Shown here piece after piece: positions 1 to 64,000 of a DNA stretch of 64,000 nucleotides (position 1 is the first letter of the stretch; each line of letters begins with the position of its first letter). Source of the stretch: Pseudemcibacter aquimaris. Lineage in GTDB: Bacteria > Pseudomonadota > Alphaproteobacteria > Sphingomonadales > Emcibacteraceae. The DNA lies in assembly GCF_028869115.1 (NCBI RefSeq), contig NZ_CP079800.1, positions 3,013,501 to 3,077,500 of the forward strand, given 5' to 3'. The translations under genes and the position numbers were made by a program. Below the pieces are notes generated by a model that was not told the origin of the DNA, searched no databases, and was given only the letters and a program-made list of their open reading frames with translations.

Positions 1-1
1 T

Positions 2-568
2 ATGGATAATACATTGCTGGTTGAAGGACGCGAATGCGGCAAATGCGAAGCATGCTGTGTCGAATTAACCATTCAAGATCCAGAGCTTTTAAAGCTGCCC
101 GGTGTAAAATGTCAGCATTTATCAAAAAAACACGGCTGCACCGTCTATGAAAATAGACCCAAAACATGCCGCGATTATTATTGCATGTGGCGTTTTATGC
201 CAAACCTTGACGAAAACTGGAGACCTGATCTTAAAGGCATTATGATTAGGAGAGCTTATAACGGCATTCCAAAAGGATACGAGGGAAAAATCGCCCTTAA
301 TTTCGAAGTGATCGGCAAAAAATCTGTCATTCATGATATGGACTTTATCGAAGTACTCGGCGGTTTTATTGTAAATGGATTTCCATGTTTTCTATCCATC
401 GGCAAACCACGTAGACAAACAAGCCTCGTGTTTTTAAATAATAAAATCCTGCATCTTATCCAAAATAGAAATCTTGATGGATTAAAGGCGACGTTAACTG
501 ATGCCTTAAAACACAGTGCCAAAAATGTTGGTAAAAAAATGTACATCGAGGATGGTGAAATCATATGA
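2..568 (+). CDS. YkgJ-family cysteine-cluster protein
   Basis: The N-terminus carries the CxxCxxCC cluster typical of the YkgJ/UPF0153 zinc- or iron-chelating family (CGKCEACC, residues 12-19). Further cysteines follow in CQHL, GCTVY and KTCRDYYC over the next 45 residues. The C-terminal half has no motif I recognise. The family binds a metal through these cysteines, and its biochemical role is mostly unknown. The ATG lies one base from the window edge, so an upstream extension cannot be excluded, although the cluster sits at the usual distance from the start. The stop overlaps the next gene's ATG (ATGA), so the two are probably co-translated. Family is clear; function is not. Confidence 0.8.
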   Translation: MDNTLLVEGRECGKCEACCVELTIQDPELLKLPGVKCQHLSKKHGCTVYENRPKTCRDYYCMWRFMPNLDENWRPDLKGIMIRRAYNGIPKGYEGKIALNFEVIGKKSVIHDMDFIEVLGGFIVNGFPCFLSIGKPRRQTSLVFLNNKILHLIQNRNLDGLKATLTDALKHSAKNVGKKMYIEDGEII

Positions 569-1395
569 TAAAAAAAACTCTGCTTTCACTTATGCTATTT
601 TCTTTGGCATCTTGCGCAGGTGAAAATGAAATTCATCCTGTAAACGAAGACGTCCTGTTTATTGTGCTCGGTAAAATGTCACTTTACAACCAAGATGCTG
701 ATGGGGGCCATGAATTACGCGATCATCATTTCGTTGCCGAAATAATGCCTAAAGAAAAAGGAAAAATATTGGGCGGTACATTAACCAGTGCTGATGATTC
801 ATCCTTTTCATTACCCTTTAACCCGGAAGGGCCACAATTCCTTGCCCATGGCGCCAGAACCATGACACCGGAAGAATTGCATGATGCCCACCCAGATGGC
901 ACCTATATTTTCAATTATCAAACGCCAAATGGTGAAATGACCGGACAACCACTGGCGATTACCCGCCGTGACACAACGGATATCATGCCGTTACCGGCAA
1001 CGATTTCACTGTCCCAAAATGGACTGGACATAGACGAAAATGATATTGACCCTGAACAGGATTTAATCGTTCATTGGACACCGATGAAAGGCAACATGAA
1101 AAACCCTAATAGCGAACTAGCCGATCTGACGTTCGTACTCGGGTTTGATTGTTTCGGAAACAACATTGCCCACAGTGGCAGACCATATAACGGCAAACCA
1201 TATCTGACTTATGAAACAACGGAATTTACTATTCCGGCAAGTAGCTTGTCGTCGGGTGTTAGTTATCAATTTATTGTCGAACAGGCGACCGCCGATGTAA
1301 TGCGTCATCAAGGTGTTCCTGGCATCGCAACATATGCCACATTGACTTTTTTAAATGGCAAAACATTAGGCGAAAACACCTGCCCTGCCAAATAA
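565..1395 (+). CDS. Uncharacterised lipoprotein
   Basis: The protein starts with a short charged stretch, a hydrophobic segment and a lipobox (SLASC, Cys at about residue 17), so it should be a lipid-anchored envelope protein. The mature part of about 260 residues is acidic and apparently beta-rich. The segment around residues 145-275 ends in a strand pattern reminiscent of a fibronectin-like or Ig-like fold, but this is only an impression. I recognise no enzymatic motif. The start overlaps the stop of the YkgJ-family gene by four bases, so the two form a two-gene unit. A metal-related role by association with YkgJ is speculation. Confidence 0.65.
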   Translation: MIKKTLLSLMLFSLASCAGENEIHPVNEDVLFIVLGKMSLYNQDADGGHELRDHHFVAEIMPKEKGKILGGTLTSADDSSFSLPFNPEGPQFLAHGARTMTPEELHDAHPDGTYIFNYQTPNGEMTGQPLAITRRDTTDIMPLPATISLSQNGLDIDENDIDPEQDLIVHWTPMKGNMKNPNSELADLTFVLGFDCFGNNIAHSGRPYNGKPYLTYETTEFTIPASSLSSGVSYQFIVEQATADVMRHQGVPGIATYATLTFLNGKTLGENTCPAK

Positions 1396-1475
1396 TCCTA
1401 TACATATTAAAGAAATTATCTTATAGCGGATTTTATTGATTAACCGCCAATAATACGACGATAAGGAAATGTGTG

Positions 1476-2366
1476 ATGACCAATAAGTTTGCACTTGCAC
1501 TACATGGGGGTGCCGGCCCAAGAGCCGGAAAAGATTATTCTGTAACCGAAGCCCATATGGAAGAACTCACCCGCGAAGGGGAAGCACTTCTTAAATCGGG
1601 CGAAACAGCACTTGATGTCGTTGAAATTATGGTGGCCAATCTGGAAAGCTCTGGCCTTTATGTTGCTGGTAAAGGGTCCGCCCCAAATGTCATGGGCAAA
1701 GTGGAACTAGACGCCGCCATTATGGAAGGACACACACAAGCGGCCGGTTCCGTATCTGCCATTCAGGATGTCATCAGCCCGATCGGCGTCGCCAAGGCCG
1801 TTTTGCAAAATTCACCTTGTGTGATGATCACTGCACAAGGCGCCAATCAATTTGCCGATGAACATGGATTTGAAAAAATAGGTGATCCTGAAAATTATTA
1901 TGTTCTGCCCATCGGCGTTAGTCAGGAAGATACGGAACAAACAGACATGATGCATGGCACGGTTGGTGCTGTAGCGCTTGATATTCATGGAAATCTCGCG
2001 GCTGCAACATCAACTGGCGGTGTATTTGGTAAACCGGCGGGACGTGTGGGCGATACACCAATTATTGGCGCAGGTACCTGGGCAGATCAGGATATCGCCA
2101 TTTCCTGTACTGGCACTGGTGAATATTTTGTGCGTGCTGGTGGTGCATTAACCGCGGCCAATGGTTATAAACTGGCTGGTGATACTCTAGATGAAGCACT
2201 TTGGCGCATGCTTGATGAAGTTGAGCGACTTGGTGGTAATGGCGGCCTTATCGCAGTAAGTAAATCAGGTGAAATCGCCATGGCCTTTAATTCGGACGGG
2301 ATGAAGCGCGCTGCTGTATCGAACAGCACTGCACTGGTTTCAACCACATTCGCGCCTTGTCGTTAA
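1476..2366 (+). CDS. Isoaspartyl peptidase / L-asparaginase (Ntn hydrolase, T2 family)
   Basis: This is a plant-type asparaginase of the N-terminal-nucleophile superfamily. It hydrolyses isoaspartyl dipeptides and asparagine. The N-terminal LALHGGAG motif (about residues 8-15) and the autocleavage site HGTVGAVALD are visible. Thr163, counted from the upstream GTG, becomes the nucleophile after self-processing into alpha and beta subunits. About 296 residues is normal for the family. I chose the ATG at 1476 over the GTG at 1473 because AAGGA at 1463-1467 is then at ideal spacing. There is no signal peptide, so it is cytoplasmic. The gene converges on the next one, the two stop codons sharing the bases at 2363-2366. 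Confidence 0.9.
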   Translation: MTNKFALALHGGAGPRAGKDYSVTEAHMEELTREGEALLKSGETALDVVEIMVANLESSGLYVAGKGSAPNVMGKVELDAAIMEGHTQAAGSVSAIQDVISPIGVAKAVLQNSPCVMITAQGANQFADEHGFEKIGDPENYYVLPIGVSQEDTEQTDMMHGTVGAVALDIHGNLAAATSTGGVFGKPAGRVGDTPIIGAGTWADQDIAISCTGTGEYFVRAGGALTAANGYKLAGDTLDEALWRMLDEVERLGGNGGLIAVSKSGEIAMAFNSDGMKRAAVSNSTALVSTTFAPCR

Positions 2367-3364
2367 TCACTTTCCGTCAGTGCAGGATACCCGAATAATG
2401 CGGGTGTCCCGCCCGTGTGAATGAACAAAATTTTATCGGATTTGGAAAATTTTCCGTCCCTAATTAATTTTATCAAGCCCGCTAGTGCCTTCCCCGTATA
2501 AACCGGGTCAACTAGCAATCCTTCTTTTTCTGCCGCCAGTTTTATTGCCTCTTTAACATAGTCATTCAACCTTCCGTATCCGGGGGCAAGCGTATCATCA
2601 AAAAGCTGTACGTCTGATAACGGAACAGATTTATCAACATTGATCATATCCATTACGATCTCTGTTTTTTTATGAACTCTTTCCTGCTGAGCATGTCTAT
2701 CACGCCTTACACATATGCCAATGACAGGTGTATTGTTACCAATCGCCCTTAATCCCGCCAACACACCAGAATGTGTTGTCGCGCTTCCTGATCCAGTGAC
2801 AATATAATCTGCATCAGGCATTTGATCATTAATTTCGGCGGCACAATCCACATATCCAAGCGAGCCAAGGGGCAGATGATGACCGGCAAGCGGAATAACA
2901 TAAGGTTTTTTTCCATGTGATTTTAATATCTCCGCCCGCTCATATAACGCATTGTCTGCGCCTTCTTCATCTTCACCGACTGGGTAATGATGAAATTTTG
3001 CCCCCATCAATTTCATCAGATAGGGATTGCCGGATTTATAATATTCCTGCGGTTGGTCCGGCACGCGTTCTTCGAGCTGCACTTCCACATCCATACCAAG
3101 TTTTCTAGCGGCTGCAACAGCGGTGCGCATATAATTGGATTGTACGGCCCCCGTGATCAAAATCACATCTGCGTTTTGTTTTTCGGCTTCGCCAAAATAA
3201 TATTCAAGTTGACGAACCTTATTACCGCCAAACGCGAGCCCCGTTTGATCATCACGTTTTATATAAATTTCCGGCCCACCCAGAAATTCACTTAACCGAT
3301 CAAGCTTTTCAATCGGTGTTGGTGTAAAGGCAAGTTTCGTTCTGGGATAATGACCTGTTAACAT
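2363..3364 (-). CDS. D-cysteine desulfhydrase / ACC deaminase-family PLP enzyme
   Basis: This fold-type II PLP enzyme resembles D-cysteine desulfhydrase (DcyD) and 1-aminocyclopropane-1-carboxylate deaminase. The N-terminal TPTPIEKLDRLSE, YIKRDDQTG and FGGNKVRQLEY segments are diagnostic, and the Lys in GGNK is the Schiff-base residue. A phosphate-binding region (GSGSATTHSGV) and the C-terminal HTGGTPALFGY are present. Expected products are pyruvate, ammonia and sulfide from D-cysteine, but the family also acts on other D-amino or cyclopropane substrates, so specificity is not settled. It is the last gene of an operon with a TSUP permease nine bases upstream and an exported esterase before that. 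Confidence 0.82.
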   Translation of the reverse strand: MLTGHYPRTKLAFTPTPIEKLDRLSEFLGGPEIYIKRDDQTGLAFGGNKVRQLEYYFGEAEKQNADVILITGAVQSNYMRTAVAAARKLGMDVEVQLEERVPDQPQEYYKSGNPYLMKLMGAKFHHYPVGEDEEGADNALYERAEILKSHGKKPYVIPLAGHHLPLGSLGYVDCAAEINDQMPDADYIVTGSGSATTHSGVLAGLRAIGNNTPVIGICVRRDRHAQQERVHKKTEIVMDMINVDKSVPLSDVQLFDDTLAPGYGRLNDYVKEAIKLAAEKEGLLVDPVYTGKALAGLIKLIRDGKFSKSDKILFIHTGGTPALFGYPALTESD

Positions 3365-3373
3365 GAGAACCCT

Positions 3374-4117
3374 TTATAAATTCATCAGCATAAAAACGCC
3401 TGTTAATATCAGGATCACCAAAATGATCCCCTTAAACAAGCGTTCATTAATTTTTTTAGAAAGCAAATGCCCCACATAGACACCCAAGAGTGCCGCCGGA
3501 AGTACAATGGCACTATTAATCCAGGTTTGTTTTTCAATTCCAACAAATACCATTTGCATGATGGTTGCGCCACTATAGGCAAAAACAAAAATCGCCATCA
3601 TAACGGCGCGAACCTCGTTTTTCCGAAGTGCCGTTCTTGATAAAAATAGCATCAATGTCGGCCCAGGCATGGCCATAGCAACGCCAAAAATACCGGAAAA
3701 TAAACCAACAAATGAAAGCAGCGGTTTCGGCAATTTGTTCACATCCAGCAGATCTTTGCCACGCTTTGATAAAAACATCTGCCACGCATTTGATATACTG
3801 ATCAAAATGACAAATGTTGCCACAACCGCTTTTATGGCCTTAAGATCCAGTTTCAAAAACATATAAACACCGATCGGAAACCCGATCAAGCAACCCAGAA
3901 ATATCCAGCGCATGAAATTTGTCGGTCGTTCATTTTTAAGCTTAATTACAAGCGGGATAGACATTGCAATTGATATGATAATCACCACTTGAACGGCAGC
4001 TGCGCTATTTAATATTAGCAGATAAACAGGCACCGCAATCAGCGCAAATCCAAAACCAGTTGCCGACTGCACTACAGACGCAATAAGTGTCACTAATATT
4101 AAAGCCAAAAGTTCCAT
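3374..4117 (-). CDS. TSUP (TauE/SafE) family membrane permease
   Basis: This 247-residue, very hydrophobic protein has about eight membrane segments and the N-terminal repeat signature of the TSUP family (VQSATGFGFALIAVP near residues 17-31, echoed around residues 138-152 as GLFSGIFGVAMAMPGP). Family members move sulfite, sulfoacetate, thiosulfate or other small organosulfur anions across the inner membrane. It lies three bases downstream of the esterase gene and nine bases upstream of the desulfhydrase gene. A role in moving a sulfur compound handled by that enzyme is a reasonable inference, but the substrate cannot be read from the sequence. Confidence 0.85.
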   Translation of the reverse strand: MELLALILVTLIASVVQSATGFGFALIAVPVYLLILNSAAAVQVVIIISIAMSIPLVIKLKNERPTNFMRWIFLGCLIGFPIGVYMFLKLDLKAIKAVVATFVILISISNAWQMFLSKRGKDLLDVNKLPKPLLSFVGLFSGIFGVAMAMPGPTLMLFLSRTALRKNEVRAVMMAIFVFAYSGATIMQMVFVGIEKQTWINSAIVLPAALLGVYVGHLLSKKINERLFKGIILVILILTGVFMLMNL

Positions 4118-4120
4118 TAT

Positions 4121-4912
4121 TTATTCAGCGTCAATTTTTGCCCAAATTTTCTTGATCCATGGAACGGCATGCCCAACTGGTTCCGGCAACAGATTTTCCT
4201 GATGATGGGTCAGGACAAAGAGTTCATGGAAGGTGACATCCTTGCCCTGCTCTTTCAGCATTTTTACATATTCCACTGTAGGTTCAATGTCGATTAAACC
4301 GTCCACATGGGAATGCATGATATAAAGCGGAATTTTCCAATCGGTATCCAGCAATTTGACACCATCACGATATGTATTCATATCCGCAGGCATTCCGGCA
4401 ATCGGGAATGCACCGGCAAATCGGTCCTGATATTTGGATGCCCAGTGCCATGTACCAAATGCACCCATGCTGTAACCTGTTACAATCGTTTTACGTTCAT
4501 CAATGTTATAGGTTTTATTAACCGCCGCCCATAATGCATTTAGTGCTTTTTCATTTTCAGGTGTTTGCCAATTACCACTGACAGAATCAGCCGCGAGGAA
4601 AATAGCATTTAATGGCTCAAACGCCTGTTTATAGATTTTATTAAAAAAACCTTCTGTCCAATATGGTTCAGGACGGTTATCACCGCGCATTCCGTTAAAG
4701 CCGTAATGAAGCCCAAGGATCATTGGTGTTGGTGTGCTACTATCGTAATTTTCCGGAATACTAATCACATAACGCTGTAATGTACCATCAGGGTGGGTCA
4801 CTTCCATCCTATGAAAACCGGGTTCCATTCTTTTAATATTAAGATCCTGCGCCAGAACCGAAGTCGTCAATACCAGAAATGAGCAGATAAAATGAATGAG
4901 TATTTTTTTCAT
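4121..4912 (-). CDS. Exported alpha/beta hydrolase (esterase / dienelactone-hydrolase-like)
   Basis: A cleavable signal peptide (MKKILIHFICSFLVL..., cleavage near VLAQ at residues 19-22) precedes an alpha/beta-hydrolase domain. The nucleophile elbow is G146-Y-S148-M-G150. D204 (HSHVDG) and a histidine among H236, H237 and H248 would complete the triad. The layout resembles PHB-depolymerase-like and phospholipase/carboxylesterase proteins, which cleave ester bonds in the periplasm. It is the first gene of a three-gene operon with the TSUP permease and the PLP lyase. The natural substrate is unknown. Confidence 0.8.
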   Translation of the reverse strand: MKKILIHFICSFLVLTTSVLAQDLNIKRMEPGFHRMEVTHPDGTLQRYVISIPENYDSSTPTPMILGLHYGFNGMRGDNRPEPYWTEGFFNKIYKQAFEPLNAIFLAADSVSGNWQTPENEKALNALWAAVNKTYNIDERKTIVTGYSMGAFGTWHWASKYQDRFAGAFPIAGMPADMNTYRDGVKLLDTDWKIPLYIMHSHVDGLIDIEPTVEYVKMLKEQGKDVTFHELFVLTHHQENLLPEPVGHAVPWIKKIWAKIDAE

Positions 4913-4962
4913 TGGAACCCTCCTTTATTTTAGGGATGACAATGACATATTGATTTAAAAAC

Positions 4963-4997
4963 TGCAAGCAAGGGCTTGCATTCAGGGATATGCCCTT
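4963..4997 (+). promoter_or_regulatory. Leader hairpins upstream of the LysE exporter gene
   Basis: TGCAAGC-AAGG-GCTTGCA (4963-4980) is a perfect 7-bp inverted repeat. It is followed by AGGG-ATATG-CCCT (4984-4996) and a T-rich stretch. AGGGC at 4971-4975 can also pair with GCCCT at about 4992-4996, giving alternative structures. The element lies between divergent genes and within 60 bases of the exporter start. It could be an operator or a leader structure; I cannot assign a known riboswitch. Confidence 0.35.
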
Positions 4998-5023
4998 TAT
5001 GGTATCTTTTTAAAGGAATAAAC

Positions 5024-5653
5024 ATGTTACCAATTGAATTATTAACAGCATTTTTTGTGACGGCCATCTTGCTTGGTATTACGCCGGGGCCGGACAATAT
5101 TTTTGTGCTGACACAATCCGCCGTTGCTGGAAGACGTGCTGGTGTTGCTGTTACACTTGGTCTATTAACTGGTATTTTCTGTCATACGGTTGCTGTTGCC
5201 CTTGGTATCGCCGTTATTTTTCAAACCTCGCCTGTTGCATTCACCGCTCTTAAGATTTTCGGGGTTGGGTATTTACTCTATCTTGCGTGGGGGGCTTTTA
5301 ACGCGGGGGATGCCAAAATAAACGGCAAAAGCATTCAAGATATCAGTTTCTTTAAATTATACCGTCGCGGTATCATCATGAATATCAGCAATCCAAAAAT
5401 TGCTGTATTCTTTCTGGCATTTCTGCCGCAATTCGCCGATCCAGCGCTTGGAAATATTCCCGGGCAGATTTTATTGCTTGGTACTATATTTAATATCGCC
5501 ACTTTGATCGTCTTTATGACCATTTGTTATTTGGCGGGCTCCATTGGTGATTTCTTAAAATCATCGGATAAGGCACAAACCATCTTAAACAGAATTGCTG
5601 GCACAGTTTTCGTGGGGCTTGCTTTAAAACTGGCCGTAACCAGTAACGAATAA
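5024..5653 (+). CDS. LysE-family amino-acid exporter (RhtB-like)
   Basis: The protein has the LysE/RhtB layout of about six membrane segments. The N-terminal signature GITPGPDNIFVLTQS (about residues 18-32) and the mid-protein NPKIAVFFLAFLPQF motif are both present. These proteins export amino acids such as lysine, threonine, homoserine lactone or branched-chain residues. I moved the start to the ATG at 5024 because AAAGGA lies just upstream and the longer N-terminus lacks the family's conserved opening; the result, 209 residues, is the normal length. It is a single gene, divergent from the esterase operon. The substrate cannot be told from the sequence. Confidence 0.88.
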   Translation: MLPIELLTAFFVTAILLGITPGPDNIFVLTQSAVAGRRAGVAVTLGLLTGIFCHTVAVALGIAVIFQTSPVAFTALKIFGVGYLLYLAWGAFNAGDAKINGKSIQDISFFKLYRRGIIMNISNPKIAVFFLAFLPQFADPALGNIPGQILLLGTIFNIATLIVFMTICYLAGSIGDFLKSSDKAQTILNRIAGTVFVGLALKLAVTSNE

Positions 5654-5683
5654 TTCAGCAAAAATTCATAAATCGGTCAAAAT

Positions 5684-5697
5684 TTAACCTAGATCAA
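5684..5697 (+). promoter_or_regulatory. FNR/FixK-type operator
   Basis: TTAACCTAGATCAA matches the alphaproteobacterial FNR/FixK consensus TTGATCTAGATCAA at 12 of 14 positions. Its centre is 5690.5. A -10-like CATATT at 5720-5725 would place the transcription start near 5732, putting the box at about -41.5, the class II activator position. The downstream gene is a universal stress protein, a common FNR/FixK target. Confidence 0.6.
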
Positions 5698-5764
5698 ATA
5701 ATTTTCCTCACCCTTAGGTCATATTGCCCTCACGCGACACGAACACTCAGGAAAGGAAAATGTC

Positions 5765-6577
5765 ATGTCTGATTTAAATCTTAAAAATATTGTTGTTTCA
5801 ATCGATCCGCTTGAAAAAACACAATATTCACTAAACCGTGCAATGAAAATGAACGACGTTCTTGAAGGCGGTGTTAACATCCATTTGTTTATTTCACTTG
5901 AAATGGACAAGCTGCATAAAATGCATGACCGTTATGATTTTTCATGTGATGGCGACTGGTTCAATGAAATGACCAAGCCAATGGCCGATGCAGGCGTTAA
6001 ATTTACATCCGAAGTTATCTGGACAGATGCATGGCATAGATCAATCAATGCTGCCTGTGAAAAATATGATGCCGATCTTGTGATCGTTTCTGATTATGCG
6101 ACAGAAGACGGGCGTACTGACCTAACACCATCAAAATGGGCGCTTCTACGTTCATCAAAATGCCCGGTCATGATTGTGCATCCAAATACAAATATGGAAA
6201 GAAACAACATTCTTGCAGCAGTTAACATGCAAACTGATAACCCGCGTTATGCTGAACTCAATGATAAAATTCTATCATATAGCGCATTACTTGCTGATAA
6301 ATATTCCGCAGAAAAGCATCTGGTAAATGGTTATGAAGACGGCATGGAATACCCTGACCGCGCCAAGCTGATCAAAGAAACTGATACAAAACAAGAAAAC
6401 ATCCACGTCAAACAAGGTGGCCCACGTGCGATTATTTCTGAAACTGCAAAAGAAATTGACGCGGATATCGTAGTGATCGGTACTCTTGCCCGCCGCGGTG
6501 TTATGGCCGCAATGAAAGGCAATAAATCAGAACGCATCATCCGTGAGTTAAGCTGTGATGTGATGGTTCTGAACTAA
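5765..6577 (+). CDS. Tandem-domain universal stress protein
   Basis: Two UspA domains lie in tandem (about residues 8-140 and 147-270). The second keeps the nucleotide-binding stretch (VVIGTLARRG, then GNKS at 252-255) and ends with the typical SCDVMVLN strand. The first domain lacks a clear glycine-rich ATP motif, which is common in UspE-like proteins. Such cytoplasmic proteins support survival in starvation, oxidative stress or oxygen limitation. A purine-rich Shine-Dalgarno region (AGGAAAGGAAAA) precedes the ATG. An FNR/FixK-type box upstream suggests induction at low oxygen. It is monocistronic, with an intrinsic terminator directly downstream. Confidence 0.9.
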   Translation: MSDLNLKNIVVSIDPLEKTQYSLNRAMKMNDVLEGGVNIHLFISLEMDKLHKMHDRYDFSCDGDWFNEMTKPMADAGVKFTSEVIWTDAWHRSINAACEKYDADLVIVSDYATEDGRTDLTPSKWALLRSSKCPVMIVHPNTNMERNNILAAVNMQTDNPRYAELNDKILSYSALLADKYSAEKHLVNGYEDGMEYPDRAKLIKETDTKQENIHVKQGGPRAIISETAKEIDADIVVIGTLARRGVMAAMKGNKSERIIRELSCDVMVLN

Positions 6578-6608
6578 TCACACCGGTTTTATTTTTAACG
6601 CAATGAAG

Positions 6609-6635
6609 ATCCCGGCGATTGCCGGGATTTTTTTT
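6609..6635 (+). terminator. Intrinsic terminator after the universal stress protein gene
   Basis: ATCCCGGC-GATT-GCCGGGAT forms an 8-bp GC-rich hairpin with a four-base loop, followed by a run of T. It lies 30 bases after the stop codon. Confidence 0.92.
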
Positions 6636-6681
6636 GGAATTTCGTCATTAAGATAATTTTAATCCATTATGTGTACTTTAA

Positions 6682-6702
6682 AGATATAAAAAAAATATAT
6701 CT
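6682..6702 (+). repeat. Inverted repeat before the leader ORF
   Basis: AGATATA and TATATCT are perfect 7-base arms around seven adenines. The element ends two bases before the GAAGG Shine-Dalgarno of the small ORF at 6716. It could be an operator or an RNA hairpin controlling ribosome access. Confidence 0.4.
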
Positions 6703-6715
6703 ATGAAGGTTTGTT

Positions 6716-6781
6716 ATGGAAAAGAAATCAACATTAGAAGTTATTGTCTCATTCATCTATCCCTTTTTCTCAATGGCTTAG
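6716..6781 (+). CDS. Putative 21-residue leader peptide or small membrane protein
   Basis: This short ORF begins ATG GAA AAG AAA and encodes a charged N-terminus (MEKKSTLE) followed by a hydrophobic stretch rich in I, V, F and Y, ending in FSMA. A good Shine-Dalgarno (GAAGG, 6704-6709) sits six bases before the ATG. It ends 70 bases before the YjiH-type permease start and is in a different frame, so it is not an N-terminal extension of that gene. It may be a regulatory leader peptide, a small membrane protein, or chance. No run of a single amino acid suggests classical attenuation. Confidence 0.35.
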   Translation: MEKKSTLEVIVSFIYPFFSMA

Positions 6782-6851
6782 GGCATAGCTAAAAAAGTTT
6801 TACAGCGTTATATTTCGTGTTAGCATGCTCTGAAAAAGGGAAGCTATTCAC

Positions 6852-8204
6852 TTGCGCATCAGTTCAATTTTAAAATTTATCATTCCATCGACGGTCGGCA
6901 TTTTACTGTTCCTAACGCCCGTTGAATATAATGGCAACACGACAATTTTGCTCGCGGTGCTCACGACCCTTTTTAGAACACCGTTTGAAGGATATATTCT
7001 GGAAATCATCGTTTCTGTGGTGATCATTTCTGCCGTGAGCAGCGGTTGGTATCAACTTTTTAAACCCACATGGGCAACCACCAATAAATCAATAAGACTT
7101 ATATGCAATACATCCTTCCCGTGGTTTTTAATGCGGCTTTTGGGGGCGATATTTGCCATCATGGTTTATTTCCAAATTGGCCCGGAACTGGTCTGGGGTA
7201 AGGATAACGGATTTACGGTCTTCACTGAAATCGGCGCGACCATCTTTTTCATTATCACTGTCGCCTGTTTCTTAATGCCGTTCCTCACCGAATTTGGATT
7301 TATGGAATTTATAGGTACAATAGTCAGTATATTATTTAGATTTCTTTTCAAGTTACCTGGCAGATCTGCAATTGATGCCCTCGCATCATTTTTGACATCA
7401 TCTAATGTCGGGCTATTGATCACTATCGGCCAATATGAGAAAGGATATTATTCCACGAGGCAAGCAGCATCAGTGGCTGTTAATTTTTCGGTGGTTTCCG
7501 TATCATTCTGTTTTTTGATTGCCTCTGTTGCTGGGATAGAACGTATTTTCATCAGCTGGTATATCGCAATAGGCATAGCCTGTATGATATGTGCGATCAT
7601 TCTAGTTCGCATCCCCCCATTATCAAAATTAAACAATAATTATATAAATAAACAAAAAAAAGAAGAAATTCAGTATGATTTTTCTGATGGTTTTCTTCGG
7701 GGAATTTTAAAACTCTTTAAACAAGCTATAAAACTTGCGTCCATTCGAGCGGAAAATGCACCACCAACATCAAAAATTATCTTAACGAGCTGGCACAGTG
7801 CCATTTCCGTTATTTTCGGCGTTATTGCCCCGTCCATGGCTATTGGAACCATGACGATTATCTTGCTGAATAATACCCCTGTTTTTAATATTTTAAGCTA
7901 TCCCATCTTGATGCTGCTTGATCTGTTTAATTTTCCAGATGCCGCACGTGCCGCGCCCGGCATGATCATTGGTTTCCTTGATCAATTTATGCCCGCCATT
8001 GTCGCGTCCGACATTGAAAATGAAATGGTCAAATTTGTACTTGCAGGGCTTGCTGTCACGCAGCTTATTTATATGTCCGAAGTGGGCTTGATCATCTTGC
8101 GGTCTTCACTGCCGTTAAAACTGCATCACCTGTTTTTTATTTTTATACTGCGTTCAATAATTTCATTTCCTGTGCTATTCATTGCAGGGTTAATTATTTT
8201 GTGA
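6852..8204 (+). CDS. YjiH-type nucleoside-recognition (Gate) membrane transporter
   Basis: This 450-residue multi-spanning protein has the hallmarks of the larger YjiH family: FIIPSTVGILLFLTP at the N-terminus, ARLLGAIFA-like and FQIGPELVW segments, EFGFMEFIGT, FKLPGRSAIDALASF and GYYSTRQAA. Gate-domain proteins are thought to be transporters of nucleosides or amino-acid-like solutes. The start is a TTG at 6852 preceded by AAGGGAAG (about 6836-6843); the family's conserved N-terminal motif begins right there, so a later start would truncate it. The gene is seven bases upstream of a 2OG-Fe(II) oxygenase gene, so the two are almost certainly co-transcribed. Confidence 0.8.
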   Translation: MRISSILKFIIPSTVGILLFLTPVEYNGNTTILLAVLTTLFRTPFEGYILEIIVSVVIISAVSSGWYQLFKPTWATTNKSIRLICNTSFPWFLMRLLGAIFAIMVYFQIGPELVWGKDNGFTVFTEIGATIFFIITVACFLMPFLTEFGFMEFIGTIVSILFRFLFKLPGRSAIDALASFLTSSNVGLLITIGQYEKGYYSTRQAASVAVNFSVVSVSFCFLIASVAGIERIFISWYIAIGIACMICAIILVRIPPLSKLNNNYINKQKKEEIQYDFSDGFLRGILKLFKQAIKLASIRAENAPPTSKIILTSWHSAISVIFGVIAPSMAIGTMTIILLNNTPVFNILSYPILMLLDLFNFPDAARAAPGMIIGFLDQFMPAIVASDIENEMVKFVLAGLAVTQLIYMSEVGLIILRSSLPLKLHHLFFIFILRSIISFPVLFIAGLIIL

Positions 8205-8211
8205 GGCAGTA

Positions 8212-9009
8212 ATGAATATTTCCGACATAGTAAACTTGGCTGATCATCCGATCACAGATCAAACATTCATCGAAAAATGCAAAGAAACACTGGATAAAAC
8301 CGGTGCATTGGTTCTGGATCAGTTTTTAACAAATGATGCCGTTGAATATATCCGTAAAGAAGGCAGTGATAACAAGCACCTCGCCTTTTACTGTCATGAA
8401 GAACACAATGTTTATCTTATGACGCCTGATACGAGCTATCCGGAAGGTCACGCAATGAGAACATCCGTCACATCATCCAAGGGATGCATTCAGGATGATC
8501 AAATTCCGGACGGTTCACCGCTTCATACGCTTTATGATGATCATGATTTTCGAAAGTTTCTTGCAACTGTTCTCGGTGAAGAGGCGCTCTATGATTACGC
8601 AGACAGCCTTTCATCCATAAACCTTCATTACGCAGATGAAGGGCAGGAACTAGGATGGCATTTTGATAATTCATCATTTGCAACCACGCTTCTTATTCAA
8701 CAACCAAATGGGGGCGGTGAATTTGAATATGTGGAAAACATGCGTGATGCGGATAAGGGCGAAATGAATTATGACGGTGTTAAAGAAGTGCTTGATGGAA
8801 ATACCCCCGTCAAACATTTAAAAGCCGACGAGGGCACGCTTGTGCTATTCAGGGGACGTAACGCAATCCACCGCGTTACACCAACCATTGGTGATAAAAC
8901 CCGCATGCTGGTGGTATTGGCGTATAATTCAGAACCGGGCATTGCCATTTCTGAAAAAGCAAGCATGACATTTTATGGACGGGTGGGTGAAATCACCACA
9001 CCCGCCTAA
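8212..9009 (+). CDS. 2-oxoglutarate/Fe(II)-dependent oxygenase, HalD/ArpA-like
   Basis: This cytoplasmic 265-residue protein has a jelly-roll oxygenase core with the full iron triad: H150 and D152 in GWHFDNS, and H220 in AIHRVTP. R231 (KTRMLVVLAY) is placed to bind 2-oxoglutarate. The overall look recalls the family that includes BesD/HalD amino-acid halogenases, but those replace the triad carboxylate with Gly. The Asp here predicts hydroxylation rather than halogenation. The Shine-Dalgarno GAGG overlaps the stop of the preceding permease gene, so the enzyme may act on a small solute imported by that carrier. The substrate is not known. Confidence 0.82.
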   Translation: MNISDIVNLADHPITDQTFIEKCKETLDKTGALVLDQFLTNDAVEYIRKEGSDNKHLAFYCHEEHNVYLMTPDTSYPEGHAMRTSVTSSKGCIQDDQIPDGSPLHTLYDDHDFRKFLATVLGEEALYDYADSLSSINLHYADEGQELGWHFDNSSFATTLLIQQPNGGGEFEYVENMRDADKGEMNYDGVKEVLDGNTPVKHLKADEGTLVLFRGRNAIHRVTPTIGDKTRMLVVLAYNSEPGIAISEKASMTFYGRVGEITTPA

Positions 9010-9024
9010 TCAATCATTGCAATC

Positions 9025-11229
9025 TTATTCCTCACCAGGGTGATAGGAACGAGCGGCGTTTGCCTTTACATCTTCAAGATATAACCATGCTGGTTTATAT
9101 TGTTTTTGGGCAAGCATCGCGGCCTGATCCATATTATTCGGGGAACTTGGATCGGCACTTGCACCAAACACATGGATAGATTTTGATTTTACTTTCTCAT
9201 CACCAGATGGGAAATGCACCACGGCCGTATAGCTGTTACCGCCAGTTTTATAGCGTTTCTTTAATCCGTCACGACGATTATTAAAAACAATCTGACTGCC
9301 GCCGGACCAACCCGGCACACCAACAGTGGCAATGCTTGGTGCGTTATCATCGAAAACAGGGTCCCCTGCTTCATTCAGTGGTGGGCGCTGTGACCTGTTC
9401 ATCTCACCCCATGCCACTTGCCACGTATCAAAATTGTCATTCAGCAGGTCTACTGCACGCTCAAGATAATCAATCACTTCTTCGTCCGTAAATTCTGAAC
9501 CACGTGGTTTTGATCTGTATAATCCTTCAAACCATTCCACATATACGGTTGGTGCAATGCTTTCCAGTGTTGCGACACCATCCCACGCATTTAACATTTC
9601 AATCACTGGTGCAAGTTTTGCCGCACGTTCCGTATTTGATGCTGAGGTCGCGGCATATGCATCATTGATGATCGGTTTTGAAATATCCCATTCGACCATT
9701 GTTGTATCAAGGCTTTCATAAACCCACGTGTCATAATCAAACACTTCATGTTTATTTAAAATCCGTCTCGCGTTGCGCGAACGTGCATTATCCCCTTCGC
9801 GGACCATGTAATATGGGTAATCTTCTTCCTTCGCATCGCTTTCCGACATGCTAGCGTTAAACGGTGTCGTGTTGGTATTTTGCATCATGTTTGAAACAGG
9901 GTTTTTCACCTGCGGCAAATCATAAAGCGAATGATATCCCTGCCAGTCGGCATCAGGGTTACTTCCGTCCACCGCAGTGTTCCAGTCAAACCCGTCCTTA
10001 CGGATTGGAACTGAACCATTATAAATATACCAAATATTACCGTCACGATCCGCATACATGATGTTACCGAAATTCATGCGTTGCGGTTCAATGGCCTTGG
10101 TAAATTCTTCAAGGTTGCTGGCACGTTGCATATTATACCATTGATCAAGCCAACCCGGTTGATCATAAGTGGCGAACATGCCGCTTAAATATTTGCCATC
10201 ACGCATGGCAACCACCGCACCATGATGGGTTTTACGGTATTTGACTTTGCGCACGCCTGCGTCTTTCACTTTAATCTCACCTTCCCATTCGGTAGCTTCG
10301 CGTGTGCCATCACCATATGTATAAGAAAGTGGGTTTTCAGGATCATCAAAATGTTCGATCCAGCTGTCTTCCTGATTGCTAAAATTATCAGTACTCATCC
10401 AGCCAAGGTTTTCACCAAACCCGATATACGGAAGCGGATAACCAAAACGGGCATAACCCGTGAAATTCCATCCTTCATCAGACAGCATATGTGCTTCGTA
10501 TGTTTGACCAATACCAAATGCTGGCAAATGTGGGTTAATGAATAACATGGAACCAGTACCGTCAATTTTTGCACCATTCGCGGCCCAACTGTTTGAACCA
10601 AACTCTTTACGGTCTTCCGGATCAATTTCCGGATAATCCATTTGTGCCATTTCAAGGTCATTGCCATTAATCGCTTCAAATGCAGCGGTTCTTTCATCCA
10701 TTGTGAACCTTAGGCGGCTTAAGAAACCGCCCAGATAATACCAACGACGGATTAACGCCAATGAATACCATGGCTCAACATGATCAAGCAGACGTGTTTC
10801 CAGTTCAGGATGGGTTTCCATATAATAATTGATACCCGCCGCATAACCATCAAGTAATGCTTTAATCGCCGGTGAGGCATTTTCATAATCGCGTTTTGAC
10901 AGTTCATTATTTTCAAAACTATGGACCACCCAATCGGCAATCACCGCATCTTCACCCAGAATTTCGGATAGGCGACCTGTTCCCATAATGAAACCCAGCT
11001 CAAGCTGTTCAAAGTTATCTTCTGCCTGTGCATATCCCATACCAAAGGCCGCATCACCGTCCGTTTTACCGTGGATATGCGGCACACCCCATTCATCACG
11101 GTAAATGGTGACATTCTGCGATCTATGTGCCACTTCCATAGTATCAGTAGATGATGGCTCACTTGTTTGTTCCGAACCGCATGACGCAAGTAAGAAAACA
11201 AAAAACATTGAAATTAAGGCTTTATGCAT
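9025..11229 (-). CDS. Penicillin acylase-family lipoprotein (Ntn hydrolase)
   Basis: This S45-family acylase hydrolyses amide bonds of acylated amines, such as penicillin G or acyl-homoserine lactones. A lipobox (FLLASC, Cys at about residue 17) shows envelope anchoring. The alpha chain and spacer run to about residue 211, where FGSNSWAANG marks the autoprocessing site with Ser212 as the nucleophile. The beta chain contains NPHLP, GSPIGLYP-equivalent and WDG segments. I chose the ATG at 11229 because AGGGG lies at correct spacing and the signal peptide then begins immediately; the upstream ATG adds 18 hydrophilic residues. A perfect palindrome lies about 64 bases upstream. Quorum quenching is possible but unproven. 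Confidence 0.9.
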   Translation of the reverse strand: MHKALISMFFVFLLASCGSEQTSEPSSTDTMEVAHRSQNVTIYRDEWGVPHIHGKTDGDAAFGMGYAQAEDNFEQLELGFIMGTGRLSEILGEDAVIADWVVHSFENNELSKRDYENASPAIKALLDGYAAGINYYMETHPELETRLLDHVEPWYSLALIRRWYYLGGFLSRLRFTMDERTAAFEAINGNDLEMAQMDYPEIDPEDRKEFGSNSWAANGAKIDGTGSMLFINPHLPAFGIGQTYEAHMLSDEGWNFTGYARFGYPLPYIGFGENLGWMSTDNFSNQEDSWIEHFDDPENPLSYTYGDGTREATEWEGEIKVKDAGVRKVKYRKTHHGAVVAMRDGKYLSGMFATYDQPGWLDQWYNMQRASNLEEFTKAIEPQRMNFGNIMYADRDGNIWYIYNGSVPIRKDGFDWNTAVDGSNPDADWQGYHSLYDLPQVKNPVSNMMQNTNTTPFNASMSESDAKEEDYPYYMVREGDNARSRNARRILNKHEVFDYDTWVYESLDTTMVEWDISKPIINDAYAATSASNTERAAKLAPVIEMLNAWDGVATLESIAPTVYVEWFEGLYRSKPRGSEFTDEEVIDYLERAVDLLNDNFDTWQVAWGEMNRSQRPPLNEAGDPVFDDNAPSIATVGVPGWSGGSQIVFNNRRDGLKKRYKTGGNSYTAVVHFPSGDEKVKSKSIHVFGASADPSSPNNMDQAAMLAQKQYKPAWLYLEDVKANAARSYHPGEE

Positions 11230-11292
11230 GGAAAGACCCCTTGATTTTTCTGGTTCATTATTATGGGGTATGAGCTTACCCAATTTGCGTAA

Positions 11293-11308
11293 CTTTTCAA
11301 TTGAAAAG
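11293..11308. promoter_or_regulatory. Perfect 16-bp palindrome upstream of the acylase gene
   Basis: CTTTTCAATTGAAAAG is a complete palindrome in the 110-base gap between the acylase gene and the Fe-S protein gene. It lies about 64 bases upstream of the acylase start, where a repressor operator would be expected. The regulator is unknown. Confidence 0.4.
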
Positions 11309-11339
11309 AAAGGACTTCTAATAACGTTTTCTTGATCTG

Positions 11340-12314
11340 TTAATTTGCCCTCGACGCTTTTTTCTTAGCAATCTTTTTAATCAATCCTTCCTGGATGCCA
11401 GGACGGCTCCAGGGGCAGGCGGCAAGACACATACCGCATCCTGTGCTTTCATTAAAAAACGGCAGACATTTATCAAAATCCACATACCATTTTTCAATAC
11501 CTCTTACCATTTGCTTATCCGCACTGATGGCATCCGGTGGGCAGATATTCTCGCACGCTTTACAATTGATACAGAAATCATCAACACCAAATGTATCCGG
11601 TGTATCAGTAACAAGCGGCATATTGGTTACAAGTCCACCTAGCCTTAAAACGGAACCATTTACCCGGTTTATAAGTGACCCATGCTTACCAAGCTCCCCA
11701 AGGCCGCTTTCAAGGGCAGGTGGAATTAGCTGAATAGGTACATTATTTGATCCGCCATATGAAATGGCGTTCCAACCTTGTTCATGGATCCACGTGGCAA
11801 TGGCATGGGTAACAAGGTGTGCTTCGCCATATTTTTTGACAACCTCGACCGCGGCCGGTGGTTCCGGTGCTGTTTTCAAGTTTTCGAAATCCATGGCAAC
11901 ACCAATGGTAATAACGGTATCATAGGGCACTTCAAAACCGTCAATAATCCATTCAGGTCGCATTTTTGTAATACCAACACATACCGCACCACTATCAAGG
12001 CCGACAGACTTTAATTCATCAGTCCAATTGGCCGATGATTTTTCAATACGGACGCTTGATGCGGGCGGCACTTCTGTATCGCGAATGCGGTCCGTTTCCA
12101 TTTGGGTGCGGTATAAGTCTTCATCCGGGTGGGCGTGCTTTTCAAAAAAATTCATTAATGGGCCGAACGGGGTCATTGATGGCGTTTGCCAATATATGGG
12201 GGATGGCGGCCGAATTTCCGTTTCCCCGCGCCCATTAACATCATTTCCCGATACATCCGGCCATAATGCCATTTGTTCTGCGCTTGGCTTGAAATTTTTA
12301 TATTTATTCTTCAC
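11340..12314 (-). CDS. Short reductive-dehalogenase-like 4Fe-4S protein (QueG/RdhA-like)
   Basis: The C-terminus holds two 4Fe-4S motifs. C248, C251, C254 and C258 (CINCKACENICP) form the first; C283, C293, C296 and C300 (ending in AACPW) form the second. This spacing is that of reductive dehalogenases and epoxyqueuosine reductase. The preceding segment (IPPALESGLGELGKHGSL, about residues 197-214) is characteristic of the RdhA cobamide-binding domain. There is no Tat signal, and 324 residues is much shorter than respiratory RdhA (about 500) or the catabolic fused form. It is therefore a cytoplasmic member, probably B12-dependent, with unknown substrate. No rdhB membrane anchor is nearby. Confidence 0.72.
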   Translation of the reverse strand: MKNKYKNFKPSAEQMALWPDVSGNDVNGRGETEIRPPSPIYWQTPSMTPFGPLMNFFEKHAHPDEDLYRTQMETDRIRDTEVPPASSVRIEKSSANWTDELKSVGLDSGAVCVGITKMRPEWIIDGFEVPYDTVITIGVAMDFENLKTAPEPPAAVEVVKKYGEAHLVTHAIATWIHEQGWNAISYGGSNNVPIQLIPPALESGLGELGKHGSLINRVNGSVLRLGGLVTNMPLVTDTPDTFGVDDFCINCKACENICPPDAISADKQMVRGIEKWYVDFDKCLPFFNESTGCGMCLAACPWSRPGIQEGLIKKIAKKKASRAN

Positions 12315-12373
12315 TTAATGCTCCCTGATTTAAAGCTTACGAATAAATATGGTAACTTTCAAGTATACGGGGG

Positions 12374-14050
12374 TTACCCCTTCGTCATATCGATCAGATC
12401 AACTTTACCATCAAGCACATCACCCGCTTGATATTTTAGCGATTTTCTGAGTTCGACATCAAATTCACGGCTTTCAATTGTCGATAAAACATACCAATTG
12501 GTAATCGTTTCTTCAGGCGTAATTTTAAGGGTCATGTAACCACGCCCTTTTAGGTTCGCGAGCGCCATATGATCAAGATGATCATAATAGGCTTGTTCCA
12601 CTTGTTTTACTTTTGGAAGACGGTCCCCACGGCCCGGCGATGTAATGCCCTGAACGCCAAATTCCGCCCCATAATGCTTGCCACCCTTTTTATCGGTAAG
12701 CGACATAGCCCAAGCACAGTGGGTATCACCCGTTAAAACAATTGGATTGCCATCATGTTTATCAAGCATATCAAGCACGCGTTTACGGGCCGGTTGATAT
12801 CCATCCCAGGCATCCGGATTATAAAAACCACCCTGTTCACGCGCGACCTCGATACTAAGCTGTTCACCCGCCGAAAATGTTTTTATTTCTTCCGGCGTAA
12901 AAACATTATCAAGTGGTGGTTCGGGGCGGTAACTCATGATGATTTGCTGCCCTAATATCTGCCATGGTACGTTTCGACTGGCTGATTGCGCGAGCGTTTT
13001 ATCAAGCCATTTTTCCTGTTCCTGACCGATCAATGATCTTTCTTCTGTCTCAAGGCGTTTGTGAAATGCGGCATAATCCGGTTTGCCATCAACAATTTCA
13101 ACATCACGGCCATATTCAAGCGGTCTTTCACGACCCACAATACGGGTATCAAGCATCGCAAGGGTCGCAAGATCACCAAATTCAAATGACCTAACTGTTG
13201 GCAGGCCCCCTTCGGTCACACGTACTGGCATCCATTCCATATATGCTTTTGCCGCATTTTTTCGGCGTTTCGTCCAGTCGCCCTCATCATCACTATGGTT
13301 CTGCGCCCCTTGGATATAGGCATTATTGGCAAATTCATGATCATCCCATGCGGTAATGAACGGATATTGTCTGTGAATTTCCTGAAGATCTTCATCCGCA
13401 CGGTAAAGTGCATATCTTGTTCTATAATCAGATAATGATTTTATTTCATGTTCAGGGCTAACCAGCCTACCCATTTTGGCGGCATTGGGGGATTGGTAAA
13501 AACCAACCTGATATTCATATATATAATCACCAAGGTGAAGCACCGCATCAAACGGTCCGCTTTCCGCAATCGCACGGTACCCATTAAAATAACCCCATGG
13601 GTAATTTGAACATGACACCACAGCCAAGTTTAATTCATCAAGACCCGATGCGTTCAATGTCTTTGTTTCACCCGTCACAGAGACATTGGAACCAACACGA
13701 AAACGATAAAAATATTTCTGACCCGCTTTTAATCCGGTTGTGTCAACCTTAACAGTAAAATCACGATCAGCATTTGTTTGCGCGTTTCCGTTTTTGACAA
13801 CCAACGAAAAATCGTCCGTTTCTGACATTTCCCATTCAACGGAAATATCACCGGAAAAACCGGCATCTTGCGGCGCAACCCTTGTCCAGATGATAACGCG
13901 GTCCTGTAACGGATCACCACTGGCAACACCATGATCAAATTTGATGTTGGTATATTTTTCCTGCGCACTTGCATTTGTGCTTAAAGCGAGTGCTGCGCCA
14001 GCTGGCACCGATTTCAAAATACCGCGACGTATTTTATTGATTTTTTCCAT
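12374..14050 (-). CDS. phoD: PhoD-family alkaline phosphatase/phosphodiesterase (Tat-exported)
   Basis: The N-terminus has a twin-arginine signal (KIRRGILK at residues 6-13, hydrophobic stretch, then ASAQ). The mature enzyme begins with the PhoD-type fibronectin-like domain (FDHGVASGDPLQDRVIIWTR). The phosphoesterase core follows, with HLGDYIYEY, AWDDHEFANN and LTGDTHCAWAM motifs holding the metal ligands. PhoD enzymes use Fe(III) and Ca(II) and release phosphate from phosphodiesters and monoesters in the periplasm. I placed the start at 14050 because the twin-arginine motif directly follows; an upstream in-frame ATG adds 14 residues. The gene is divergent from a PepSY membrane protein across a region with a Fur-type palindrome. 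Confidence 0.9.
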   Translation of the reverse strand: MEKINKIRRGILKSVPAGAALALSTNASAQEKYTNIKFDHGVASGDPLQDRVIIWTRVAPQDAGFSGDISVEWEMSETDDFSLVVKNGNAQTNADRDFTVKVDTTGLKAGQKYFYRFRVGSNVSVTGETKTLNASGLDELNLAVVSCSNYPWGYFNGYRAIAESGPFDAVLHLGDYIYEYQVGFYQSPNAAKMGRLVSPEHEIKSLSDYRTRYALYRADEDLQEIHRQYPFITAWDDHEFANNAYIQGAQNHSDDEGDWTKRRKNAAKAYMEWMPVRVTEGGLPTVRSFEFGDLATLAMLDTRIVGRERPLEYGRDVEIVDGKPDYAAFHKRLETEERSLIGQEQEKWLDKTLAQSASRNVPWQILGQQIIMSYRPEPPLDNVFTPEEIKTFSAGEQLSIEVAREQGGFYNPDAWDGYQPARKRVLDMLDKHDGNPIVLTGDTHCAWAMSLTDKKGGKHYGAEFGVQGITSPGRGDRLPKVKQVEQAYYDHLDHMALANLKGRGYMTLKITPEETITNWYVLSTIESREFDVELRKSLKYQAGDVLDGKVDLIDMTKG

Positions 14051-14145
14051 GGTTGTTCCCGTTGGTTTATCGTGATTATTTTTTGTGATCATAAATTAGC
14101 TTCATTACAAAAATAAGTAAAATTAATAAAATCTATTTGACTTAA

Positions 14146-14160
14146 TAAGAATCATTCTTA
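14146..14160. promoter_or_regulatory. Fur-type 7-1-7 iron box
   Basis: TAAGAAT-C-ATTCTTA is a perfect 7-1-7 palindrome of the Fur-box kind (compare TGATAAT-N-ATTATCA). A second AT-rich stretch with Fur-like repeats (ATAATAATAATAATTATTA, about 14171-14189) follows at once. It lies between the divergent PhoD and PepSY genes, so iron could control one or both. Confidence 0.6.
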
Positions 14161-14210
14161 ATATTGCTTGATAATAATAATAATTATTAATATTAATATG
14201 AGTGCGCATC

Positions 14211-15341
14211 ATGGAATTTCGCAAGCTGATCTATTGGCCACATCTTATTTGTGGTGTCATTGCTGGTGTTCTAATTTTTATCATGTCTGTTACAGGGGTT
14301 ATTCTGACTTATGAAAGACAGATGATTTCATGGGCAGAAGGCTCATATGACCGTGAAGTTCCAATGGGTGAAGCACCGCTTTCTATTGATGAAATTTTAT
14401 CAAAAAATAACGCCGCTTTTGGCGAAAAGCCGCTACGCAGTGTAAAGCTCGAAAATAATCCTGAAGCTCCGGTTGTTGTGCGCGGTGGCGATTATTACTA
14501 TATCAACCGCTATAATGGTGAAATCTTAGGAAACGGCCCCAAAGGGGTAAAGGGTTTCTTCAGTGATATGCGCAGCTTACACAGATGGCTGCTTATGACC
14601 GGTGAAAACCGTTCAACCGCTCGTATGTTTACGGGTGCTGCCAATTTGATGTTTTTATTTATTGTTATATCAGGAATGTACTTGTGGTTACCTCGCGTAT
14701 TTACAAAAGAAAATTTCAAGAAAATTCTTTTCTTCAGAAAAACAAATTCATCACGTGCCCGCGATTTTAACTGGCATAATGTAATGGGTATTTGGTCTGC
14801 AATTCCGTTGATCGTAATCGTGGCAACCGCGACCGTATTTTATTATTCATGGGCCAATAATCTTGTGTATCAAATGGCCGGCGAAGAACCGCCGGTCAGG
14901 AATAGAGGCGCGCAAAATGCGGGCGCGCCAACATTTGATCAAAACGTTCCCTTTGAAAGTATGTTTGATAAAGCCGTCACCATGCGTGAAAACTGGACAA
15001 CCATCACCATGACATATCCTAAAGCGACCGATGAAAATGTCAGATTTTCAGTTGATACAGGAAATGGCGGCGAACCGCAGAAAAAAGCGGACCTTTATTT
15101 AAGCCGCGCAGATGGTGGCACAGCCAAATGGGAACCATATCAGGATTATTCCACAGGTAAACAAGCCAGATATTTCATCCGCTTTCTTCACACGGGTGAG
15201 GCACTCGGCATAATAGGACAAACAGTGGCGGGTATTGTATCACTCTTTGCAGCCATTCTCGTCTGGACTGGGCTTGCACTCGCATACCGAAAATACATTA
15301 AACCTTTAACAGGTAGAAAAGCAAAAAAAGCACGCGCATAA
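14211..15341 (+). CDS. PepSY-associated transmembrane protein (putative ferric-siderophore reductase type)
   Basis: The protein has four membrane segments in the PepSY_TM order. A first helix follows WPHLICGVIAGVLIFIMSVTG, a periplasmic PepSY region spans about residues 40-125, paired helices cover about 135-155 and 195-215, and a final helix precedes the C-terminal KKARA tail. Conserved histidines (HLICG, LHRWLL, FNWHNVMG, FLHTGEA) may ligate haem. Relatives such as FpvG reduce ferric siderophores at the inner membrane. I prefer the ATG at 14211; a GTG at 14202 adds three residues. A Fur-type box upstream fits an iron role. No TonB receptor is adjacent. Confidence 0.82.
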   Translation: MEFRKLIYWPHLICGVIAGVLIFIMSVTGVILTYERQMISWAEGSYDREVPMGEAPLSIDEILSKNNAAFGEKPLRSVKLENNPEAPVVVRGGDYYYINRYNGEILGNGPKGVKGFFSDMRSLHRWLLMTGENRSTARMFTGAANLMFLFIVISGMYLWLPRVFTKENFKKILFFRKTNSSRARDFNWHNVMGIWSAIPLIVIVATATVFYYSWANNLVYQMAGEEPPVRNRGAQNAGAPTFDQNVPFESMFDKAVTMRENWTTITMTYPKATDENVRFSVDTGNGGEPQKKADLYLSRADGGTAKWEPYQDYSTGKQARYFIRFLHTGEALGIIGQTVAGIVSLFAAILVWTGLALAYRKYIKPLTGRKAKKARA

Positions 15342-15390
15342 ATTACATTTTTCCATAAAATCGCGAGTTGGCTAAAATTGAAAATAATCG

Positions 15391-15405
15391 TTAACAAACC
15401 ATTAA
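15391..15405 (+). promoter_or_regulatory. CtrA-type site (TTAA-N7-TTAA)
   Basis: TTAACAAACCATTAA fits the full CtrA recognition sequence TTAA-N7-TTAA and is followed by C, as in many CtrA sites. It lies about 140 bases upstream of the orphan gene at 15543, in the 200-base gap after the PepSY gene. The rest of that gap is AT-rich without other clear structure. Confidence 0.5.
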
Positions 15406-15542
15406 CTTCTTTTTTTTATCACTGAATATATAGACTAATAAATGCCGCCAAAAGAGCATAAATAGTTTTGAGTATAGTAATAGTATCAGGGCATCACAAA
15501 AATCATAAAAATCCTGATTGAGTTAAGTTGGAGAAGTTAGTC

Positions 15543-16376
15543 GTGTCAGCGATTGAAAGCGTTGCGGGCTCGTTTGCCGGACAATCGGCATATGGTCTAT
15601 CGCACAACCACAACATTAAAGCAGCCCAGGAAAACCAGCTTCAAAAGAAGCAGGACATTAAGTTACGCACCAATCAGGATGCTGTTAATCAAGACCAACA
15701 AAAAACTGAAATCGCGAATACCCGTGATAAAAAAGACATTCGCCTTCGCCACGTAAACAGCCAAACAATTAAAGCGGATAGCGATCATAAGGTTTTTGAT
15801 AATCCTGCTTACGCACAAAAGGCAAGTGGACCGATGCCGGGCAAGCCACTTTTTTCAGCCAACAACATGCTGACACTATTACAGTTTCAAGATAATAAAT
15901 CCGTGAAAATAGACACAGAACGCAGCGTTCAAGATAATAAGCGTATTGCCGTCGGTGTTGAACAAGATAAACTTCGTGGCAAAAGAGATACAAAAGCAGC
16001 ACAAGCAGAGTTTATAGCCCATAAAAAGCTCTATGAAGATACGGCAGCGCCAAAGCCAGAAGATCTCAAACCTCAAATTAATGTGCCGGGTGTAGAGGTC
16101 TCTAAGAATGATCCTTCATCAAAAATTGGGGAACGCCCTGAAGTCACAAATAAGTTAAGAGATGCACGCGCAACACTTAACGAATTAAAATCTGATAATG
16201 AACAGAATGATATCAATCTTTCAAAATCACTAAATAAAGTGGCTGACCGTGCTAAACAAAATCAATCCTTGAACCTGACTATAGAACAAGAAGCACAATA
16301 TCAAGATCAACAAAACGCAAATCTTGAAACAAAGAAAATAGAGCAATCCTTTAAATCCGATACCATCGGTTTTTAA
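15543..16376 (+). CDS. Orphan hydrophilic protein rich in Gln, Lys, Asp and Asn
   Basis: I do not recognise this 277-residue protein. It has no Cys or Trp, no signal peptide and no membrane segment. It is dominated by Q, K, N, D and E, with short repeated themes (NQLQKKQD, NQDQQKTE, NTRDKKDIRLR, QDNK and EQDKLRGKRD). It is probably disordered or coiled-coil. The first 15 residues (SAIESVAGSFAGQSAYG) are small and non-polar, unlike the rest. I placed the start at the GTG at 15543 because GGAG lies ten bases before it; a TTG at 15528 would add five residues. A CtrA-type site upstream suggests cell-cycle or motility-linked expression. It stands alone. Confidence 0.6.
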   Translation: MSAIESVAGSFAGQSAYGLSHNHNIKAAQENQLQKKQDIKLRTNQDAVNQDQQKTEIANTRDKKDIRLRHVNSQTIKADSDHKVFDNPAYAQKASGPMPGKPLFSANNMLTLLQFQDNKSVKIDTERSVQDNKRIAVGVEQDKLRGKRDTKAAQAEFIAHKKLYEDTAAPKPEDLKPQINVPGVEVSKNDPSSKIGERPEVTNKLRDARATLNELKSDNEQNDINLSKSLNKVADRAKQNQSLNLTIEQEAQYQDQQNANLETKKIEQSFKSDTIGF

Positions 16377-16406
16377 TAACAATTTGACGTATTTAAGTGA
16401 CACTGT

Positions 16407-17219
16407 ATGATCGCTTTTATGCGAACTATTCTTGCCATTCTTTTTACCTTTATATCCACTTTCAATGTGCTTTTTGCATATGAAAGTGATTTAATTCGCG
16501 CATCTTTAAAACCGGAAACGGAGGATAATTTTTCATCCACTGTCACTGAAGTCGTCGATGGCGATACCGTGATGCTTGCAAATGGTACGGAAGTAAGATT
16601 GGTTGGATTACAAGCTCCAAAAATCGCATTAGGCCGAAAAAATTTCATTGAATGGCCCCTTGGATATGAATCAAAAGACGCACTCAGCCAAATCGTAATG
16701 GGAAAAACGGTTTCTCTTTATTATGGTGGCAGGAAGATGGACCGATACGGGCGTGCGCTCGCGCATCTATTCCTTGAAGATGGCACATGGGTTCAGGGCG
16801 AAATGCTAAAAAAGGGCATGGCACGGGTTTATAGTTTTGCTGACAACCGCAGCATCGTAGGCGAAATGTACACCGAAGAATATAAAGCGCGCACTCGTGA
16901 CATGGGTATATGGGCATTGGATTTTTATAAAATAAAACCACAGGAAAATTCAGGTGACCACACCAATAGTTTTCAAGTGATATCCGGCAGAGTATTAGAA
17001 GTCGCCACAGTCAGAAATAATACATACCTGAATTTCGGCGAAGATTACCGCAAAGATTTCACCATTGTCATCCCCAACCGGGTTAAAAAAATGTTCGAAG
17101 AAAAAGACATAAATCTGTCCTATTTAAAGGGTAAAAATATATTTGTTCGTGGCTGGCTAAAATATTACAATGGTCCGTCAATCGATCTAACGCATCCCGA
17201 ACAACTGGTGATACAGTGA
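16407..17219 (+). CDS. Exported thermonuclease (SNase)-family protein
   Basis: A signal-like hydrophobic segment (residues 5-25) precedes an SNase domain: VVDGDTVML (about 49-57), RLVG at 64-67, DRYGRALAHLF with the catalytic-type Arg116, and EMLKKGMARVY. By alignment with staphylococcal nuclease, R35 corresponds to R64, but the Ca-binding D40 and the general base E43 fall on Q69 and K72 (GLQAPK). From memory, this QAPK form recurs in alphaproteobacterial relatives, so it may define a subfamily with altered chemistry. The C-terminal 80 residues are an additional OB-like region (VISGRVLEVATVRNNTYLNFG). It precedes an M48 peptidase gene by 12 bases. Confidence 0.8.
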   Translation: MIAFMRTILAILFTFISTFNVLFAYESDLIRASLKPETEDNFSSTVTEVVDGDTVMLANGTEVRLVGLQAPKIALGRKNFIEWPLGYESKDALSQIVMGKTVSLYYGGRKMDRYGRALAHLFLEDGTWVQGEMLKKGMARVYSFADNRSIVGEMYTEEYKARTRDMGIWALDFYKIKPQENSGDHTNSFQVISGRVLEVATVRNNTYLNFGEDYRKDFTIVIPNRVKKMFEEKDINLSYLKGKNIFVRGWLKYYNGPSIDLTHPEQLVIQ

Positions 17220-17231
17220 AGGAACACATAA

Positions 17232-18722
17232 ATGATATTTGAAAAACAAATAAAAAAAGCATTCACGATTCTTCTGCCTCTAACTCTTGCGGCATGTACC
17301 ACCGTTAATCCGGCAACAGGTAAACGAGATTTTACCCCCTTTATGTCACCATCAAAGGAAATGTCCATAGGTCAAGAAGCACACCCAGGCATTCTAAAAG
17401 ATAACGGAGGCACATATAATGACCCGCGTATCACCCAATATGTGAATGACATGGGCCAAAGGCTAGTGGCCAATTCTGAACTGAGCGATTATCCATTTAC
17501 CTTTACAGTACTTGATACCCCACTTGTTAACGCATTTGCGCTTCCGGGCGGTTATGTTTATGTCACCCGCGGGATTATGGCACTTGTGAATGATGAATCT
17601 GAACTGGCGTCCGTCATCGGTCATGAAATTGGTCACGTGACCGCGCGCCATTCTGCCAAAAGATATAACAATCAAATGTTTGCTGGTCTTGGTACCATAC
17701 TGGTCGGTGCCGCCACAGGAAACAGCGCCCTTGCCAATAGTGTTGGCCAAGGGGCACAAGCTTATCTAATGAGCTATTCCCGTGACCAGGAACATCAATC
17801 CGATGAGCTGGGCATTCGATATGCCAGCCGCGCCGGATTTGATCCATATGCAGCATCAAGCATGTTAAACGGCCTAGATAACGAACATAAATTACAACTG
17901 ACCCTCGCAAACCGCGAAGGGGAAAGCCGCGGTACTGATTTCGGATCAACCCATCCAAACACTCAAGAGCGTGTGGCACGTGCATTCCAAGGTGCCACAC
18001 AAACAGGTATCCCACAAAACAGCAGAAACCGTAATCAAGAGGTGTATTTCAATATTATCGATGGAATGCGTTTTGGCGATGATCCAAAGCAAGGCATTAT
18101 TGACGGTAAAGAATTTAAGCATCCATCCATGAAATTTAAATTCACTGTTCCTGATAATTACATACTTCAAAATTCATCACAGGTCGTGATGGCACGCGGA
18201 ACTGGAACAGCGGAAGGCGCGGTAATCATTTTTGCAGGTGCTAATATGAATGGAAAATCAGTACGTGATCATGCCTCTGAACTTTGGCAAAAATATAAAA
18301 TTGAAAACGCCATGCAAAGTTTACAAGATTTAGACATTAATGGCATGGCAGCTGCGACCGGCTATACGACAATGTCCATGAATAATCAGAATTATATCGT
18401 CCGCCTTATCGCCATTCAGCATAGCGGAAATAATGGGTACCATTTCTTGATGCTGACCCCGCAAAGTAAGTATAATAGCCTTTCAGAAAGCCTGCAGCGT
18501 ACATCATATACGTTTAATAAATTATCGGATCAGGAAGCAGCCGCCATTAAAGGCCGTAAAATCCGTGTTATTCGTGCGGCAAGTGGTGATAGCATTAATA
18601 GCCTTTCGAGTAGAATGGCATTCGACAAATACCAAAAAGAACGCTTTATGGCGATGAACGGCCTTAATGACAATTCGATGATCCGTGCCGGCCAACGTTT
18701 AAAACTGGTTGTCTGGGAATAA
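17232..18722 (+). CDS. M48-family periplasmic metalloprotease lipoprotein (BepA/LoiP-like)
   Basis: A lipobox (TLAAC, about residue 18) predicts an anchored envelope protein. The zinc motif HEIGH (residues 131-135) lies in VIGHEIGHVTARHSAKR, and the third ligand is probably in QSDELG about 60 residues later. Family members such as BepA degrade misassembled outer-membrane proteins. After the protease domain (to about residue 250) comes a second region of about 240 residues, ending in a LysM-like segment (RAASGDSINSLSSRMAF ... IRAGQRLKL) that may bind peptidoglycan. It probably shares an operon with the SNase-family gene just upstream and converges on the MFS gene that ends at 18723. Confidence 0.88.
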   Translation: MIFEKQIKKAFTILLPLTLAACTTVNPATGKRDFTPFMSPSKEMSIGQEAHPGILKDNGGTYNDPRITQYVNDMGQRLVANSELSDYPFTFTVLDTPLVNAFALPGGYVYVTRGIMALVNDESELASVIGHEIGHVTARHSAKRYNNQMFAGLGTILVGAATGNSALANSVGQGAQAYLMSYSRDQEHQSDELGIRYASRAGFDPYAASSMLNGLDNEHKLQLTLANREGESRGTDFGSTHPNTQERVARAFQGATQTGIPQNSRNRNQEVYFNIIDGMRFGDDPKQGIIDGKEFKHPSMKFKFTVPDNYILQNSSQVVMARGTGTAEGAVIIFAGANMNGKSVRDHASELWQKYKIENAMQSLQDLDINGMAAATGYTTMSMNNQNYIVRLIAIQHSGNNGYHFLMLTPQSKYNSLSESLQRTSYTFNKLSDQEAAAIKGRKIRVIRAASGDSINSLSSRMAFDKYQKERFMAMNGLNDNSMIRAGQRLKLVVWE

Positions 18723-19907
18723 TCAGGCGGCGAGCCGTTTTTTCGACCAGATAAATTCGTTCCCTGGTGCCGGGCTATTCGGTATCAGGTTCGATGCAAT
18801 CAATGATAAAAACGCAAAACCCGCACCCGCATAAAACACAAGCGATGGATCAGACATCCAAATCACACCAAATGTAATCGGAATAACCACCGACGCAATA
18901 TGGTCAATGGTAAAGCTAACACTTTGTGTCGCTGCCATGTCTTCGCTATCAGCGATTTTCTGGAAATAAGTTTTAATCCCGATGGCTAGCCCGAAGAACA
19001 AATGATCAACCACATATAAAACCGCGGCAATCATGGCGCTTTCCACCACAGCATAACCAACAAAAACACCCACCAAACCAACATATTCAATGGTCAGCGC
19101 TTTTCGTTCACCGATCTTTTCAATCATTTTACCAAGAAGCGGTGCAATAACGATATTCGCCGCCTTATTAATCAGGAAAAGCGCGGCAATTTCATCAAGT
19201 GTATAGCCAAATTTTTCCACCATCAGATAAGCGGCAAAAACCATAAAAATCTGACGTCTTGCACCCTTTAAGAAGGTAAGCAAGTAATAAACCCAATAAC
19301 GTTTTTTAAGGAACAGTTTTTTGCGTTGCGGCACAATATTTTCAAACCTTGGAAACATGAACCAAAGATGCAATACCATGGCAATCCCAAGCGTGCCAAA
19401 AATGGTGTAAATCCAGATATAATCAAGGCCGATTTGTTTATATAATAGCCACACAGCGGCAAATGCCAATAACCCTGCAAATGAGCTATAACCAATCACC
19501 TGCCCCATAAATGATGCCGCCTGATTTTTCGGTAACCACTGTAACGTCAGGCTGCTGTTTATGGTTTCAAAATAATGAAAACCAACCGACATGATAAATG
19601 TCGTAATAAGAAGCCCCGCATTACTTGGGAAATATCCCGTGGCCAGTACGCCGACCGATAACACCCCAAGCGCCGTAATCGCAAATGTTTGTTCGCGGAT
19701 AAAAACAAGAATAAAGACAGCGGTAAAAGCAAGAAAACCTGGAATTTCACGCACGGATTGTAGACTTCCGATATCAAATCCGGAAAAACCGGCCTTTTCA
19801 ACCGTGAAATTATTCAGCATCACCTGCCATACTGAAAATACGAGTGCCATAATCACGGCCATATAGATCAGCGCGAGTTTGGCTTTCTTTTGATTAACTT
19901 CGTCCAT
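18723..19907 (-). CDS. Major facilitator superfamily transporter
   Basis: The 394-residue protein has about twelve hydrophobic segments split by a central basic loop (FPRFENIVPQRKKLFLKKR, about residue 190), the standard MFS 6+6 layout. A motif A-like loop appears in the second half (LLGKMIEKIGERKALTIE). No substrate-specific signature is visible. It lies 56 bases downstream of the large acyltransferase/acyl-ACP synthetase fusion on the same strand and may be co-transcribed. It converges directly on the M48 gene, with adjacent stop codons. Substrate unknown. Confidence 0.8.
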   Translation of the reverse strand: MDEVNQKKAKLALIYMAVIMALVFSVWQVMLNNFTVEKAGFSGFDIGSLQSVREIPGFLAFTAVFILVFIREQTFAITALGVLSVGVLATGYFPSNAGLLITTFIMSVGFHYFETINSSLTLQWLPKNQAASFMGQVIGYSSFAGLLAFAAVWLLYKQIGLDYIWIYTIFGTLGIAMVLHLWFMFPRFENIVPQRKKLFLKKRYWVYYLLTFLKGARRQIFMVFAAYLMVEKFGYTLDEIAALFLINKAANIVIAPLLGKMIEKIGERKALTIEYVGLVGVFVGYAVVESAMIAAVLYVVDHLFFGLAIGIKTYFQKIADSEDMAATQSVSFTIDHIASVVIPITFGVIWMSDPSLVFYAGAGFAFLSLIASNLIPNSPAPGNEFIWSKKRLAA

Positions 19908-19963
19908 TTTACTTTACCCTGTAATTATTAAGGCGGACATTAACAGGTTTAACATAAAAAAGC

Positions 19964-22900
19964 TTATATTTTTTCCTCGGCCAGTTTCTGTGCAGTTACA
20001 TAATCTGTTTTACCGGTACCAAGTACAGGAACCTCATCTACCGTTAAAATGGTTTTCGGCGCCATCAATTCTGAATGTCCCGCGGCTTTTACACCGTCAC
20101 GCACAGAATTTTTATCCGCTTCTTTATTTGTGGTGAGAAGTACAAGCTGTTCACCCTTCTTCGGATCGGGAAGCGATACGACCGCATGGGAATCTTCCGG
20201 CCATAGGGTACTAACGATGCCTTCTACGGCAGTAAGTGATACCATTTCACCGGCGATTTTGGCGAACCTCTTCGCGCGTCCTGCGATGGTGATATACCCT
20301 TCATCGTCAATTTCAACGATATCACCGGTATCATACCATCCCCCATCCGGTTCTTCGAGAACGCCCGGATTTTCAGCGCGCAAATAACCTTTCATCACAT
20401 TCGGGCCTTTCACAACCAACTTGCCACCTTTATCAATGCCCGGAACATCTTCAAGTTTATATTCAATGCCCGGCATCAAACGGCCAACGGTGCCGCTTTT
20501 TACCTGCATGGCCGTATTGGTTGAAAGAACAGGTGATGTTTCAGTGGCACCATATCCTTCAAGTATGCGGACACCAAATCTGTCTGCCCAAAGGGTACGT
20601 GTTTCCGGCTTTAATTTCTCAGCCCCCGCGAATACGTATCTCATGGAATAAAAATCATAAGGATGCGCAAATCTGGCATATCCGCTTAAGAATGTATCCG
20701 TGCCAAACATGATGGTCGCGTTGCTGTCGTAAACCAGTTCTGGAACAATTCTGTAATGAAGGGGCGACGGATATAAGAATATCTTTAATCCCGACAGGAT
20801 CGGCAGCAATAATCCACCCGTAAGACCAAATGAATGGAATATCGGCAATGCGTTAAAGACATTATCGCTTGGTGTAAAATCAACACGGGCGCTAAGTTGA
20901 TATCTGTTTGACTGGATATTTTTATGGCTTAAAACCACCCCTTTTGGTGTGCCTTCGGAACCGGATGTAAATAATACAACCGCTTCATCATCCGCTTTCG
21001 GATTTCCGGCAACGATATTGTGGAATGTGTTTGGTAAGAATTTCGCAACCAACCCAAACAATTTATCACCAATACCGATTTCTTCTTTTACATTTTCCAA
21101 ATAAACAATATCTGCATATTCTTCGAGTGCCTCAACCGTTTCTTCTAACCCGCCAAGATCAACAAAACGCTTGGCCGTCAAAATGGTTTTAATTTCCGCC
21201 GTTTTACAGGCAGAAATCATATTCCCTGTACCGGTTGAAAAGTTAAGCATCGCCGGAACACGTCCATATGCAAGACAAGCAAAGAATGTAACAACAGCCC
21301 CAACCGTGTTAGGAAGCATCAAACCAACCTTTTCACCACGCTCGGTCAATGTAGCAATTTTCCTGCCCAACACAAATGCACCCAATATGGTTTTATTATA
21401 ATTGATCGGTGCACGTTCCACGTCTTCAAGTACAATATTACCGCCACCATGGACTTTCTTCGCATCAATAAGCGCATGGAATAGTGGCCGGTCAACATTA
21501 CTGGTTTTAAAGATCACATTCGACATCACGTCATATAATTCACGTCCGATCCAATTTCTCCGCGCACGGGCACTTAAGCCTTCCGGCACATCAAATTTAA
21601 CCGGTTCCTGAATATTCAATTTAATTTTCGGGAACATCCGGCGCTTGATTAAGCCTTTTAACCTTGAAAAGGGGGAACGATCCGCACCATCGATCCTGAT
21701 CGGCAACATTGGCGCATCCGATAGATATGATATTGTTCCCGGCCCTTCATATACTTTCATAAGTGCCCCCGTCTGGGTAAGCCTTCCTTCCGGGAAAATG
21801 ACAAGTCGCTTACCTGACTGCACGGCCTTAATCATTGTTTTGGTCGACATTGGATTTGTTGGATCAACCGGCAATAAATTGAAAAATGTAAATGCAGGTC
21901 TTACCCACCATTTTTCAGCAACATGTGTATTGATGGCATAGGTAAGTTGATCGGGTAAAAATGCGCCTAATAGTAACGCATCAAGATATGATGTATGATT
22001 GGCAATCACCACCGCTTTATCGCCCGCCTTACGGTAATTTTCTAATCCCGTAATTTCCACGCGGTAAAATGTTTTAAGCAGTGTTCTGATGATAGACTGG
22101 ATTAAATCCTGTGGTAACAACTGACAGATATAAAGGGCAACAAACGCATTTAATATCGCAATTACGAGGAAAATTTCCGGTAACGTGAAATTCATCATGA
22201 TAAGAACCATTGCACCAACAGCCGAACCCACCATAAAGAGTGAATTTAAAATATTGTTAGCAGCAATGATGCGTGAACGTTCCGCGTCCCCCGCGCCCGT
22301 TTGCATAATGGTATAAAGTGGCACGATATAAATACCGCCTGATATGGCGATACCAAACAAATCGCCAACCACGCGCCAATTGGCACTTTCAGATAAGAAA
22401 TCAACTACCCCGCTTAATTCACCCGCCGCCGCAAAAGTGGGTGTCACCACATTGCCACTTGCAAAATATAAATCCACACTGAATACGGTCATCATAAGTG
22501 CCGCAAGCGGTACAAAACGCGCCGTCACCATTCCCTTTACAAGGCGGTTACAAATCATAGAACCAAGGCCGATACCAATGGAAAATGTGCAAAGCAATAA
22601 TGTCACTACCTGTTCATCGGATGCAAGAACCTCACTGGCGAAAGTTGGAAATTGCGCAAGATATGTTGCACCATAAAACCAGAACCACGAAATACCCATT
22701 ATCGACAAAAATACAGGACGTTTTGCGCGGGCCTTGCCGATAATATTTATGGTTTCAGCCATAAAATTATAATTGATTTTAAGATCCGGTGACCCACCAT
22801 ATGAAACAGGTATTTTCTGTGCTGACAGGTATCCGGATACGGACACCGCAAGAACCAATACAGTCACAATACCGACGCCGAAATCCGTCATTATGAGTAA

Positions 22901-23398
22901 TCCACCGGCGATGGTGCCAAGCAAAATTGCAAGAAATGTCGCCATTCCAATCAAACCATTACCGCCGATCAATTCTTCTTCGCGTAAATGATCCGGCAAA
23001 ATGCCATATTTAATAGGACCAAAGAATGTGGACTGGGTACCCATCATGAACAGCACGAACATAAGCAGATAAAGATTACTGATGAAAAACCCAAAGCCAC
23101 CAAGTGCCATCAGTATAATTTCTACGAGTTTGATTTTCCTAACCAGTGCCGATCTTTCAAGCTTGTCTGCATATTGTCCTGCCATCGCGGAAAAAAGGAA
23201 AAACGGTAAAATAAAAATTCCCGCCGCGACCAATACCAACAAAGCTGGATCCCAACCGGCACGGATTCCCACATCGTAGGTGATCAAAACAACAAGCGCG
23301 TTTTTAAAAACATTATCGTTAAATGCGCCAAGGAATTGTGTGATAAAAAGTGGTAAAAAACGTTTCGTTTTAAAAAGATGGATTAGATTTTCCTGCAT
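19964..23398 (-). CDS. aas: LplT-PlsC-Aas fusion: lysophospholipid transporter / acyltransferase / acyl-ACP synthetase
   Basis: One 1144-residue chain joins three modules. Residues 1 to about 415 form an MFS carrier resembling LplT (FITQFLGAFNDNVFKNAL is the family opening). Residues about 430-620 form a PlsC acyltransferase with HTSYLD (HX4D) and FPEGRLT. Residues about 640-1144 form an AMP-forming synthetase with LFTSGSEGTPKGV and the YDTGD motif. In E. coli LplT and Aas are separate proteins that flip and reacylate lysophosphatidylethanolamine at the inner membrane; here the pathway is in one polypeptide. No frameshift or stop is needed to join the modules, and such fusions are known in other proteobacteria. 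Confidence 0.9.
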   Translation of the reverse strand: MQENLIHLFKTKRFLPLFITQFLGAFNDNVFKNALVVLITYDVGIRAGWDPALLVLVAAGIFILPFFLFSAMAGQYADKLERSALVRKIKLVEIILMALGGFGFFISNLYLLMFVLFMMGTQSTFFGPIKYGILPDHLREEELIGGNGLIGMATFLAILLGTIAGGLLIMTDFGVGIVTVLVLAVSVSGYLSAQKIPVSYGGSPDLKINYNFMAETINIIGKARAKRPVFLSIMGISWFWFYGATYLAQFPTFASEVLASDEQVVTLLLCTFSIGIGLGSMICNRLVKGMVTARFVPLAALMMTVFSVDLYFASGNVVTPTFAAAGELSGVVDFLSESANWRVVGDLFGIAISGGIYIVPLYTIMQTGAGDAERSRIIAANNILNSLFMVGSAVGAMVLIMMNFTLPEIFLVIAILNAFVALYICQLLPQDLIQSIIRTLLKTFYRVEITGLENYRKAGDKAVVIANHTSYLDALLLGAFLPDQLTYAINTHVAEKWWVRPAFTFFNLLPVDPTNPMSTKTMIKAVQSGKRLVIFPEGRLTQTGALMKVYEGPGTISYLSDAPMLPIRIDGADRSPFSRLKGLIKRRMFPKIKLNIQEPVKFDVPEGLSARARRNWIGRELYDVMSNVIFKTSNVDRPLFHALIDAKKVHGGGNIVLEDVERAPINYNKTILGAFVLGRKIATLTERGEKVGLMLPNTVGAVVTFFACLAYGRVPAMLNFSTGTGNMISACKTAEIKTILTAKRFVDLGGLEETVEALEEYADIVYLENVKEEIGIGDKLFGLVAKFLPNTFHNIVAGNPKADDEAVVLFTSGSEGTPKGVVLSHKNIQSNRYQLSARVDFTPSDNVFNALPIFHSFGLTGGLLLPILSGLKIFLYPSPLHYRIVPELVYDSNATIMFGTDTFLSGYARFAHPYDFYSMRYVFAGAEKLKPETRTLWADRFGVRILEGYGATETSPVLSTNTAMQVKSGTVGRLMPGIEYKLEDVPGIDKGGKLVVKGPNVMKGYLRAENPGVLEEPDGGWYDTGDIVEIDDEGYITIAGRAKRFAKIAGEMVSLTAVEGIVSTLWPEDSHAVVSLPDPKKGEQLVLLTTNKEADKNSVRDGVKAAGHSELMAPKTILTVDEVPVLGTGKTDYVTAQKLAEEKI

Positions 23399-23538
23399 GG
23401 TACCCCGCTATATTTATGCATCAATCATGTCTAAAGACCCAGATTTTGGCAAGTATATATTCACTTGTCGCTAAAAGTGGACCATGATACTTATTTAAAA
23501 ACAATAAATTAAAATACAAGATATAGGGAAATTCAAGC

Positions 23539-24765
23539 ATGCCAAAAATATTTTATGGATGGTGGATTACCATCGCATCCAGTGTCGGATTGTCAACTAG
23601 TCCTGGTCAATTCGCCTTTGGTGCACTTGGTCTTTTTATGATCCCTCTTACTCTTGAATTTTCTGCGGACCGGGCCGATGTGGCGCTTGCGTCGACTTAT
23701 TTCACAGTGGCCCTTGCATTAACATCACCATTTATCGGGAAAATCGCGGACCGGTTTGGATCAAAAGAAGTGTTACTGCCATCCTTGCTTGCTTTTGGGT
23801 TGTTACTAGCCTCAATAGCTTTTTTCGTGAATGCACTTTGGCAGCTTTATATCATTTTTGCGCTCATTGGCATTTTGGCTGCGGGGGCCAATGCATTACC
23901 CTATATGCGTATTATCGGGGAATGGTTTAATAAGCGTCGCGGTCTTGCCCTTGGGATTGCCATGGCGGGTGGTGGTGCCGGATACACATATGTACCGCCA
24001 ATGCTGCAATATATCATAGATAATTATAGCTGGCGGCACGGGTATTATACATTGGCGGCGATTGTACTTTTCATTGCCTTACCAATATCTGCATTATTTT
24101 TAAAAAACACCCCTCAGGAAGTGGGGCACCTTCCCGACAATGAAGCTGAGGCAAGCAATACAACAGCCGCCGTAAATGATGCTATTTCCTTTAACGAAGT
24201 TATCCGTGAAAAATCATTCTGGATTTTATACCTGATCTTTGCGCTTTTATCATTCTGCCTATACGGCATTTTATCCAATCTGGTTCCGATGTTAATTGAC
24301 CGCGGCATGGAAGGCAGTGATGCCGCCGCCGTTGCCGCAATGCTTGGCATCGCTATATTGGTTTCAAGGGCCGGTATTGGTTATTTTCTTGATAAATATT
24401 TCGCGCCGAAAGTTGCCATTGTATCCATTTTGCTGTCCACCATTGGTGTTGCCATGCTGGCGATGGGGGTAACAAATATGCCCGCCTATATCGCGGCGCT
24501 TTTAATCGGGTTAAGCATCGGAACAGAATTTGATTTGCTTGCTTACCTAACCACCAGATATTTTGGGCTTTCGTCATTTGGAATGGTATACGGTCTCATG
24601 TTTTCAGCATTTTTGGTGGGAACATCAATCGGTCCGGTATCGTTCGGTGCATCATTCGATGAATTTGGATCATACGTAAATGTCTTAATACTAAGTGCAA
24701 TTATTTTGATTATCACGGTTGGGTTATTCTTATTGCTTCCTAAATATAAATATGATGCTTCATAA
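23539..24765 (+). CDS. MFS transporter, OFA/monocarboxylate-porter-like
   Basis: The protein has twelve predicted membrane segments. The N-terminal FYGWWITIASSVGL and the RRGLALGIAMAGGGAGY region around residues 130-150 resemble oxalate/formate antiporter and monocarboxylate-porter-like MFS proteins. A motif A-type loop (GKIADRFGSKEVLLP, about residues 75-89) is present. Organic anion transport is likely; the substrate is open. It is a single gene, divergent from the aas fusion across a 140-base gap. It ends at a hairpin serving the opposing efflux operon. Confidence 0.8.
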   Translation: MPKIFYGWWITIASSVGLSTSPGQFAFGALGLFMIPLTLEFSADRADVALASTYFTVALALTSPFIGKIADRFGSKEVLLPSLLAFGLLLASIAFFVNALWQLYIIFALIGILAAGANALPYMRIIGEWFNKRRGLALGIAMAGGGAGYTYVPPMLQYIIDNYSWRHGYYTLAAIVLFIALPISALFLKNTPQEVGHLPDNEAEASNTTAAVNDAISFNEVIREKSFWILYLIFALLSFCLYGILSNLVPMLIDRGMEGSDAAAVAAMLGIAILVSRAGIGYFLDKYFAPKVAIVSILLSTIGVAMLAMGVTNMPAYIAALLIGLSIGTEFDLLAYLTTRYFGLSSFGMVYGLMFSAFLVGTSIGPVSFGASFDEFGSYVNVLILSAIILIITVGLFLLLPKYKYDAS

Positions 24766-24788
24766 AAAAACGGGCCCCCGAGGGCCCG
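24764..24788 (-). terminator. Intrinsic terminator of the RND efflux operon
   Basis: CGGGCCC-CCGA-GGGCCCG is a 7-bp GC hairpin. Read on the minus strand it is followed by seven T residues, so it ends the efflux operon, whose last stop is at 24797. On the plus strand the T tract is poor, so it would stop the MFS transcript less well. Confidence 0.88.
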
Positions 24789-24796
24789 TCTCATAA

Positions 24797-27700
24797 TCAT
24801 TCTGCCGGTCTGATTTGATCCGGCGATTTTCCTTTGAACGCGCCAAGGATATTTTTTCTGAAATCATTGAAATACAGATAAACAATCGGCACAAGGAACA
24901 ATGTCGCAATGGTCGAGAATAAAACACCGAACGCCAGCGATACCACCGTCGGGATCAGGAACTGTGCTTGAACGCTTGTTTCCGCCATCATTGGCGCAAG
25001 ACCAATAAACGTTGTAAAACTGGTCAGGAAGATCGGACGGAACCTTTCTTCCGCTGCAATTTCAACAGCACGCAATGCTTTTTCGCCGTTATGGCGTAAG
25101 CGGTTGATATAATCCAGTAGCACCAAATTATCATTCACAACCACGCCAGCTGCCGCAACAATGCCCATGATGGAATAAAGGCTAAAATTCATTCCCATGA
25201 ATAAATGCCCAAGCACCGCACCCATATAAGCAAATGGAAGCGCCGTAAGGATAATGAACGGCTGGCTGTATGAATTAAACGCAACCGCTAGCAAGATATA
25301 AATTGCGATTAGCGCAAGCCCAAAACCACTGGCCAGCGAAGTGGCAAATTCCTGCTGGTTTTTCTGTTCACCTTCGAAGCTGACCTCAACATCAGGATAT
25401 TTTGCTTTCCACTGATCAATGTATTTTTCACGGATATCAGACACAATTTCAGACGTATTGGCCACTTCCTTATTCACATTCGCCTTAACTGTAACCGTAC
25501 GTTGACGGTCCGTGCGTTGAATGGATGTATATGCACGCTGATAATCAACATCCGCAACCGATTCAAATGGAACCTCACCACCCGCTCTTGTGCGAATTCG
25601 CATATCATCAAGCGTATCAAACGAGCGGCGATCCTCTTGTGGTAATCGCACCATCACTTTTACGGTATCTTTACCGCGTGCAACACGTTGAACTTCTTGC
25701 CCGTAAAATGCCTGACGCACTTGCATCGCAAGATCGGTTAACGTTAAGCCCATATTTTCAGCGGACGGCATAATCGATAGAACCGCTTCTGTTCGCGCGG
25801 TATCGGCGGAATCCGTTATGCTGTAAAGACCAGCATATTCGGAATAAACTTGCTTTAATTCCTGTGCCATTTGATCAAGCGCAACACTGTTTGGTGATTT
25901 CAGCATGATATTGATCGATTCACCCGAACCACCGGCTGTAGAAAAATCAAATGATATTTCGCGGGCGTCCGGTATCACCGGCATATTATCACGCCAACGG
26001 CCTGCATATTTTTCAACATCAAAATTAACTTCTTCGATGTTTTGAAAAACAAGGAATGCAAATGCCATCGATCCGCTACCATCGGACATCACAAGCAAAT
26101 CTTTAAACAGTTCTGTTTCCGGGTAATCTGCTTCTACTTCTGCCTGAATTTCACGTGCCTTTTCTTCGAGAATAAAGGCCGCTTCATCAACAATATCATA
26201 TGGTGCACCGGCCGGGAAACGGACCTGAGCCTGAATGAAATTCATTGATACTTCGGGATTAAAGACCATCTTGATCCAACCTGCGCCATGAATTGACGTA
26301 ATGATCATGCTCATTGATAAGATTACAAGTAACGACAGTCCTTTATGATGAAGGGCTTTATCAAGAAACGGACGGTAATGACGTTTAATCACATGGGTCA
26401 GAAATGCTTTTGCTTTTCCTTGCGCCGCTTTTGTCGCATTTGAAACTCCGTTTATAACAAAGTTTGGTATAAACAGTAAAAACAGTCGCGCAAAATCATT
26501 TGTCTTTTTATCACTCAAGTGACGTAAATGCGCCGGTAGAATAAAGAGAGATTCCAAAATTGAAAATGTCAGACACAAAATTACAACCACCGGAATACCC
26601 AAAACGAACTGACCGATTACCCCTTCAATGAATAACATTGGCGAGAAAAAGATCATGGTGGTTATCGCCGAAAAGATTACCGGTCTTGCGACCTTGGCCG
26701 CGCCATCAATGGCGCCTTGATCGCCAGGGTTGCCTTTCTGATTTTCAAGATGCACACTTTCACCGATGATAATCGCGTCATCAACCACAATCCCAAGTAT
26801 CAACAAGAAAGCAAACAAGCTGATCATGCTTAAAGACACGCCCGTGTAAGGAAGAAGCGCAAAACATCCAAGGAATGAAATAGCAATACCCGCCGTTACC
26901 CATCCAGCAAGTGCAGGGGATAAGAAAATCATCAGGCCAAAGAATACGAGAATAAGGCCTGTCACCGCATTCCACATCAACATATCAAGGCGACTTTCAA
27001 AAATTTCCGATGTATCAAACCAATTGGTGATTTCAATGCCGTCTGGAAGTGATGGTCTAATCTCTTCATCAAGGACGCGATTGATTTCCGCGCTTAATTT
27101 CACCACGTCTGGAGTACCTTCTGATCTGATAAAGATAAACAGACCCGGCTTACCATTCATGCGCAGTAAAATATGATCATCGGTAAAACCATCAACCACA
27201 TTGGCCACATCCTTAAGCAACACACGCGTGCCGTCGGCATTTTGAAGCACAACAATTTCTTCGAAATCCTGTTTCACATAAGCCTGACCGCGGGTCACAA
27301 TCTGAATTTGCCCTGCGATACTATCTACTTTACCCGCTGGCAGATTGGTTGATGAACTGGAAATAGCATTTGAAACCTGATCAAAAGTCAGATTAAATTT
27401 CTGAAGCTGAAGTTCAGAAACCTCAATAGATACCTCATACTGTCGTTGACCATTTAAAACCGTTTTCGCAGCACCGGGCACCGCAGCAAGGCGGTCACGT
27501 ACTGATCTGCCTAGCTCCTTAAGTTCATATTCCGAAGCATCGCCATAAATGGCAAGGTTCATAATATCCATCTGCACGAAATTACGTGAAACGATTGGCC
27601 GCTCGGAAAGACTTGGGAATGTATTAATCGCGTCCACACGGGCTTTAACCTGATTAAGGATGCTTTCTACATCTTCGCCTTCTTGAATTTCAATCGTAAT

Positions 27701-27973
27701 CGATCCCACGCCTTCACTGGCGCGGCCCGTTAATCTTTTGATGCCACGAATATCAAATACTGCCTCCTCTAGGCGGATAACAATACGGTCTTCCACCTCT
27801 TTGGGGCCGGCACCAAGATAAGGCACACTGACGCTAATCACATCCATCGCAGCAGATGGGAAAGCCGTTTTACCGACGTTAATATAACCAATCGTACCAA
27901 GACCAAAAATAACCAGCATGATCAAATTGGCGGCCACAGGGTTCTTTACGAACCAACCAATTATGTTAGTCAT
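24797..27973 (-). CDS. RND efflux pump inner-membrane permease (AcrB/HAE1 type)
   Basis: At 1058 residues this is a full-length RND permease. An N-terminal helix (NPVAANLIMLVIFGLGTIGY) is followed by a large periplasmic loop, a block of membrane helices containing GIVVDDAIIIGE (helix 4, with the proton-relay Asp pair), and a second set with GVVVNDNLVLLDYINRLR near residues 955-975. It uses the proton gradient to drive drugs or metabolites through a tripartite channel. It overlaps the adaptor gene by eight bases and is the last gene of the operon. The class looks like hydrophobe/amphiphile efflux rather than heavy-metal efflux, but the substrate is unknown. Confidence 0.93.
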   Translation of the reverse strand: MTNIIGWFVKNPVAANLIMLVIFGLGTIGYINVGKTAFPSAAMDVISVSVPYLGAGPKEVEDRIVIRLEEAVFDIRGIKRLTGRASEGVGSITIEIQEGEDVESILNQVKARVDAINTFPSLSERPIVSRNFVQMDIMNLAIYGDASEYELKELGRSVRDRLAAVPGAAKTVLNGQRQYEVSIEVSELQLQKFNLTFDQVSNAISSSSTNLPAGKVDSIAGQIQIVTRGQAYVKQDFEEIVVLQNADGTRVLLKDVANVVDGFTDDHILLRMNGKPGLFIFIRSEGTPDVVKLSAEINRVLDEEIRPSLPDGIEITNWFDTSEIFESRLDMLMWNAVTGLILVFFGLMIFLSPALAGWVTAGIAISFLGCFALLPYTGVSLSMISLFAFLLILGIVVDDAIIIGESVHLENQKGNPGDQGAIDGAAKVARPVIFSAITTMIFFSPMLFIEGVIGQFVLGIPVVVILCLTFSILESLFILPAHLRHLSDKKTNDFARLFLLFIPNFVINGVSNATKAAQGKAKAFLTHVIKRHYRPFLDKALHHKGLSLLVILSMSMIITSIHGAGWIKMVFNPEVSMNFIQAQVRFPAGAPYDIVDEAAFILEEKAREIQAEVEADYPETELFKDLLVMSDGSGSMAFAFLVFQNIEEVNFDVEKYAGRWRDNMPVIPDAREISFDFSTAGGSGESINIMLKSPNSVALDQMAQELKQVYSEYAGLYSITDSADTARTEAVLSIMPSAENMGLTLTDLAMQVRQAFYGQEVQRVARGKDTVKVMVRLPQEDRRSFDTLDDMRIRTRAGGEVPFESVADVDYQRAYTSIQRTDRQRTVTVKANVNKEVANTSEIVSDIREKYIDQWKAKYPDVEVSFEGEQKNQQEFATSLASGFGLALIAIYILLAVAFNSYSQPFIILTALPFAYMGAVLGHLFMGMNFSLYSIMGIVAAAGVVVNDNLVLLDYINRLRHNGEKALRAVEIAAEERFRPIFLTSFTTFIGLAPMMAETSVQAQFLIPTVVSLAFGVLFSTIATLFLVPIVYLYFNDFRKNILGAFKGKSPDQIRPAE

Positions 27974-29162
27974 TCTGGCTCTCCTTTACGGCTTGCGCCA
28001 TTTCTGGAAGGGGGTCTTGAGGAACTGTTTCCACAAGTGTGCCGTCTACGCTAATCCCTAATTGCGATAGGTTCACAATATCACCATCTTCGATGCCTGA
28101 AGCGATAATGACATAGTCAGAATTGGTTTCCAGAACCTCTACCATGCGGGTGCGTAACTTATTTTCACTATCAACGATTAGAACCTGATTGCCCTGACGT
28201 AAGCTTTCACGCGGAAGACGCACAATATTTTCAACCGAGCGCCCCTCAATTTCCGCGCTAACAAACTGGCCTATTGTAATTGGCGCACCATCATCAGGTG
28301 AGAAAAGTTCATCGCCTTTTAATTCTGCAACCACATAAAGAATACGGCTGTTTACATCAATGGTGCCTTCTGTTCTGACCACACGACCATTCCAGATATT
28401 TTCCTTATTGGCAAATTGCCCTTTAAGACGCACATCATATTGTTTTTCACCGGATTGTAACCCTGCAAGATCAAATTGCGCGATATCACGGTTGGTAAGC
28501 GGAAGTCTTACTTCAAGCAGTTCTGTTGAATGATAAGTACCGATCGTATTTCCACGATTTAAAAATTGCCCAAGGTCCACACTTTTCGCCGTTAACAGCC
28601 CATCATATGGCGCACGAATTTCTGTTCTTTCAAGATCAAGTTTCGCTCTGCTTAAACTTGCTTCGGCGGATCTTAAGGCTGCTATTGCCCCTTCACGCTG
28701 TGGAATTCTTAATGTCAGGTCACTGGCTTCACCTTGACCCAATTCTTCCCATTCTGCTTTGGCAAGGGCGCCTTCTGCCTCTTCTTGCATTACGCGTTGT
28801 TTGCGTTCCGCAATGCTCGATTCCGCAGTGATAACAGCGAGCTCGTAATCGCGTGGGTCAATTTTTAAAATCAGTTCGCCTTTTTTAAAACGGCCCCCCG
28901 CTACGAACTTTGGTGATACATATGTAATCTCACCCGCCACTTGCGGAATAAGATTAATCACCTGTCTAGCTGCAACAGTCCCCTGACTTTCAACAAAAAG
29001 CTTAACATCAGATGTTTTTGCCTCTACTGAACGGATTGTACGCGCCAATACTTCTGATTCCTGACTTTCCGGTTCTGGCCCAAAACTAACAATCGTAAAT
29101 GCCACACCAACACCAATACCAAGAACCAATAGTCCCGGAAGAATTCTTTTTATTATACTCAT
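27966..29162 (-). CDS. RND efflux periplasmic adaptor (membrane fusion protein)
   Basis: The 398-residue protein has a membrane anchor (residues 8-28), a split lipoyl/barrel-sandwich domain (VAARQVINLIPQVAGEITYVSP and its partner TEIRAPYDGLLTAKSVDLGQFL), an alpha-helical hairpin between them (about residues 110-170), and beta-barrel and membrane-proximal domains to the C-terminus. It couples the permease to the outer-membrane channel. Its start overlaps the stop of the outer-membrane gene by four bases and its end overlaps the permease start, so all three are tightly translationally coupled. Confidence 0.92.
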   Translation of the reverse strand: MSIIKRILPGLLVLGIGVGVAFTIVSFGPEPESQESEVLARTIRSVEAKTSDVKLFVESQGTVAARQVINLIPQVAGEITYVSPKFVAGGRFKKGELILKIDPRDYELAVITAESSIAERKQRVMQEEAEGALAKAEWEELGQGEASDLTLRIPQREGAIAALRSAEASLSRAKLDLERTEIRAPYDGLLTAKSVDLGQFLNRGNTIGTYHSTELLEVRLPLTNRDIAQFDLAGLQSGEKQYDVRLKGQFANKENIWNGRVVRTEGTIDVNSRILYVVAELKGDELFSPDDGAPITIGQFVSAEIEGRSVENIVRLPRESLRQGNQVLIVDSENKLRTRMVEVLETNSDYVIIASGIEDGDIVNLSQLGISVDGTLVETVPQDPLPEMAQAVKESQND

Positions 29163-30682
29163 GACTGATACTCCTGGACTTCTGCGGAAATTTGTACACT
29201 TTGCTCGTTATTTTGAATTATATTAGCATTTTCTTCTATTAATGGTGCTGTCGAGGTCGTAAAATCACCACCAAGCGCAAGATATAGTGAAATGCGATTA
29301 TTAATGCGTTGTTTTTTGATGCTTAAAAGCTGGCTTTGTTGCGTCAGGCTTTGACGCTGTGATTGCAATAGTGTTGCAATGGGAATAAGCCCTTGTGAAT
29401 ATTGCTCAAGCGCGACACGTTCAGCAGCAATCGCATTCAGTGCAGCGCTTTCAGTAAATGCCACACGCGCTGCAAGCGAACGATCATTATCAAGTGCATC
29501 TTCAACTTCTTTAAAAGCGCGCAGCAATGTTGTTGCATAATTTTGCTTTTGTGCTTCAAAGTTTAATTGTTCTGCTTTTGCCGCATATCTTAATTGACCG
29601 CCTTGGAAAATAGGTTGGGTAATGCCGCCAATTAAATTCCAGAAAACATTATCAAATTTTAATAGCTCGCCGAACTCTTCTGTCGTGTTATTACCACGTG
29701 CCGTAATTGAAATGGTCGGTAGCATTGCTTTTTCAGATGCCTCCGCACGATATGCTGCCGCATATAATCTTGCCCGTGCCGACCTCAAATCTGGTCTGCG
29801 CTCAATGATTTCAAGGGGCACACCAACCGGAACATCATCCATGATATCTGGAATTTGGCCAGCTACATCCATCGCCGCCGCAGGATATTTCCCTGCGAAT
29901 AACTCGAGCTGACGAAGGGCAGTGTAATATAATGTCATTCGTTGCTGTTCGGTTGCTTTGGATGCTTCAAGATTGGTCACAGAAAGTCTTAAATCCAGTC
30001 CGCTTGATAGACCGCGTTCAAAACGGTTTCTGATGATTTTTGTGGCTCGTTCGTAGTTTTCCACTGTGCTGATTGCCAGATCCCACTGCTGTTTTGCCTC
30101 AATAACATCAAACCATCCTTGGGCCACTTGTGACGCTAGTGAAAGCCTTGCGCCATAATAATCATATTCCGCGACTTCATAATTGGACCTTGCGACGGCG
30201 GTATTTGCAGAAAGCCTTCCCCATACGTCAACTTCCCAACTGGCATCAAGACCAATGTTATAGTTGGTATTTGTATTGGAAATGGGTTGCTGAACAGTAC
30301 CCGGCTGCTGTCCCTGATTAATTTGTTGATTAAAATTGGAAAACTGGTTTTTTGATTTTGTCACATTACCGGATGCACCAATGCGCGGCAACATACGGCC
30401 AAAGGCAGCGTCTGCGTTATAACCAGCTGCCTGCATTCTTAAAGCAACTTCGTTATAATTTGGGTTTTTTTCTAACACCTCAGCCACAAACTGGCTTAAG
30501 TCAGGGTTGTTCATCTGATCCAACCAGCCATCTTCAACGGAAAATGAACCGCTGTTTGCTGTTTGCCATTCTTTTGAAATATCAATCTGGCCGGACATTT
30601 CACTGTCCAGATCAGGAAGAGATGCACAGGACGCTAACATCAGCGACATCGCCGACATAGTCCACAAGTTAGACGTATTCAT
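29159..30682 (-). CDS. Outer-membrane efflux lipoprotein (NodT/TolC family)
   Basis: The signal peptide ends in a lipobox (MLASCASLP), as in OprM/NodT channels. The mature part has two repeated outer-membrane efflux domains with long coiled-coil helices and two strand pairs each (for example LGLDASWEVDVWGRL and IGGITQPIFQGGQLR). PVGVPLEIIERRPDLRSARA is the NodT-type signature. I chose the ATG at 30682 because the lipoprotein signal begins there; the open frame upstream adds 43 residues that do not look like a secretion signal. It is the first gene of the operon. The 176 bases upstream hold the presumed promoter, but I saw no clear operator. Confidence 0.9.
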   Translation of the reverse strand: MNTSNLWTMSAMSLMLASCASLPDLDSEMSGQIDISKEWQTANSGSFSVEDGWLDQMNNPDLSQFVAEVLEKNPNYNEVALRMQAAGYNADAAFGRMLPRIGASGNVTKSKNQFSNFNQQINQGQQPGTVQQPISNTNTNYNIGLDASWEVDVWGRLSANTAVARSNYEVAEYDYYGARLSLASQVAQGWFDVIEAKQQWDLAISTVENYERATKIIRNRFERGLSSGLDLRLSVTNLEASKATEQQRMTLYYTALRQLELFAGKYPAAAMDVAGQIPDIMDDVPVGVPLEIIERRPDLRSARARLYAAAYRAEASEKAMLPTISITARGNNTTEEFGELLKFDNVFWNLIGGITQPIFQGGQLRYAAKAEQLNFEAQKQNYATTLLRAFKEVEDALDNDRSLAARVAFTESAALNAIAAERVALEQYSQGLIPIATLLQSQRQSLTQQSQLLSIKKQRINNRISLYLALGGDFTTSTAPLIEENANIIQNNEQSVQISAEVQEYQS

Positions 30683-30858
30683 AAATAAATACTCTTTTAT
30701 TTCTCGACCCGGTAAGCTGTTTTGTTTTTTATTGCTTCCGAATACTTGATTTTTATTGAAATATCTTCCTGAACACAAAATAGCGCGAACCAATATAAAG
30801 CACCAGTGCAAATAATGTCACTTATCTCAAATTTTTGTGATTTTAACTCAAAAAAACA

Positions 30859-31689
30859 CTATTCACTTCGGATTTCATCGAGTTTTTCGCCATCCACCGA
30901 AAAACAAATAGCAACCAGTTCACCACCACGGCCACAGCCCGCATCAATAGTGGCGGTGAATTCCCCATCAAGCTTAACGCCACCATTGGCATGATCGTAA
31001 CCACGAATGACTTTGGCAAAATCTGAAAATCTTGCCGTTAATCCGTCAAATTGCCCATTATCCCACCAGAATTGATCCTTTTGCATTGCAAGCGGGCGAC
31101 TTGGATCAATGCTTGCATGGACAAATAACAACCTGCCATCATCCGTCATACAGGCACGCTTAAGTGAATTGGTTAATTCCACATGACCGGGACAGCCTTG
31201 AATTTTACGTCTGATGCCATTTGTCCATTTGGTCAGCGCAACGGTTCCCTGTCTAACGATGGATCTCGCGGCTGTTTCATCTTCACCATATGCTTTTAGC
31301 GAATATTCAATACCGTGACTAAGAAGCCAATCCATCACTTCAACTGGATTTGGCGCATAATGAAGCTGAAGTAGCTTAAAAAACATTTCTTCACGAGCAC
31401 CGCGAAGATAAATGAAATCTTCTGGCATAAAGACTTCAGGAAGCGACATGATTTTGCGGCGGGCAAATAAAATTTCGTCATAGGTTTCTTTATTCTGATC
31501 CGATAGACCAAAATAATTTCCAAGGTATACGAGCTTATCGCCACGACGAAACTTGGAAATAAGTGTTTTATGAACCTTTTCAAGTGGTTCAAGTTGCCCG
31601 TGAATAGCACCGATGGCCCAGATTCGTTTGGCACCATGAAGGATACCATACCTATTATTATCCAAGCATGTGACGTCTGACGTGCTCAT
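30859..31689 (-). CDS. PPP-fold metallophosphatase homologue lacking most metal ligands (likely pseudoenzyme)
   Basis: The layout is that of bacterial PPP-type serine/threonine phosphatases, but the signature motifs are altered. GDxHG reads G27-A28-I29-H30-G31, GDxxDRG reads G57-N58-Y59-F60-G61-L-S, and GNHE reads G97-A98-R99-E100. Later elements are partly kept: H191 in FVHASIDP, H233 in RGYDHANGG, and IDAGCGRGG before LVAICF. With the metal-binding Asp, Asp and Asn-His positions replaced, ordinary di-metal catalysis seems unlikely, so it may bind a partner or nucleotide instead. It lies downstream of CarD on the same strand but beyond a terminator, so it may be transcribed separately. Confidence 0.7.
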   Translation of the reverse strand: MSTSDVTCLDNNRYGILHGAKRIWAIGAIHGQLEPLEKVHKTLISKFRRGDKLVYLGNYFGLSDQNKETYDEILFARRKIMSLPEVFMPEDFIYLRGAREEMFFKLLQLHYAPNPVEVMDWLLSHGIEYSLKAYGEDETAARSIVRQGTVALTKWTNGIRRKIQGCPGHVELTNSLKRACMTDDGRLLFVHASIDPSRPLAMQKDQFWWDNGQFDGLTARFSDFAKVIRGYDHANGGVKLDGEFTATIDAGCGRGGELVAICFSVDGEKLDEIRSE

Positions 31690-31760
31690 AAATTAAATAT
31701 ACCCTGAAAGAAAAACGATAAGCTTGGAAAGTAACAATTTTATACAATAAGTGAAACAAA

Positions 31761-31787
31761 AAAAGCCTGCATAATGCAGGCTTTTTT
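31761..31787 (-). terminator. Intrinsic terminator after carD
   Basis: AGCCTGC-ATAAT-GCAGGCT, flanked by A and T runs, makes a hairpin that can work on both strands. Its main job is probably to end the minus-strand CarD transcript, whose stop codon is at 31811. Confidence 0.88.
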
Positions 31788-31810
31788 CTTAATTTATTTT
31801 TGAGCTTAAC

Positions 31811-32323
31811 TTAAGCAGCAATTTCAGGCGAAAGAACTGTTTCAAGTTTTGTCATGGCATCTTTTTCACAGATGTCTTCAACAGCCGCAACTTCGCGGGC
31901 AAGGCGACTAATCGCTGCTTCAAAGATTTGACGTTCTGAATATGATTGTTCTGATTGATCGCCACTGCGATAAAGGTCACGAACTACTTCCGCAAGGAAA
32001 ATCACGCTGCCGGAATTGATTTTTGATTCATATTCCTGTGCACGGCGGCTCCACATTGTGCGTTTGATTTTGGCTTTGCCTTTTAATGTTTCAAAGGCTT
32101 TTTCCATTGTATCTTTATCAGAAATGGCACGCATACCAGCAGCCACTGCTTTATTAGTCGGCACTCTCAGTGTCATTCTTTCTCTTTCAAAACGAATAAC
32201 ATATAGCTCAATTGACATACCTGAAATTTCTTGTACCTGAATATCAATGATATTGCCCACACCGTGCTTTGGGTAAACGATGTTCTGATCAATAGAAAAT
32301 TCTAACTTTTCTGATTTAGCCAT
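31811..32323 (-). CDS. carD: CarD-family transcriptional regulator
   Basis: The N-terminal CarD/TRCF RNA-polymerase-interacting domain begins with FSIDQNIVYPKHGVGNIIDIQ and continues to about residue 70. A helical C-terminal domain (TMWSRRAQEYESKINSGS ... QIFEAAISRLAREVAAVEDI) follows, the part that contacts promoter DNA in other CarD proteins. CarD binds the RNA polymerase beta subunit and stabilises open complexes, for example at rRNA promoters. The start at 32323 is chosen because GGAGAG lies eight bases before it; the longer frame adds 48 residues with no CarD similarity. The 364-base gap upstream holds its promoter and the ferredoxin terminator. Confidence 0.93.
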   Translation of the reverse strand: MAKSEKLEFSIDQNIVYPKHGVGNIIDIQVQEISGMSIELYVIRFERERMTLRVPTNKAVAAGMRAISDKDTMEKAFETLKGKAKIKRTMWSRRAQEYESKINSGSVIFLAEVVRDLYRSGDQSEQSYSERQIFEAAISRLAREVAAVEDICEKDAMTKLETVLSPEIAA

Positions 32324-32603
32324 TAAAAAACTCTCCGTTACTGTCTCAAGCGCATTCAAAGCATAAAAAAGCTTCCGCCGGACGCTAAATTTCAAATTTA
32401 AAAATAAACCGCTTAAGTATTTAAAGGACACATACCGAGAAATGCATAATTTTAAAAAATTACGCAAAAAACCTGCTCTGGCCTAATGTTTTGCCATTCG
32501 CAAGAATCACTTCTATATTTCAGAATCGGTGCAGAATCAGTATGTTATGTTTGTTCCCTGTTAAACAATCGCGTTCTATGGATATATTGTAACATAAAAT
32601 TAA

Positions 32604-32664
32604 CAAAAAATATACCCCTTATCTCACATGTAATATTTCAATTACACATAAGATAAGGGGTATA
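32604..32664 (-). terminator. Long hairpin terminator after the ferredoxin gene
   Basis: ATACCCCTTATCT (32612-32624) pairs with AGATAAGGGGTAT (32651-32663), extended by one more pair. A four-base mismatch follows, then TGTAAT pairs with ATTACA around a six-base loop. On the minus strand it ends in ATATTTTTT. The stem is unusually long for a simple terminator and may also protect the transcript 3' end. Confidence 0.85.
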
Positions 32665-32687
32665 ACTAATCTTCTAGATCCTAAAGC

Positions 32688-33026
32688 TTAGGAACCTTCG
32701 CCAGGATTTTCACTGAAATATTTGCTGAATTTATCTGCTTCAGATACAACATCGTCCGCACCATCCATCGCATCTTTCTGTTCAGTGATATTTGGCCAGT
32801 CATCTGCATATTTTTCAGCGAGCTCAACCCATCTTTCCATACCGTCTTCAGTATCCGGAAGAATGGCTTCCGCAGGACATTCAGGTTCACATACACCACA
32901 ATCGATACATTCGCTTGGGTTAATGATCAACATGTTTTCACCTTCGTAAAAACAATCCACCGGACAGACTTCCACACAGTCTGTATATTTACAGTTAATA
33001 CACGCTTCTGTTACGACGTATGTCAT
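32688..33026 (-). CDS. fdxA: Seven-iron ferredoxin (3Fe-4S/4Fe-4S)
   Basis: The protein opens [29 protein letters not shown] and continues with [21 protein letters not shown]. This is the FdxA pattern of one cluster with the altered CxxxxxxC spacing typical of a 3Fe-4S site plus one 4Fe-4S site. The acidic C-terminal tail (to residue 112) is normal for the alphaproteobacterial type. It carries electrons for cytoplasmic oxidoreductases. AGGAG six bases upstream supports the start. A helicase-S4-ferredoxin-CarD order is familiar from other Alphaproteobacteria; here three extra genes separate the S4 and ferredoxin genes. Confidence 0.94.
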
Positions 33027-33116
33027 CGAGCTCTCCTAATAATCATCAGTCGTTAGTTTCTTTATACAAACTGCATATAGCACTTTTCTTAAAGACGTCA
33101 AATGTAATTATATATT

Positions 33117-33587
33117 TTATAAAATATTATTTTCTTGCTTGACTTTTTTACGGATTTCACCACTTTGCTTGTCCGATATATATAATAGGCCTGCGATACG
33201 GCGCATCAGGTTACTTTCGTATACATCTTCTTCACCGTCAGCAAAAACCACACCCCACAACATTTCCATGATATGGGCTCGGCCCTCATCATCAAAATGA
33301 TTCTTTATTTCTTTAGTAAAGGATAAAATTTGGATTGATTGGCTTTGCTTGTCTTCCGCCAGATGCAACAATTCTTTCGCATCTTCAGATGATAGTTTTA
33401 GTTTACCCGTTAAAATACTCTCGATAACGTTTCGCTCTTTATCATCGAACTCACCGTCTTGCGTGGCGACCTCAACCATAAGTGCTGCGGCGGCCAGCTT
33501 TTCTGCATCAATTGTTTGGGTTTTAACTTGATCTTGGCCAGAACCATCCGCAGCAAAAAAGCTGCCGAGCTTATTAAAAATAGACAC
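33117..33587 (-). CDS. TerB-family tellurite-resistance-like protein
   Basis: A helical TerB domain occupies about residues 25-150, with the acidic pattern ALMVEVATQDGEFDDKERNVIESIL followed by MLWGVVFADGEEDVYESNLMRRIAGLL. TerB-like proteins bind divalent metals through these acidic clusters and occur in envelope stress and tellurite resistance systems. No other ter gene is present. It starts 14 bases downstream of the tetR gene, so the two are probably one operon and could share regulation. Confidence 0.85.
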   Translation of the reverse strand: MSIFNKLGSFFAADGSGQDQVKTQTIDAEKLAAAALMVEVATQDGEFDDKERNVIESILTGKLKLSSEDAKELLHLAEDKQSQSIQILSFTKEIKNHFDDEGRAHIMEMLWGVVFADGEEDVYESNLMRRIAGLLYISDKQSGEIRKKVKQENNIL

Positions 33588-33601
33588 CCTGTTTTATCCT
33601 T

Positions 33602-34216
33602 TTATTTTTCAAACATTGATCTTGTATAAAAGGATATCACTTCGCTGACAACTTCTCTTTTGTTGTCGCCTTTCGGAACGTCGTCATTCATCACATCATT
33701 AAGAATAAGACTGGCAAGCCCATGAACCAATGACCAACTGGTTAACCTGATTAATCTTGGGGATAATTCCGGTGAATGCGGTAATTTCATACAGTTTGAA
33801 ATTACCTGTTCCAAAACATCGTAGCCTTTCTTTTCTTGTTCGAAAAGATGAGCATGTTTTTCTTTGTCTTCCAGACTGCCACCGAACATCAGTCTGAAAT
33901 GCGCGGAATAATCCTGTGAGAAATCATAATAAGCGACACCCATATTGATAAGTTGCTCTACCGGGTCATCAGTACCCTGACATGCTTTAACCATATGTTC
34001 CTGTAAAAGGGCTGAACCCTCACTTATCAGCACAACGATGAGCGCTTCTTTATCTTCGAAATGACGATAGGGTGCTGTTTGTGAAACACCCGCTTTTCTG
34101 GCTAGCGCCCTTAAACTTAAATCCTGTAATGTCCCCTCTTTCAGAATTTCAAGCGCAGAGGAAATCAATACCTCTCTAAGATTGCCATGATGATATGTTG
34201 ATTTTTTTGTATTCAT
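33602..34216 (-). CDS. TetR/AcrR-family transcriptional regulator
   Basis: The N-terminal helix-turn-helix (LISSALEILKEGTLQDLSLRALARKAGVSQTAPYRHFEDKEALI, about residues 17-60) is typical, and HHGNLREVL just before it places this in the TetR group with a WHG-type C-terminal domain (LTSWSLVHGLASLIL). The effector is unknown. A 22-bp inverted repeat (AAACATT-N8-AATGTTT, 34242-34263) overlaps the promoter of its own gene, so autorepression is likely. The TerB gene directly downstream would share this control. No obvious copy of the site lies before the RND efflux operon. Confidence 0.9.
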   Translation of the reverse strand: MNTKKSTYHHGNLREVLISSALEILKEGTLQDLSLRALARKAGVSQTAPYRHFEDKEALIVVLISEGSALLQEHMVKACQGTDDPVEQLINMGVAYYDFSQDYSAHFRLMFGGSLEDKEKHAHLFEQEKKGYDVLEQVISNCMKLPHSPELSPRLIRLTSWSLVHGLASLILNDVMNDDVPKGDNKREVVSEVISFYTRSMFEK

Positions 34217-34241
34217 TTTTACCTATACTAATCCCTATATA

Positions 34242-34273
34242 AAACATTTTAGGAATAATGTTTACACTGTCAA
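34242..34273 (-). promoter_or_regulatory. Promoter and autoregulatory operator of the tetR-terB operon
   Basis: On the minus strand TTGACA (34273-34268), a 16-base spacer and TAAAAT (34251-34246) make a strong sigma-70-type promoter. The inverted repeat AAACATT-N8-AATGTTT (34242-34263) covers the -10 and most of the spacer, the classic place for a TetR-type operator. Confidence 0.6.
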
Positions 34274-34277
34274 TATA

Positions 34278-34790
34278 TTATTGTTCTAGTATCAATGTGT
34301 CATTTGCAAATTCAAACCGGTTAAGCCGATTTAAGAAATTCATCCCTAAAAGTGATACGGCCAACATCCCTTCTCTGGCCACAAAGGCTTTTACATCATA
34401 AAGTTCGATGACGCCAACAGAAATACGGTCAATGGTAATTTCGGCGACCGTTGTCATACCGGCGGCTGTTCTAACCGGGATTGTATAATCATTTTCATTA
34501 AGATACAGATTAAGCCTTTCCGCATCCTGATGGCTTAAGGTTAATTGTGTTGCACCGGTATCAACAATGAAATTTATTTCAGTATTATCAACATTCATAT
34601 TGATCCAATAATGACCATCATTGCTTCTTGGGAACCTCAATGAATGGGCAACGCCAAGGTTTGGCTGTTGTTGGGTATTTGACGCTGTATTAGGCCTGTT
34701 TGAAATTTGCGTCAGTAATTCTTCACCATAATACTGGTAAAGAAAATAAATTCCCAAAAGAAATATAAATGATTGAATAAACGTCTTCAT
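34278..34790 (-). CDS. Retropepsin-like aspartic protease (TIGR02281 type, membrane-anchored)
   Basis: An N-terminal membrane anchor (FIQSFIFLLGIYFLYQY) is followed by a linker and a retropepsin-like domain with the catalytic D77-T-G-A motif in NFIVDTGATQLTLS. The C-terminal MNFLNRLNRFEF segment is characteristic of the clan AA, TIGR02281 group. It should work as a dimer facing the periplasm. The substrate is unknown. It lies between the HslR-like gene (31 bases upstream) and tetR. Confidence 0.87.
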   Translation of the reverse strand: MKTFIQSFIFLLGIYFLYQYYGEELLTQISNRPNTASNTQQQPNLGVAHSLRFPRSNDGHYWINMNVDNTEINFIVDTGATQLTLSHQDAERLNLYLNENDYTIPVRTAAGMTTVAEITIDRISVGVIELYDVKAFVAREGMLAVSLLGMNFLNRLNRFEFANDTLILEQ

Positions 34791-34821
34791 TTATCGCCCT
34801 ATGTTTGTGATTAAATGAACT

Positions 34822-35208
34822 TTAATCTCTGTTCATTAATCGGTCAATGGCTCTGCGGTCTGCTTTTGTCGGACGGCCCAATCCTTTTTCACGTATATGA
34901 AGAACGTCTTTGACCTCGGCTTTTTTCTCTTCGCGGGCTGGGGTAAGGTCTTCATATAACAATTGCGCCTCTGGTGCGGGGCCACGCCTTGTCCCAATGC
35001 CAAGCACCTTTGCAATCAAAATCTGGTCAGCACGGGTAAATGTCAACACATCGCCAATGGTAACGACCGCACTGGATTTTTTGGTAACATTTCCATTAAG
35101 TCGGACTTTGCCGCCACGCACCATTTTGGTGGCAAGTGATCTGGTTTTATAAAATCTGGCATGCCAAAGCCACACATCAATACGCTGCGTGGCTTTTTCA
35201 CCTGACAT
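34822..35208 (-). CDS. S4-domain RNA-binding protein (HslR/Hsp15-like)
   Basis: The S4 RNA-binding domain spans about residues 8-70 (RIDVWLWHARFYKTRSLATKMVRGGKVRLNG), followed by a basic C-terminal tail (REKGLGRPTKADRRAIDRL). Hsp15-type proteins bind free 50S subunits carrying nascent chains and help recycle stalled ribosomes after heat shock. The ATG shares its A with the stop of the helicase gene (TAATG), indicating translational coupling. Confidence 0.9.
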   Translation of the reverse strand: MSGEKATQRIDVWLWHARFYKTRSLATKMVRGGKVRLNGNVTKKSSAVVTIGDVLTFTRADQILIAKVLGIGTRRGPAPEAQLLYEDLTPAREEKKAEVKDVLHIREKGLGRPTKADRRAIDRLMNRD

Positions 35209-38015
35209 TATTTTTTGCCCTTCATCTGATCCTTAAGACCCGCAAGTGCAGCAAACGGGCTATCAGGGTCAATAGCGGCCGGCTTTTTACTTGCCAGTGC
35301 TTTAGCCGTGAATTTTTGTGGGCCTTTTTTGCCGCCTGGCTTTTTACCCTTAAATGGTTTTTTCTTAGCCGAGTGTTTTGGCTTTCTTCTGGCACCTTCC
35401 GGCTTATGAGTAAAGATTATGACTTTTTCCGGCTCCGCAGATTCTTCCGCTTTTGGCTCTTCGGTCTTTTCTTCCGGCTTCACTTCTTCGGTTGGTTTTT
35501 CGTTAGTTTTCTCTTCTGGCTTTTCAGCATCTTCACGTTTTGAAAGAATTTCAGCGGCTTCAGCTGCATCATATTCTTTGGTCACATAACCTAGATATTT
35601 CATAATCTCTATGAAATCTTCGCCACTTGTACCCACTAGGCTCATCAAATCAGGGTCCATTGGAAACGGTCCCTTCATGGATACTTCACGTGCTGCATTG
35701 GCAAGACGTTCAAGCATATCAAGACGCACTGCATTTTCACCAACAACGCGGTAACCGGATACTTCGTAAAAGACGCGCGATGCTTTTTGGTCAACCTTAA
35801 TGGTACAAAGACCCGCTGGTGGAATATCCGGCAATCTTTCCTGATCGCTAAAGAGCGCCCAAAGAAGCAATCTTAATTGTGCTGGTGCGGGCTTTAGTAA
35901 TGCCGGGATATAAAGACTGGTTGCACCAAGCCAAACACCAAGCTTCTTAATTTGGAAACGGCCTGTGCTATCGACTTCTTTAAAATCTTTGGCAATCAAT
36001 CTACGTGGAATTGTACCCAGCTTTTCTACCATCTGGAACGCGATGCCGCGGGCCATTCCGGAAATGCGGTCGTTACCCTCTTCATCTTTTGCACCATTTG
36101 CGGCTTCTTGTAATGAAAAGAGTGGCGCCAGTGTTTCACCTATATGCGCTTCAAGCCAGCGGTCCAGTTTTGCCTGCACGATATTCAGGGCATCACCCTG
36201 CAATACGGGTGTTGGTTGAACGATGGCTTTTGGTGTTAAAATGGATGCACCTTTTACCACACGACCAACAGGAATACCGCGCCAGTTAATTGTACTGCGC
36301 GTTAGCGGGTCACCAAAAATCAAACTGATCTCGCCGTCTTCGGCCTGATTAAATTCGTCAGCACGATTTTTAATTTCTTCTTTAAGAACTTTATCAGCGG
36401 CGTTTCTAAGGATATTGCTGTCCTCGCCGAATGCCCCTTCGTCTTCTTTGAATTGGAAGCCCTCAATCGTGCCGATGAAATGATCTTCAACGTAAACACT
36501 GCCATCCGTTTCAATATTTGCCATTAACTTTCCTTTTTGGCGTAATTCCCGCATTAATACTGACGTCCGTCTGCTGACGAAACGCTTTGTTAAACGTTCA
36601 TGTAGCGCATCTGATAGCTTATCTTCAACTGTTCTTGTCTCAGACTGCCAATATTTTTGATTTTCGCACCACCCGCTTCGGTTAGATATATATGTCAAAG
36701 TGCGCACATATGCAATGCGTGCGGACAGGGCATCGATATCACCAAGTATTTTTCTAAATGGTTTTATTTGTTCCGCGAACCAGTCTTCTCTAATCCTGCC
36801 ATGATCCGCAGAAATCTGCTTAAAAATGCTTGCGCATATTTTCGCATGCTCATCGTCAGAAACCTGCCTAAAATCAGGGATTTGACACACTTCCCAGAGC
36901 ATTTTTACCGCCGCTGGACCACCAAGCATATCTTTGATATCTGATCTTGCGGATAATTTTTTAAAAGTATCCAGGTCCAATTTTTCCATAGTTCTTGTGA
37001 GGCCAGATCTTCCCGGAACCTCAGCAAGCGAACGAATCACCGTATCAGGACGGGTAAAATCGATGTATGCATTGCGCCATTGAAGAACCGTCAGCGGTGC
37101 GAACTGATGATTTTCAACCGCATAAACCATTTCAGGATCAAACCCGCGTTGATAATCCGCCCCCTCTGTCATGCACCCGAATGTTCCGTTATTCATATAA
37201 CGGCCCGCACGCCCCGCAATTTGCGCCACTTCGGGTGGGGTAAGGTCTCGCATGGTACGACCATCAAATTTTGATGTATCCGCAAAACTGACATGATCAA
37301 TATCCAGATTTAACCCCATACCAATGGCATCGGTTGCTACCACATGGTCCACATCACCATTTTGATAAAGATCGACTTGCGCATTTCTGGTTCTGGGACT
37401 AAGTGCCCCCATCACAACAGCAACGCCACCTTTGGAACGACGCAGCATTTCCGCATAAGCATAGACATTATTGGTGCTGAACGTAATCAGAGCACTGCGC
37501 CTAGGCAGGCGGCTTAATTTCTTGGGTTCAACATAAATCAATTCTGAAAAGCGTGGGCGGCTTATAAATTCCACATCCGGAATTAACCTTTGAATAAGGG
37601 GCCTAATGATTTCTGATCCAAGGAACATGGTTTCATGTTTGCCGCGTGATCTTAAAAGTCTGTCTGTAAAAACATGGCCCCGGTCAAAATCAGCCGCAAG
37701 CTGCACTTCGTCAATAGCGAGGAAATCCACGCTTCTTTCAACGGGCATACTTTCTACTGTACAGATAAAATATCTGGCATTCTTGGGAACGATCTTTTCT
37801 TCACCCGTGATCAGGGCCACATGGGTATGACCCTGACTTTTCACCACACGGTCATATATTTCCCGCGCGAGCAGGCGTAACGGCAAACCGATCATACCCG
37901 TGTTATGACCGAGCATCCGTTCAACAGCCAAGTGGGTTTTGCCGGTATTGGTGGGACCCAATACCGCTTTCACATGACTTTTGGTTTCTGCTGCACTGTT
38001 TGAAATATTTTTCAT
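35208..38015 (-). CDS. SUV3-type RNA helicase
   Basis: This DEAD/DEAH-like superfamily 2 helicase resembles the mitochondrial degradosome helicase SUV3. Walker A is GPTNTGKT (residues 20-27), motif II is IDEVQ near residue 105, and the second RecA domain ends with QIAGRAGRYMNNG. The middle third carries SUV3-like C-terminal helical domains. The last 120 residues are an E/K/P-rich tail with repeated EEKTEE-like pieces and a basic end (KKKPFKGKKPGGKKG) that probably binds RNA or a partner. It likely works with PNPase or RNase R in RNA decay. It is the first gene of the helicase-S4 unit, preceded by a 40-base gap after the peptidase gene. Confidence 0.9.
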   Translation of the reverse strand: MKNISNSAAETKSHVKAVLGPTNTGKTHLAVERMLGHNTGMIGLPLRLLAREIYDRVVKSQGHTHVALITGEEKIVPKNARYFICTVESMPVERSVDFLAIDEVQLAADFDRGHVFTDRLLRSRGKHETMFLGSEIIRPLIQRLIPDVEFISRPRFSELIYVEPKKLSRLPRRSALITFSTNNVYAYAEMLRRSKGGVAVVMGALSPRTRNAQVDLYQNGDVDHVVATDAIGMGLNLDIDHVSFADTSKFDGRTMRDLTPPEVAQIAGRAGRYMNNGTFGCMTEGADYQRGFDPEMVYAVENHQFAPLTVLQWRNAYIDFTRPDTVIRSLAEVPGRSGLTRTMEKLDLDTFKKLSARSDIKDMLGGPAAVKMLWEVCQIPDFRQVSDDEHAKICASIFKQISADHGRIREDWFAEQIKPFRKILGDIDALSARIAYVRTLTYISNRSGWCENQKYWQSETRTVEDKLSDALHERLTKRFVSRRTSVLMRELRQKGKLMANIETDGSVYVEDHFIGTIEGFQFKEDEGAFGEDSNILRNAADKVLKEEIKNRADEFNQAEDGEISLIFGDPLTRSTINWRGIPVGRVVKGASILTPKAIVQPTPVLQGDALNIVQAKLDRWLEAHIGETLAPLFSLQEAANGAKDEEGNDRISGMARGIAFQMVEKLGTIPRRLIAKDFKEVDSTGRFQIKKLGVWLGATSLYIPALLKPAPAQLRLLLWALFSDQERLPDIPPAGLCTIKVDQKASRVFYEVSGYRVVGENAVRLDMLERLANAAREVSMKGPFPMDPDLMSLVGTSGEDFIEIMKYLGYVTKEYDAAEAAEILSKREDAEKPEEKTNEKPTEEVKPEEKTEEPKAEESAEPEKVIIFTHKPEGARRKPKHSAKKKPFKGKKPGGKKGPQKFTAKALASKKPAAIDPDSPFAALAGLKDQMKGKK

Positions 38016-38055
38016 GTGCGCGGATTAACACATCCGCCCGAAAAACCCAAGATTA

Positions 38056-39204
38056 TTATCTGCCGTATTTCTTTAAAATCTCACGAACTTTATCAACGGG
38101 TAGTTCATGAATAGTACGCGTATTGCCTGTTCTGACATCTTTTGTCGTGACAGTACGGGCCATAAGCATTGAATTATAAATGGCTTCTTCTGTGGCCTCG
38201 GCCACTGCTTGGAAAAGCGGCGACATATTATTATTCGGAATTTCAACAAGTTCTGCATTTTCATTACGGCGTTCCGGCGTGCGGCGCACGCTTTCTGCCG
38301 TTGAAAAGGCAATCACATAATCACCACTGCCATTTGTCATTGCTGACCCTGTTCTTGCAAGCCCCGTCATCGCACGGTCACCAAGGCGTTCCAGATTACG
38401 GTCGCCAAGTGGCGCATCTGTAGCCACGATCATCATGATAGAACCATCGGCCGTATCGCTATCCACATAATCCTGCAGGTAATATTGATTTAATTCTTCC
38501 CCGACCGGAACTCCGTCCATGGTCAGCACACCGCCATAATTACTTTGCACAAGCACACCAACCGTATACCCGCCAAGTGCTTCAGGTAATTTTCTTGATG
38601 ACGTTCCAATGCCACCTTTCCAACCAAATGCAACTGTCCCTTTTCCGGCGCCGACATCCCCCTCTTCAACAGGACCTGATTTTGCATCCTCGATCGCTTT
38701 AATAATAATTTCCGGTGTCAGGTGACGACCACGAATATCATTAAGTCCGGCATCATTGGTTTCCCCAACGATTGTATTTACCGATCTGACCCTTTCGTTT
38801 CCGTCCTGATTTAGAGTCCAATCTAAAATGGCATCAGCTGCGCGTGGCACATTTAATGTATTGGTCAGAACAATTGGCGTTTCAATTTCACCAAGCTCAT
38901 GAATTTGCGTATATCCCATCATCTTACCAAAACCGTTACCGATAACCGCAGCGGCGGGCACCTTCTTTTGATAAATATTACCCCCGTGTGGAAGGATCGC
39001 TGTGGCACCCGTTCTGATACTATCGCCCTTATTCAAGGTCACATGACCGACTAATACGCCATCGACATCGGTAATCGCATTATTTTTGCCAGTCGCCAAT
39101 ATTCCCGGCTTAATACCAATGTCACGGGCGCGCACTTGTTCCGCATTGGCATTTAAAGGTAAAGTAAGACCAAGAATCAGTAGAGGGATAATTTTTAATT
39201 TCAT
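38056..39204 (-). CDS. Exported DmpA/P1-family aminopeptidase
   Basis: A signal peptide (KIIPLLILGLTLPLNANAE, cleavage near residue 21) precedes a DmpA-type Ntn hydrolase. Family signatures are present: AITDVDGVLVGHVTL, the GNGFGKMMG segment, and KGGIGTSSR (about residues 197-204), where self-cleavage exposes a Ser nucleophile (S202 or S203). These enzymes release N-terminal D- or L-residues, or beta-amino acids, from short peptides. I chose the ATG at 39204 because GGAGC precedes it and the signal peptide is then standard. An upstream ATG adds six residues. Confidence 0.88.
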   Translation of the reverse strand: MKLKIIPLLILGLTLPLNANAEQVRARDIGIKPGILATGKNNAITDVDGVLVGHVTLNKGDSIRTGATAILPHGGNIYQKKVPAAAVIGNGFGKMMGYTQIHELGEIETPIVLTNTLNVPRAADAILDWTLNQDGNERVRSVNTIVGETNDAGLNDIRGRHLTPEIIIKAIEDAKSGPVEEGDVGAGKGTVAFGWKGGIGTSSRKLPEALGGYTVGVLVQSNYGGVLTMDGVPVGEELNQYYLQDYVDSDTADGSIMMIVATDAPLGDRNLERLGDRAMTGLARTGSAMTNGSGDYVIAFSTAESVRRTPERRNENAELVEIPNNNMSPLFQAVAEATEEAIYNSMLMARTVTTKDVRTGNTRTIHELPVDKVREILKKYGR

Positions 39205-39352
39205 AAACGGGCTCCTTATCATTCAGCAAGACTATACGGTATTGATAAAAATTGTGAAGATGTAATTAAAGGATCTATTTTTCGCTCAAAATGTATAAAT
39301 GACATAAAAAATGTCCATTTATTTATATACAAATGTATTATTTTTATGTACA

Positions 39353-39370
39353 TTGTTCATATATATTGAA
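39353..39370 (+). promoter_or_regulatory. Putative Lrp/AsnC operator before the regulator gene
   Basis: TTGTTCATATATATTGAA is an imperfect inverted repeat with the same half-site (TTGTTCAAT) that recurs before the neighbouring dehydrogenase gene. It ends 13 bases before the regulator's ATG, suggesting autorepression. Confidence 0.5.
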
Positions 39371-39383
39371 AAGGTGATAAATT

Positions 39384-39818
39384 ATGGAATTACAGGATAG
39401 CGAAAGAAAATTACTGGATTTGCTGAAAATCAACAGCAGAATGAGCGCCGCGGAGCTTGGACGTAAGCTTGGCATGGCCAGATCCACTATCCATATGATG
39501 CTCACGCGCCTGGAAGACAAAATCATTGATGGCTATACTGTAAAATTAAAAACAGAAGCCCTTACCAATGATGCGCGTTGCTATGTAACAATCACCCGTG
39601 ACCCTAAGAAATCTGCGCAAATTGAAGATGCACTCTATAATATGCCTGAGGTTGACTGCCTATCGACAGTGGCCGGGTCAATTGATCTGATGATTCACGT
39701 AAGAACAGACAACAATCAGCAATTAGACGTGGTTTTAACCAAAATTGCCATGCTAGATGGGGTGATAAACACCGAAAGCCACATCATTTTATCCTCAAAG
39801 TTCAACAGAATGCCTTAA
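39384..39818 (+). CDS. Lrp/AsnC-family transcriptional regulator
   Basis: The N-terminal helix-turn-helix (DSERKLLDLLKINSRMSAAELGRKLGMARSTIHMMLTRLE, residues 4-43) and a C-terminal RAM/effector domain (residues 65-140) are both present. The length of 144 is slightly short of Lrp but normal for AsnC. These proteins sense amino acids and bind arrays of sites as octamers. Copies of TTGTTCAAT occur before this gene and before the ALDH7 gene downstream. It therefore probably controls amino-acid, plausibly lysine, catabolism, the step ALDH7 performs. That link is inferred from proximity. Confidence 0.9.
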   Translation: MELQDSERKLLDLLKINSRMSAAELGRKLGMARSTIHMMLTRLEDKIIDGYTVKLKTEALTNDARCYVTITRDPKKSAQIEDALYNMPEVDCLSTVAGSIDLMIHVRTDNNQQLDVVLTKIAMLDGVINTESHIILSSKFNRMP

Positions 39819-39850
39819 ATTAGATACTAATTGACGTTTTTTCTTACAAT

Positions 39851-39984
39851 TTGTTCAATTTATATTGACATTTGTTCAATATTAGTATTTTATCGTTCAC
39901 TGTTATACAAAGAAATGGGTTTTTGAAGGGGATTCGCAGATTTTTGACAGTAAATTTTGATAATATTCACTCAATATTGAACAT
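39851..39984 (+). promoter_or_regulatory. Array of Lrp/AsnC-type half-sites before the ALDH7 gene
   Basis: TTGTTCAAT occurs at 39851-39859 (with ATTGACA following as an inverted partner) and at 39872-39880. The reverse form TCAATATTGAACAT lies at 39971-39984 and contains the palindrome TCAATATTGA. The 260-base gap is otherwise AT-rich with no gene. Spaced half-sites suit an octameric Lrp/AsnC protein. Confidence 0.55.
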
Positions 39985-40079
39985 TAGTCATAATTTCACA
40001 AAAATTTAAATATCGCTGAATTCATAACTTTGATAAAAGATTAGTAAATACACAATCAATATTAGGAATGGACATTACC

Positions 40080-41588
40080 ATGATGAATAAACAAGAAATT
40101 TATGACGCACTTGGCCTCAGCGCTGCTGAAGTTGAAGGTGGTAACCTTGCAGTACAAACACCAATCGATGGTGCTGAAATTGCGAACGTAACGATGGACA
40201 CAGCAGCAGAAGCAGATGATAAAATCGCACGTTCTGTTGAAGCTTTCAAAGCATGGCGTAAAGTTCCAGCCCCTCGTCGTGGTGAACTTGTTCGTATCCT
40301 TGGTAATATCCTTCGTGAGAAGAAAGAAGCACTTGGTTCACTTGTAACACTTGAGTGTGGTAAAATTTACCAAGAAGGTCTTGGTGAAGTACAAGAAATG
40401 ATCGACATCTGTGATTTCGCAGTTGGCCAAAGCCGTATGCTACACGGTCTTACTATCGTTTCAGAACGCCCACTTCACAAAATGCGTGAAATCTGGCAGC
40501 CACTAGGCCCAGTTGGTATCATCAGCGCATTTAACTTCCCAGTGGCTGTATGGTCATGGAATGCTGCTCTTGCGCTTGTATGTGGTAACTCAGTTATTTG
40601 GAAGCCATCAGAAAAAACACCTGTAACGGCTCTTGCATGTCAAAAACTATTTGAACAAGCATGTGCGGAATTTGGTGATGATGCACCGGCTGATCTTTCA
40701 CTGATCCTTACTGGTGAGCGTGACATCGGTGAAGTACTTGTTGCTGACGAGCGCGTTCCGCTTATCTCTGCAACTGGTAGTTCTGCAATGGGTAAAATCG
40801 TTGGTGAAAAAGTTGCTTCACGTTTCGGTAAATCAATTCTTGAGCTTGGCGGTAACAACGCGATCATCGTTTCTAAAGAAGCAGATCTTGATCTTGCTTA
40901 CCAAGGTATCGTGTTCGGTTCAGTTGGTACATGTGGTCAGCGCTGTACAACAACACGTCGTCTATTCATCCATGAAGATGTATATGATGAAATTATTCCA
41001 CGTATTAAGAAAGCATTTGCTGGCGTATCAATCGGTAACCCACTTGATGAAGCAACACTTATGGGTCCACTAATTGACGAAGACAGCTTCAACAACATGG
41101 AAAACGCGCTTAAAGTTGCCAAAGAAAATGGCGGCGTTATCACTGGTGGTGGTCGTGCACTTGCTGACGAATACCCAGGTGGTTACTACGTAAACCCTGC
41201 GCTTGTTGAAATGGACGGCAAAGATGCAAACGTTAAAACAGAAACATTTGCACCAATTCTATATGCATTCAAATACACTGATCTTGAAGAAGCAATTCAC
41301 CGTCAAAACGACGTACCACAAGGTCTATCTTCTGCGATCTTCACTAAAAACATGCTTGAAGCTGAAATGTTCACTTCTGAGTTTGGTTCTGACTGTGGTA
41401 TCGCAAACGTTAACATCGGTACAAGTGGTGCTGAAATCGGCGGTGCTTTCGGTGGTGAAAAAGAAACTGGTGGCGGCCGTGAGAGTGGTTCTGATGCATG
41501 GCGTGGTTACATGCGCCGCATGACAAGCACAACAAACTATTCAACAGAACTTCCGCTTGCACAAGGCATCAAGTTCGACGCTGAATAA
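40080..41588 (+). CDS. ALDH7-type aldehyde dehydrogenase (L-aminoadipate-semialdehyde / P6C dehydrogenase)
   Basis: The sequence matches antiquitin (ALDH7). ELGGNNAIIV, the catalytic Cys289 in GTCGQRCTTTRR, ETFAPILYAFKY, GSDCGIANVNIGTSGAEIGGAFGGEK and the C-terminal LPLAQGIKF are all ALDH7 hallmarks. The enzyme oxidises aminoadipate semialdehyde, in equilibrium with piperideine-6-carboxylate, with NAD in lysine breakdown. I favour the ATG at 40080; the ATG at 40068 has its AGGA too close. Codons are strongly skewed to GGT, CGT, CTT and GTT, more than in neighbours, suggesting very high expression. It is preceded by Lrp/AsnC-type sites and followed by a terminator. Confidence 0.92.
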   Translation: MMNKQEIYDALGLSAAEVEGGNLAVQTPIDGAEIANVTMDTAAEADDKIARSVEAFKAWRKVPAPRRGELVRILGNILREKKEALGSLVTLECGKIYQEGLGEVQEMIDICDFAVGQSRMLHGLTIVSERPLHKMREIWQPLGPVGIISAFNFPVAVWSWNAALALVCGNSVIWKPSEKTPVTALACQKLFEQACAEFGDDAPADLSLILTGERDIGEVLVADERVPLISATGSSAMGKIVGEKVASRFGKSILELGGNNAIIVSKEADLDLAYQGIVFGSVGTCGQRCTTTRRLFIHEDVYDEIIPRIKKAFAGVSIGNPLDEATLMGPLIDEDSFNNMENALKVAKENGGVITGGGRALADEYPGGYYVNPALVEMDGKDANVKTETFAPILYAFKYTDLEEAIHRQNDVPQGLSSAIFTKNMLEAEMFTSEFGSDCGIANVNIGTSGAEIGGAFGGEKETGGGRESGSDAWRGYMRRMTSTTNYSTELPLAQGIKFDAE

Positions 41589-41613
41589 GACAGATTATCA
41601 TATCTAAAAAGTT

Positions 41614-41650
41614 AAGCCCGTCAGTAATAACTCTGGCGGGCTTATTTTTT
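41614..41650 (+). terminator. Intrinsic terminator after the ALDH7 gene
   Basis: AAGCCCGTCAG pairs with CTGGCGGGCTT (11 positions, one G-T pair) around an eight-base loop, followed by ATTTTTTG. It starts 26 bases after the stop codon. Confidence 0.9.
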
Positions 41651-41687
41651 GTTTTCAAATCTAATCAGAATCGTCTATGACTTAATT

Positions 41688-41709
41688 GATATTAAGAATG
41701 ATAATTAAT
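41688..41709 (+). promoter_or_regulatory. Fur-like box before feoAB
   Basis: The stretch from GATATTAAGAAT to GATAATTAAT carries Fur-box hexamers (GATATT, GATAAT) and resembles the box before the PepSY gene. It lies 14 bases before the feoA ATG, where Fur would block transcription or promoter clearance when iron is plentiful. Confidence 0.55.
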
Positions 41710-41722
41710 AAAGTTAGTTCAT

Positions 41723-41983
41723 ATGACAAAATACTTAAGTGAATTAGAAATTGGTGAAACGGGAGTAATCGCCGGTTTCGACACCACCCGCATTGATGAT
41801 CAGGAATTCGCCGCTGATCTGGAAGACCGTCTTCTTGAAATTGGATTTGAAGAAGGTTTAGAAGCAGAGCTTCTACATGTTGGCCCGATTGGCCGTGACC
41901 CGCTTGCCGTTAAAGTAGGCACCATGACTGTTGCCCTTCGCAAAATGGAAGCAGACGCCATCAAACTGGGGGATAAAGCATGA
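41723..41983 (+). CDS. feoA: Ferrous iron transport protein A
   Basis: This small 86-residue protein has an SH3-like FeoA domain (LSELEIGETGVIAGFD ... RLLEIGFEEGLEAELLHVGPIGRDPLAVKVGTMTVALRKMEA). FeoA binds the cytoplasmic part of FeoB and supports iron uptake. The gene overlaps feoB by four bases (ATGA). An inserted stretch (TTRIDDQEFAADL) makes it slightly longer than E. coli FeoA. A Fur-like box precedes it. Confidence 0.94.
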   Translation: MTKYLSELEIGETGVIAGFDTTRIDDQEFAADLEDRLLEIGFEEGLEAELLHVGPIGRDPLAVKVGTMTVALRKMEADAIKLGDKA

Positions 41984-43827
41984 CAAATTTAAATGTTGCG
42001 CTGATCGGTGCACCTAATTCCGGTAAAAGTTCTCTATTCAACACAATGACAGGCAGCCACCAAAAAGTTGCGAACTATCCCGGTGTTACCGTAGAGCGCC
42101 GTTCTGGTGAAGTTGACACTGAAGGCGGCCATAAAATCAAATTAATCGACCTTCCGGGTATATATAGTCTTAATGACAGAAGCCTTGATGAAAAAGTAAG
42201 CCGCGAAGTTTTAACCGGTGAACATGCATTTGAAAAACAGCCTGATGTTTTAGTGTGTGTGATTAATGCGTCCAATATTCGTGTTCATTTACGTTTGGTG
42301 CTTGAACTTAAATCATTAGGCCTTCCAATGATTGTGGCGCTTAACATGCATGACCTGGCGACCCGTGACGGCATCGAAATTGATACAGCACGCCTTTCTG
42401 AAGAGCTTGGCATGCCCGTATTTACAACGGTTGCAGTACGCAAAAGCGGTATTGCAAGATTAGTTGAATATCTAAACCGTGATGCCGATGCATATGAAAA
42501 ACCAACAGGTTCCGTAACCGACACATCAACACGCGCCCTTCAAAAAGAAGCAGGCCGCATTTCAAAAGTTGCGACCGTGAAAGAAGGTGGTCATCACAAA
42601 ATGACCCGCGCCCTTGATAAGGTCTTACTTAATCCGGTTCTAGGCCCACTTGTCTTTTTCGCGATGCTGTTCTTTATGTTCCAGGCCGTTTTCAGCTGGG
42701 CTGGCGCGCCGATGGACATGATCGAAGAAGTTTTTGGCGTGATCGGTGAAGCTGTTGGTGAAAATATCCCGCCGGGAATATTCCAAAGCTTCATTCAAGA
42801 TGGACTTATCGCAGGGGTGGGTAGTGTTCTTGTATTCCTGCCGCAGATTATCATTCTGTTCACATTTATACTGATACTCGAAGCCAGTGGTTATATGGCC
42901 CGCGCGGCTTTTATCATGGATAAATTAATGGCAAAGGTGGGCCTAAATGGTCGCGCATTTATTCCACTGCTTTCCAGTTTTGCATGCGCCATTCCAGGTA
43001 TCATGGCAACACGTACCATTGCTAATCACCGTGACCGTATTACAACCATTATGATTGCGCCTCTTATGACGTGTTCCGCGCGTCTACCGGTTTATACGTT
43101 GCTGATCGCGGCTTTTATTCCTAATGATACTGTGATGGGATATTTCGGACTTCAGGGTGTTGTATTTTTCTGCCTTTACCTTGCTGGTATCGTCAGTGCG
43201 ATTATCGTTGCTGCCGTTATGAAAAAGACAATTACCAAAGGAACACTTCAACCGTTTCTAATGGAACTTCCGAAATATCAATTGCCGCGCTTTAGTCATG
43301 TATTTTTAGAATTATGGCAGCGTGTTCGCGCATTCCTACGCCGCGCGGGTACCATCATTCTTTATGCCGCAATCGCGCTTTGGGCCTTAACGCTATATCC
43401 AAAGGCACCAGAAAACGCCACAGAAGCTGATATTTATTATAGCTTTGCAGGACTTATTGGTCGTGGCTTACAAACCATTTTTGCGCCGCTTGGCTTTAAC
43501 TGGGAAATTTCCATTGCCCTTGTGCCGGGAATGGCTGCACGCGAAGTTGCCGTTAGTGCTCTTGGAACCGTTTACGCACTACAAGGTGATGAAGAACAGG
43601 TCGCAGAAAGTCTTGCAACCGTGCTGCAATCCGCATGGCCGCTTTCCACCGCGCTTGCTTTCCTTGTATGGTTTATCTACGCGCCGCAATGTCTTGCGAC
43701 ACTGGCAACCGCACGCCGTGAAACCAACAGCTGGGGCTGGACAGCCTTTATGACAGGTTATCTATTCGGTCTTGCTTATCTGATGTCACTGATTGTGAAC
43801 ATTGCCGCAAAAGCATTAATGGCATAA
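41980..43827 (+). CDS. feoB: Ferrous iron transporter B
   Basis: An N-terminal G domain (G1 GAPNSGKS at residues 10-17, DLPGIYSL as G3, and NMHD as G4) is followed by a helical spacer. The membrane part has two Gate domains, including SSFACAIPGIMATRTI with the conserved Cys, and VPGMAAREVAVSAL. The 615-residue length is at the short end of the family, with no long C-terminal extension. It imports Fe(II) across the inner membrane. No feoC is visible. A terminator follows 22 bases after the stop. Confidence 0.96.
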   Translation: MTNLNVALIGAPNSGKSSLFNTMTGSHQKVANYPGVTVERRSGEVDTEGGHKIKLIDLPGIYSLNDRSLDEKVSREVLTGEHAFEKQPDVLVCVINASNIRVHLRLVLELKSLGLPMIVALNMHDLATRDGIEIDTARLSEELGMPVFTTVAVRKSGIARLVEYLNRDADAYEKPTGSVTDTSTRALQKEAGRISKVATVKEGGHHKMTRALDKVLLNPVLGPLVFFAMLFFMFQAVFSWAGAPMDMIEEVFGVIGEAVGENIPPGIFQSFIQDGLIAGVGSVLVFLPQIIILFTFILILEASGYMARAAFIMDKLMAKVGLNGRAFIPLLSSFACAIPGIMATRTIANHRDRITTIMIAPLMTCSARLPVYTLLIAAFIPNDTVMGYFGLQGVVFFCLYLAGIVSAIIVAAVMKKTITKGTLQPFLMELPKYQLPRFSHVFLELWQRVRAFLRRAGTIILYAAIALWALTLYPKAPENATEADIYYSFAGLIGRGLQTIFAPLGFNWEISIALVPGMAAREVAVSALGTVYALQGDEEQVAESLATVLQSAWPLSTALAFLVWFIYAPQCLATLATARRETNSWGWTAFMTGYLFGLAYLMSLIVNIAAKALMA

Positions 43828-43849
43828 CGCAAAACTTCATAAAAAAGAA

Positions 43850-43875
43850 AAGGCTCCAATTAAGGAGCCTTTTTT
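43850..43875. terminator. Bidirectional intrinsic terminator between feoB and the FAH-like genes
   Basis: AGGCTCC-AATTAA-GGAGCCT, with A-rich left and T-rich right flanks, forms a hairpin that can end both the feoAB transcript and the opposing FAH-like operon (stop at 43894). Confidence 0.9.
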
Positions 43876-43893
43876 ATTTCTATTTAAAAAATT

Positions 43894-44730
43894 TTATTCG
43901 CCTTGCACGAGCGTGTTTTTCAGGGTTCCAATGCCTTCAACGGTGATTTCATATGTATCACCCGGCTGCATTGGCCCCGTATCCCCCATTGTGCCGGACC
44001 AGATCACGTCGCCCGGCTCAAGCGTGAAATACTGCGAAATATAATGGACCATATAATTGAAATCGAAAATCATACCAGATGAATTAGCCCCTTGTGATTT
44101 AACACCGTTATGGCGCCCTTCGATATCAAGGTTGGTATAATCAAGCCCTGTTACAAGATGCGGCCCAACAGGATTAAAGTTCTTAGTCCCCTTGGCACGT
44201 AACCATTGAATGTCACCCGCCTGCCAGTCACGTTCTGAACCGTCATTACCGATAGTGATGCCAAAAATATAATCGCTTGCTTCTTCAAGCGGAACATTTT
44301 CCGCGCGTTTTCCAATCACGACAACCATTTCTGCTTCGTAATGAAAGTTGGTTGATCCTTTTGGGCGTACCATATTTTCACCAGGGCCAATAATTGAACC
44401 CACCGGCACTGTAAATAAGCCCGGCTGTTTGGTTGTGTCTTTGGTAATACCAAATGTTTCTTTCTTATGATCGCTGTAATTAAAGGCGGTCATAAAAGAT
44501 TTACTCGGGTCCACTGGCGCTTTTAATGTTGCATCTGCTTCGTTAAGTGTGTGACCTGTTCTTGTGCCACCATGGTATGGTGCCGATGACAATTGATGGA
44601 TCTTACCATCAACCAGTTCCCCCCATGAAACCGTACCATGCTCAACGTAACGCACATAACGTTCCGCAAGCGCTGCGTTTGACAATAATAATGCGGCGAG
44701 TACGCCCGCCACTGTCGTCTTTAATTTCAT
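43894..44730 (-). CDS. Exported fumarylacetoacetate hydrolase (FAH)-family protein, copy A
   Basis: A clear signal peptide (LKTTVAGVLAALLLSNAALAE, cleavage near residue 22) precedes a FAH-type domain. The metal-binding pair E132/E134 (YEAEMVVVIGKRA) and the GND-x-S-x-RDW segment (residues 161-169) are conserved. The end (PGDVIWSGTMGDTGPMQPGD) is the usual FAH C-terminus. FAH enzymes cleave C-C bonds or decarboxylate small keto acids, normally in the cytoplasm, so export is unusual. It is the second of two tandem copies, four bases downstream of copy B. In the GND motif it has Gly-Ser-Glu where copy B has Val-Ser-Ala. Confidence 0.85.
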   Translation of the reverse strand: MKLKTTVAGVLAALLLSNAALAERYVRYVEHGTVSWGELVDGKIHQLSSAPYHGGTRTGHTLNEADATLKAPVDPSKSFMTAFNYSDHKKETFGITKDTTKQPGLFTVPVGSIIGPGENMVRPKGSTNFHYEAEMVVVIGKRAENVPLEEASDYIFGITIGNDGSERDWQAGDIQWLRAKGTKNFNPVGPHLVTGLDYTNLDIEGRHNGVKSQGANSSGMIFDFNYMVHYISQYFTLEPGDVIWSGTMGDTGPMQPGDTYEITVEGIGTLKNTLVQGE

Positions 44731-44734
44731 GATT

Positions 44735-45565
44735 TTATTTTCCTTGTACTATATTGTTTTTAAGAATACCTACGCCCTCAATCTCAATTTCATATTCGTC
44801 ACCGACTTTTAATTGTTCTGATGTGCCGATTGTGCCTGACCAAATCAGATCGCCGGGATTAAGTACGAAATATTTTGAAATATAACTGACCATTTTTTCA
44901 AAATTATGGATCATTTTAGATGTGTTACCTTGTTGTCTGACCTCACCATTTAGACGAGCCGTCAGATTAAGGTTTTTATAATCAAGTCCGGTTTGAAGAA
45001 CTGGGCCAACAGAGTTAAACCCCTTTGCGCCCTTGCCGCGAAACCATTGAATATCCGCTGGAATCCAATCACGGGCGGATACATCATTACCGGCGGTGAC
45101 ACCGAAAATATAATCGGCTGCATCCTCAACGGAGACATTATCAGCGCGTTTACCTATTACGATCACTGTTTCGGCCTCATACCCGATGAAATTACTATCC
45201 GCCGGATGAATAATGTCATCTTCCGGGCCAATAATCGTTCCGGCAGGCACCATGAATAAACCAGGGTACGGGGTCGTTTTTTGCCCTTCCGGAATATGAT
45301 CTTCATAATTAAAGCCGGTCATATAAACATCTTTGGGATCAACCGGCGCCAGCATTTTTACACCCGACTTATCAACAGTTTCACCCGTCAGCGCACCATC
45401 AAGATAAGGTGCATTTGATAATTGATGAATGATGTTTCCTTTTAATTCCCCCCAAAACGCCATGCCGTCTTTTTCATAACGAACATAACTTTCTGCGAAT
45501 GAATTGGATGCGATAATAAGGGTTGTCACCAAACTGAGCGAAACCCGCTTAAAATTAAATTTCAT
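44735..45565 (-). CDS. Exported fumarylacetoacetate hydrolase (FAH)-family protein, copy B
   Basis: This is a diverged paralogue of the gene directly downstream. It has its own signal peptide (RVSLSLVTTLIIASNSFAE), the metal-binding YEAETVVIGKRA-type Glu pair, the canonical GNDVSARDW segment, and the LNPGDLIWSGTIG terminus. Both copies open the mature chain with SYVRY/RYVRY and a short strand (GMAFWGEL or GTVSWGEL). I set the start at 45565, where a standard signal peptide begins after a GGGGC Shine-Dalgarno-like stretch; the longer frame adds 15 residues. The two probably arose by tandem duplication, and the substrates are unknown. Confidence 0.85.
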   Translation of the reverse strand: MKFNFKRVSLSLVTTLIIASNSFAESYVRYEKDGMAFWGELKGNIIHQLSNAPYLDGALTGETVDKSGVKMLAPVDPKDVYMTGFNYEDHIPEGQKTTPYPGLFMVPAGTIIGPEDDIIHPADSNFIGYEAETVIVIGKRADNVSVEDAADYIFGVTAGNDVSARDWIPADIQWFRGKGAKGFNSVGPVLQTGLDYKNLNLTARLNGEVRQQGNTSKMIHNFEKMVSYISKYFVLNPGDLIWSGTIGTSEQLKVGDEYEIEIEGVGILKNNIVQGK

Positions 45566-45663
45566 TTTCTGCCCCGCCTTTGATTGATTATTTGCGAGGA
45601 TGGTAATCATTAATCAATAGAATGTCAAAGTTCATTCATATTGATTTTTAAGGGTGTTTCTCG

Positions 45664-45693
45664 TTGAATTAAGGTGATTTGATACTATAGTAT
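45664..45693 (+). promoter_or_regulatory. etf promoter with palindrome over the -10
   Basis: TTGAAT (45664-45669), a 16-base spacer and TATAGT (45686-45691) form a likely promoter. The perfect 12-bp palindrome ATACTATAGTAT (45682-45693) covers the -10 element and could be a repressor site. The etfB start is 35 bases downstream. Confidence 0.45.
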
Positions 45694-45727
45694 AAACAAA
45701 AATTTTTAGTCCGAAGAAGGTCATATT

Positions 45728-46477
45728 ATGAAAATACTTGTCCCTGTAAAACGCGTGATTGATTATAACGTCAAGGTACGTGTTAAATCAGACAACAGCG
45801 GTGTAGAACTCGCCAATGTGAAAATGTCAATGAACCCGTTTGATGAGATTGCGGTCGAAGAAGCCATCCGTATCAAAGAAGCCGGAAATGCAGAAGAAAT
45901 CGTTGCCGTATCCATTGGCCCTGATAAAGCACAGGAAACATTAAGAACCGCCCTTGCCATGGGTGCGGACCGCGCCATATTGATCAAAACGGATGATGAT
46001 GTTGAGCCACTTGCAGTCGCAAAATTATTAAAAGCCGTTGTTGCAGATGAAAATCCAGATATCGTTTTAATGGGTAAACAAGCAATTGATGATGATTGCA
46101 ATCAAACCGGTCAAATGCTTGCAGCACTTCTTGGGTGGGGGCAAGGTACCTTTGCATCCGAAGTTAAAATCGCGGACGGCGCCGTTGATGTAACCCGTGA
46201 AATTGATGGTGGACTTGAAACCGTTAATCTTAAGCTTCCGGCTGTTATCACAACGGACCTAAGGCTTAATGAACCACGTTATGCGTCGCTTCCAAATATC
46301 ATGAAAGCGAAACGTAAACCGCTGGATCAGAAAACGCCGGATGATTACGGCGTTGATATTGCGCCACGTATCACAACATTAAAAGTAGAAGAGCCAGCAG
46401 GAAGAAGCGCCGGTGTAATTGTTGAAAGCGTATCGGAACTTGTTTCCAAACTGCGCGACGAAGCGGGAGTACTATAA
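45728..46477 (+). CDS. etfB: Electron transfer flavoprotein beta subunit
   Basis: [20 protein letters not shown] and the diagnostic [37 protein letters not shown] and [23 protein letters not shown] segments identify ETF beta (AMP-binding). It pairs with EtfA to carry electrons from acyl-CoA and other flavoprotein dehydrogenases to ETF-quinone oxidoreductase. GAAGG precedes the ATG. The stop shares its last A with the etfA ATG (TAATG). Confidence 0.96.
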
Positions 46478-47415
46478 TGACCACGACACTTGTAATTGCC
46501 GATCATGATAATGCCGCTTTAAAAGAAAGCACATTAAACACCGTCACTGCCGCGAAAGCTTTTGACGGTGAAATTCACGTTCTGTGCGCGGGAAGCGGAT
46601 GCGGATCTGTCGCAGAAGCAGCAGCCAAAATTGATGGTGTTTCAAAGGTGCTTTGTGCGGATAGCCCGGATTATGAACACCCACTTGCAGAAGTTCTTGC
46701 CCCACTTATTGTTTCAGTTGCTGATGGTTATGACCAGATTATGGTTGCCGCAACAACAACGGGTAAAAACTTTATGCCACGTGTGGCGGCCCTTCTGGAT
46801 ATGGCGCAAATCTCGGATATTATTTCTGTTGAAAGTGCCGATACATTTAAGCGCCCGATTTATGCGGGTAACGCCATTGCCACCATTCAAAGTAGCGATC
46901 CGAAAAAACTGATCACTGTGCGTACAACCGCCTTTGCGGCTGCGGATGCAACAAGTGGTTCAGCGGAAATTGAAAATATAGCAGCGGGTGAAAACCCTAA
47001 TCTTTCCAGCTATGTGGGCTCAGAACTCAGCAAATCGGAAAGACCGGAACTGACAAGCGCGAAAATCATCATTTCCGGTGGCCGAGGTATGGGCAGCGGT
47101 GAAAACTTCTCACTGATTGAATCTGTCGCTGATAAACTGGGTGCGGCCATTGGTGCATCGCGTGCAGCCGTTGATGCTGGATATGTGCCAAATGATTATC
47201 AGGTTGGTCAAACCGGTAAAATCGTTGCACCAGAACTTTATATCGCCGTCGGTATTTCCGGCGCCATTCAGCATCTGGCGGGAATGAAGGACAGCAAAGT
47301 CATCGTCGCCATCAATAAAGACGAAGAAGCGCCGATTTTCCAAGTTGCCGATTACGGCTTGGTTGCCGATCTATTTGAGGCACTTCCGGAACTCGATCAG
47401 GAGCTATCAAAATGA
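46477..47415 (+). CDS. etfA: Electron transfer flavoprotein alpha subunit
   Basis: The C-terminal FAD domain carries the ETF-alpha signature ([17 protein letters not shown], then [45 protein letters not shown]). The N-terminal domain matches the alpha fold ([25 protein letters not shown]). About 312 residues is normal. It is coupled to etfB upstream and overlaps the next gene by four bases. It forms a heterodimer with EtfB and binds the FAD that shuttles electrons. Confidence 0.96.
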
Positions 47416-48284
47416 TCAAATCTATCGGTGTAATCGGTGCGGGGCAAATGGGCAATGGTATTGCCCATGTTTTTGCTCTTTGCGGCTATGAGGTCATTCT
47501 TATGGATCATCATCTTTCTAATACAGAAAAGGCCTTAAAAACCATCGAGAAAAATCTGAACCGCCAAGTTCAGAAAGAAGTCATTTCAAAATCGGATGCT
47601 GATACCGCATTCAAACGCATTTCTACATCTACATCGCTTGCTGATTTTAATGATGTTGATTTGGCAATTGAGGCCGCAACCGAAAATGAAGATGTCAAAA
47701 AATCCATCTTCACCGATCTAAGCGACATCATGAAAAAAGATGCTATTATGGCAAGTAATACATCATCCATTTCAATAACGCGTCTTGCATCCGTTACAGA
47801 CAGGCCGGAAAAATTTATTGGTGTTCATTTCATGAACCCGGTTCCGATAATGCAGCTTGTTGAGCTGATCCGGGGGATTGCCACGGATGATGACACATAT
47901 GAAACGGTTAAGGAACTGATCGCAAAAATCGGTAAAGAATCCGCAAGTTCAGAAGATTTTCCGGGTTTCATCGTAAACCGAATTTTGATGCCAATGATCA
48001 ACGAAGCCGTTTATACCCTCTACGAAGGGGTCGGCGACGTATCATCCATTGATATGTCCATGCGACTTGGTGCCAATCATCCAATGGGGCCGTTACAGCT
48101 TGCCGATTTTATCGGACTTGATACTTGCCTTGCGATTATGCAGGTTTTATATGACGGTCTTGCGGATAGTAAATATCGCCCATGTCCGCTGCTTGTTAAA
48201 TATGTCGAGGCAGGATGGCTTGGCCGCAAAACAGGTAAAGGTTTTTATGATTACAGTGGCGATGAACCACAACCCACAAGATAA
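47412..48284 (+). CDS. 3-hydroxybutyryl-CoA dehydrogenase
   Basis: An N-terminal Rossmann motif ([24 protein letters not shown]) and the [12 protein letters not shown] and [17 protein letters not shown] segments are diagnostic for the 3-hydroxyacyl-CoA dehydrogenase family. The C-terminal helical domain contains [15 protein letters not shown] and the [16 protein letters not shown] motif. At 290 residues it is the short-chain, single-function form, which oxidises 3-hydroxybutyryl-CoA to acetoacetyl-CoA with NAD(P). It overlaps etfA (ATGA) in a three-gene operon that couples oxidation of acyl-CoA intermediates to ETF. Confidence 0.93.
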
Positions 48285-48304
48285 AAGGCAACACGGTATT
48301 TAAG

Positions 48305-48811
48305 ATGATGGATAATCTTCCGCGTAACTTGCTAATCATTTCGGCTGTAATCGTTTCCTTTCTGGGCGCCGCTTCGCTTTATTTTGTCAGACAAGATTAC
48401 CAAGCTGATAGTGTTATTTTTGATACTAGTCGCAATATTGCAATTCTGGGCTATGACACAGTGGCTTATCATTCCGATCGTGAAGCCGTAGTCGGCAATA
48501 TGGATTATCAGGTAGAGTGGGCGGGTTCAACATGGCTTTTTGCCAGTCGAAAAAACCGTGATTTATTTGCTGAAAAACCAAATAATTACGCACCGCAATA
48601 TGGCGGATACGACCCACTTGGCATATCAAAAGGGTACACGAACCCAACCGACCCAACCGTATTCACCGTTGTTGCCGGCAGATTATATTTACATTATTCC
48701 GAAGATTTCAGAACCCACTGGAACGAGGACCGCGGTACAAACATGGTCCTCGCCAACAGTAATTGGGCTTTTATCCGTGAAAGATTGCTTAATCAGCAAA
48801 ATGCTGAATAA
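48305..48811 (+). CDS. Membrane-anchored YHS-domain protein
   Basis: A single N-terminal membrane segment (NLLIISAVIVSFLGAASLYF) is followed by a region of about 135 residues with a YHS-like core: ILGYDTVAYHSDREAVVGN ... VEWAGSTWLFASRKNRDLFAEKPNNYAPQYGGY. Such proteins are usually found with metal or redox enzymes and may bind a metal, but the function is unsettled. It follows the dehydrogenase gene after 20 bases and may be co-transcribed. It converges on the M13 peptidase gene, four bases apart. Confidence 0.82.
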   Translation: MMDNLPRNLLIISAVIVSFLGAASLYFVRQDYQADSVIFDTSRNIAILGYDTVAYHSDREAVVGNMDYQVEWAGSTWLFASRKNRDLFAEKPNNYAPQYGGYDPLGISKGYTNPTDPTVFTVVAGRLYLHYSEDFRTHWNEDRGTNMVLANSNWAFIRERLLNQQNAE

Positions 48812-48815
48812 GAAA

Positions 48816-50879
48816 TTACCAGATTTTCACCCGGTCTTCCGGTTTGATATAAAGCGCATGACTTTCATCCACATCAAAAGCGTCATAAAAGGCATCAATG
48901 TTATATACGATGCCGTTGACGCGGTATTGATCCGGTGCATGTGGGTCCGTTTGAATTTGAGTGACTAATGCCTCGTCACGGATTTTGGACTGGAACGCTT
49001 GCGCCCAACCAATGAAGAAACGTTGATCGCCTGTAAGCCCATCGATAACCGGTGCCTCTTTACCATCCAATGACATTTTATAAGCTTTATACGCAATGCT
49101 AAGACCGCTCAAGTCACCAATATTTTCACCGAGTGTGAATGTACCATTTACATTGGTACCCTCAACTGGTTCATAGGCATCATACTGCGCGACGAGCGCT
49201 GATGTGAGATCCGCGAATTTTTCTTTATCTTCATCAGTCCACCAGTTTTCAAGCGCACCATCGCCATTATAACGGCTGCCGCTATCATCGAAACCATGAC
49301 CAATTTCATGGCCGATGACACCGCCGATACCACCATAATTGACCGCATCATCCGCTGGCATATTGAAGAATGGCGGTTGTAGGATTGCCGCTGGGAACAC
49401 GATTTCATTCATGGTTGGATTATAATAAGCATTAACCGTTTGCGGGGTCATAAACCATTCCGTCTTGTCAATCGGCCCACCAAGTTTTGCCAGTTCACGG
49501 TTATGGGTTGTTAAGGCAGACCTTTCAATATTACCCGCATAATCATCGGCCTTAATCTCTAGCATGGAATAATCTTTCCATTTGTCAGGGTAACCGATTT
49601 TCGGTGTAAATTTCGCAAGCTTCGCTAAGGCCTTCTCTTTCGTTTCTGGTCCCATCCAATCAAGCTCTTTAATACTTTCGCCATATGCTTTGGTCAGATT
49701 ACCCACAAGTTCCACCATGCGGGCTTTAGCATCCGGCTTAAAATGCTTGGACACATAAACTTCGCCAACGACTTCGCCAAGGTTACTGCTAACCGCTGAC
49801 ACAGCCCGTCGCCACATTGGACGTTGTTCTTCAACACCGCTTAGTGTTTTTGAATAAAATTCAAAATTTTGTTTATCCATATCTTCGTTTAAGCGGCTCG
49901 CCATATCATTAACAAGCGACCAACGGAAATATGTTTTCCATGTTTCAAGATCAACGGACGCGAACAGACCATTTAAACCTTCCATGTAACTTGGCTGGTT
50001 GATGATAACACTTTCAACATCAGCAGCACCCGTGATCGCAAGGAAGTTATCGACATCAAGATTTGACAATAATGCGCTTAAATCAGCGCGATTATATTTA
50101 TTGTAGCGTTTGTTGGCATCACGGTTATCTTCTTTTAACCAATGATGTTCGGCTATTTGGGTTTCCAGTGCCATGATCTCATTTGCATCAGCGCTAACAC
50201 CCGCCAATTCCATCATTTTGGTAATATGGTCGACATATTTCGCGCGAATATCCACGGATTTTTCATCATCATTAAAATAATATTCGCGGTCCGGTAACCC
50301 TAATCCACCCTGCCAAGTCTGAATTGCATATTGGGTCGGCTCTTTGGCATCATTACTGATAAACATCGGAATAGGGTTGTTAAAACCGTATTTTCCTGCA
50401 TCCGCAATATAATCAGATAACCCTTTTAAATCTGTAATTGCATCAATCGCCGCAAGTCTTGCTTCAAGCGGTTTTGTACCCAGTGCATTTCGGGTTTCCA
50501 TATCCATATATGATTTATATAAATCACCGACTTTTTGTTCTGAACTACCGACCGCTGCGCCAGACGATGCTGCTTCCTCAATAATCTTTCTTACGTCTTC
50601 TTCAGCATTATCACGCAGTACATGAAATGCACCATAACGGCTTTTATCGGCCGGAATTTCAGTATTTTTAAACCAGGTGCCGCTGACATACTGATTAAAA
50701 TTATCACCAGGGTGGACCGTATCATCCATATTTTCAAACGCGATTCCCGAAATTTGATCAGATCCAATCATTTGTAATTCCTGATCAACTTGGTTTTCTT
50801 GATTTGTGTTTTCTGTGTTATCACAACCAATTAATAGGGCCGCTACTGCAGCCATCGTCGCAAATTTTGTAAATTTCAT
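48816..50879 (-). CDS. M13-family (neprilysin-like) zinc metallopeptidase lipoprotein
   Basis: A lipobox (ALLIGC) anchors this peptidase in the envelope. The N-terminal M13 domain begins near residue 45 (ENMDDTVHPGDNFNQYVSGTWF), and the catalytic domain has HEIGHGFDD (zinc ligands at about residues 524 and 528) and the downstream ENIGDLSGL with the third ligand Glu. It degrades short peptides in the periplasm. I set the start at the ATG at 50879, preceded by GAGGG at good spacing; a TTG sits just before it. The region upstream, shared with a candidate small RNA, carries a Zur-like palindrome, which is notable because this is a zinc enzyme. Confidence 0.92.
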   Translation of the reverse strand: MKFTKFATMAAVAALLIGCDNTENTNQENQVDQELQMIGSDQISGIAFENMDDTVHPGDNFNQYVSGTWFKNTEIPADKSRYGAFHVLRDNAEEDVRKIIEEAASSGAAVGSSEQKVGDLYKSYMDMETRNALGTKPLEARLAAIDAITDLKGLSDYIADAGKYGFNNPIPMFISNDAKEPTQYAIQTWQGGLGLPDREYYFNDDEKSVDIRAKYVDHITKMMELAGVSADANEIMALETQIAEHHWLKEDNRDANKRYNKYNRADLSALLSNLDVDNFLAITGAADVESVIINQPSYMEGLNGLFASVDLETWKTYFRWSLVNDMASRLNEDMDKQNFEFYSKTLSGVEEQRPMWRRAVSAVSSNLGEVVGEVYVSKHFKPDAKARMVELVGNLTKAYGESIKELDWMGPETKEKALAKLAKFTPKIGYPDKWKDYSMLEIKADDYAGNIERSALTTHNRELAKLGGPIDKTEWFMTPQTVNAYYNPTMNEIVFPAAILQPPFFNMPADDAVNYGGIGGVIGHEIGHGFDDSGSRYNGDGALENWWTDEDKEKFADLTSALVAQYDAYEPVEGTNVNGTFTLGENIGDLSGLSIAYKAYKMSLDGKEAPVIDGLTGDQRFFIGWAQAFQSKIRDEALVTQIQTDPHAPDQYRVNGIVYNIDAFYDAFDVDESHALYIKPEDRVKIW

Positions 50880-50987
50880 CAATTACCCTCTGGTTAAAAT
50901 TTCTGCTTAATTTTGAAAGAATGAAGTCTGAATTATTTTTAAAATGAACACAAGAATTATTATTTTGCAAAAAAATGAAAAAAGAGC

Positions 50988-51020
50988 TTGATATAATATA
51001 ACATTATTGTTATGTTATAT
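50988..51020 (+). promoter_or_regulatory. Promoter with overlapping Zur-like palindrome
   Basis: TTGATA (50988-50993), a 17-base spacer and TATGTT (51011-51016) form a plausible promoter on the plus strand. The inverted repeat ATATAACAT-N7-ATGTTATAT (50996-51020) covers the spacer and the -10, where a repressor would act. Its half-sites (TATAACAT/ATGTTATA) resemble Zur sites, but the spacing differs from the E. coli consensus. Confidence 0.45.
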
Positions 51021-51021
51021 C

Positions 51022-51117
51022 GTCTCTTGATTTAGATTGTGTTAAAAGAGACTTTAATAACTTCCCCCTCTCTTATCGGCCCCCTTTCCCAATTAAGGTG
51101 GGCCGATTATTTTTTTA
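51022..51117 (+). ncRNA. Candidate trans-acting small RNA with intrinsic terminator
   Basis: The unit has three parts. A 5' hairpin pairs GTCTCTT (51022-51028) with AAGAGAC (51046-51052). A single-stranded pyrimidine tract (CTTCCCCCTCTCTT, 51061-51074) is complementary to Shine-Dalgarno-like sequences. A strong terminator pairs ATCGGCCC (51075-51082) with GGGCCGAT (51100-51107), followed by TATTTTTTT. The promoter above would start it near 51023. The nearest protein gene ending upstream on this strand is 2.2 kb away, so the terminator does not serve a coding transcript. It could instead be an attenuator in the leader of the methyltransferase gene at 51180. No similarity to a known RNA family is claimed. 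Confidence 0.5.
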
Positions 51118-51179
51118 TTCTAACATATTGGCAGATGCAGCTTTTTCGATATAATTTTTAGAAAACACGGATTCTAAAT

Positions 51180-51965
51180 ATGTTTCAAGATGTGGTCGAG
51201 CTTAGCAGTTTTTATAGTTCCCCTTTAGGGAAGGTCACATCACGCCTGATCAGAAGACAGATTAAAACTCTATGGCCATCCGTTAAAGGCATGGATGTCA
51301 TGGGCCTTGGTTATGCAACGCCTTATCTTAAGAACTTCAGGGACGAAGCAGATCATACATTCGCTATTATGCCATCACAGCAAGGGGTGATCAGATGGCC
51401 CCGCTATAAGGATCATGATAAAGACCAATATGGCAGGTATAAGGGAAACCTGACAGCACTCGCCCGGGAAACTGACCTACCGGTGAAAGATGCCAGCCAG
51501 GACAGAATAATCTTGGTACACTGCCTTGAACATACCGATCACAGTAAAGCCATGCTGCGCGAAGTATGGCGTACGCTTTCACCAGGGGGACGCGTTATGA
51601 TCATTGTGCCAAGCAGGCTTGGCCCATGGTGCAGATCGGAATCAAATCCGTTCGGGCATGGTAAGCCATTCAGCACATCGCAGTTAAAACAGCTTTTGTC
51701 ACAAAACATGTTAAGCCCGACGCGCTGGACATCGGCATTATATTTGCCGCCTTTTAAAAGCAGAACCATGTTAACGGCGCTGCTTACCCTTGAAAAAACA
51801 GGGCGGCGTTGGTGGAACCAATTCGCCGGGGTCCTGATCATCGAAGCAGAAAAACAGATTTATGCCGCCAACCCGGTTGAGGGCAGCAAAATGAAAATAG
51901 CAGAACCAATTGCCGTTGGCACCCAAATGACAAAATCATCATTAGTCACGAGTGATGACGTATAG
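51180..51965 (+). CDS. SAM-dependent methyltransferase (type 11 fold)
   Basis: A class I methyltransferase-like fold is suggested by MDVMGLGYATPYLKNF (motif I region, near residue 38), the DRIILVHCLEHTDHSKAMLREVWRTLSPGGRVMIIVPS segment, and GHGKPFSTSQLKQLL. Glycine-rich motif I is weaker than usual (GLGYATPYL), a known trait of this alphaproteobacterial subgroup. The acceptor is unknown. The end overlaps the convergent metW gene by 24 bases. The start follows a terminator-like hairpin, leaving a short 5' leader. Confidence 0.75.
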   Translation: MFQDVVELSSFYSSPLGKVTSRLIRRQIKTLWPSVKGMDVMGLGYATPYLKNFRDEADHTFAIMPSQQGVIRWPRYKDHDKDQYGRYKGNLTALARETDLPVKDASQDRIILVHCLEHTDHSKAMLREVWRTLSPGGRVMIIVPSRLGPWCRSESNPFGHGKPFSTSQLKQLLSQNMLSPTRWTSALYLPPFKSRTMLTALLTLEKTGRRWWNQFAGVLIIEAEKQIYAANPVEGSKMKIAEPIAVGTQMTKSSLVTSDDV

Positions 51966-52565
51966 ACCCTGCGTTCCAAAGAAGTTTGAAAAGAATAATG
52001 AATTTGATCCAAGCTTACTGCCCGAGCTATCCACCGCCATACCCTTTTCAATTTTGATATTCAACTGGTCACATAAATCAACGAAATCACGAATGGTACA
52101 AAAATGAATATTCGGCGTGCTATACCACGGGTAATCCAATGATTTAGTAACGGGCATCCTTCCTTTCAGAAGCAAATGGAACCGCACGCGCCAATATCCA
52201 AAATTCGGAAAGGCGACAATGGCGCGTTTGCCGACACGCAGCAATTCTTCAAGAATTTTATCCGGCCTATCCATGGCTTGTAATGTCTGGCTCAAGATCA
52301 CATAATCAAAACTATTGTCCGGAAAATGGCTGATCTCTTCTTCTGCATTTCCTTGAATAACCGAAAGCCCTTTTGCCACACATTGATTAACCCCTTCGGT
52401 ACTGATCTCAATACCACGGCCAATAACGTTCTTTTCCCGGCGCAAATAATCAAGCAACATGCCATCACCCGATCCCACATCAAGAACCTTTGATCCATCA
52501 GGAATCATATTGGCAATCAGCAACAGATCAACACGAATATCAGAAGCACGATGATTTTTATTCAT
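51942..52565 (-). CDS. metW: Methionine biosynthesis protein MetW
   Basis: A class I SAM-methyltransferase fold with [18 protein letters not shown] (motif I) and [40 protein letters not shown] is typical of MetW. In other bacteria MetW associates with the MetX acyltransferase and is needed for its activity. It overlaps metX by eight bases and is translated after it. About 207 residues is normal. Confidence 0.94.
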
Positions 52566-53724
52566 TGTTTACCACCCCTGCTATTTCTGCCTCTGCGTTT
52601 AAAAAACCAGACATAATGTTAAACATTTCCGGACAGTCTAGTAAGAAACTATCATGGCCTTTATCCATGTCAATTTCCATGAAACTGACCTGTGCACCAA
52701 CCGCATTTAAAGCACGTACCATTTCACGGCTTTCACGGGTGGTATATAACCAGTCAGACGTAAACGACATGATGCAGAATTTTACATCCGTCCCTTCAAG
52801 GGCGGCAGTTAAACTGCCATCATATCTGCTGGTGATGTCGTAATAATCCATCGCCCGCGTGATATAAAGGTAACTATTCGCGTCAAACCGGTCCACAAAG
52901 GAAATCCCCTGATACCTTAGGTAACTTTCCACCTGGAAATCTGCATCAAATCCAAAAGTCAGCTTTTCACGGTCCTGTAGGTTCCTACCAAACTTACTGG
53001 TCAGGCTTTTTTCCGACATATAGGTAATATGCGCCGCCATCCGTGCCACAGAAAGCCCCGCATGTGGTCTTTCATCATTTTCTTTATATTTACCACCCTG
53101 CCAATTCGGGTCAGCCATAATCGCTTGTCTGCCAACCTCGTGGAAGGCGATATTCTGTGCTGAATGACGCCATGTGGATGCAATCGGCATTGCCGTTCTG
53201 ACGCGGTCACGATGACCAACGGCCCAGTGCATCACCTGCATCCCCCCCATGGATCCACCGATCACAGAAAATAATTTATCAATACCCAAATGATCAATAA
53301 GCCTCACCTGCGCCGACACCATATCTGAAATGGTGATCACCGGAAAATCAAGGCCATATGGCTTTCCTGTTTCAGGGTTCGTTTCAGTGGGCCCTGTTGT
53401 GCCGCTACAGGATCCAAGAACATTGGAACAAATAACAAAAAATTTATTGGTATCAATCGGAAGACCGGGACCAATAACCTTTGGCCACCATCCTTCTTTG
53501 CCTGTAAGCGGGTTTTTCCCACGAGCATATTGATCACCCGTCAGGGCATGACAAACCAATATGGCATTTGATTTATCCGCATTTAATTTACCCCAGCATT
53601 TATAGGCCACCTTAAACGGTGAAAGCGTTACGCCAGAAGAAAGCAGAAGCGGTTCATTCTGCCCCAGTGTCACCACCTCGGCATATCCGTCATCCTGATC
53701 AATATTTTCAATTTCTTCCGTCAT
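52558..53724 (-). CDS. metX: Homoserine O-acetyltransferase (MetX)
   Basis: The alpha/beta-hydrolase fold carries the acyltransferase nucleophile in [13 protein letters not shown] (Ser158), plus [12 protein letters not shown] and [21 protein letters not shown], which are MetX family marks. The Asp and His of the triad lie in the C-terminal third ([17 protein letters not shown]). It acylates homoserine in the first committed step of methionine synthesis, with acetyl-CoA or succinyl-CoA; sequence alone does not fully decide the donor. It is the first gene of the metX-metW pair and diverges from hisC. Confidence 0.94.
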
Positions 53725-53909
53725 AAAACTACTTTGTCTTCAATCGTTTATATATTGACCTTCTACTAAAGCCAAAGGCGAAGTCAACCTCTCATTCGCA
53801 AATAACGCTCAAAATATAGGGTATTTCTTAAATTCCATCATTTTTTTGTGGTGAATCGCGCAAATCCCGTGTAGATCAAAATAATCCTAAACAATAAGTA
53901 ACTAGAACG

Positions 53910-55013
53910 ATGAGCGGACCAAAAACACACAGCTGGATAGAAGACCTTGACGTTTACGTGACGGGGAAATCCAAAGCAAAAAGCGAAAAACCACCAGTAA
54001 AGCTTTCTGCAAACGAAAGCGCCCTTGGGCCAAGCCCAAAAGCCATGCACGCATATAGAAATGCGAGCGAGGCCCTTCATCGTTATCCTGACCCTGTTTA
54101 TAATGATCTGCGTGATGCCATTGCCCATAAAAACAATATCGACAAATCCCGTATTGTTTGTGGTGTTGGCTCAGATGAAATTTTAAAACTTGCCTGTCGT
54201 GCCTATATGTCACCGGGTGATGAGGCCCTTTTCGTCGCACACAGTTTTTCAATGTATCCTATTGCCGTCACCAGTGTTGGCGGCGTTCCGATTGAAGTGG
54301 AAGATACAAATTACACCGCAGATGTGGATAAAATTCTTGCGGCCGTTACGGACAAAACGAAAATTATATTCATCGCAAACCCGAATAACCCAACAGGGAC
54401 ATATATCCCAATGAGCGAGATTGAAAGATTATGGAAAAACATTCCTGATCATATCTTGCTTGTGTTGGATGCGGCATACGCCGAGTTTATCCGCGAAGAC
54501 GATTATGACGCCGGTATTGATCTTGTTGAAAGATCAAACAATGTGCTTATGACACGTACCTTTTCAAAATTATATGGTCTTGCGGCATTGCGTCTTGGTT
54601 GGGGTTATGCCTGTAAAGAAATTGCAGAAACACTCGATAAAATTCGCGACCCATTTAATGTGCCATCAAGCGCGCAGATCGCTGGCGTCGAAGCATTGAA
54701 TGATACGGAATTTGAAGAAAAAGCATATACCCATAATGAAACATGGCGCACTTGGTTAAGTGATGAACTCGCCGCATTAGAACTTGAGGTTATCCCAAGC
54801 CAAACCAATTTCATTCTGTTTAAATTTAATGATGATGAGAAATCAGCAACAGCCGCCAATGAATATCTGTTAAACGAGGGATATATCCTGCGTCACTATA
54901 GTGGACAGGGGTTGGAAAAATTCCTAAGGTTAACTGTCGGTACAGAAGAAGAAAATAAAGAAGTGATCCGTTTGCTTAAAGCGTTTCTGGAAAAAATAAA
55001 TGGAAATTTATAA
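53910..55013 (+). CDS. hisC: Histidinol-phosphate aminotransferase
   Basis: This class I/II PLP aminotransferase has the HisC layout: KLSANESALGPSPKA near the N-terminus, VGSDEILKLACRAY, ANPNNPTGTYI, and the Schiff-base Lys220 in TFSKLYGLAALRLGW. It transaminates imidazole-acetol phosphate in histidine synthesis and in many Alphaproteobacteria also serves aromatic amino-acid synthesis. The hisC-tyrA pairing supports that dual use. It overlaps tyrA by 14 bases. The 185-base gap to metX shows no other clear feature. Confidence 0.93.
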   Translation: MSGPKTHSWIEDLDVYVTGKSKAKSEKPPVKLSANESALGPSPKAMHAYRNASEALHRYPDPVYNDLRDAIAHKNNIDKSRIVCGVGSDEILKLACRAYMSPGDEALFVAHSFSMYPIAVTSVGGVPIEVEDTNYTADVDKILAAVTDKTKIIFIANPNNPTGTYIPMSEIERLWKNIPDHILLVLDAAYAEFIREDDYDAGIDLVERSNNVLMTRTFSKLYGLAALRLGWGYACKEIAETLDKIRDPFNVPSSAQIAGVEALNDTEFEEKAYTHNETWRTWLSDELAALELEVIPSQTNFILFKFNDDEKSATAANEYLLNEGYILRHYSGQGLEKFLRLTVGTEEENKEVIRLLKAFLEKINGNL

Positions 55014-55914
55014 TCAAATCACCATCATCGGGCTAGGCCTTATCGGGTCATCCCTCGCGCGCGGCATCAAGGATAAAGAACTAACCGAAAAACTGGTTGG
55101 TTTTGATATCAACCCGGATTATCAAAAACAGATTTTAGACTTAAATCTGGTTGATGTATTATGTGACAAAATCACTGATGCTGTGAAAGATGCTGACCTT
55201 GTCATTCTGGCAACACCCGTGGGCACATACGCTGAAATTGGTAAAGAAATTGCGGATCATCTAAAAGAAGGCGCAACCCTTTCCGATGTTGGTAGTGTTA
55301 AATCATCCGTTCTTGCATCGCTTGAAGATATCGTGCCGGAACATGTGCATTTAATCCCTGCTCATCCCGTGGCAGGTACAGAACAATCAGGACCTGATGC
55401 CGGTTTCGCGAGCCTGTTTCATGATCGTTGGGCCATTATCACACCACCAAAAGGTGCTGACGAGAACGCAGTGAAAATGTTAGAGACACTTTGGAAAGAG
55501 CTGGGCAGTAATATTGAAATAATGGATGCAGATCACCATGACAGGGTTCTGGCGATCACAAGTCACATTCCCCATTTGATTGCTTATAATATCGTAAGCA
55601 CAGCACGTGACCTGGAAGATGTGACAAAATCCGAAGTGATTAAATTTTCGGCAGGTGGTTTTCGTGATTTTACCCGTATTGCGGCGTCCGACCCGACCAT
55701 GTGGCGTGATGTGTTTTTAAATAATAAAGATGCCGTACTTGAAATGCTTGGCCGTTTCAGCGAAGACCTAACGGCACTGCAACGGGCCATCCGTTGGGGC
55801 GACGGCGATCAATTATTTGAACTGTTTGAAAAAACACGCCGCATCAGACGTCAAATTATTGATGCCGGTCAGGACGAGGACGCACCGGATTTTGGCCGTC
55901 ATCACGACGATTGA
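55000..55914 (+). CDS. Prephenate/arogenate dehydrogenase (TyrA/TyrC)
   Basis: The Rossmann motif IIGLGLIGSSLARGIKD (residues 9-25), the LILATPVGTYAEIGKEI segment, LSDVGSVKSSVL and the catalytic HPVAGTEQSGPDAGF mark a TyrA-family dehydrogenase. It oxidises prephenate or arogenate toward tyrosine. It has no chorismate mutase domain. Its start overlaps hisC, and it ends against the convergent DUF2125 gene with adjacent stops. Prephenate versus arogenate preference cannot be decided here. Confidence 0.92.
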   Translation: MEIYNQITIIGLGLIGSSLARGIKDKELTEKLVGFDINPDYQKQILDLNLVDVLCDKITDAVKDADLVILATPVGTYAEIGKEIADHLKEGATLSDVGSVKSSVLASLEDIVPEHVHLIPAHPVAGTEQSGPDAGFASLFHDRWAIITPPKGADENAVKMLETLWKELGSNIEIMDADHHDRVLAITSHIPHLIAYNIVSTARDLEDVTKSEVIKFSAGGFRDFTRIAASDPTMWRDVFLNNKDAVLEMLGRFSEDLTALQRAIRWGDGDQLFELFEKTRRIRRQIIDAGQDEDAPDFGRHHDD

Positions 55915-56958
55915 TTATTCAATAACAGCCGGTAATTCCATGACCATAATCGGTCCAACATACATCTGACCATTTTGCATGCTGATGGATAGTGGCACAG
56001 TTTCAGTTGCAGTGTTGTTTTCTGCTTCTGATCTTAACATCATACGTGCAACATCCGGTAAATTTTCATTTTCTGACAATCTTCTGAATACTTCAGAAAT
56101 GTTTGTGACCTCGGCATCAAACGCGCCAAGTGGTTTCATATTCCGGTCCAAGGTCATATCACCACTGATCTTAATATGCTGATCCGCGGTACCATAAGAA
56201 AATGATTTGATGCTAACGGTGCCCCCTTCATCACGCCACGCGGCTAGACTTTCCACTGTGTAGTCCGGTTGACTGTTTGCATGCAGCATCGTTTCTAATG
56301 TAATCGCGTCAGTTTTATCGCCAAGAATACTATTTGATAATTCAGACAGTAACCCGCCCTTGGATCTAAAATAAACGGCGCGGTTTACCGGCAAATCAAA
56401 ACCGGTCGGTTCTGTGACCTCGCCCGTGTTCCTTCTTAAATGAAACTCCGGTTTTTCAAGATATGATATTTCAAGCCCTTCGCCCGCAAGTCCGTATTGC
56501 CAATTCACCATATCAGCGATAATTGAAAAATTATCTAATTTCTGTGTTTCAGGATTTAAAATCACTGATGACATGATTTTTTCGAAATTCATGCTTAAAT
56601 TCGGATCGCTTAATTCACCAACAACCGCATCCATATAATCCGTGACGATCATAATATGGTTTGGTTTCCATGGTTGATAAACGGCGGCAATTTCAGGAAG
56701 GGTAAAAAGAATTTTTTCACTGCCCATTTTGCCTTCGGGAATGGCAACGTTAAATGTTGTGGCCTCAATCGCGATTTTATAAGGAAAGCCTGACACCGTG
56801 ACATCACCCACATAAAGCTTGATACCGTCTAGTCTCTGTTCGCTTTGTTCAATCCATTCAAGCGTCCTGTTCTTTGCTTCACCCGCAAGATGAAACCAGA
56901 AAAAACTGTAAGCCGCAATAAGCGCAAAAACTGAACCAAATATAACCTTTATTCGCAT
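55915..56958 (-). CDS. DUF2125-domain envelope protein
   Basis: An N-terminal hydrophobic segment (RIKVIFGSVFALIAAYSFFWF) anchors the protein. The DUF2125 region follows with its usual pattern (GDVTVSGFPYKIAIEATTFNV, residues 50-72) and extended beta-like stretches to the end. The family is alphaproteobacterial and its role unknown; the fold recalls long lipid-binding or AsmA-like envelope proteins, but that is only suggestive. I chose the ATG at 56958, with GGGAAA upstream; a longer frame adds 11 residues. A hairpin just upstream ends the previous minus-strand gene. Confidence 0.82.
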   Translation of the reverse strand: MRIKVIFGSVFALIAAYSFFWFHLAGEAKNRTLEWIEQSEQRLDGIKLYVGDVTVSGFPYKIAIEATTFNVAIPEGKMGSEKILFTLPEIAAVYQPWKPNHIMIVTDYMDAVVGELSDPNLSMNFEKIMSSVILNPETQKLDNFSIIADMVNWQYGLAGEGLEISYLEKPEFHLRRNTGEVTEPTGFDLPVNRAVYFRSKGGLLSELSNSILGDKTDAITLETMLHANSQPDYTVESLAAWRDEGGTVSIKSFSYGTADQHIKISGDMTLDRNMKPLGAFDAEVTNISEVFRRLSENENLPDVARMMLRSEAENNTATETVPLSISMQNGQMYVGPIMVMELPAVIE

Positions 56959-56973
56959 AAAAATTTTCCCATA

Positions 56974-57003
56974 AAAAAAGAGGCGTATCAAACCGCCTCT
57001 TTT
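56974..57003 (-). terminator. Intrinsic terminator after the outer-membrane barrel gene
   Basis: AGAGGCG-TATCAAAC-CGCCTCT forms a hairpin. On the minus strand it is followed by TTTTTTTAT, so it ends the transcript of the barrel gene whose stop is at 57025. The plus-strand T tract is short. Confidence 0.85.
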
Positions 57004-57024
57004 AATAGCCTATTTTTTATCCGA

Positions 57025-57696
57025 TCAAAAACGATAATTAAGTCCAAATGAAATCACAGGATAGATTTTCAAATATTTAATTTCATCTGTGTCGCGGAAA
57101 TCCTGTTCCGCTTGCGCGATGTTATCTTGCAACGCAGCATCATTTGAAAGCGTGCCGCCCGTAGATGTAATATCAAGTTTTGGTTTGCCTGCAAGCATCA
57201 CCCCAAGGTCAATGGCATATGACCAACCAGTATCATCAGAAAGCGGGTTACCCCATCCAATGCCAAGGTAAGGTGCAACTTTTGTGAATTCAATATCAGC
57301 CGTTAAGGTTCCAACCTCTGCCGCGGTATAAATGGTATCATCAATTTCATATGAGTTACTTGGAAGCGCAATACCGGCAAGCTTATTATTATTAATCATA
57401 GCGCCACCAGTGATACGAAACGAGCTATCCGTTACAAACCAATCAGCAAGCGCGGAATAACTATTCAGTTTTAAATCAAGATCATAATCATTGCCTTCGA
57501 CGTCGACTTCTGTTCCGAATTTGAAATAATTTGCACCGACACGCATGTTTACACGGTCAGCCACTTCGAATGTGGCCTCAAGCCCCGCACCGAGTGTCCC
57601 TGCCTTAAGCCCAAGTGCAACATCACCCGGCGCCGCCAATGACGCCTGCATCATGCCTGTGACAGATAACAAAAATATCGCAATAATTCTTTTCAT
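57025..57696 (-). CDS. Outer-membrane beta-barrel protein
   Basis: A cleavable signal peptide (RIIAIFLLSVTGMMQASLAAPG) is followed by alternating strands (DRVNMRVGANYFKFG, LKLNSYSALADWF, FRITGGAMI, APYLGIGWGNPL, GWSYAIDLGVML) and a terminal Phe (SFGLNYRF), the signal for insertion by the BAM complex. About eight strands are likely. The function is unknown. The ATG at 57696 follows GGAGC at good spacing; an upstream ATG adds four residues. It is a single gene with its own terminator. Confidence 0.87.
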   Translation of the reverse strand: MKRIIAIFLLSVTGMMQASLAAPGDVALGLKAGTLGAGLEATFEVADRVNMRVGANYFKFGTEVDVEGNDYDLDLKLNSYSALADWFVTDSSFRITGGAMINNNKLAGIALPSNSYEIDDTIYTAAEVGTLTADIEFTKVAPYLGIGWGNPLSDDTGWSYAIDLGVMLAGKPKLDITSTGGTLSNDAALQDNIAQAEQDFRDTDEIKYLKIYPVISFGLNYRF

Positions 57697-57769
57697 GAAG
57701 TGCTCCAAAAATACCCTATAGATAAAGGATACCCCGCAATTATGAATGATTGGTGAAGATTACTTAAAG

Positions 57770-58474
57770 TTATTGAGTTTCAAGCAATTTTTTACTGGCG
57801 ATTTCAATTTTTTCTTCGAGTAGTTCCATGAATTCCTTTTTCGCCAGTCCCGGCTCAATAGGATCAAGGAAATCAAATACAATCGTACCGCCAGATACAA
57901 GATGCCCCTTCTTAGGCCAGTACACACCAGAATTAAGAGCAACAGGAATTACAGGAACCTTGGTAAATTTATAGGTACCATAAATTCCCGATTGATATTT
58001 TACATCCGCACCGGGAAGCGTACGTGACCCTTCTGGGAAAATAATAAGCTGTCTTCCATCTTCGATGGCACTTGCTGATTTCTGCATCATGTCCTTTAAC
58101 GCTTTAAGTCCGCCTTCACGGTCAACCGGGATCATGCCCGTATTTTTACAAAACTGACCATATAGCGGAATTTTCAGCAGTTCTTTTTTCATAATAAATG
58201 CAGGATGCGAAACAATCGTATGCATCACAAATGTATCAAAGGATGACTGGTGCTTCATAGCAAGGAACCCACCGCCCACTGGCACGTTTTCAAGCCCTCT
58301 TACTTCTAACTTGATATTCATGATGGTTTTTAAAATCACCAATACACCATGTGACCACCACCGTTGACAGGTAATAAGCGCATCCCTGGATAACCAGAAA
58401 AATGGCACATAAAGTATACAGAACAAAGCCGTCCACAGGTAAAATACCACCTTAAACAAACCGGACCTGAGCAT
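57770..58474 (-). CDS. plsC: 1-acyl-sn-glycerol-3-phosphate acyltransferase
   Basis: The acyltransferase motifs are clear: MKHQSSFDTF (HX4D), the substrate-binding FPEGSRTLPG, and VPVIPVALNSGVYW. An N-terminal membrane helix (FKVVFYLWTALFCILYVPFFWL) anchors it to the inner membrane. It makes phosphatidic acid. It is the last gene of the ftsE-ftsX-ydcF-plsC run, 35 bases after ydcF. This is a second PlsC-type domain, distinct from the one in the aas fusion. Confidence 0.93.
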   Translation of the reverse strand: MLRSGLFKVVFYLWTALFCILYVPFFWLSRDALITCQRWWSHGVLVILKTIMNIKLEVRGLENVPVGGGFLAMKHQSSFDTFVMHTIVSHPAFIMKKELLKIPLYGQFCKNTGMIPVDREGGLKALKDMMQKSASAIEDGRQLIIFPEGSRTLPGADVKYQSGIYGTYKFTKVPVIPVALNSGVYWPKKGHLVSGGTIVFDFLDPIEPGLAKKEFMELLEEKIEIASKKLLETQ

Positions 58475-58509
58475 TAGGGCTTTTCCTCTCTAAATTCTTA
58501 TGCGCTATT

Positions 58510-59073
58510 TTAAGTGTAAATTTCACTTGATATGCGTGAGCGAAGCAGGCTGATAATATATTTGCTATATTCCTGTGACAAGTTGAAATAATTAATGTTT
58601 TCAGGACGCCATGAACCAACCGGATGTTCGATCAGTTTTACATCAGGCATAAATCGTCTGAATTCCACCATAGCACGTGGCATATGTTCTAAACTTGTGA
58701 CCACACGAATGCTTTCAATATCATGTTCACCAACCCAGGTCAGTGTTTCCAGTGCATTGCCTACTGTATCAACGGCTTGCTTACCAATTTCCACACAGCA
58801 ATCTGACATTTCCTGACTTGTTCCCAGCAAGGCAATCAATTCAGTTCTTGTCACTTTACTATCAACTCCGGATACATAAAGCTTGTCACCCATTTTTTCT
58901 TCTAATAATTTTCCGGCGACATCAAGACGGTTTTTTCCACCCGTAAGCACCACAATTGCGTCCGATCTTTCTTCCAGATTGGTCATATTATTTGAAAGCT
59001 TATTGATGAACCACACATACCCACCAAGCCACATCAGAAACGCAATCAATATAAAGGCAAGAATGGATCGCAT
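58510..59073 (-). CDS. YdcF/DUF218-family protein
   Basis: An N-terminal membrane segment (ILAFILIAFLMWLGGYVWF) is followed by a DUF218 Rossmann-like domain with the VVLTGGKNRL opening (about residues 45-54), KLYVSGVD, and RVVTSLEHMPRAMVEFRR. Relatives include SanA and ElyC, implicated in envelope and peptidoglycan integrity. It sits three bases after ftsX and before plsC, supporting an envelope role. Confidence 0.85.
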   Translation of the reverse strand: MRSILAFILIAFLMWLGGYVWFINKLSNNMTNLEERSDAIVVLTGGKNRLDVAGKLLEEKMGDKLYVSGVDSKVTRTELIALLGTSQEMSDCCVEIGKQAVDTVGNALETLTWVGEHDIESIRVVTSLEHMPRAMVEFRRFMPDVKLIEHPVGSWRPENINYFNLSQEYSKYIISLLRSRISSEIYT

Positions 59074-59076
59074 CTG

Positions 59077-59958
59077 TTATACCATCCTGCCCAGTTCACG
59101 CATTACAGTGATCCGTGCCGTTAACATGGTTAGACCAGCAAAAATAAGTGGAAATACACAAAGAACAGACATGAGTAAGAACGGGAAAGTCGGCATTTCA
59201 ACAAGACCCGCTGATATGTTCTTCACCATCACAAACAAAATATAAACGGTGATAAACGCAATTAATAATCCACCAATGCCCCCTTTTAAACCATATGACA
59301 TAAAACGGTCCTGATAAGCACGTGCAATCATCTGGTCCTGAGCACCCATCAAATGCATAATTTCAATCGTTTTTTTATGTTCCGCCATGCTGGATTTTGT
59401 ACCAAATATCACGATACAAATGGATGCAACTAAGATCATCACTAAAATTCCGAGCGCCGTATATTCTACGGTGTTGGCAAGTCTCATAAAATGACTAAGC
59501 CATTTTGCATGATCATCAAGATACACATTGGGGCTTATATCCTTTAATTTGCTTTCAAGAGCGTCCAGATTTACATAGGCCGCTTCTGATGTTTCAACAT
59601 CCAGCATCGCCGGAATTGGCAAATCATCAGTAATATTGCCCGCGCCAAGCCATGGTTCTAACAGCGCAGAAATTTCATTTTCCGACAAAATTCTAACCGA
59701 TGTGATGCCTGGCGTCTTTCTTAATTCGTTTTGAATTTCCAACGCTTCCGCGACGATTACTGAATTATCCTCGCCTGTGATTTGTACAGTTATTCGCCCT
59801 TGTAAAGAGCTTGCCCACTCATCAAAACCCGAATGCAACAGAATACTGCTAGCGCCAGCAAGAACACTTAAATAAACCATGATCATCATGGCCCAAGGTA
59901 ATAATTTTGTTGCCTCTCGCGATTTCACATTGGGTAAAAAATCAAAAGAAGGTTTCAC
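59077..59958 (-). CDS. ftsX: Cell-division protein FtsX
   Basis: Four membrane segments flank a large first periplasmic loop (residues about 45-165) and a small second one, the FtsX layout. The ENEISALLEPWLG segment in the loop and TKSSMAEHKKTIEIMHLMGAQDQMIARAYQDRF (cytoplasmic) are family marks. With FtsE it forms an ABC-like complex that couples cell-division signals to periplasmic peptidoglycan hydrolases. It overlaps ftsE by four bases. The signature is weaker than in FtsE but the context settles it. Confidence 0.93.
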   Translation of the reverse strand: MKPSFDFLPNVKSREATKLLPWAMMIMVYLSVLAGASSILLHSGFDEWASSLQGRITVQITGEDNSVIVAEALEIQNELRKTPGITSVRILSENEISALLEPWLGAGNITDDLPIPAMLDVETSEAAYVNLDALESKLKDISPNVYLDDHAKWLSHFMRLANTVEYTALGILVMILVASICIVIFGTKSSMAEHKKTIEIMHLMGAQDQMIARAYQDRFMSYGLKGGIGGLLIAFITVYILFVMVKNISAGLVEMPTFPFLLMSVLCVFPLIFAGLTMLTARITVMRELGRMV

Positions 59959-60665
59959 GGCCTGATACCCCCTTTATTATTCAGAAATTCAGCCGGACTT
60001 TTCGTTCCCGGAAGATAGTTTAATTCACCTTTTTCAAGATGTAATCGTGGCGCACCAATTTTTTCAACAAGCGCATTATCATGGGTTGCGATAACAATCG
60101 TCGTGCCAAGTTTATTAAGCTCAACAAATAAATACATCAATCGTTCTGCCATATCCGGATCAACGTTCCCTGTTGGCTCGTCAGCAAGCAGAATGTCAGG
60201 CCTTCTGATCACCGCTCTTGCGATGGCTACGCGCTGTTTTTCACCACCAGATAATGCATTAGGATAGGCTTGCATTCGTTTTTCAAGCCCGACCCACGCA
60301 AGCAATTCTTCCACATGTTCAACGATTTGCGCGCCTGTACCGCCGGCAATTCTTAATGGCAGTGCCACATTATCAATGGCCGACATATGATCTAATAATC
60401 TGAAATCCTGAAAAACAACACCAATTCGGCGCCTTAATTTCGGAAGATCTTGTCTGTCAGCCTTGGCTACATCACGGCCAAACATAAAAATTTCACCGCT
60501 TAATGGGCGGTGCGCAAGATAAAGTAACTTAAGCAGGGATGTTTTTCCCGCGCCACTAGGGCCGGTTAGAAAGTGCATAGAACCAGGTTCAAGCTTGAAA
60601 GAAATATCTTTCAAGACATCATGGCCCTTATTATATCCCATTCTTACGTTTCTAAACTCAACCAA
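59955..60665 (-). CDS. ftsE: Cell-division ATP-binding protein FtsE
   Basis: This is an ABC ATPase with Walker A GPSGAGKT (residues 35-42), the signature LSGGEKQRVAIARA, Walker B ILLADEPTGNVDP, and the switch His in ATHDNAL. FtsE pairs with FtsX at the division site. It is the first gene of the ftsE-ftsX-ydcF-plsC operon and diverges from the zinc-ribbon gene; the 272-base gap between them holds the two promoters and no other feature I can support. Confidence 0.95.
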   Translation of the reverse strand: MVEFRNVRMGYNKGHDVLKDISFKLEPGSMHFLTGPSGAGKTSLLKLLYLAHRPLSGEIFMFGRDVAKADRQDLPKLRRRIGVVFQDFRLLDHMSAIDNVALPLRIAGGTGAQIVEHVEELLAWVGLEKRMQAYPNALSGGEKQRVAIARAVIRRPDILLADEPTGNVDPDMAERLMYLFVELNKLGTTIVIATHDNALVEKIGAPRLHLEKGELNYLPGTKSPAEFLNNKGGIRP

Positions 60666-60937
60666 TCGTGGCCCCTATTTTAATATTCATTACAGTTTAG
60701 ACCATAATGACCTCAATAATGCAAATTCAATTGGTTGATTTTGTGACAATTCATAAAATGATTTTCATTATTTTGCCATCATCGGAATATAAAACAAATA
60801 ATTGATTGCCATTATATTATTATTTAATGACAATAATGCTTTAGATATTACTGTAATCCTGTTGATAATCGGTACGGTGCATACTATAAGTTTGAATATT
60901 AACTATAAAATATTATTTCGGGGAGCGAATAGCACAA

Positions 60938-61762
60938 ATGATCCTGACATGTCCTGAATGTAAAGCAAGATATGTTGTCAGCCCGCAGGCGTTAATGCCG
61001 CGTGGCCGAACCGTTCGTTGTGCCAAGTGCAAACATAGCTGGTTTGAAGATAAACCAAAAGATGACCTTGAAATCGCACCAACCGAAGAAATAAAAATCG
61101 AAACGCCCCCTGCAGAAGAGCCGGCAGATGATGCAGCCGACAATGAAACGGCAAAAAGCGAGGGTCAAGGCACGCCGGATGATGTCACAGAAGATTTCGA
61201 TTTTCCGATTAGCCAACCTAAGAAAAGAAAAAGACCGATACCAAAAGGATCGAACCTTCCGGCACTGCAGAATCAGAACAAAGGGTCAGGCAAATTAGGA
61301 TGGATATCGCTTGTTATATTTATAACGGCCATCATCAGCTTATTCCTTGTATTTCAGGATAGTATTTCTGAAAAATGGCCTGCGTCAAAAAGACTATATG
61401 CGGCAATTGGTCTTGATAGTTCTGTAAAACCGGTTAAGCCCCCTGCTGAAGAAGAAATAGAAGATCAAGAACCAATAGAAGACCGTCTAAAAATTGGTCC
61501 TCTTCAGCCTCGATTTGAAAGAATTGGCGGCGTGCAGAACCTTGTTATCGCAGGGTATGTCGAAAATATTTCAGGAAAGCCAGAAGAAATTCCTGAATTA
61601 AGGGTAAGGCTTCTTAATGAACGCAAACAGATTTTGAGAAACTGGACCTTTAAGGCAAATGCATTAACAGTAAATGCAGATGAGCAAGTGACTTTTGAAA
61701 CATCCCTTCCAAATTCGCCGGCAGATGCCCGTGATATCAGCGTCACATTTGCAACAAATTAA
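60938..61762 (+). CDS. MJ0042 zinc-ribbon / DUF3426 membrane protein
   Basis: The N-terminal MJ0042 zinc ribbon (CPECKARYVVSPQAL ... RCAKCKHSWF, residues 5-35) is followed by an acidic, low-complexity linker (residues 40-90), a basic patch (KKRKRPIPKG), one membrane segment (about 126-145), and a periplasmic DUF3426-like domain. The architecture is typical of alphaproteobacterial proteins next to ftsE. A regulatory or envelope-sensing role is likely, but none is proven. Confidence 0.88.
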   Translation: MILTCPECKARYVVSPQALMPRGRTVRCAKCKHSWFEDKPKDDLEIAPTEEIKIETPPAEEPADDAADNETAKSEGQGTPDDVTEDFDFPISQPKKRKRPIPKGSNLPALQNQNKGSGKLGWISLVIFITAIISLFLVFQDSISEKWPASKRLYAAIGLDSSVKPVKPPAEEEIEDQEPIEDRLKIGPLQPRFERIGGVQNLVIAGYVENISGKPEEIPELRVRLLNERKQILRNWTFKANALTVNADEQVTFETSLPNSPADARDISVTFATN

Positions 61763-61799
61763 GCGTTAATATATATTCAATACAATTTTAGTAAGTAAA

Positions 61800-61821
61800 G
61801 GTTATAAGAATAATCATAACC
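61800..61821 (+). promoter_or_regulatory. Inverted repeat before the CpdR-like gene
   Basis: GGTTAT-N10-ATAACC is a perfect 6-base-arm inverted repeat ending 16 bases before the ATG. It could be a regulator-binding site or hairpin in the leader. Confidence 0.3.
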
Positions 61822-61837
61822 ACTGGAAATTAATCAA

Positions 61838-62212
61838 ATGGCGCGCATATTAATAGCCGAAGACGAAGTCGCTGTACGAACCTTTATTTGTAGAGCACTT
61901 AAATTAAGAGGGCACGAAACGATCGGCGTGGCCGATGGCGGTGCGGCTGTTGTAGAACTTGAAAACGGTGAATATGATCTTTTACTTACTGATATTATTA
62001 TGCCCGTAATGGACGGTATATCACTTGCCCTTAAAGTCACAGCAGAATATCCCGAACTTCCAATATTGATGATGACAGGTTTTGTCCACGAAAAACAAAA
62101 AGCAAAAGACATTGGCGGGCTAACTCACAATATAATCAGCAAACCATTTTCACTTGATGAAATTTGTCATGCCGTTGATGAAGTTTTAACGGCCAGTAAA
62201 ACGCTGCATTAA
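61838..62212 (+). CDS. Single-domain response regulator, CpdR-like
   Basis: The protein is only a receiver domain: acidic pocket E8/D9/E10, the phospho-acceptor D52 in LLLTDIIMPVMDG, and the conserved Lys in SKPFSLDEI. Its closest look is the alphaproteobacterial CpdR, which controls ClpXP localisation and proteolysis of CtrA in the cell cycle. The distinctive GGLTHNIISKPFSLDEICHAV run supports CpdR over other receivers. Its stop is directly adjacent to the convergent DUF4175 gene. Confidence 0.8.
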   Translation: MARILIAEDEVAVRTFICRALKLRGHETIGVADGGAAVVELENGEYDLLLTDIIMPVMDGISLALKVTAEYPELPILMMTGFVHEKQKAKDIGGLTHNIISKPFSLDEICHAVDEVLTASKTLH

Positions 62213-64000
62213 TCACAGAACTGGTTCTGAATTAATTTCTTTAATTAAATTTTGAAGTTCTGGTGACCTTGAAACCGGTTTATTTAGAAATCTTTTCAAG
62301 TTGCTCATGACAGCAATAAGTTCAGATTGTGATTGAGCCACATCTGACATATCACTCTTTTCCATACTTTTCAGAATTTCGTCAATCAAAGCATTGGCGT
62401 TATTAATCATTAGATCCGATGATGAACCGGCAAATGATATTTTTTCACCAAGCCTCTTCACGGCCATGCCCACTTTCTGCTGCATGACAAGTTGGCTTTC
62501 TTGCTGATTTTCGGTAATAACATCGCCATCTTTATTCACGGATCGGTGAATGCTTTGTGCGGCTTGTCTGTTATATGAACTGGCAAGGAGCGATTTTTGA
62601 ACTTTGATCAAATTATCAATTATTTGTCTGCTTTCCGTCAGGGCGAAATAATTGCCAAGGCCATCACGGCTAAAGATCAAATTGTCATTCTGTACAATGG
62701 CTTTTTTCATGAAATCAACGATCTGCGAAGCGTTATAGTATTTGTCCTGATCACTAAAGGCGAGGATATAGCTATAAAGTTTCCTAAGCGCTTTAACATC
62801 AATATCAAGATCATATTTATCAGAAGAGAACCCACCTAGCAGTTCCGCATATTGACTAAAAAATCGATCAGACCCTTTAAGTTTTTCCCTGATAATAGCA
62901 AGGTCCTTTTTCTGTCTTAAAGAAAGTCTTAATTCATCCAATGATTCCAAAAGATTTTGTTCAAGGTTATTGAGTTCATCATTTTCAAGCTTTTCCGCAA
63001 TATCCCATAACATATCAACGGCAACATCCGGATCATTATCATTAGCCGGATTAACTAACCGCCAATAGGCGGACCTTAATGCCATATAATAAACAGCCGG
63101 CAGCCCTTCTGTCTCGCCCAACAATCCCATGGATTTAATTCGTCTGGCGAGCAGGTTTTTATCATAATCTCCGGCTCTTAATTCTTCGCGTAATGAAATA
63201 AGATTTAGTGCCACCGGATGATTATAATCCTTTTCAGGAATATGGACATCATCAAGATTTAATGTGGTCTGTTGTCCTGCTTCATCCTCAACCATTAATT
63301 GGATGGTTACCTTTTCCCCGGAAAATTCAGAACCGGTAAAATTGGCATAATATATACTGTTCATGGATTTAACGGAATTAATCGCGAGAGCCTGACGATC
63401 TGATTTTTCACCGTACCCATCCAATATTGCCAATTCGGTTTTCATAATTTTGCGGTCATCATCGACATCAACCTTGAAAGCCAGATATCCTTTATTATTT
63501 TCATATTCTTCAATATAAAATTGATCGATGTCTGGTGCTTCGTCATCAATGGCAATGATCGGTAATGTTGTAATAACGTACGACCCTTGTTTTAAAGACC
63601 ATGACGTTTGTAAATCAATATTAATACTGGCTTTAAATATGCCTTCTTCTTTTTCTTCAAAAGAATATTCTTGACCATCCGACAGAACAACTTGTGGTGC
63701 CCATTTCGTTCCTTTTACCTCTAGCTCCAGGATACTACCCTCATGAATTGGGTTGATGTCTTCATAACCATCCTCATTTAAGGTTAGTTCTTTATGTAAT
63801 GAATCCTGTTCCAAGTATGTGGGCGGTGTTAACGTCGCCGTAATATCCGGCATATCATATTGAAATAATGCTCTAGGTTTAAAGGCCGTTTCACTAAGCC
63901 GCAAAAAATCACCGCCACTCGCAATACCGCCAATTAATACGGCTAGTAAAACAACTGATATCCTTCGTTTCATATAGGCATGATTAAATTTAATTTTTCC
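62213..64000 (-). CDS. DUF4175/TIGR02302-family membrane protein (C-terminal part, runs off the window)
   Basis: From an ATG at 63973 the chain shows a membrane segment (ISVVLLAVLIGGIASGG), then Ig-like beta domains (ITATLTPPTYLEQDS and following), a long helical middle rich in E, D and K, and a helical tail (LVMQQKVGMAVKRLGEKI). This matches the C-terminal two thirds of alphaproteobacterial TIGR02302 proteins, which are usually 800 residues or longer. The frame stays open through the last 27 bases of the window, so the true start is very likely beyond 64000, leaving an N-terminal membrane part outside. Function is unknown, presumably in the envelope. Confidence 0.8.
   Translation of the reverse strand, partial: GKIKFNHAYMKRRISVVLLAVLIGGIASGGDFLRLSETAFKPRALFQYDMPDITATLTPPTYLEQDSLHKELTLNEDGYEDINPIHEGSILELEVKGTKWAPQVVLSDGQEYSFEEKEEGIFKASINIDLQTSWSLKQGSYVITTLPIIAIDDEAPDIDQFYIEEYENNKGYLAFKVDVDDDRKIMKTELAILDGYGEKSDRQALAINSVKSMNSIYYANFTGSEFSGEKVTIQLMVEDEAGQQTTLNLDDVHIPEKDYNHPVALNLISLREELRAGDYDKNLLARRIKSMGLLGETEGLPAVYYMALRSAYWRLVNPANDNDPDVAVDMLWDIAEKLENDELNNLEQNLLESLDELRLSLRQKKDLAIIREKLKGSDRFFSQYAELLGGFSSDKYDLDIDVKALRKLYSYILAFSDQDKYYNASQIVDFMKKAIVQNDNLIFSRDGLGNYFALTESRQIIDNLIKVQKSLLASSYNRQAAQSIHRSVNKDGDVITENQQESQLVMQQKVGMAVKRLGEKISFAGSSSDLMINNANALIDEILKSMEKSDMSDVAQSQSELIAVMSNLKRFLNKPVSRSPELQNLIKEINSEPVL

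Follow-up and report, generated by a model that had tools for sequence, protein, structure and literature searches.

A candidate small RNA gene with an exposed pyrimidine tract, conserved within its genus, between the M13 peptidase and methyltransferase genes of Pseudemcibacter aquimaris

The window, i.e. the whole 64,000-nucleotide stretch of Pseudemcibacter aquimaris DNA analysed here, is part of a single 3.37-Mb contig from a bacterium that, judging from the known habitat of its group, we take to be marine. The element described here is located in an intergenic gap between an M13 metallopeptidase gene on the minus strand and a methyltransferase gene on the plus strand. Upstream on the plus strand, the first ORF that matches a protein family (YHS) ends at 48811, 2.2 kb away, in agreement with the original prediction; a further, mechanically called plus-strand ORF ends at 48968. 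The features of the locus are as follows.

48816–50882, minus strand: M13 metallopeptidase gene (Peptidase_M13_N and Peptidase_M13), the divergent neighbour, not part of the RNA
50988–50993, plus strand: -35-like hexamer TTGATA of the putative sRNA promoter (promoter scan)
51008–51021, plus strand: conserved box TGTTATGTTATATC with an extended -10 element (TG, then TATGTT at 51011–51016)
51022–51117, plus strand: putative sRNA gene of about 90–95 nt (fold, genus matches and conservation)
51022–51052, plus strand: predicted 5' hairpin GTCTCTT/AAGAGAC (fold)
51056–51074, plus strand: predicted single-stranded tract AATAACTTCCCCCTCTCTT / AAUAACUUCCCCCUCUCUU, the candidate seed
51075–51116, plus strand: predicted intrinsic terminator, consisting of a hairpin (51075–51107) with a bulged U and a T run (51110–51116)
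51128–51155, plus strand: predicted methyltransferase promoter TTGGCA-N16-TATAAT, downstream of the terminator (11/12 consensus match)
51180–51965, plus strand: methyltransferase gene (Methyltransf_11/23), the downstream neighbour, not part of the RNA

All of the parts originally described from the sequence, namely a promoter-like sequence, a 5' hairpin, an open pyrimidine tract, and a terminator in an intergenic gap, are present at 50988–51117. In the promoter, TTGATA and TATGTT are separated by a 17-nt spacer and match the consensus at 9 of 12 positions, with TG preceding the second hexamer, and the box TGTTATGTTATATC ends directly before the putative transcript start. The transcript and its exact ends are predicted from these sequence features. 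The arms of the 5' hairpin, GTCTCTT (51022–51028) and AAGAGAC (51046–51052), enclose a loop of 17 nt. The minimum free energy of the 96-nt sequence is -28.1 kcal/mol, compared with -14.53 +/- 2.84 kcal/mol for 200 shuffled sequences (z -4.78), none of which folded as well. Promoter-like matches alone are not rare in this region (8 in 2.5 kb versus 7.2 +/- 2.8 in shuffled sequences), and the GC-rich terminator is not listed by a simple terminator scan, probably because its stem is bulged. The case for this RNA therefore rests on conservation.

Strong matches (E 2e-18 or better) were found by DNA search in 9 of the 13 genomes of the genus, including the window genome. A covariance model built from these nine sequences matched the same 9 of 13 genomes, and elsewhere in the family it produced weak matches alone (22–27 bits). 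Conservation of the hairpin, tract, and terminator in relatives, which the original prediction had put forward as a check, was thus observed. Each of the nine copies lies between the M13 peptidase and methyltransferase genes. Across the nine genomes, the 14-nt promoter box has a mean pairwise identity of 0.984 (0.60 for the shuffled box), and the RNA up to the end of the tract one of 0.852, or 0.786 when most of the terminator is included. The 20 nt just before the box show a mean identity of 0.591, and the upstream and downstream flanks show 0.559 and 0.569, respectively (shuffled controls, 0.500 and 0.521); shuffled sequences other than the box generally gave 0.48–0.52. The flanks have thus drifted almost as far as shuffled sequences, whereas the RNA and its promoter are conserved. 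A C/GTTG motif followed after 17 to 19 nt by the TG-box was matched in eight of the nine carriers; the exception, G002, contains CTTGA one base nearer the box. These data point to a conserved promoter of its own, as expected of an independently transcribed sRNA.

The tract is nearly invariant among the nine genomes, the only differences being one C-to-T change in G001 and one extra C in G002. It is predicted to be unpaired in all nine folds, with a mean unpaired probability of 0.85–0.99, and thus has the predicted properties of a conserved, accessible seed. The stem and T run of the terminator are also kept in the nine genomes, consistent with an intrinsic terminator. In the 5' helix, 94.3% of the cells in six modelled pairs are paired and no both-sided changes are found; in G007, the hairpin is predicted to form via a different pairing. 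In the terminator helix, both-sided changes are found at 4 of the 12 modelled pairs, although one of these four is unpaired in six of the nine genomes. The covariation score of this helix was reached by 4 of 500 shuffles, the number of pairs with both-sided changes by 8 of 500, and the further pair types by 78 of 500. When the structure was slid by +1 column, the covariation score was slightly higher (0.193 compared with 0.187), yet 56% of the cells were paired compared with 92%; the covariation term of RNAalifold was small (-0.5). The covariation is therefore thin, and these nine close sequences support the structure without proving it.

A similar pattern could in principle arise if only a promoter and a terminator were conserved and the transcript were a by-product, or if a tiny gene started from a GTG in the hairpin loop. 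The promoter box is indeed the most conserved part, and in eight of the nine genomes the GTG frame, as read by script, keeps its phase as far as the tract extends. However, near-invariance applies to every base of the tract rather than to codon positions alone, the frame is shifted within the tract in G002, the GTG of G007 is located elsewhere in the hairpin, and translation would have to continue through the terminator. We regard these explanations as highly improbable; the near-invariance of the tract at every base and the run of the frame into the terminator make constraint at the RNA level more likely than a tiny coding gene.

The original prediction had named an attenuator of the gene at 51180, the methyltransferase gene, as the main alternative. 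A cis-acting leader of this kind (attenuator or riboswitch) would start near 51022, and its terminator would set the read-through. In every one of the nine carriers the element occupies this gap in the same orientation, and its 5' end lies 158–174 nt before the start codon in the eight carriers in which the script found the start, as would be expected of a leader. In all nine carriers, however, the methyltransferase gene appears to possess its own promoter, TTGGnn-N16-TATAnT, located between the terminator and the start codon about 11–30 nt past the terminator stem. In addition, the predicted structures show no alternative antiterminator fold, Rfam 15 yields no match at the gathering score, either here or in the rest of the window, and both G012 and other-genus genomes have the methyltransferase gene without a convincing match to the element. 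The conserved separate promoter suggests that the terminator most likely ends a transcript of its own and that the methyltransferase gene is probably not reached by terminator read-through only. The promoter arrangement thus disfavours an attenuator, which we consider quite unlikely, and favours an independently transcribed RNA.

The RNA was not detected by the covariance model in the remaining 4 of the 13 genus genomes (G004, G005, G011, and G012). Three of these, G004, G005, and G011 (the last being 53% complete), are also without a methyltransferase match at E 1e-20. G012 (L053) keeps both the M13 and methyltransferase neighbours, separated by a 189-nt gap with no recognisable copy of the RNA. 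In the methyltransferase tree, G012 is placed among the carriers but with a support of 28, so that loss of the RNA rather than its late gain is only suggested. With the same gene gap and no RNA, this genome offers a natural null comparison.

In a search of the order, matches at E 0.01 or better came from 9 of 147 genomes, all within this one genus out of 56; the filters were stricter, lose weak matches, and could miss a diverged relative. Eight genomes of another genus gave 22–27 bits; by eye, these matches look like terminators between other genes, and no tblastn match to the neighbour genes of the window was found in these genomes, so they were rejected as distant homologues. A pattern scan of GTDB genomes yielded 25 hits. 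Eight of them, at 73.9 bits or more, correspond to the known relatives; among the remaining 17, four were listed at E up to 1 with 23.9 bits or less, and 13 were not listed there. A viral pattern scan yielded seven hits, none above 21.9 bits. The best Rfam match near the element was RF02454, ncr982 of Bacillus (22.4 bits, E = 1; gathering score, 50), which also consists of a pyrimidine tract followed by a terminator, and this match is taken as chance or convergence.

From these results, a lineage-restricted sRNA gene is very likely to be real. We further consider it probable that the gene encodes a genus-restricted, independently transcribed, trans-acting sRNA of about 90–95 nt with a C/U seed. 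Of the trans-acting RNA of roughly 95 nt originally proposed, the independent RNA of about 90–95 nt with an exposed pyrimidine tract is thus well supported by its conservation and by the tract being predicted unpaired in 9 of 9 genomes; trans action, as well as any Hfq dependence, repression, or target, is what we infer beyond this. According to this reading, the extended -10 promoter and the intrinsic terminator would belong to the RNA itself, a free-standing transcript ending ahead of the methyltransferase gene, which is promoted separately. The two ends of the RNA would be protected by the 5' hairpin and by the terminator, which together would keep the 19-nt C/U-rich stretch open, and this tract would most likely serve as the seed, pairing in trans with A/G-rich mRNA stretches as C-rich alphaproteobacterial sRNAs do. 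The most likely outcome of such pairing would be that ribosome entry is blocked.

Searches of the open-access literature found no sRNA work on Emcibacter, as judged by title, and none on Kordiimonadales, so the element adds a sharply delimited sRNA candidate to an alphaproteobacterial family for which such work was not found in that literature. Several known RNAs may work in a similar manner. Excerpts of the published accounts describe alpha-r14 (NfeR1) of rhizobia as an alphaproteobacterial sRNA with unpaired C/U-rich anti-Shine-Dalgarno motifs, in which each of three hairpins carries CCUCCUCCC in its unpaired parts (PMC10746234). The element described here differs from alpha-r14, as portrayed in those excerpts, in having two hairpins and one tract, CUUCCCCCUCUCUU, with no CCUCCUCCC. 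In the excerpted account of GsrN, a lineage-restricted sRNA of Caulobacteraceae encoded near the ecfG stress regulators, the most conserved part is a C-rich element in the 5' loop, which pairs with G-rich mRNA stretches (PMC5869019). Compared with GsrN as so described, the tract in our candidate is a linker and the gene is located beside the M13 peptidase gene. The CcsR RNAs, which are also alphaproteobacterial sRNAs, carry a C-rich motif. According to the excerpted source, CcsR1–4 of Rhodobacter sphaeroides are cut from the 3' UTR of ccaF1 (PMC8625941), whereas the present element appears to have a separate promoter, with the nearest upstream family-matched plus-strand ORF (YHS) 2.2 kb away. 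RoxS and FsrA of Bacillus subtilis are likewise described, in the excerpts of PMC8216469, as binding mRNAs through C-rich regions, but they belong to an unrelated phylum and no homology is shown. Judging from these excerpts and by analogy, the element and all of these RNAs may work similarly; they differ in architecture, origin, or phylum, and we claim no relationship between them.

As one possible target, the original prediction had proposed the divergent M13 peptidase gene, via an AGAGGG sequence in its leader. Among the nine M13 leaders, AGAGGG occurs in that of the window genome only, and six of the nine (including that of the window genome) hold a GGG run. The best pairing energies of the M13 leaders ranged from -8.0 to -23.3 kcal/mol in the nine carriers. 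The G008 leader (-23.3 kcal/mol) is the only one clearly beyond 200 shuffled leaders (0/200), and the next, that of G010 at 0.06 versus shuffled leaders, is one for which the start codon was wrongly chosen by the script. The start codon was also wrongly chosen in G009, and the leader alignment covered 6 of the 9 carriers, with G001, G002, and G010 left out (lipoprotein pattern). In the window genome, the M13 start region pairs with an energy of -10.2 kcal/mol and ranks 8th of 53 start regions; this gene is thus not outstanding among the window genes. The restriction of AGAGGG to the window genome and this rank do not support the M13 gene as a specific target, although the G-rich stretches of the leaders count against its rejection.

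Nor did the broader proposal of pairing with Shine-Dalgarno regions gain from the comparison with start regions: pairing of the tract with those of the window did not exceed that of shuffled tracts matched in composition (the difference to gene interiors was reached by 37 of 100 shuffled tracts and the mean energy by 83 of 100). The pattern AAGAGAGGG-N2-10-ATG occurs 19 times in the 13 genomes, whereas its reversed control occurs 10 times. Eleven of the predicted products that follow AAGAGAGGG and an ATG are at least 40 aa long, and none of these is common to two carriers. Two recurrent families found after the seed and ATG, a 48–49-aa protein (G003 and G005) and a 286–289-aa protein (G005 and G012), were discarded, as three of the four places are in RNA-less genomes. 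In a search for a long antisense partner, the 16-nt complement with up to three mismatches gave per-genome counts not above the reversed control. Shine-Dalgarno pairing by the predicted seed is therefore possible but unproven, since no shared or enriched target was detected by pattern or duplex energy.

The C/U tract may alternatively titrate an RNA-binding protein with no mRNA pairing. The presence of one unpaired, nearly invariant stretch flanked by two hairpins, together with no detectable mRNA partner, would be compatible with such a protein-binding RNA. However, the tract is present once, and RNAs acting as protein sponges usually carry several copies of the binding site; we know of no binding protein for this C/U motif. 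We therefore give this possibility little credence and retain the seed as the preferred function of the tract. The near-invariant open 19-nt tract amid drifted flanks is a clear place for seed mutation.

The promoter box may provide a route to the regulator of the RNA. When up to one mismatch is allowed, TGTTATGTTATATC is found 52 times across the 13 genomes, compared with 10 for the reversed control. Exact TGTTATRTTATATC accounts for 23 of the 52, all in the nine carriers and none listed in the four non-carriers. These 23 comprise the 9 boxes at the RNA, 1 inverted copy at 50990–51003, and 13 boxes elsewhere. Of these 13, five are found ahead of flavin amine oxidase genes, two ahead of a [2Fe-2S] subunit gene, and two ahead of a DUF2336 gene; another three sit next to a tonB gene that is oppositely oriented, and the last is unclear. 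The Pfam assignments cover both 2Fe-2S proteins and one each of the five amine oxidases, the DUF2336 proteins, and the TonB proteins; the others were named by eye on the basis of sequence similarity. In the window genome, two amine oxidase genes (Pfam on one) carry one-mismatch boxes, and the two-mismatch box shows a small excess (54 versus 32).

The inverted copy, on the minus strand, faces the M13 gene and forms, together with the sRNA box, a 32-nt near-palindrome (50990–51021) in the window genome. By eye, G001 contains a degraded version of this near-palindrome, and the other carriers do not keep it.

The distribution of the box raises the unlikely prospect of a small, genus-specific TGTTATRTTATATC regulon in which the RNA serves as the regulatory arm and is co-activated with flavin amine oxidases, a DUF2336 protein, and a subunit of a 2Fe-2S oxidoreductase; a Fur-family regulator might be in control. 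If true, the RNA would be an sRNA that responds to nutrients or metals, and it would belong to a lineage for which none was found in the literature. The asymmetric box may be only a strong extended -10 element, and any regulator of it is speculation. A Fur-family regulator was suggested by TGTTATATAATAACA before znuA of the window genome, which shares the left half of the box. Control of the RNA by Zur was set aside and kept as a lead only, because the right half of the box, ATATCG, mismatches the TGTTATATAATAACA palindrome and is the same in all nine carriers. TGTTATATAATAACA itself is near-palindromic and is located upstream of znuA outside the window (G000:C1:2798283-2798297); comparable sites lie ahead of at least two TonB-receptor genes, which points to a possible Zur-like regulon.
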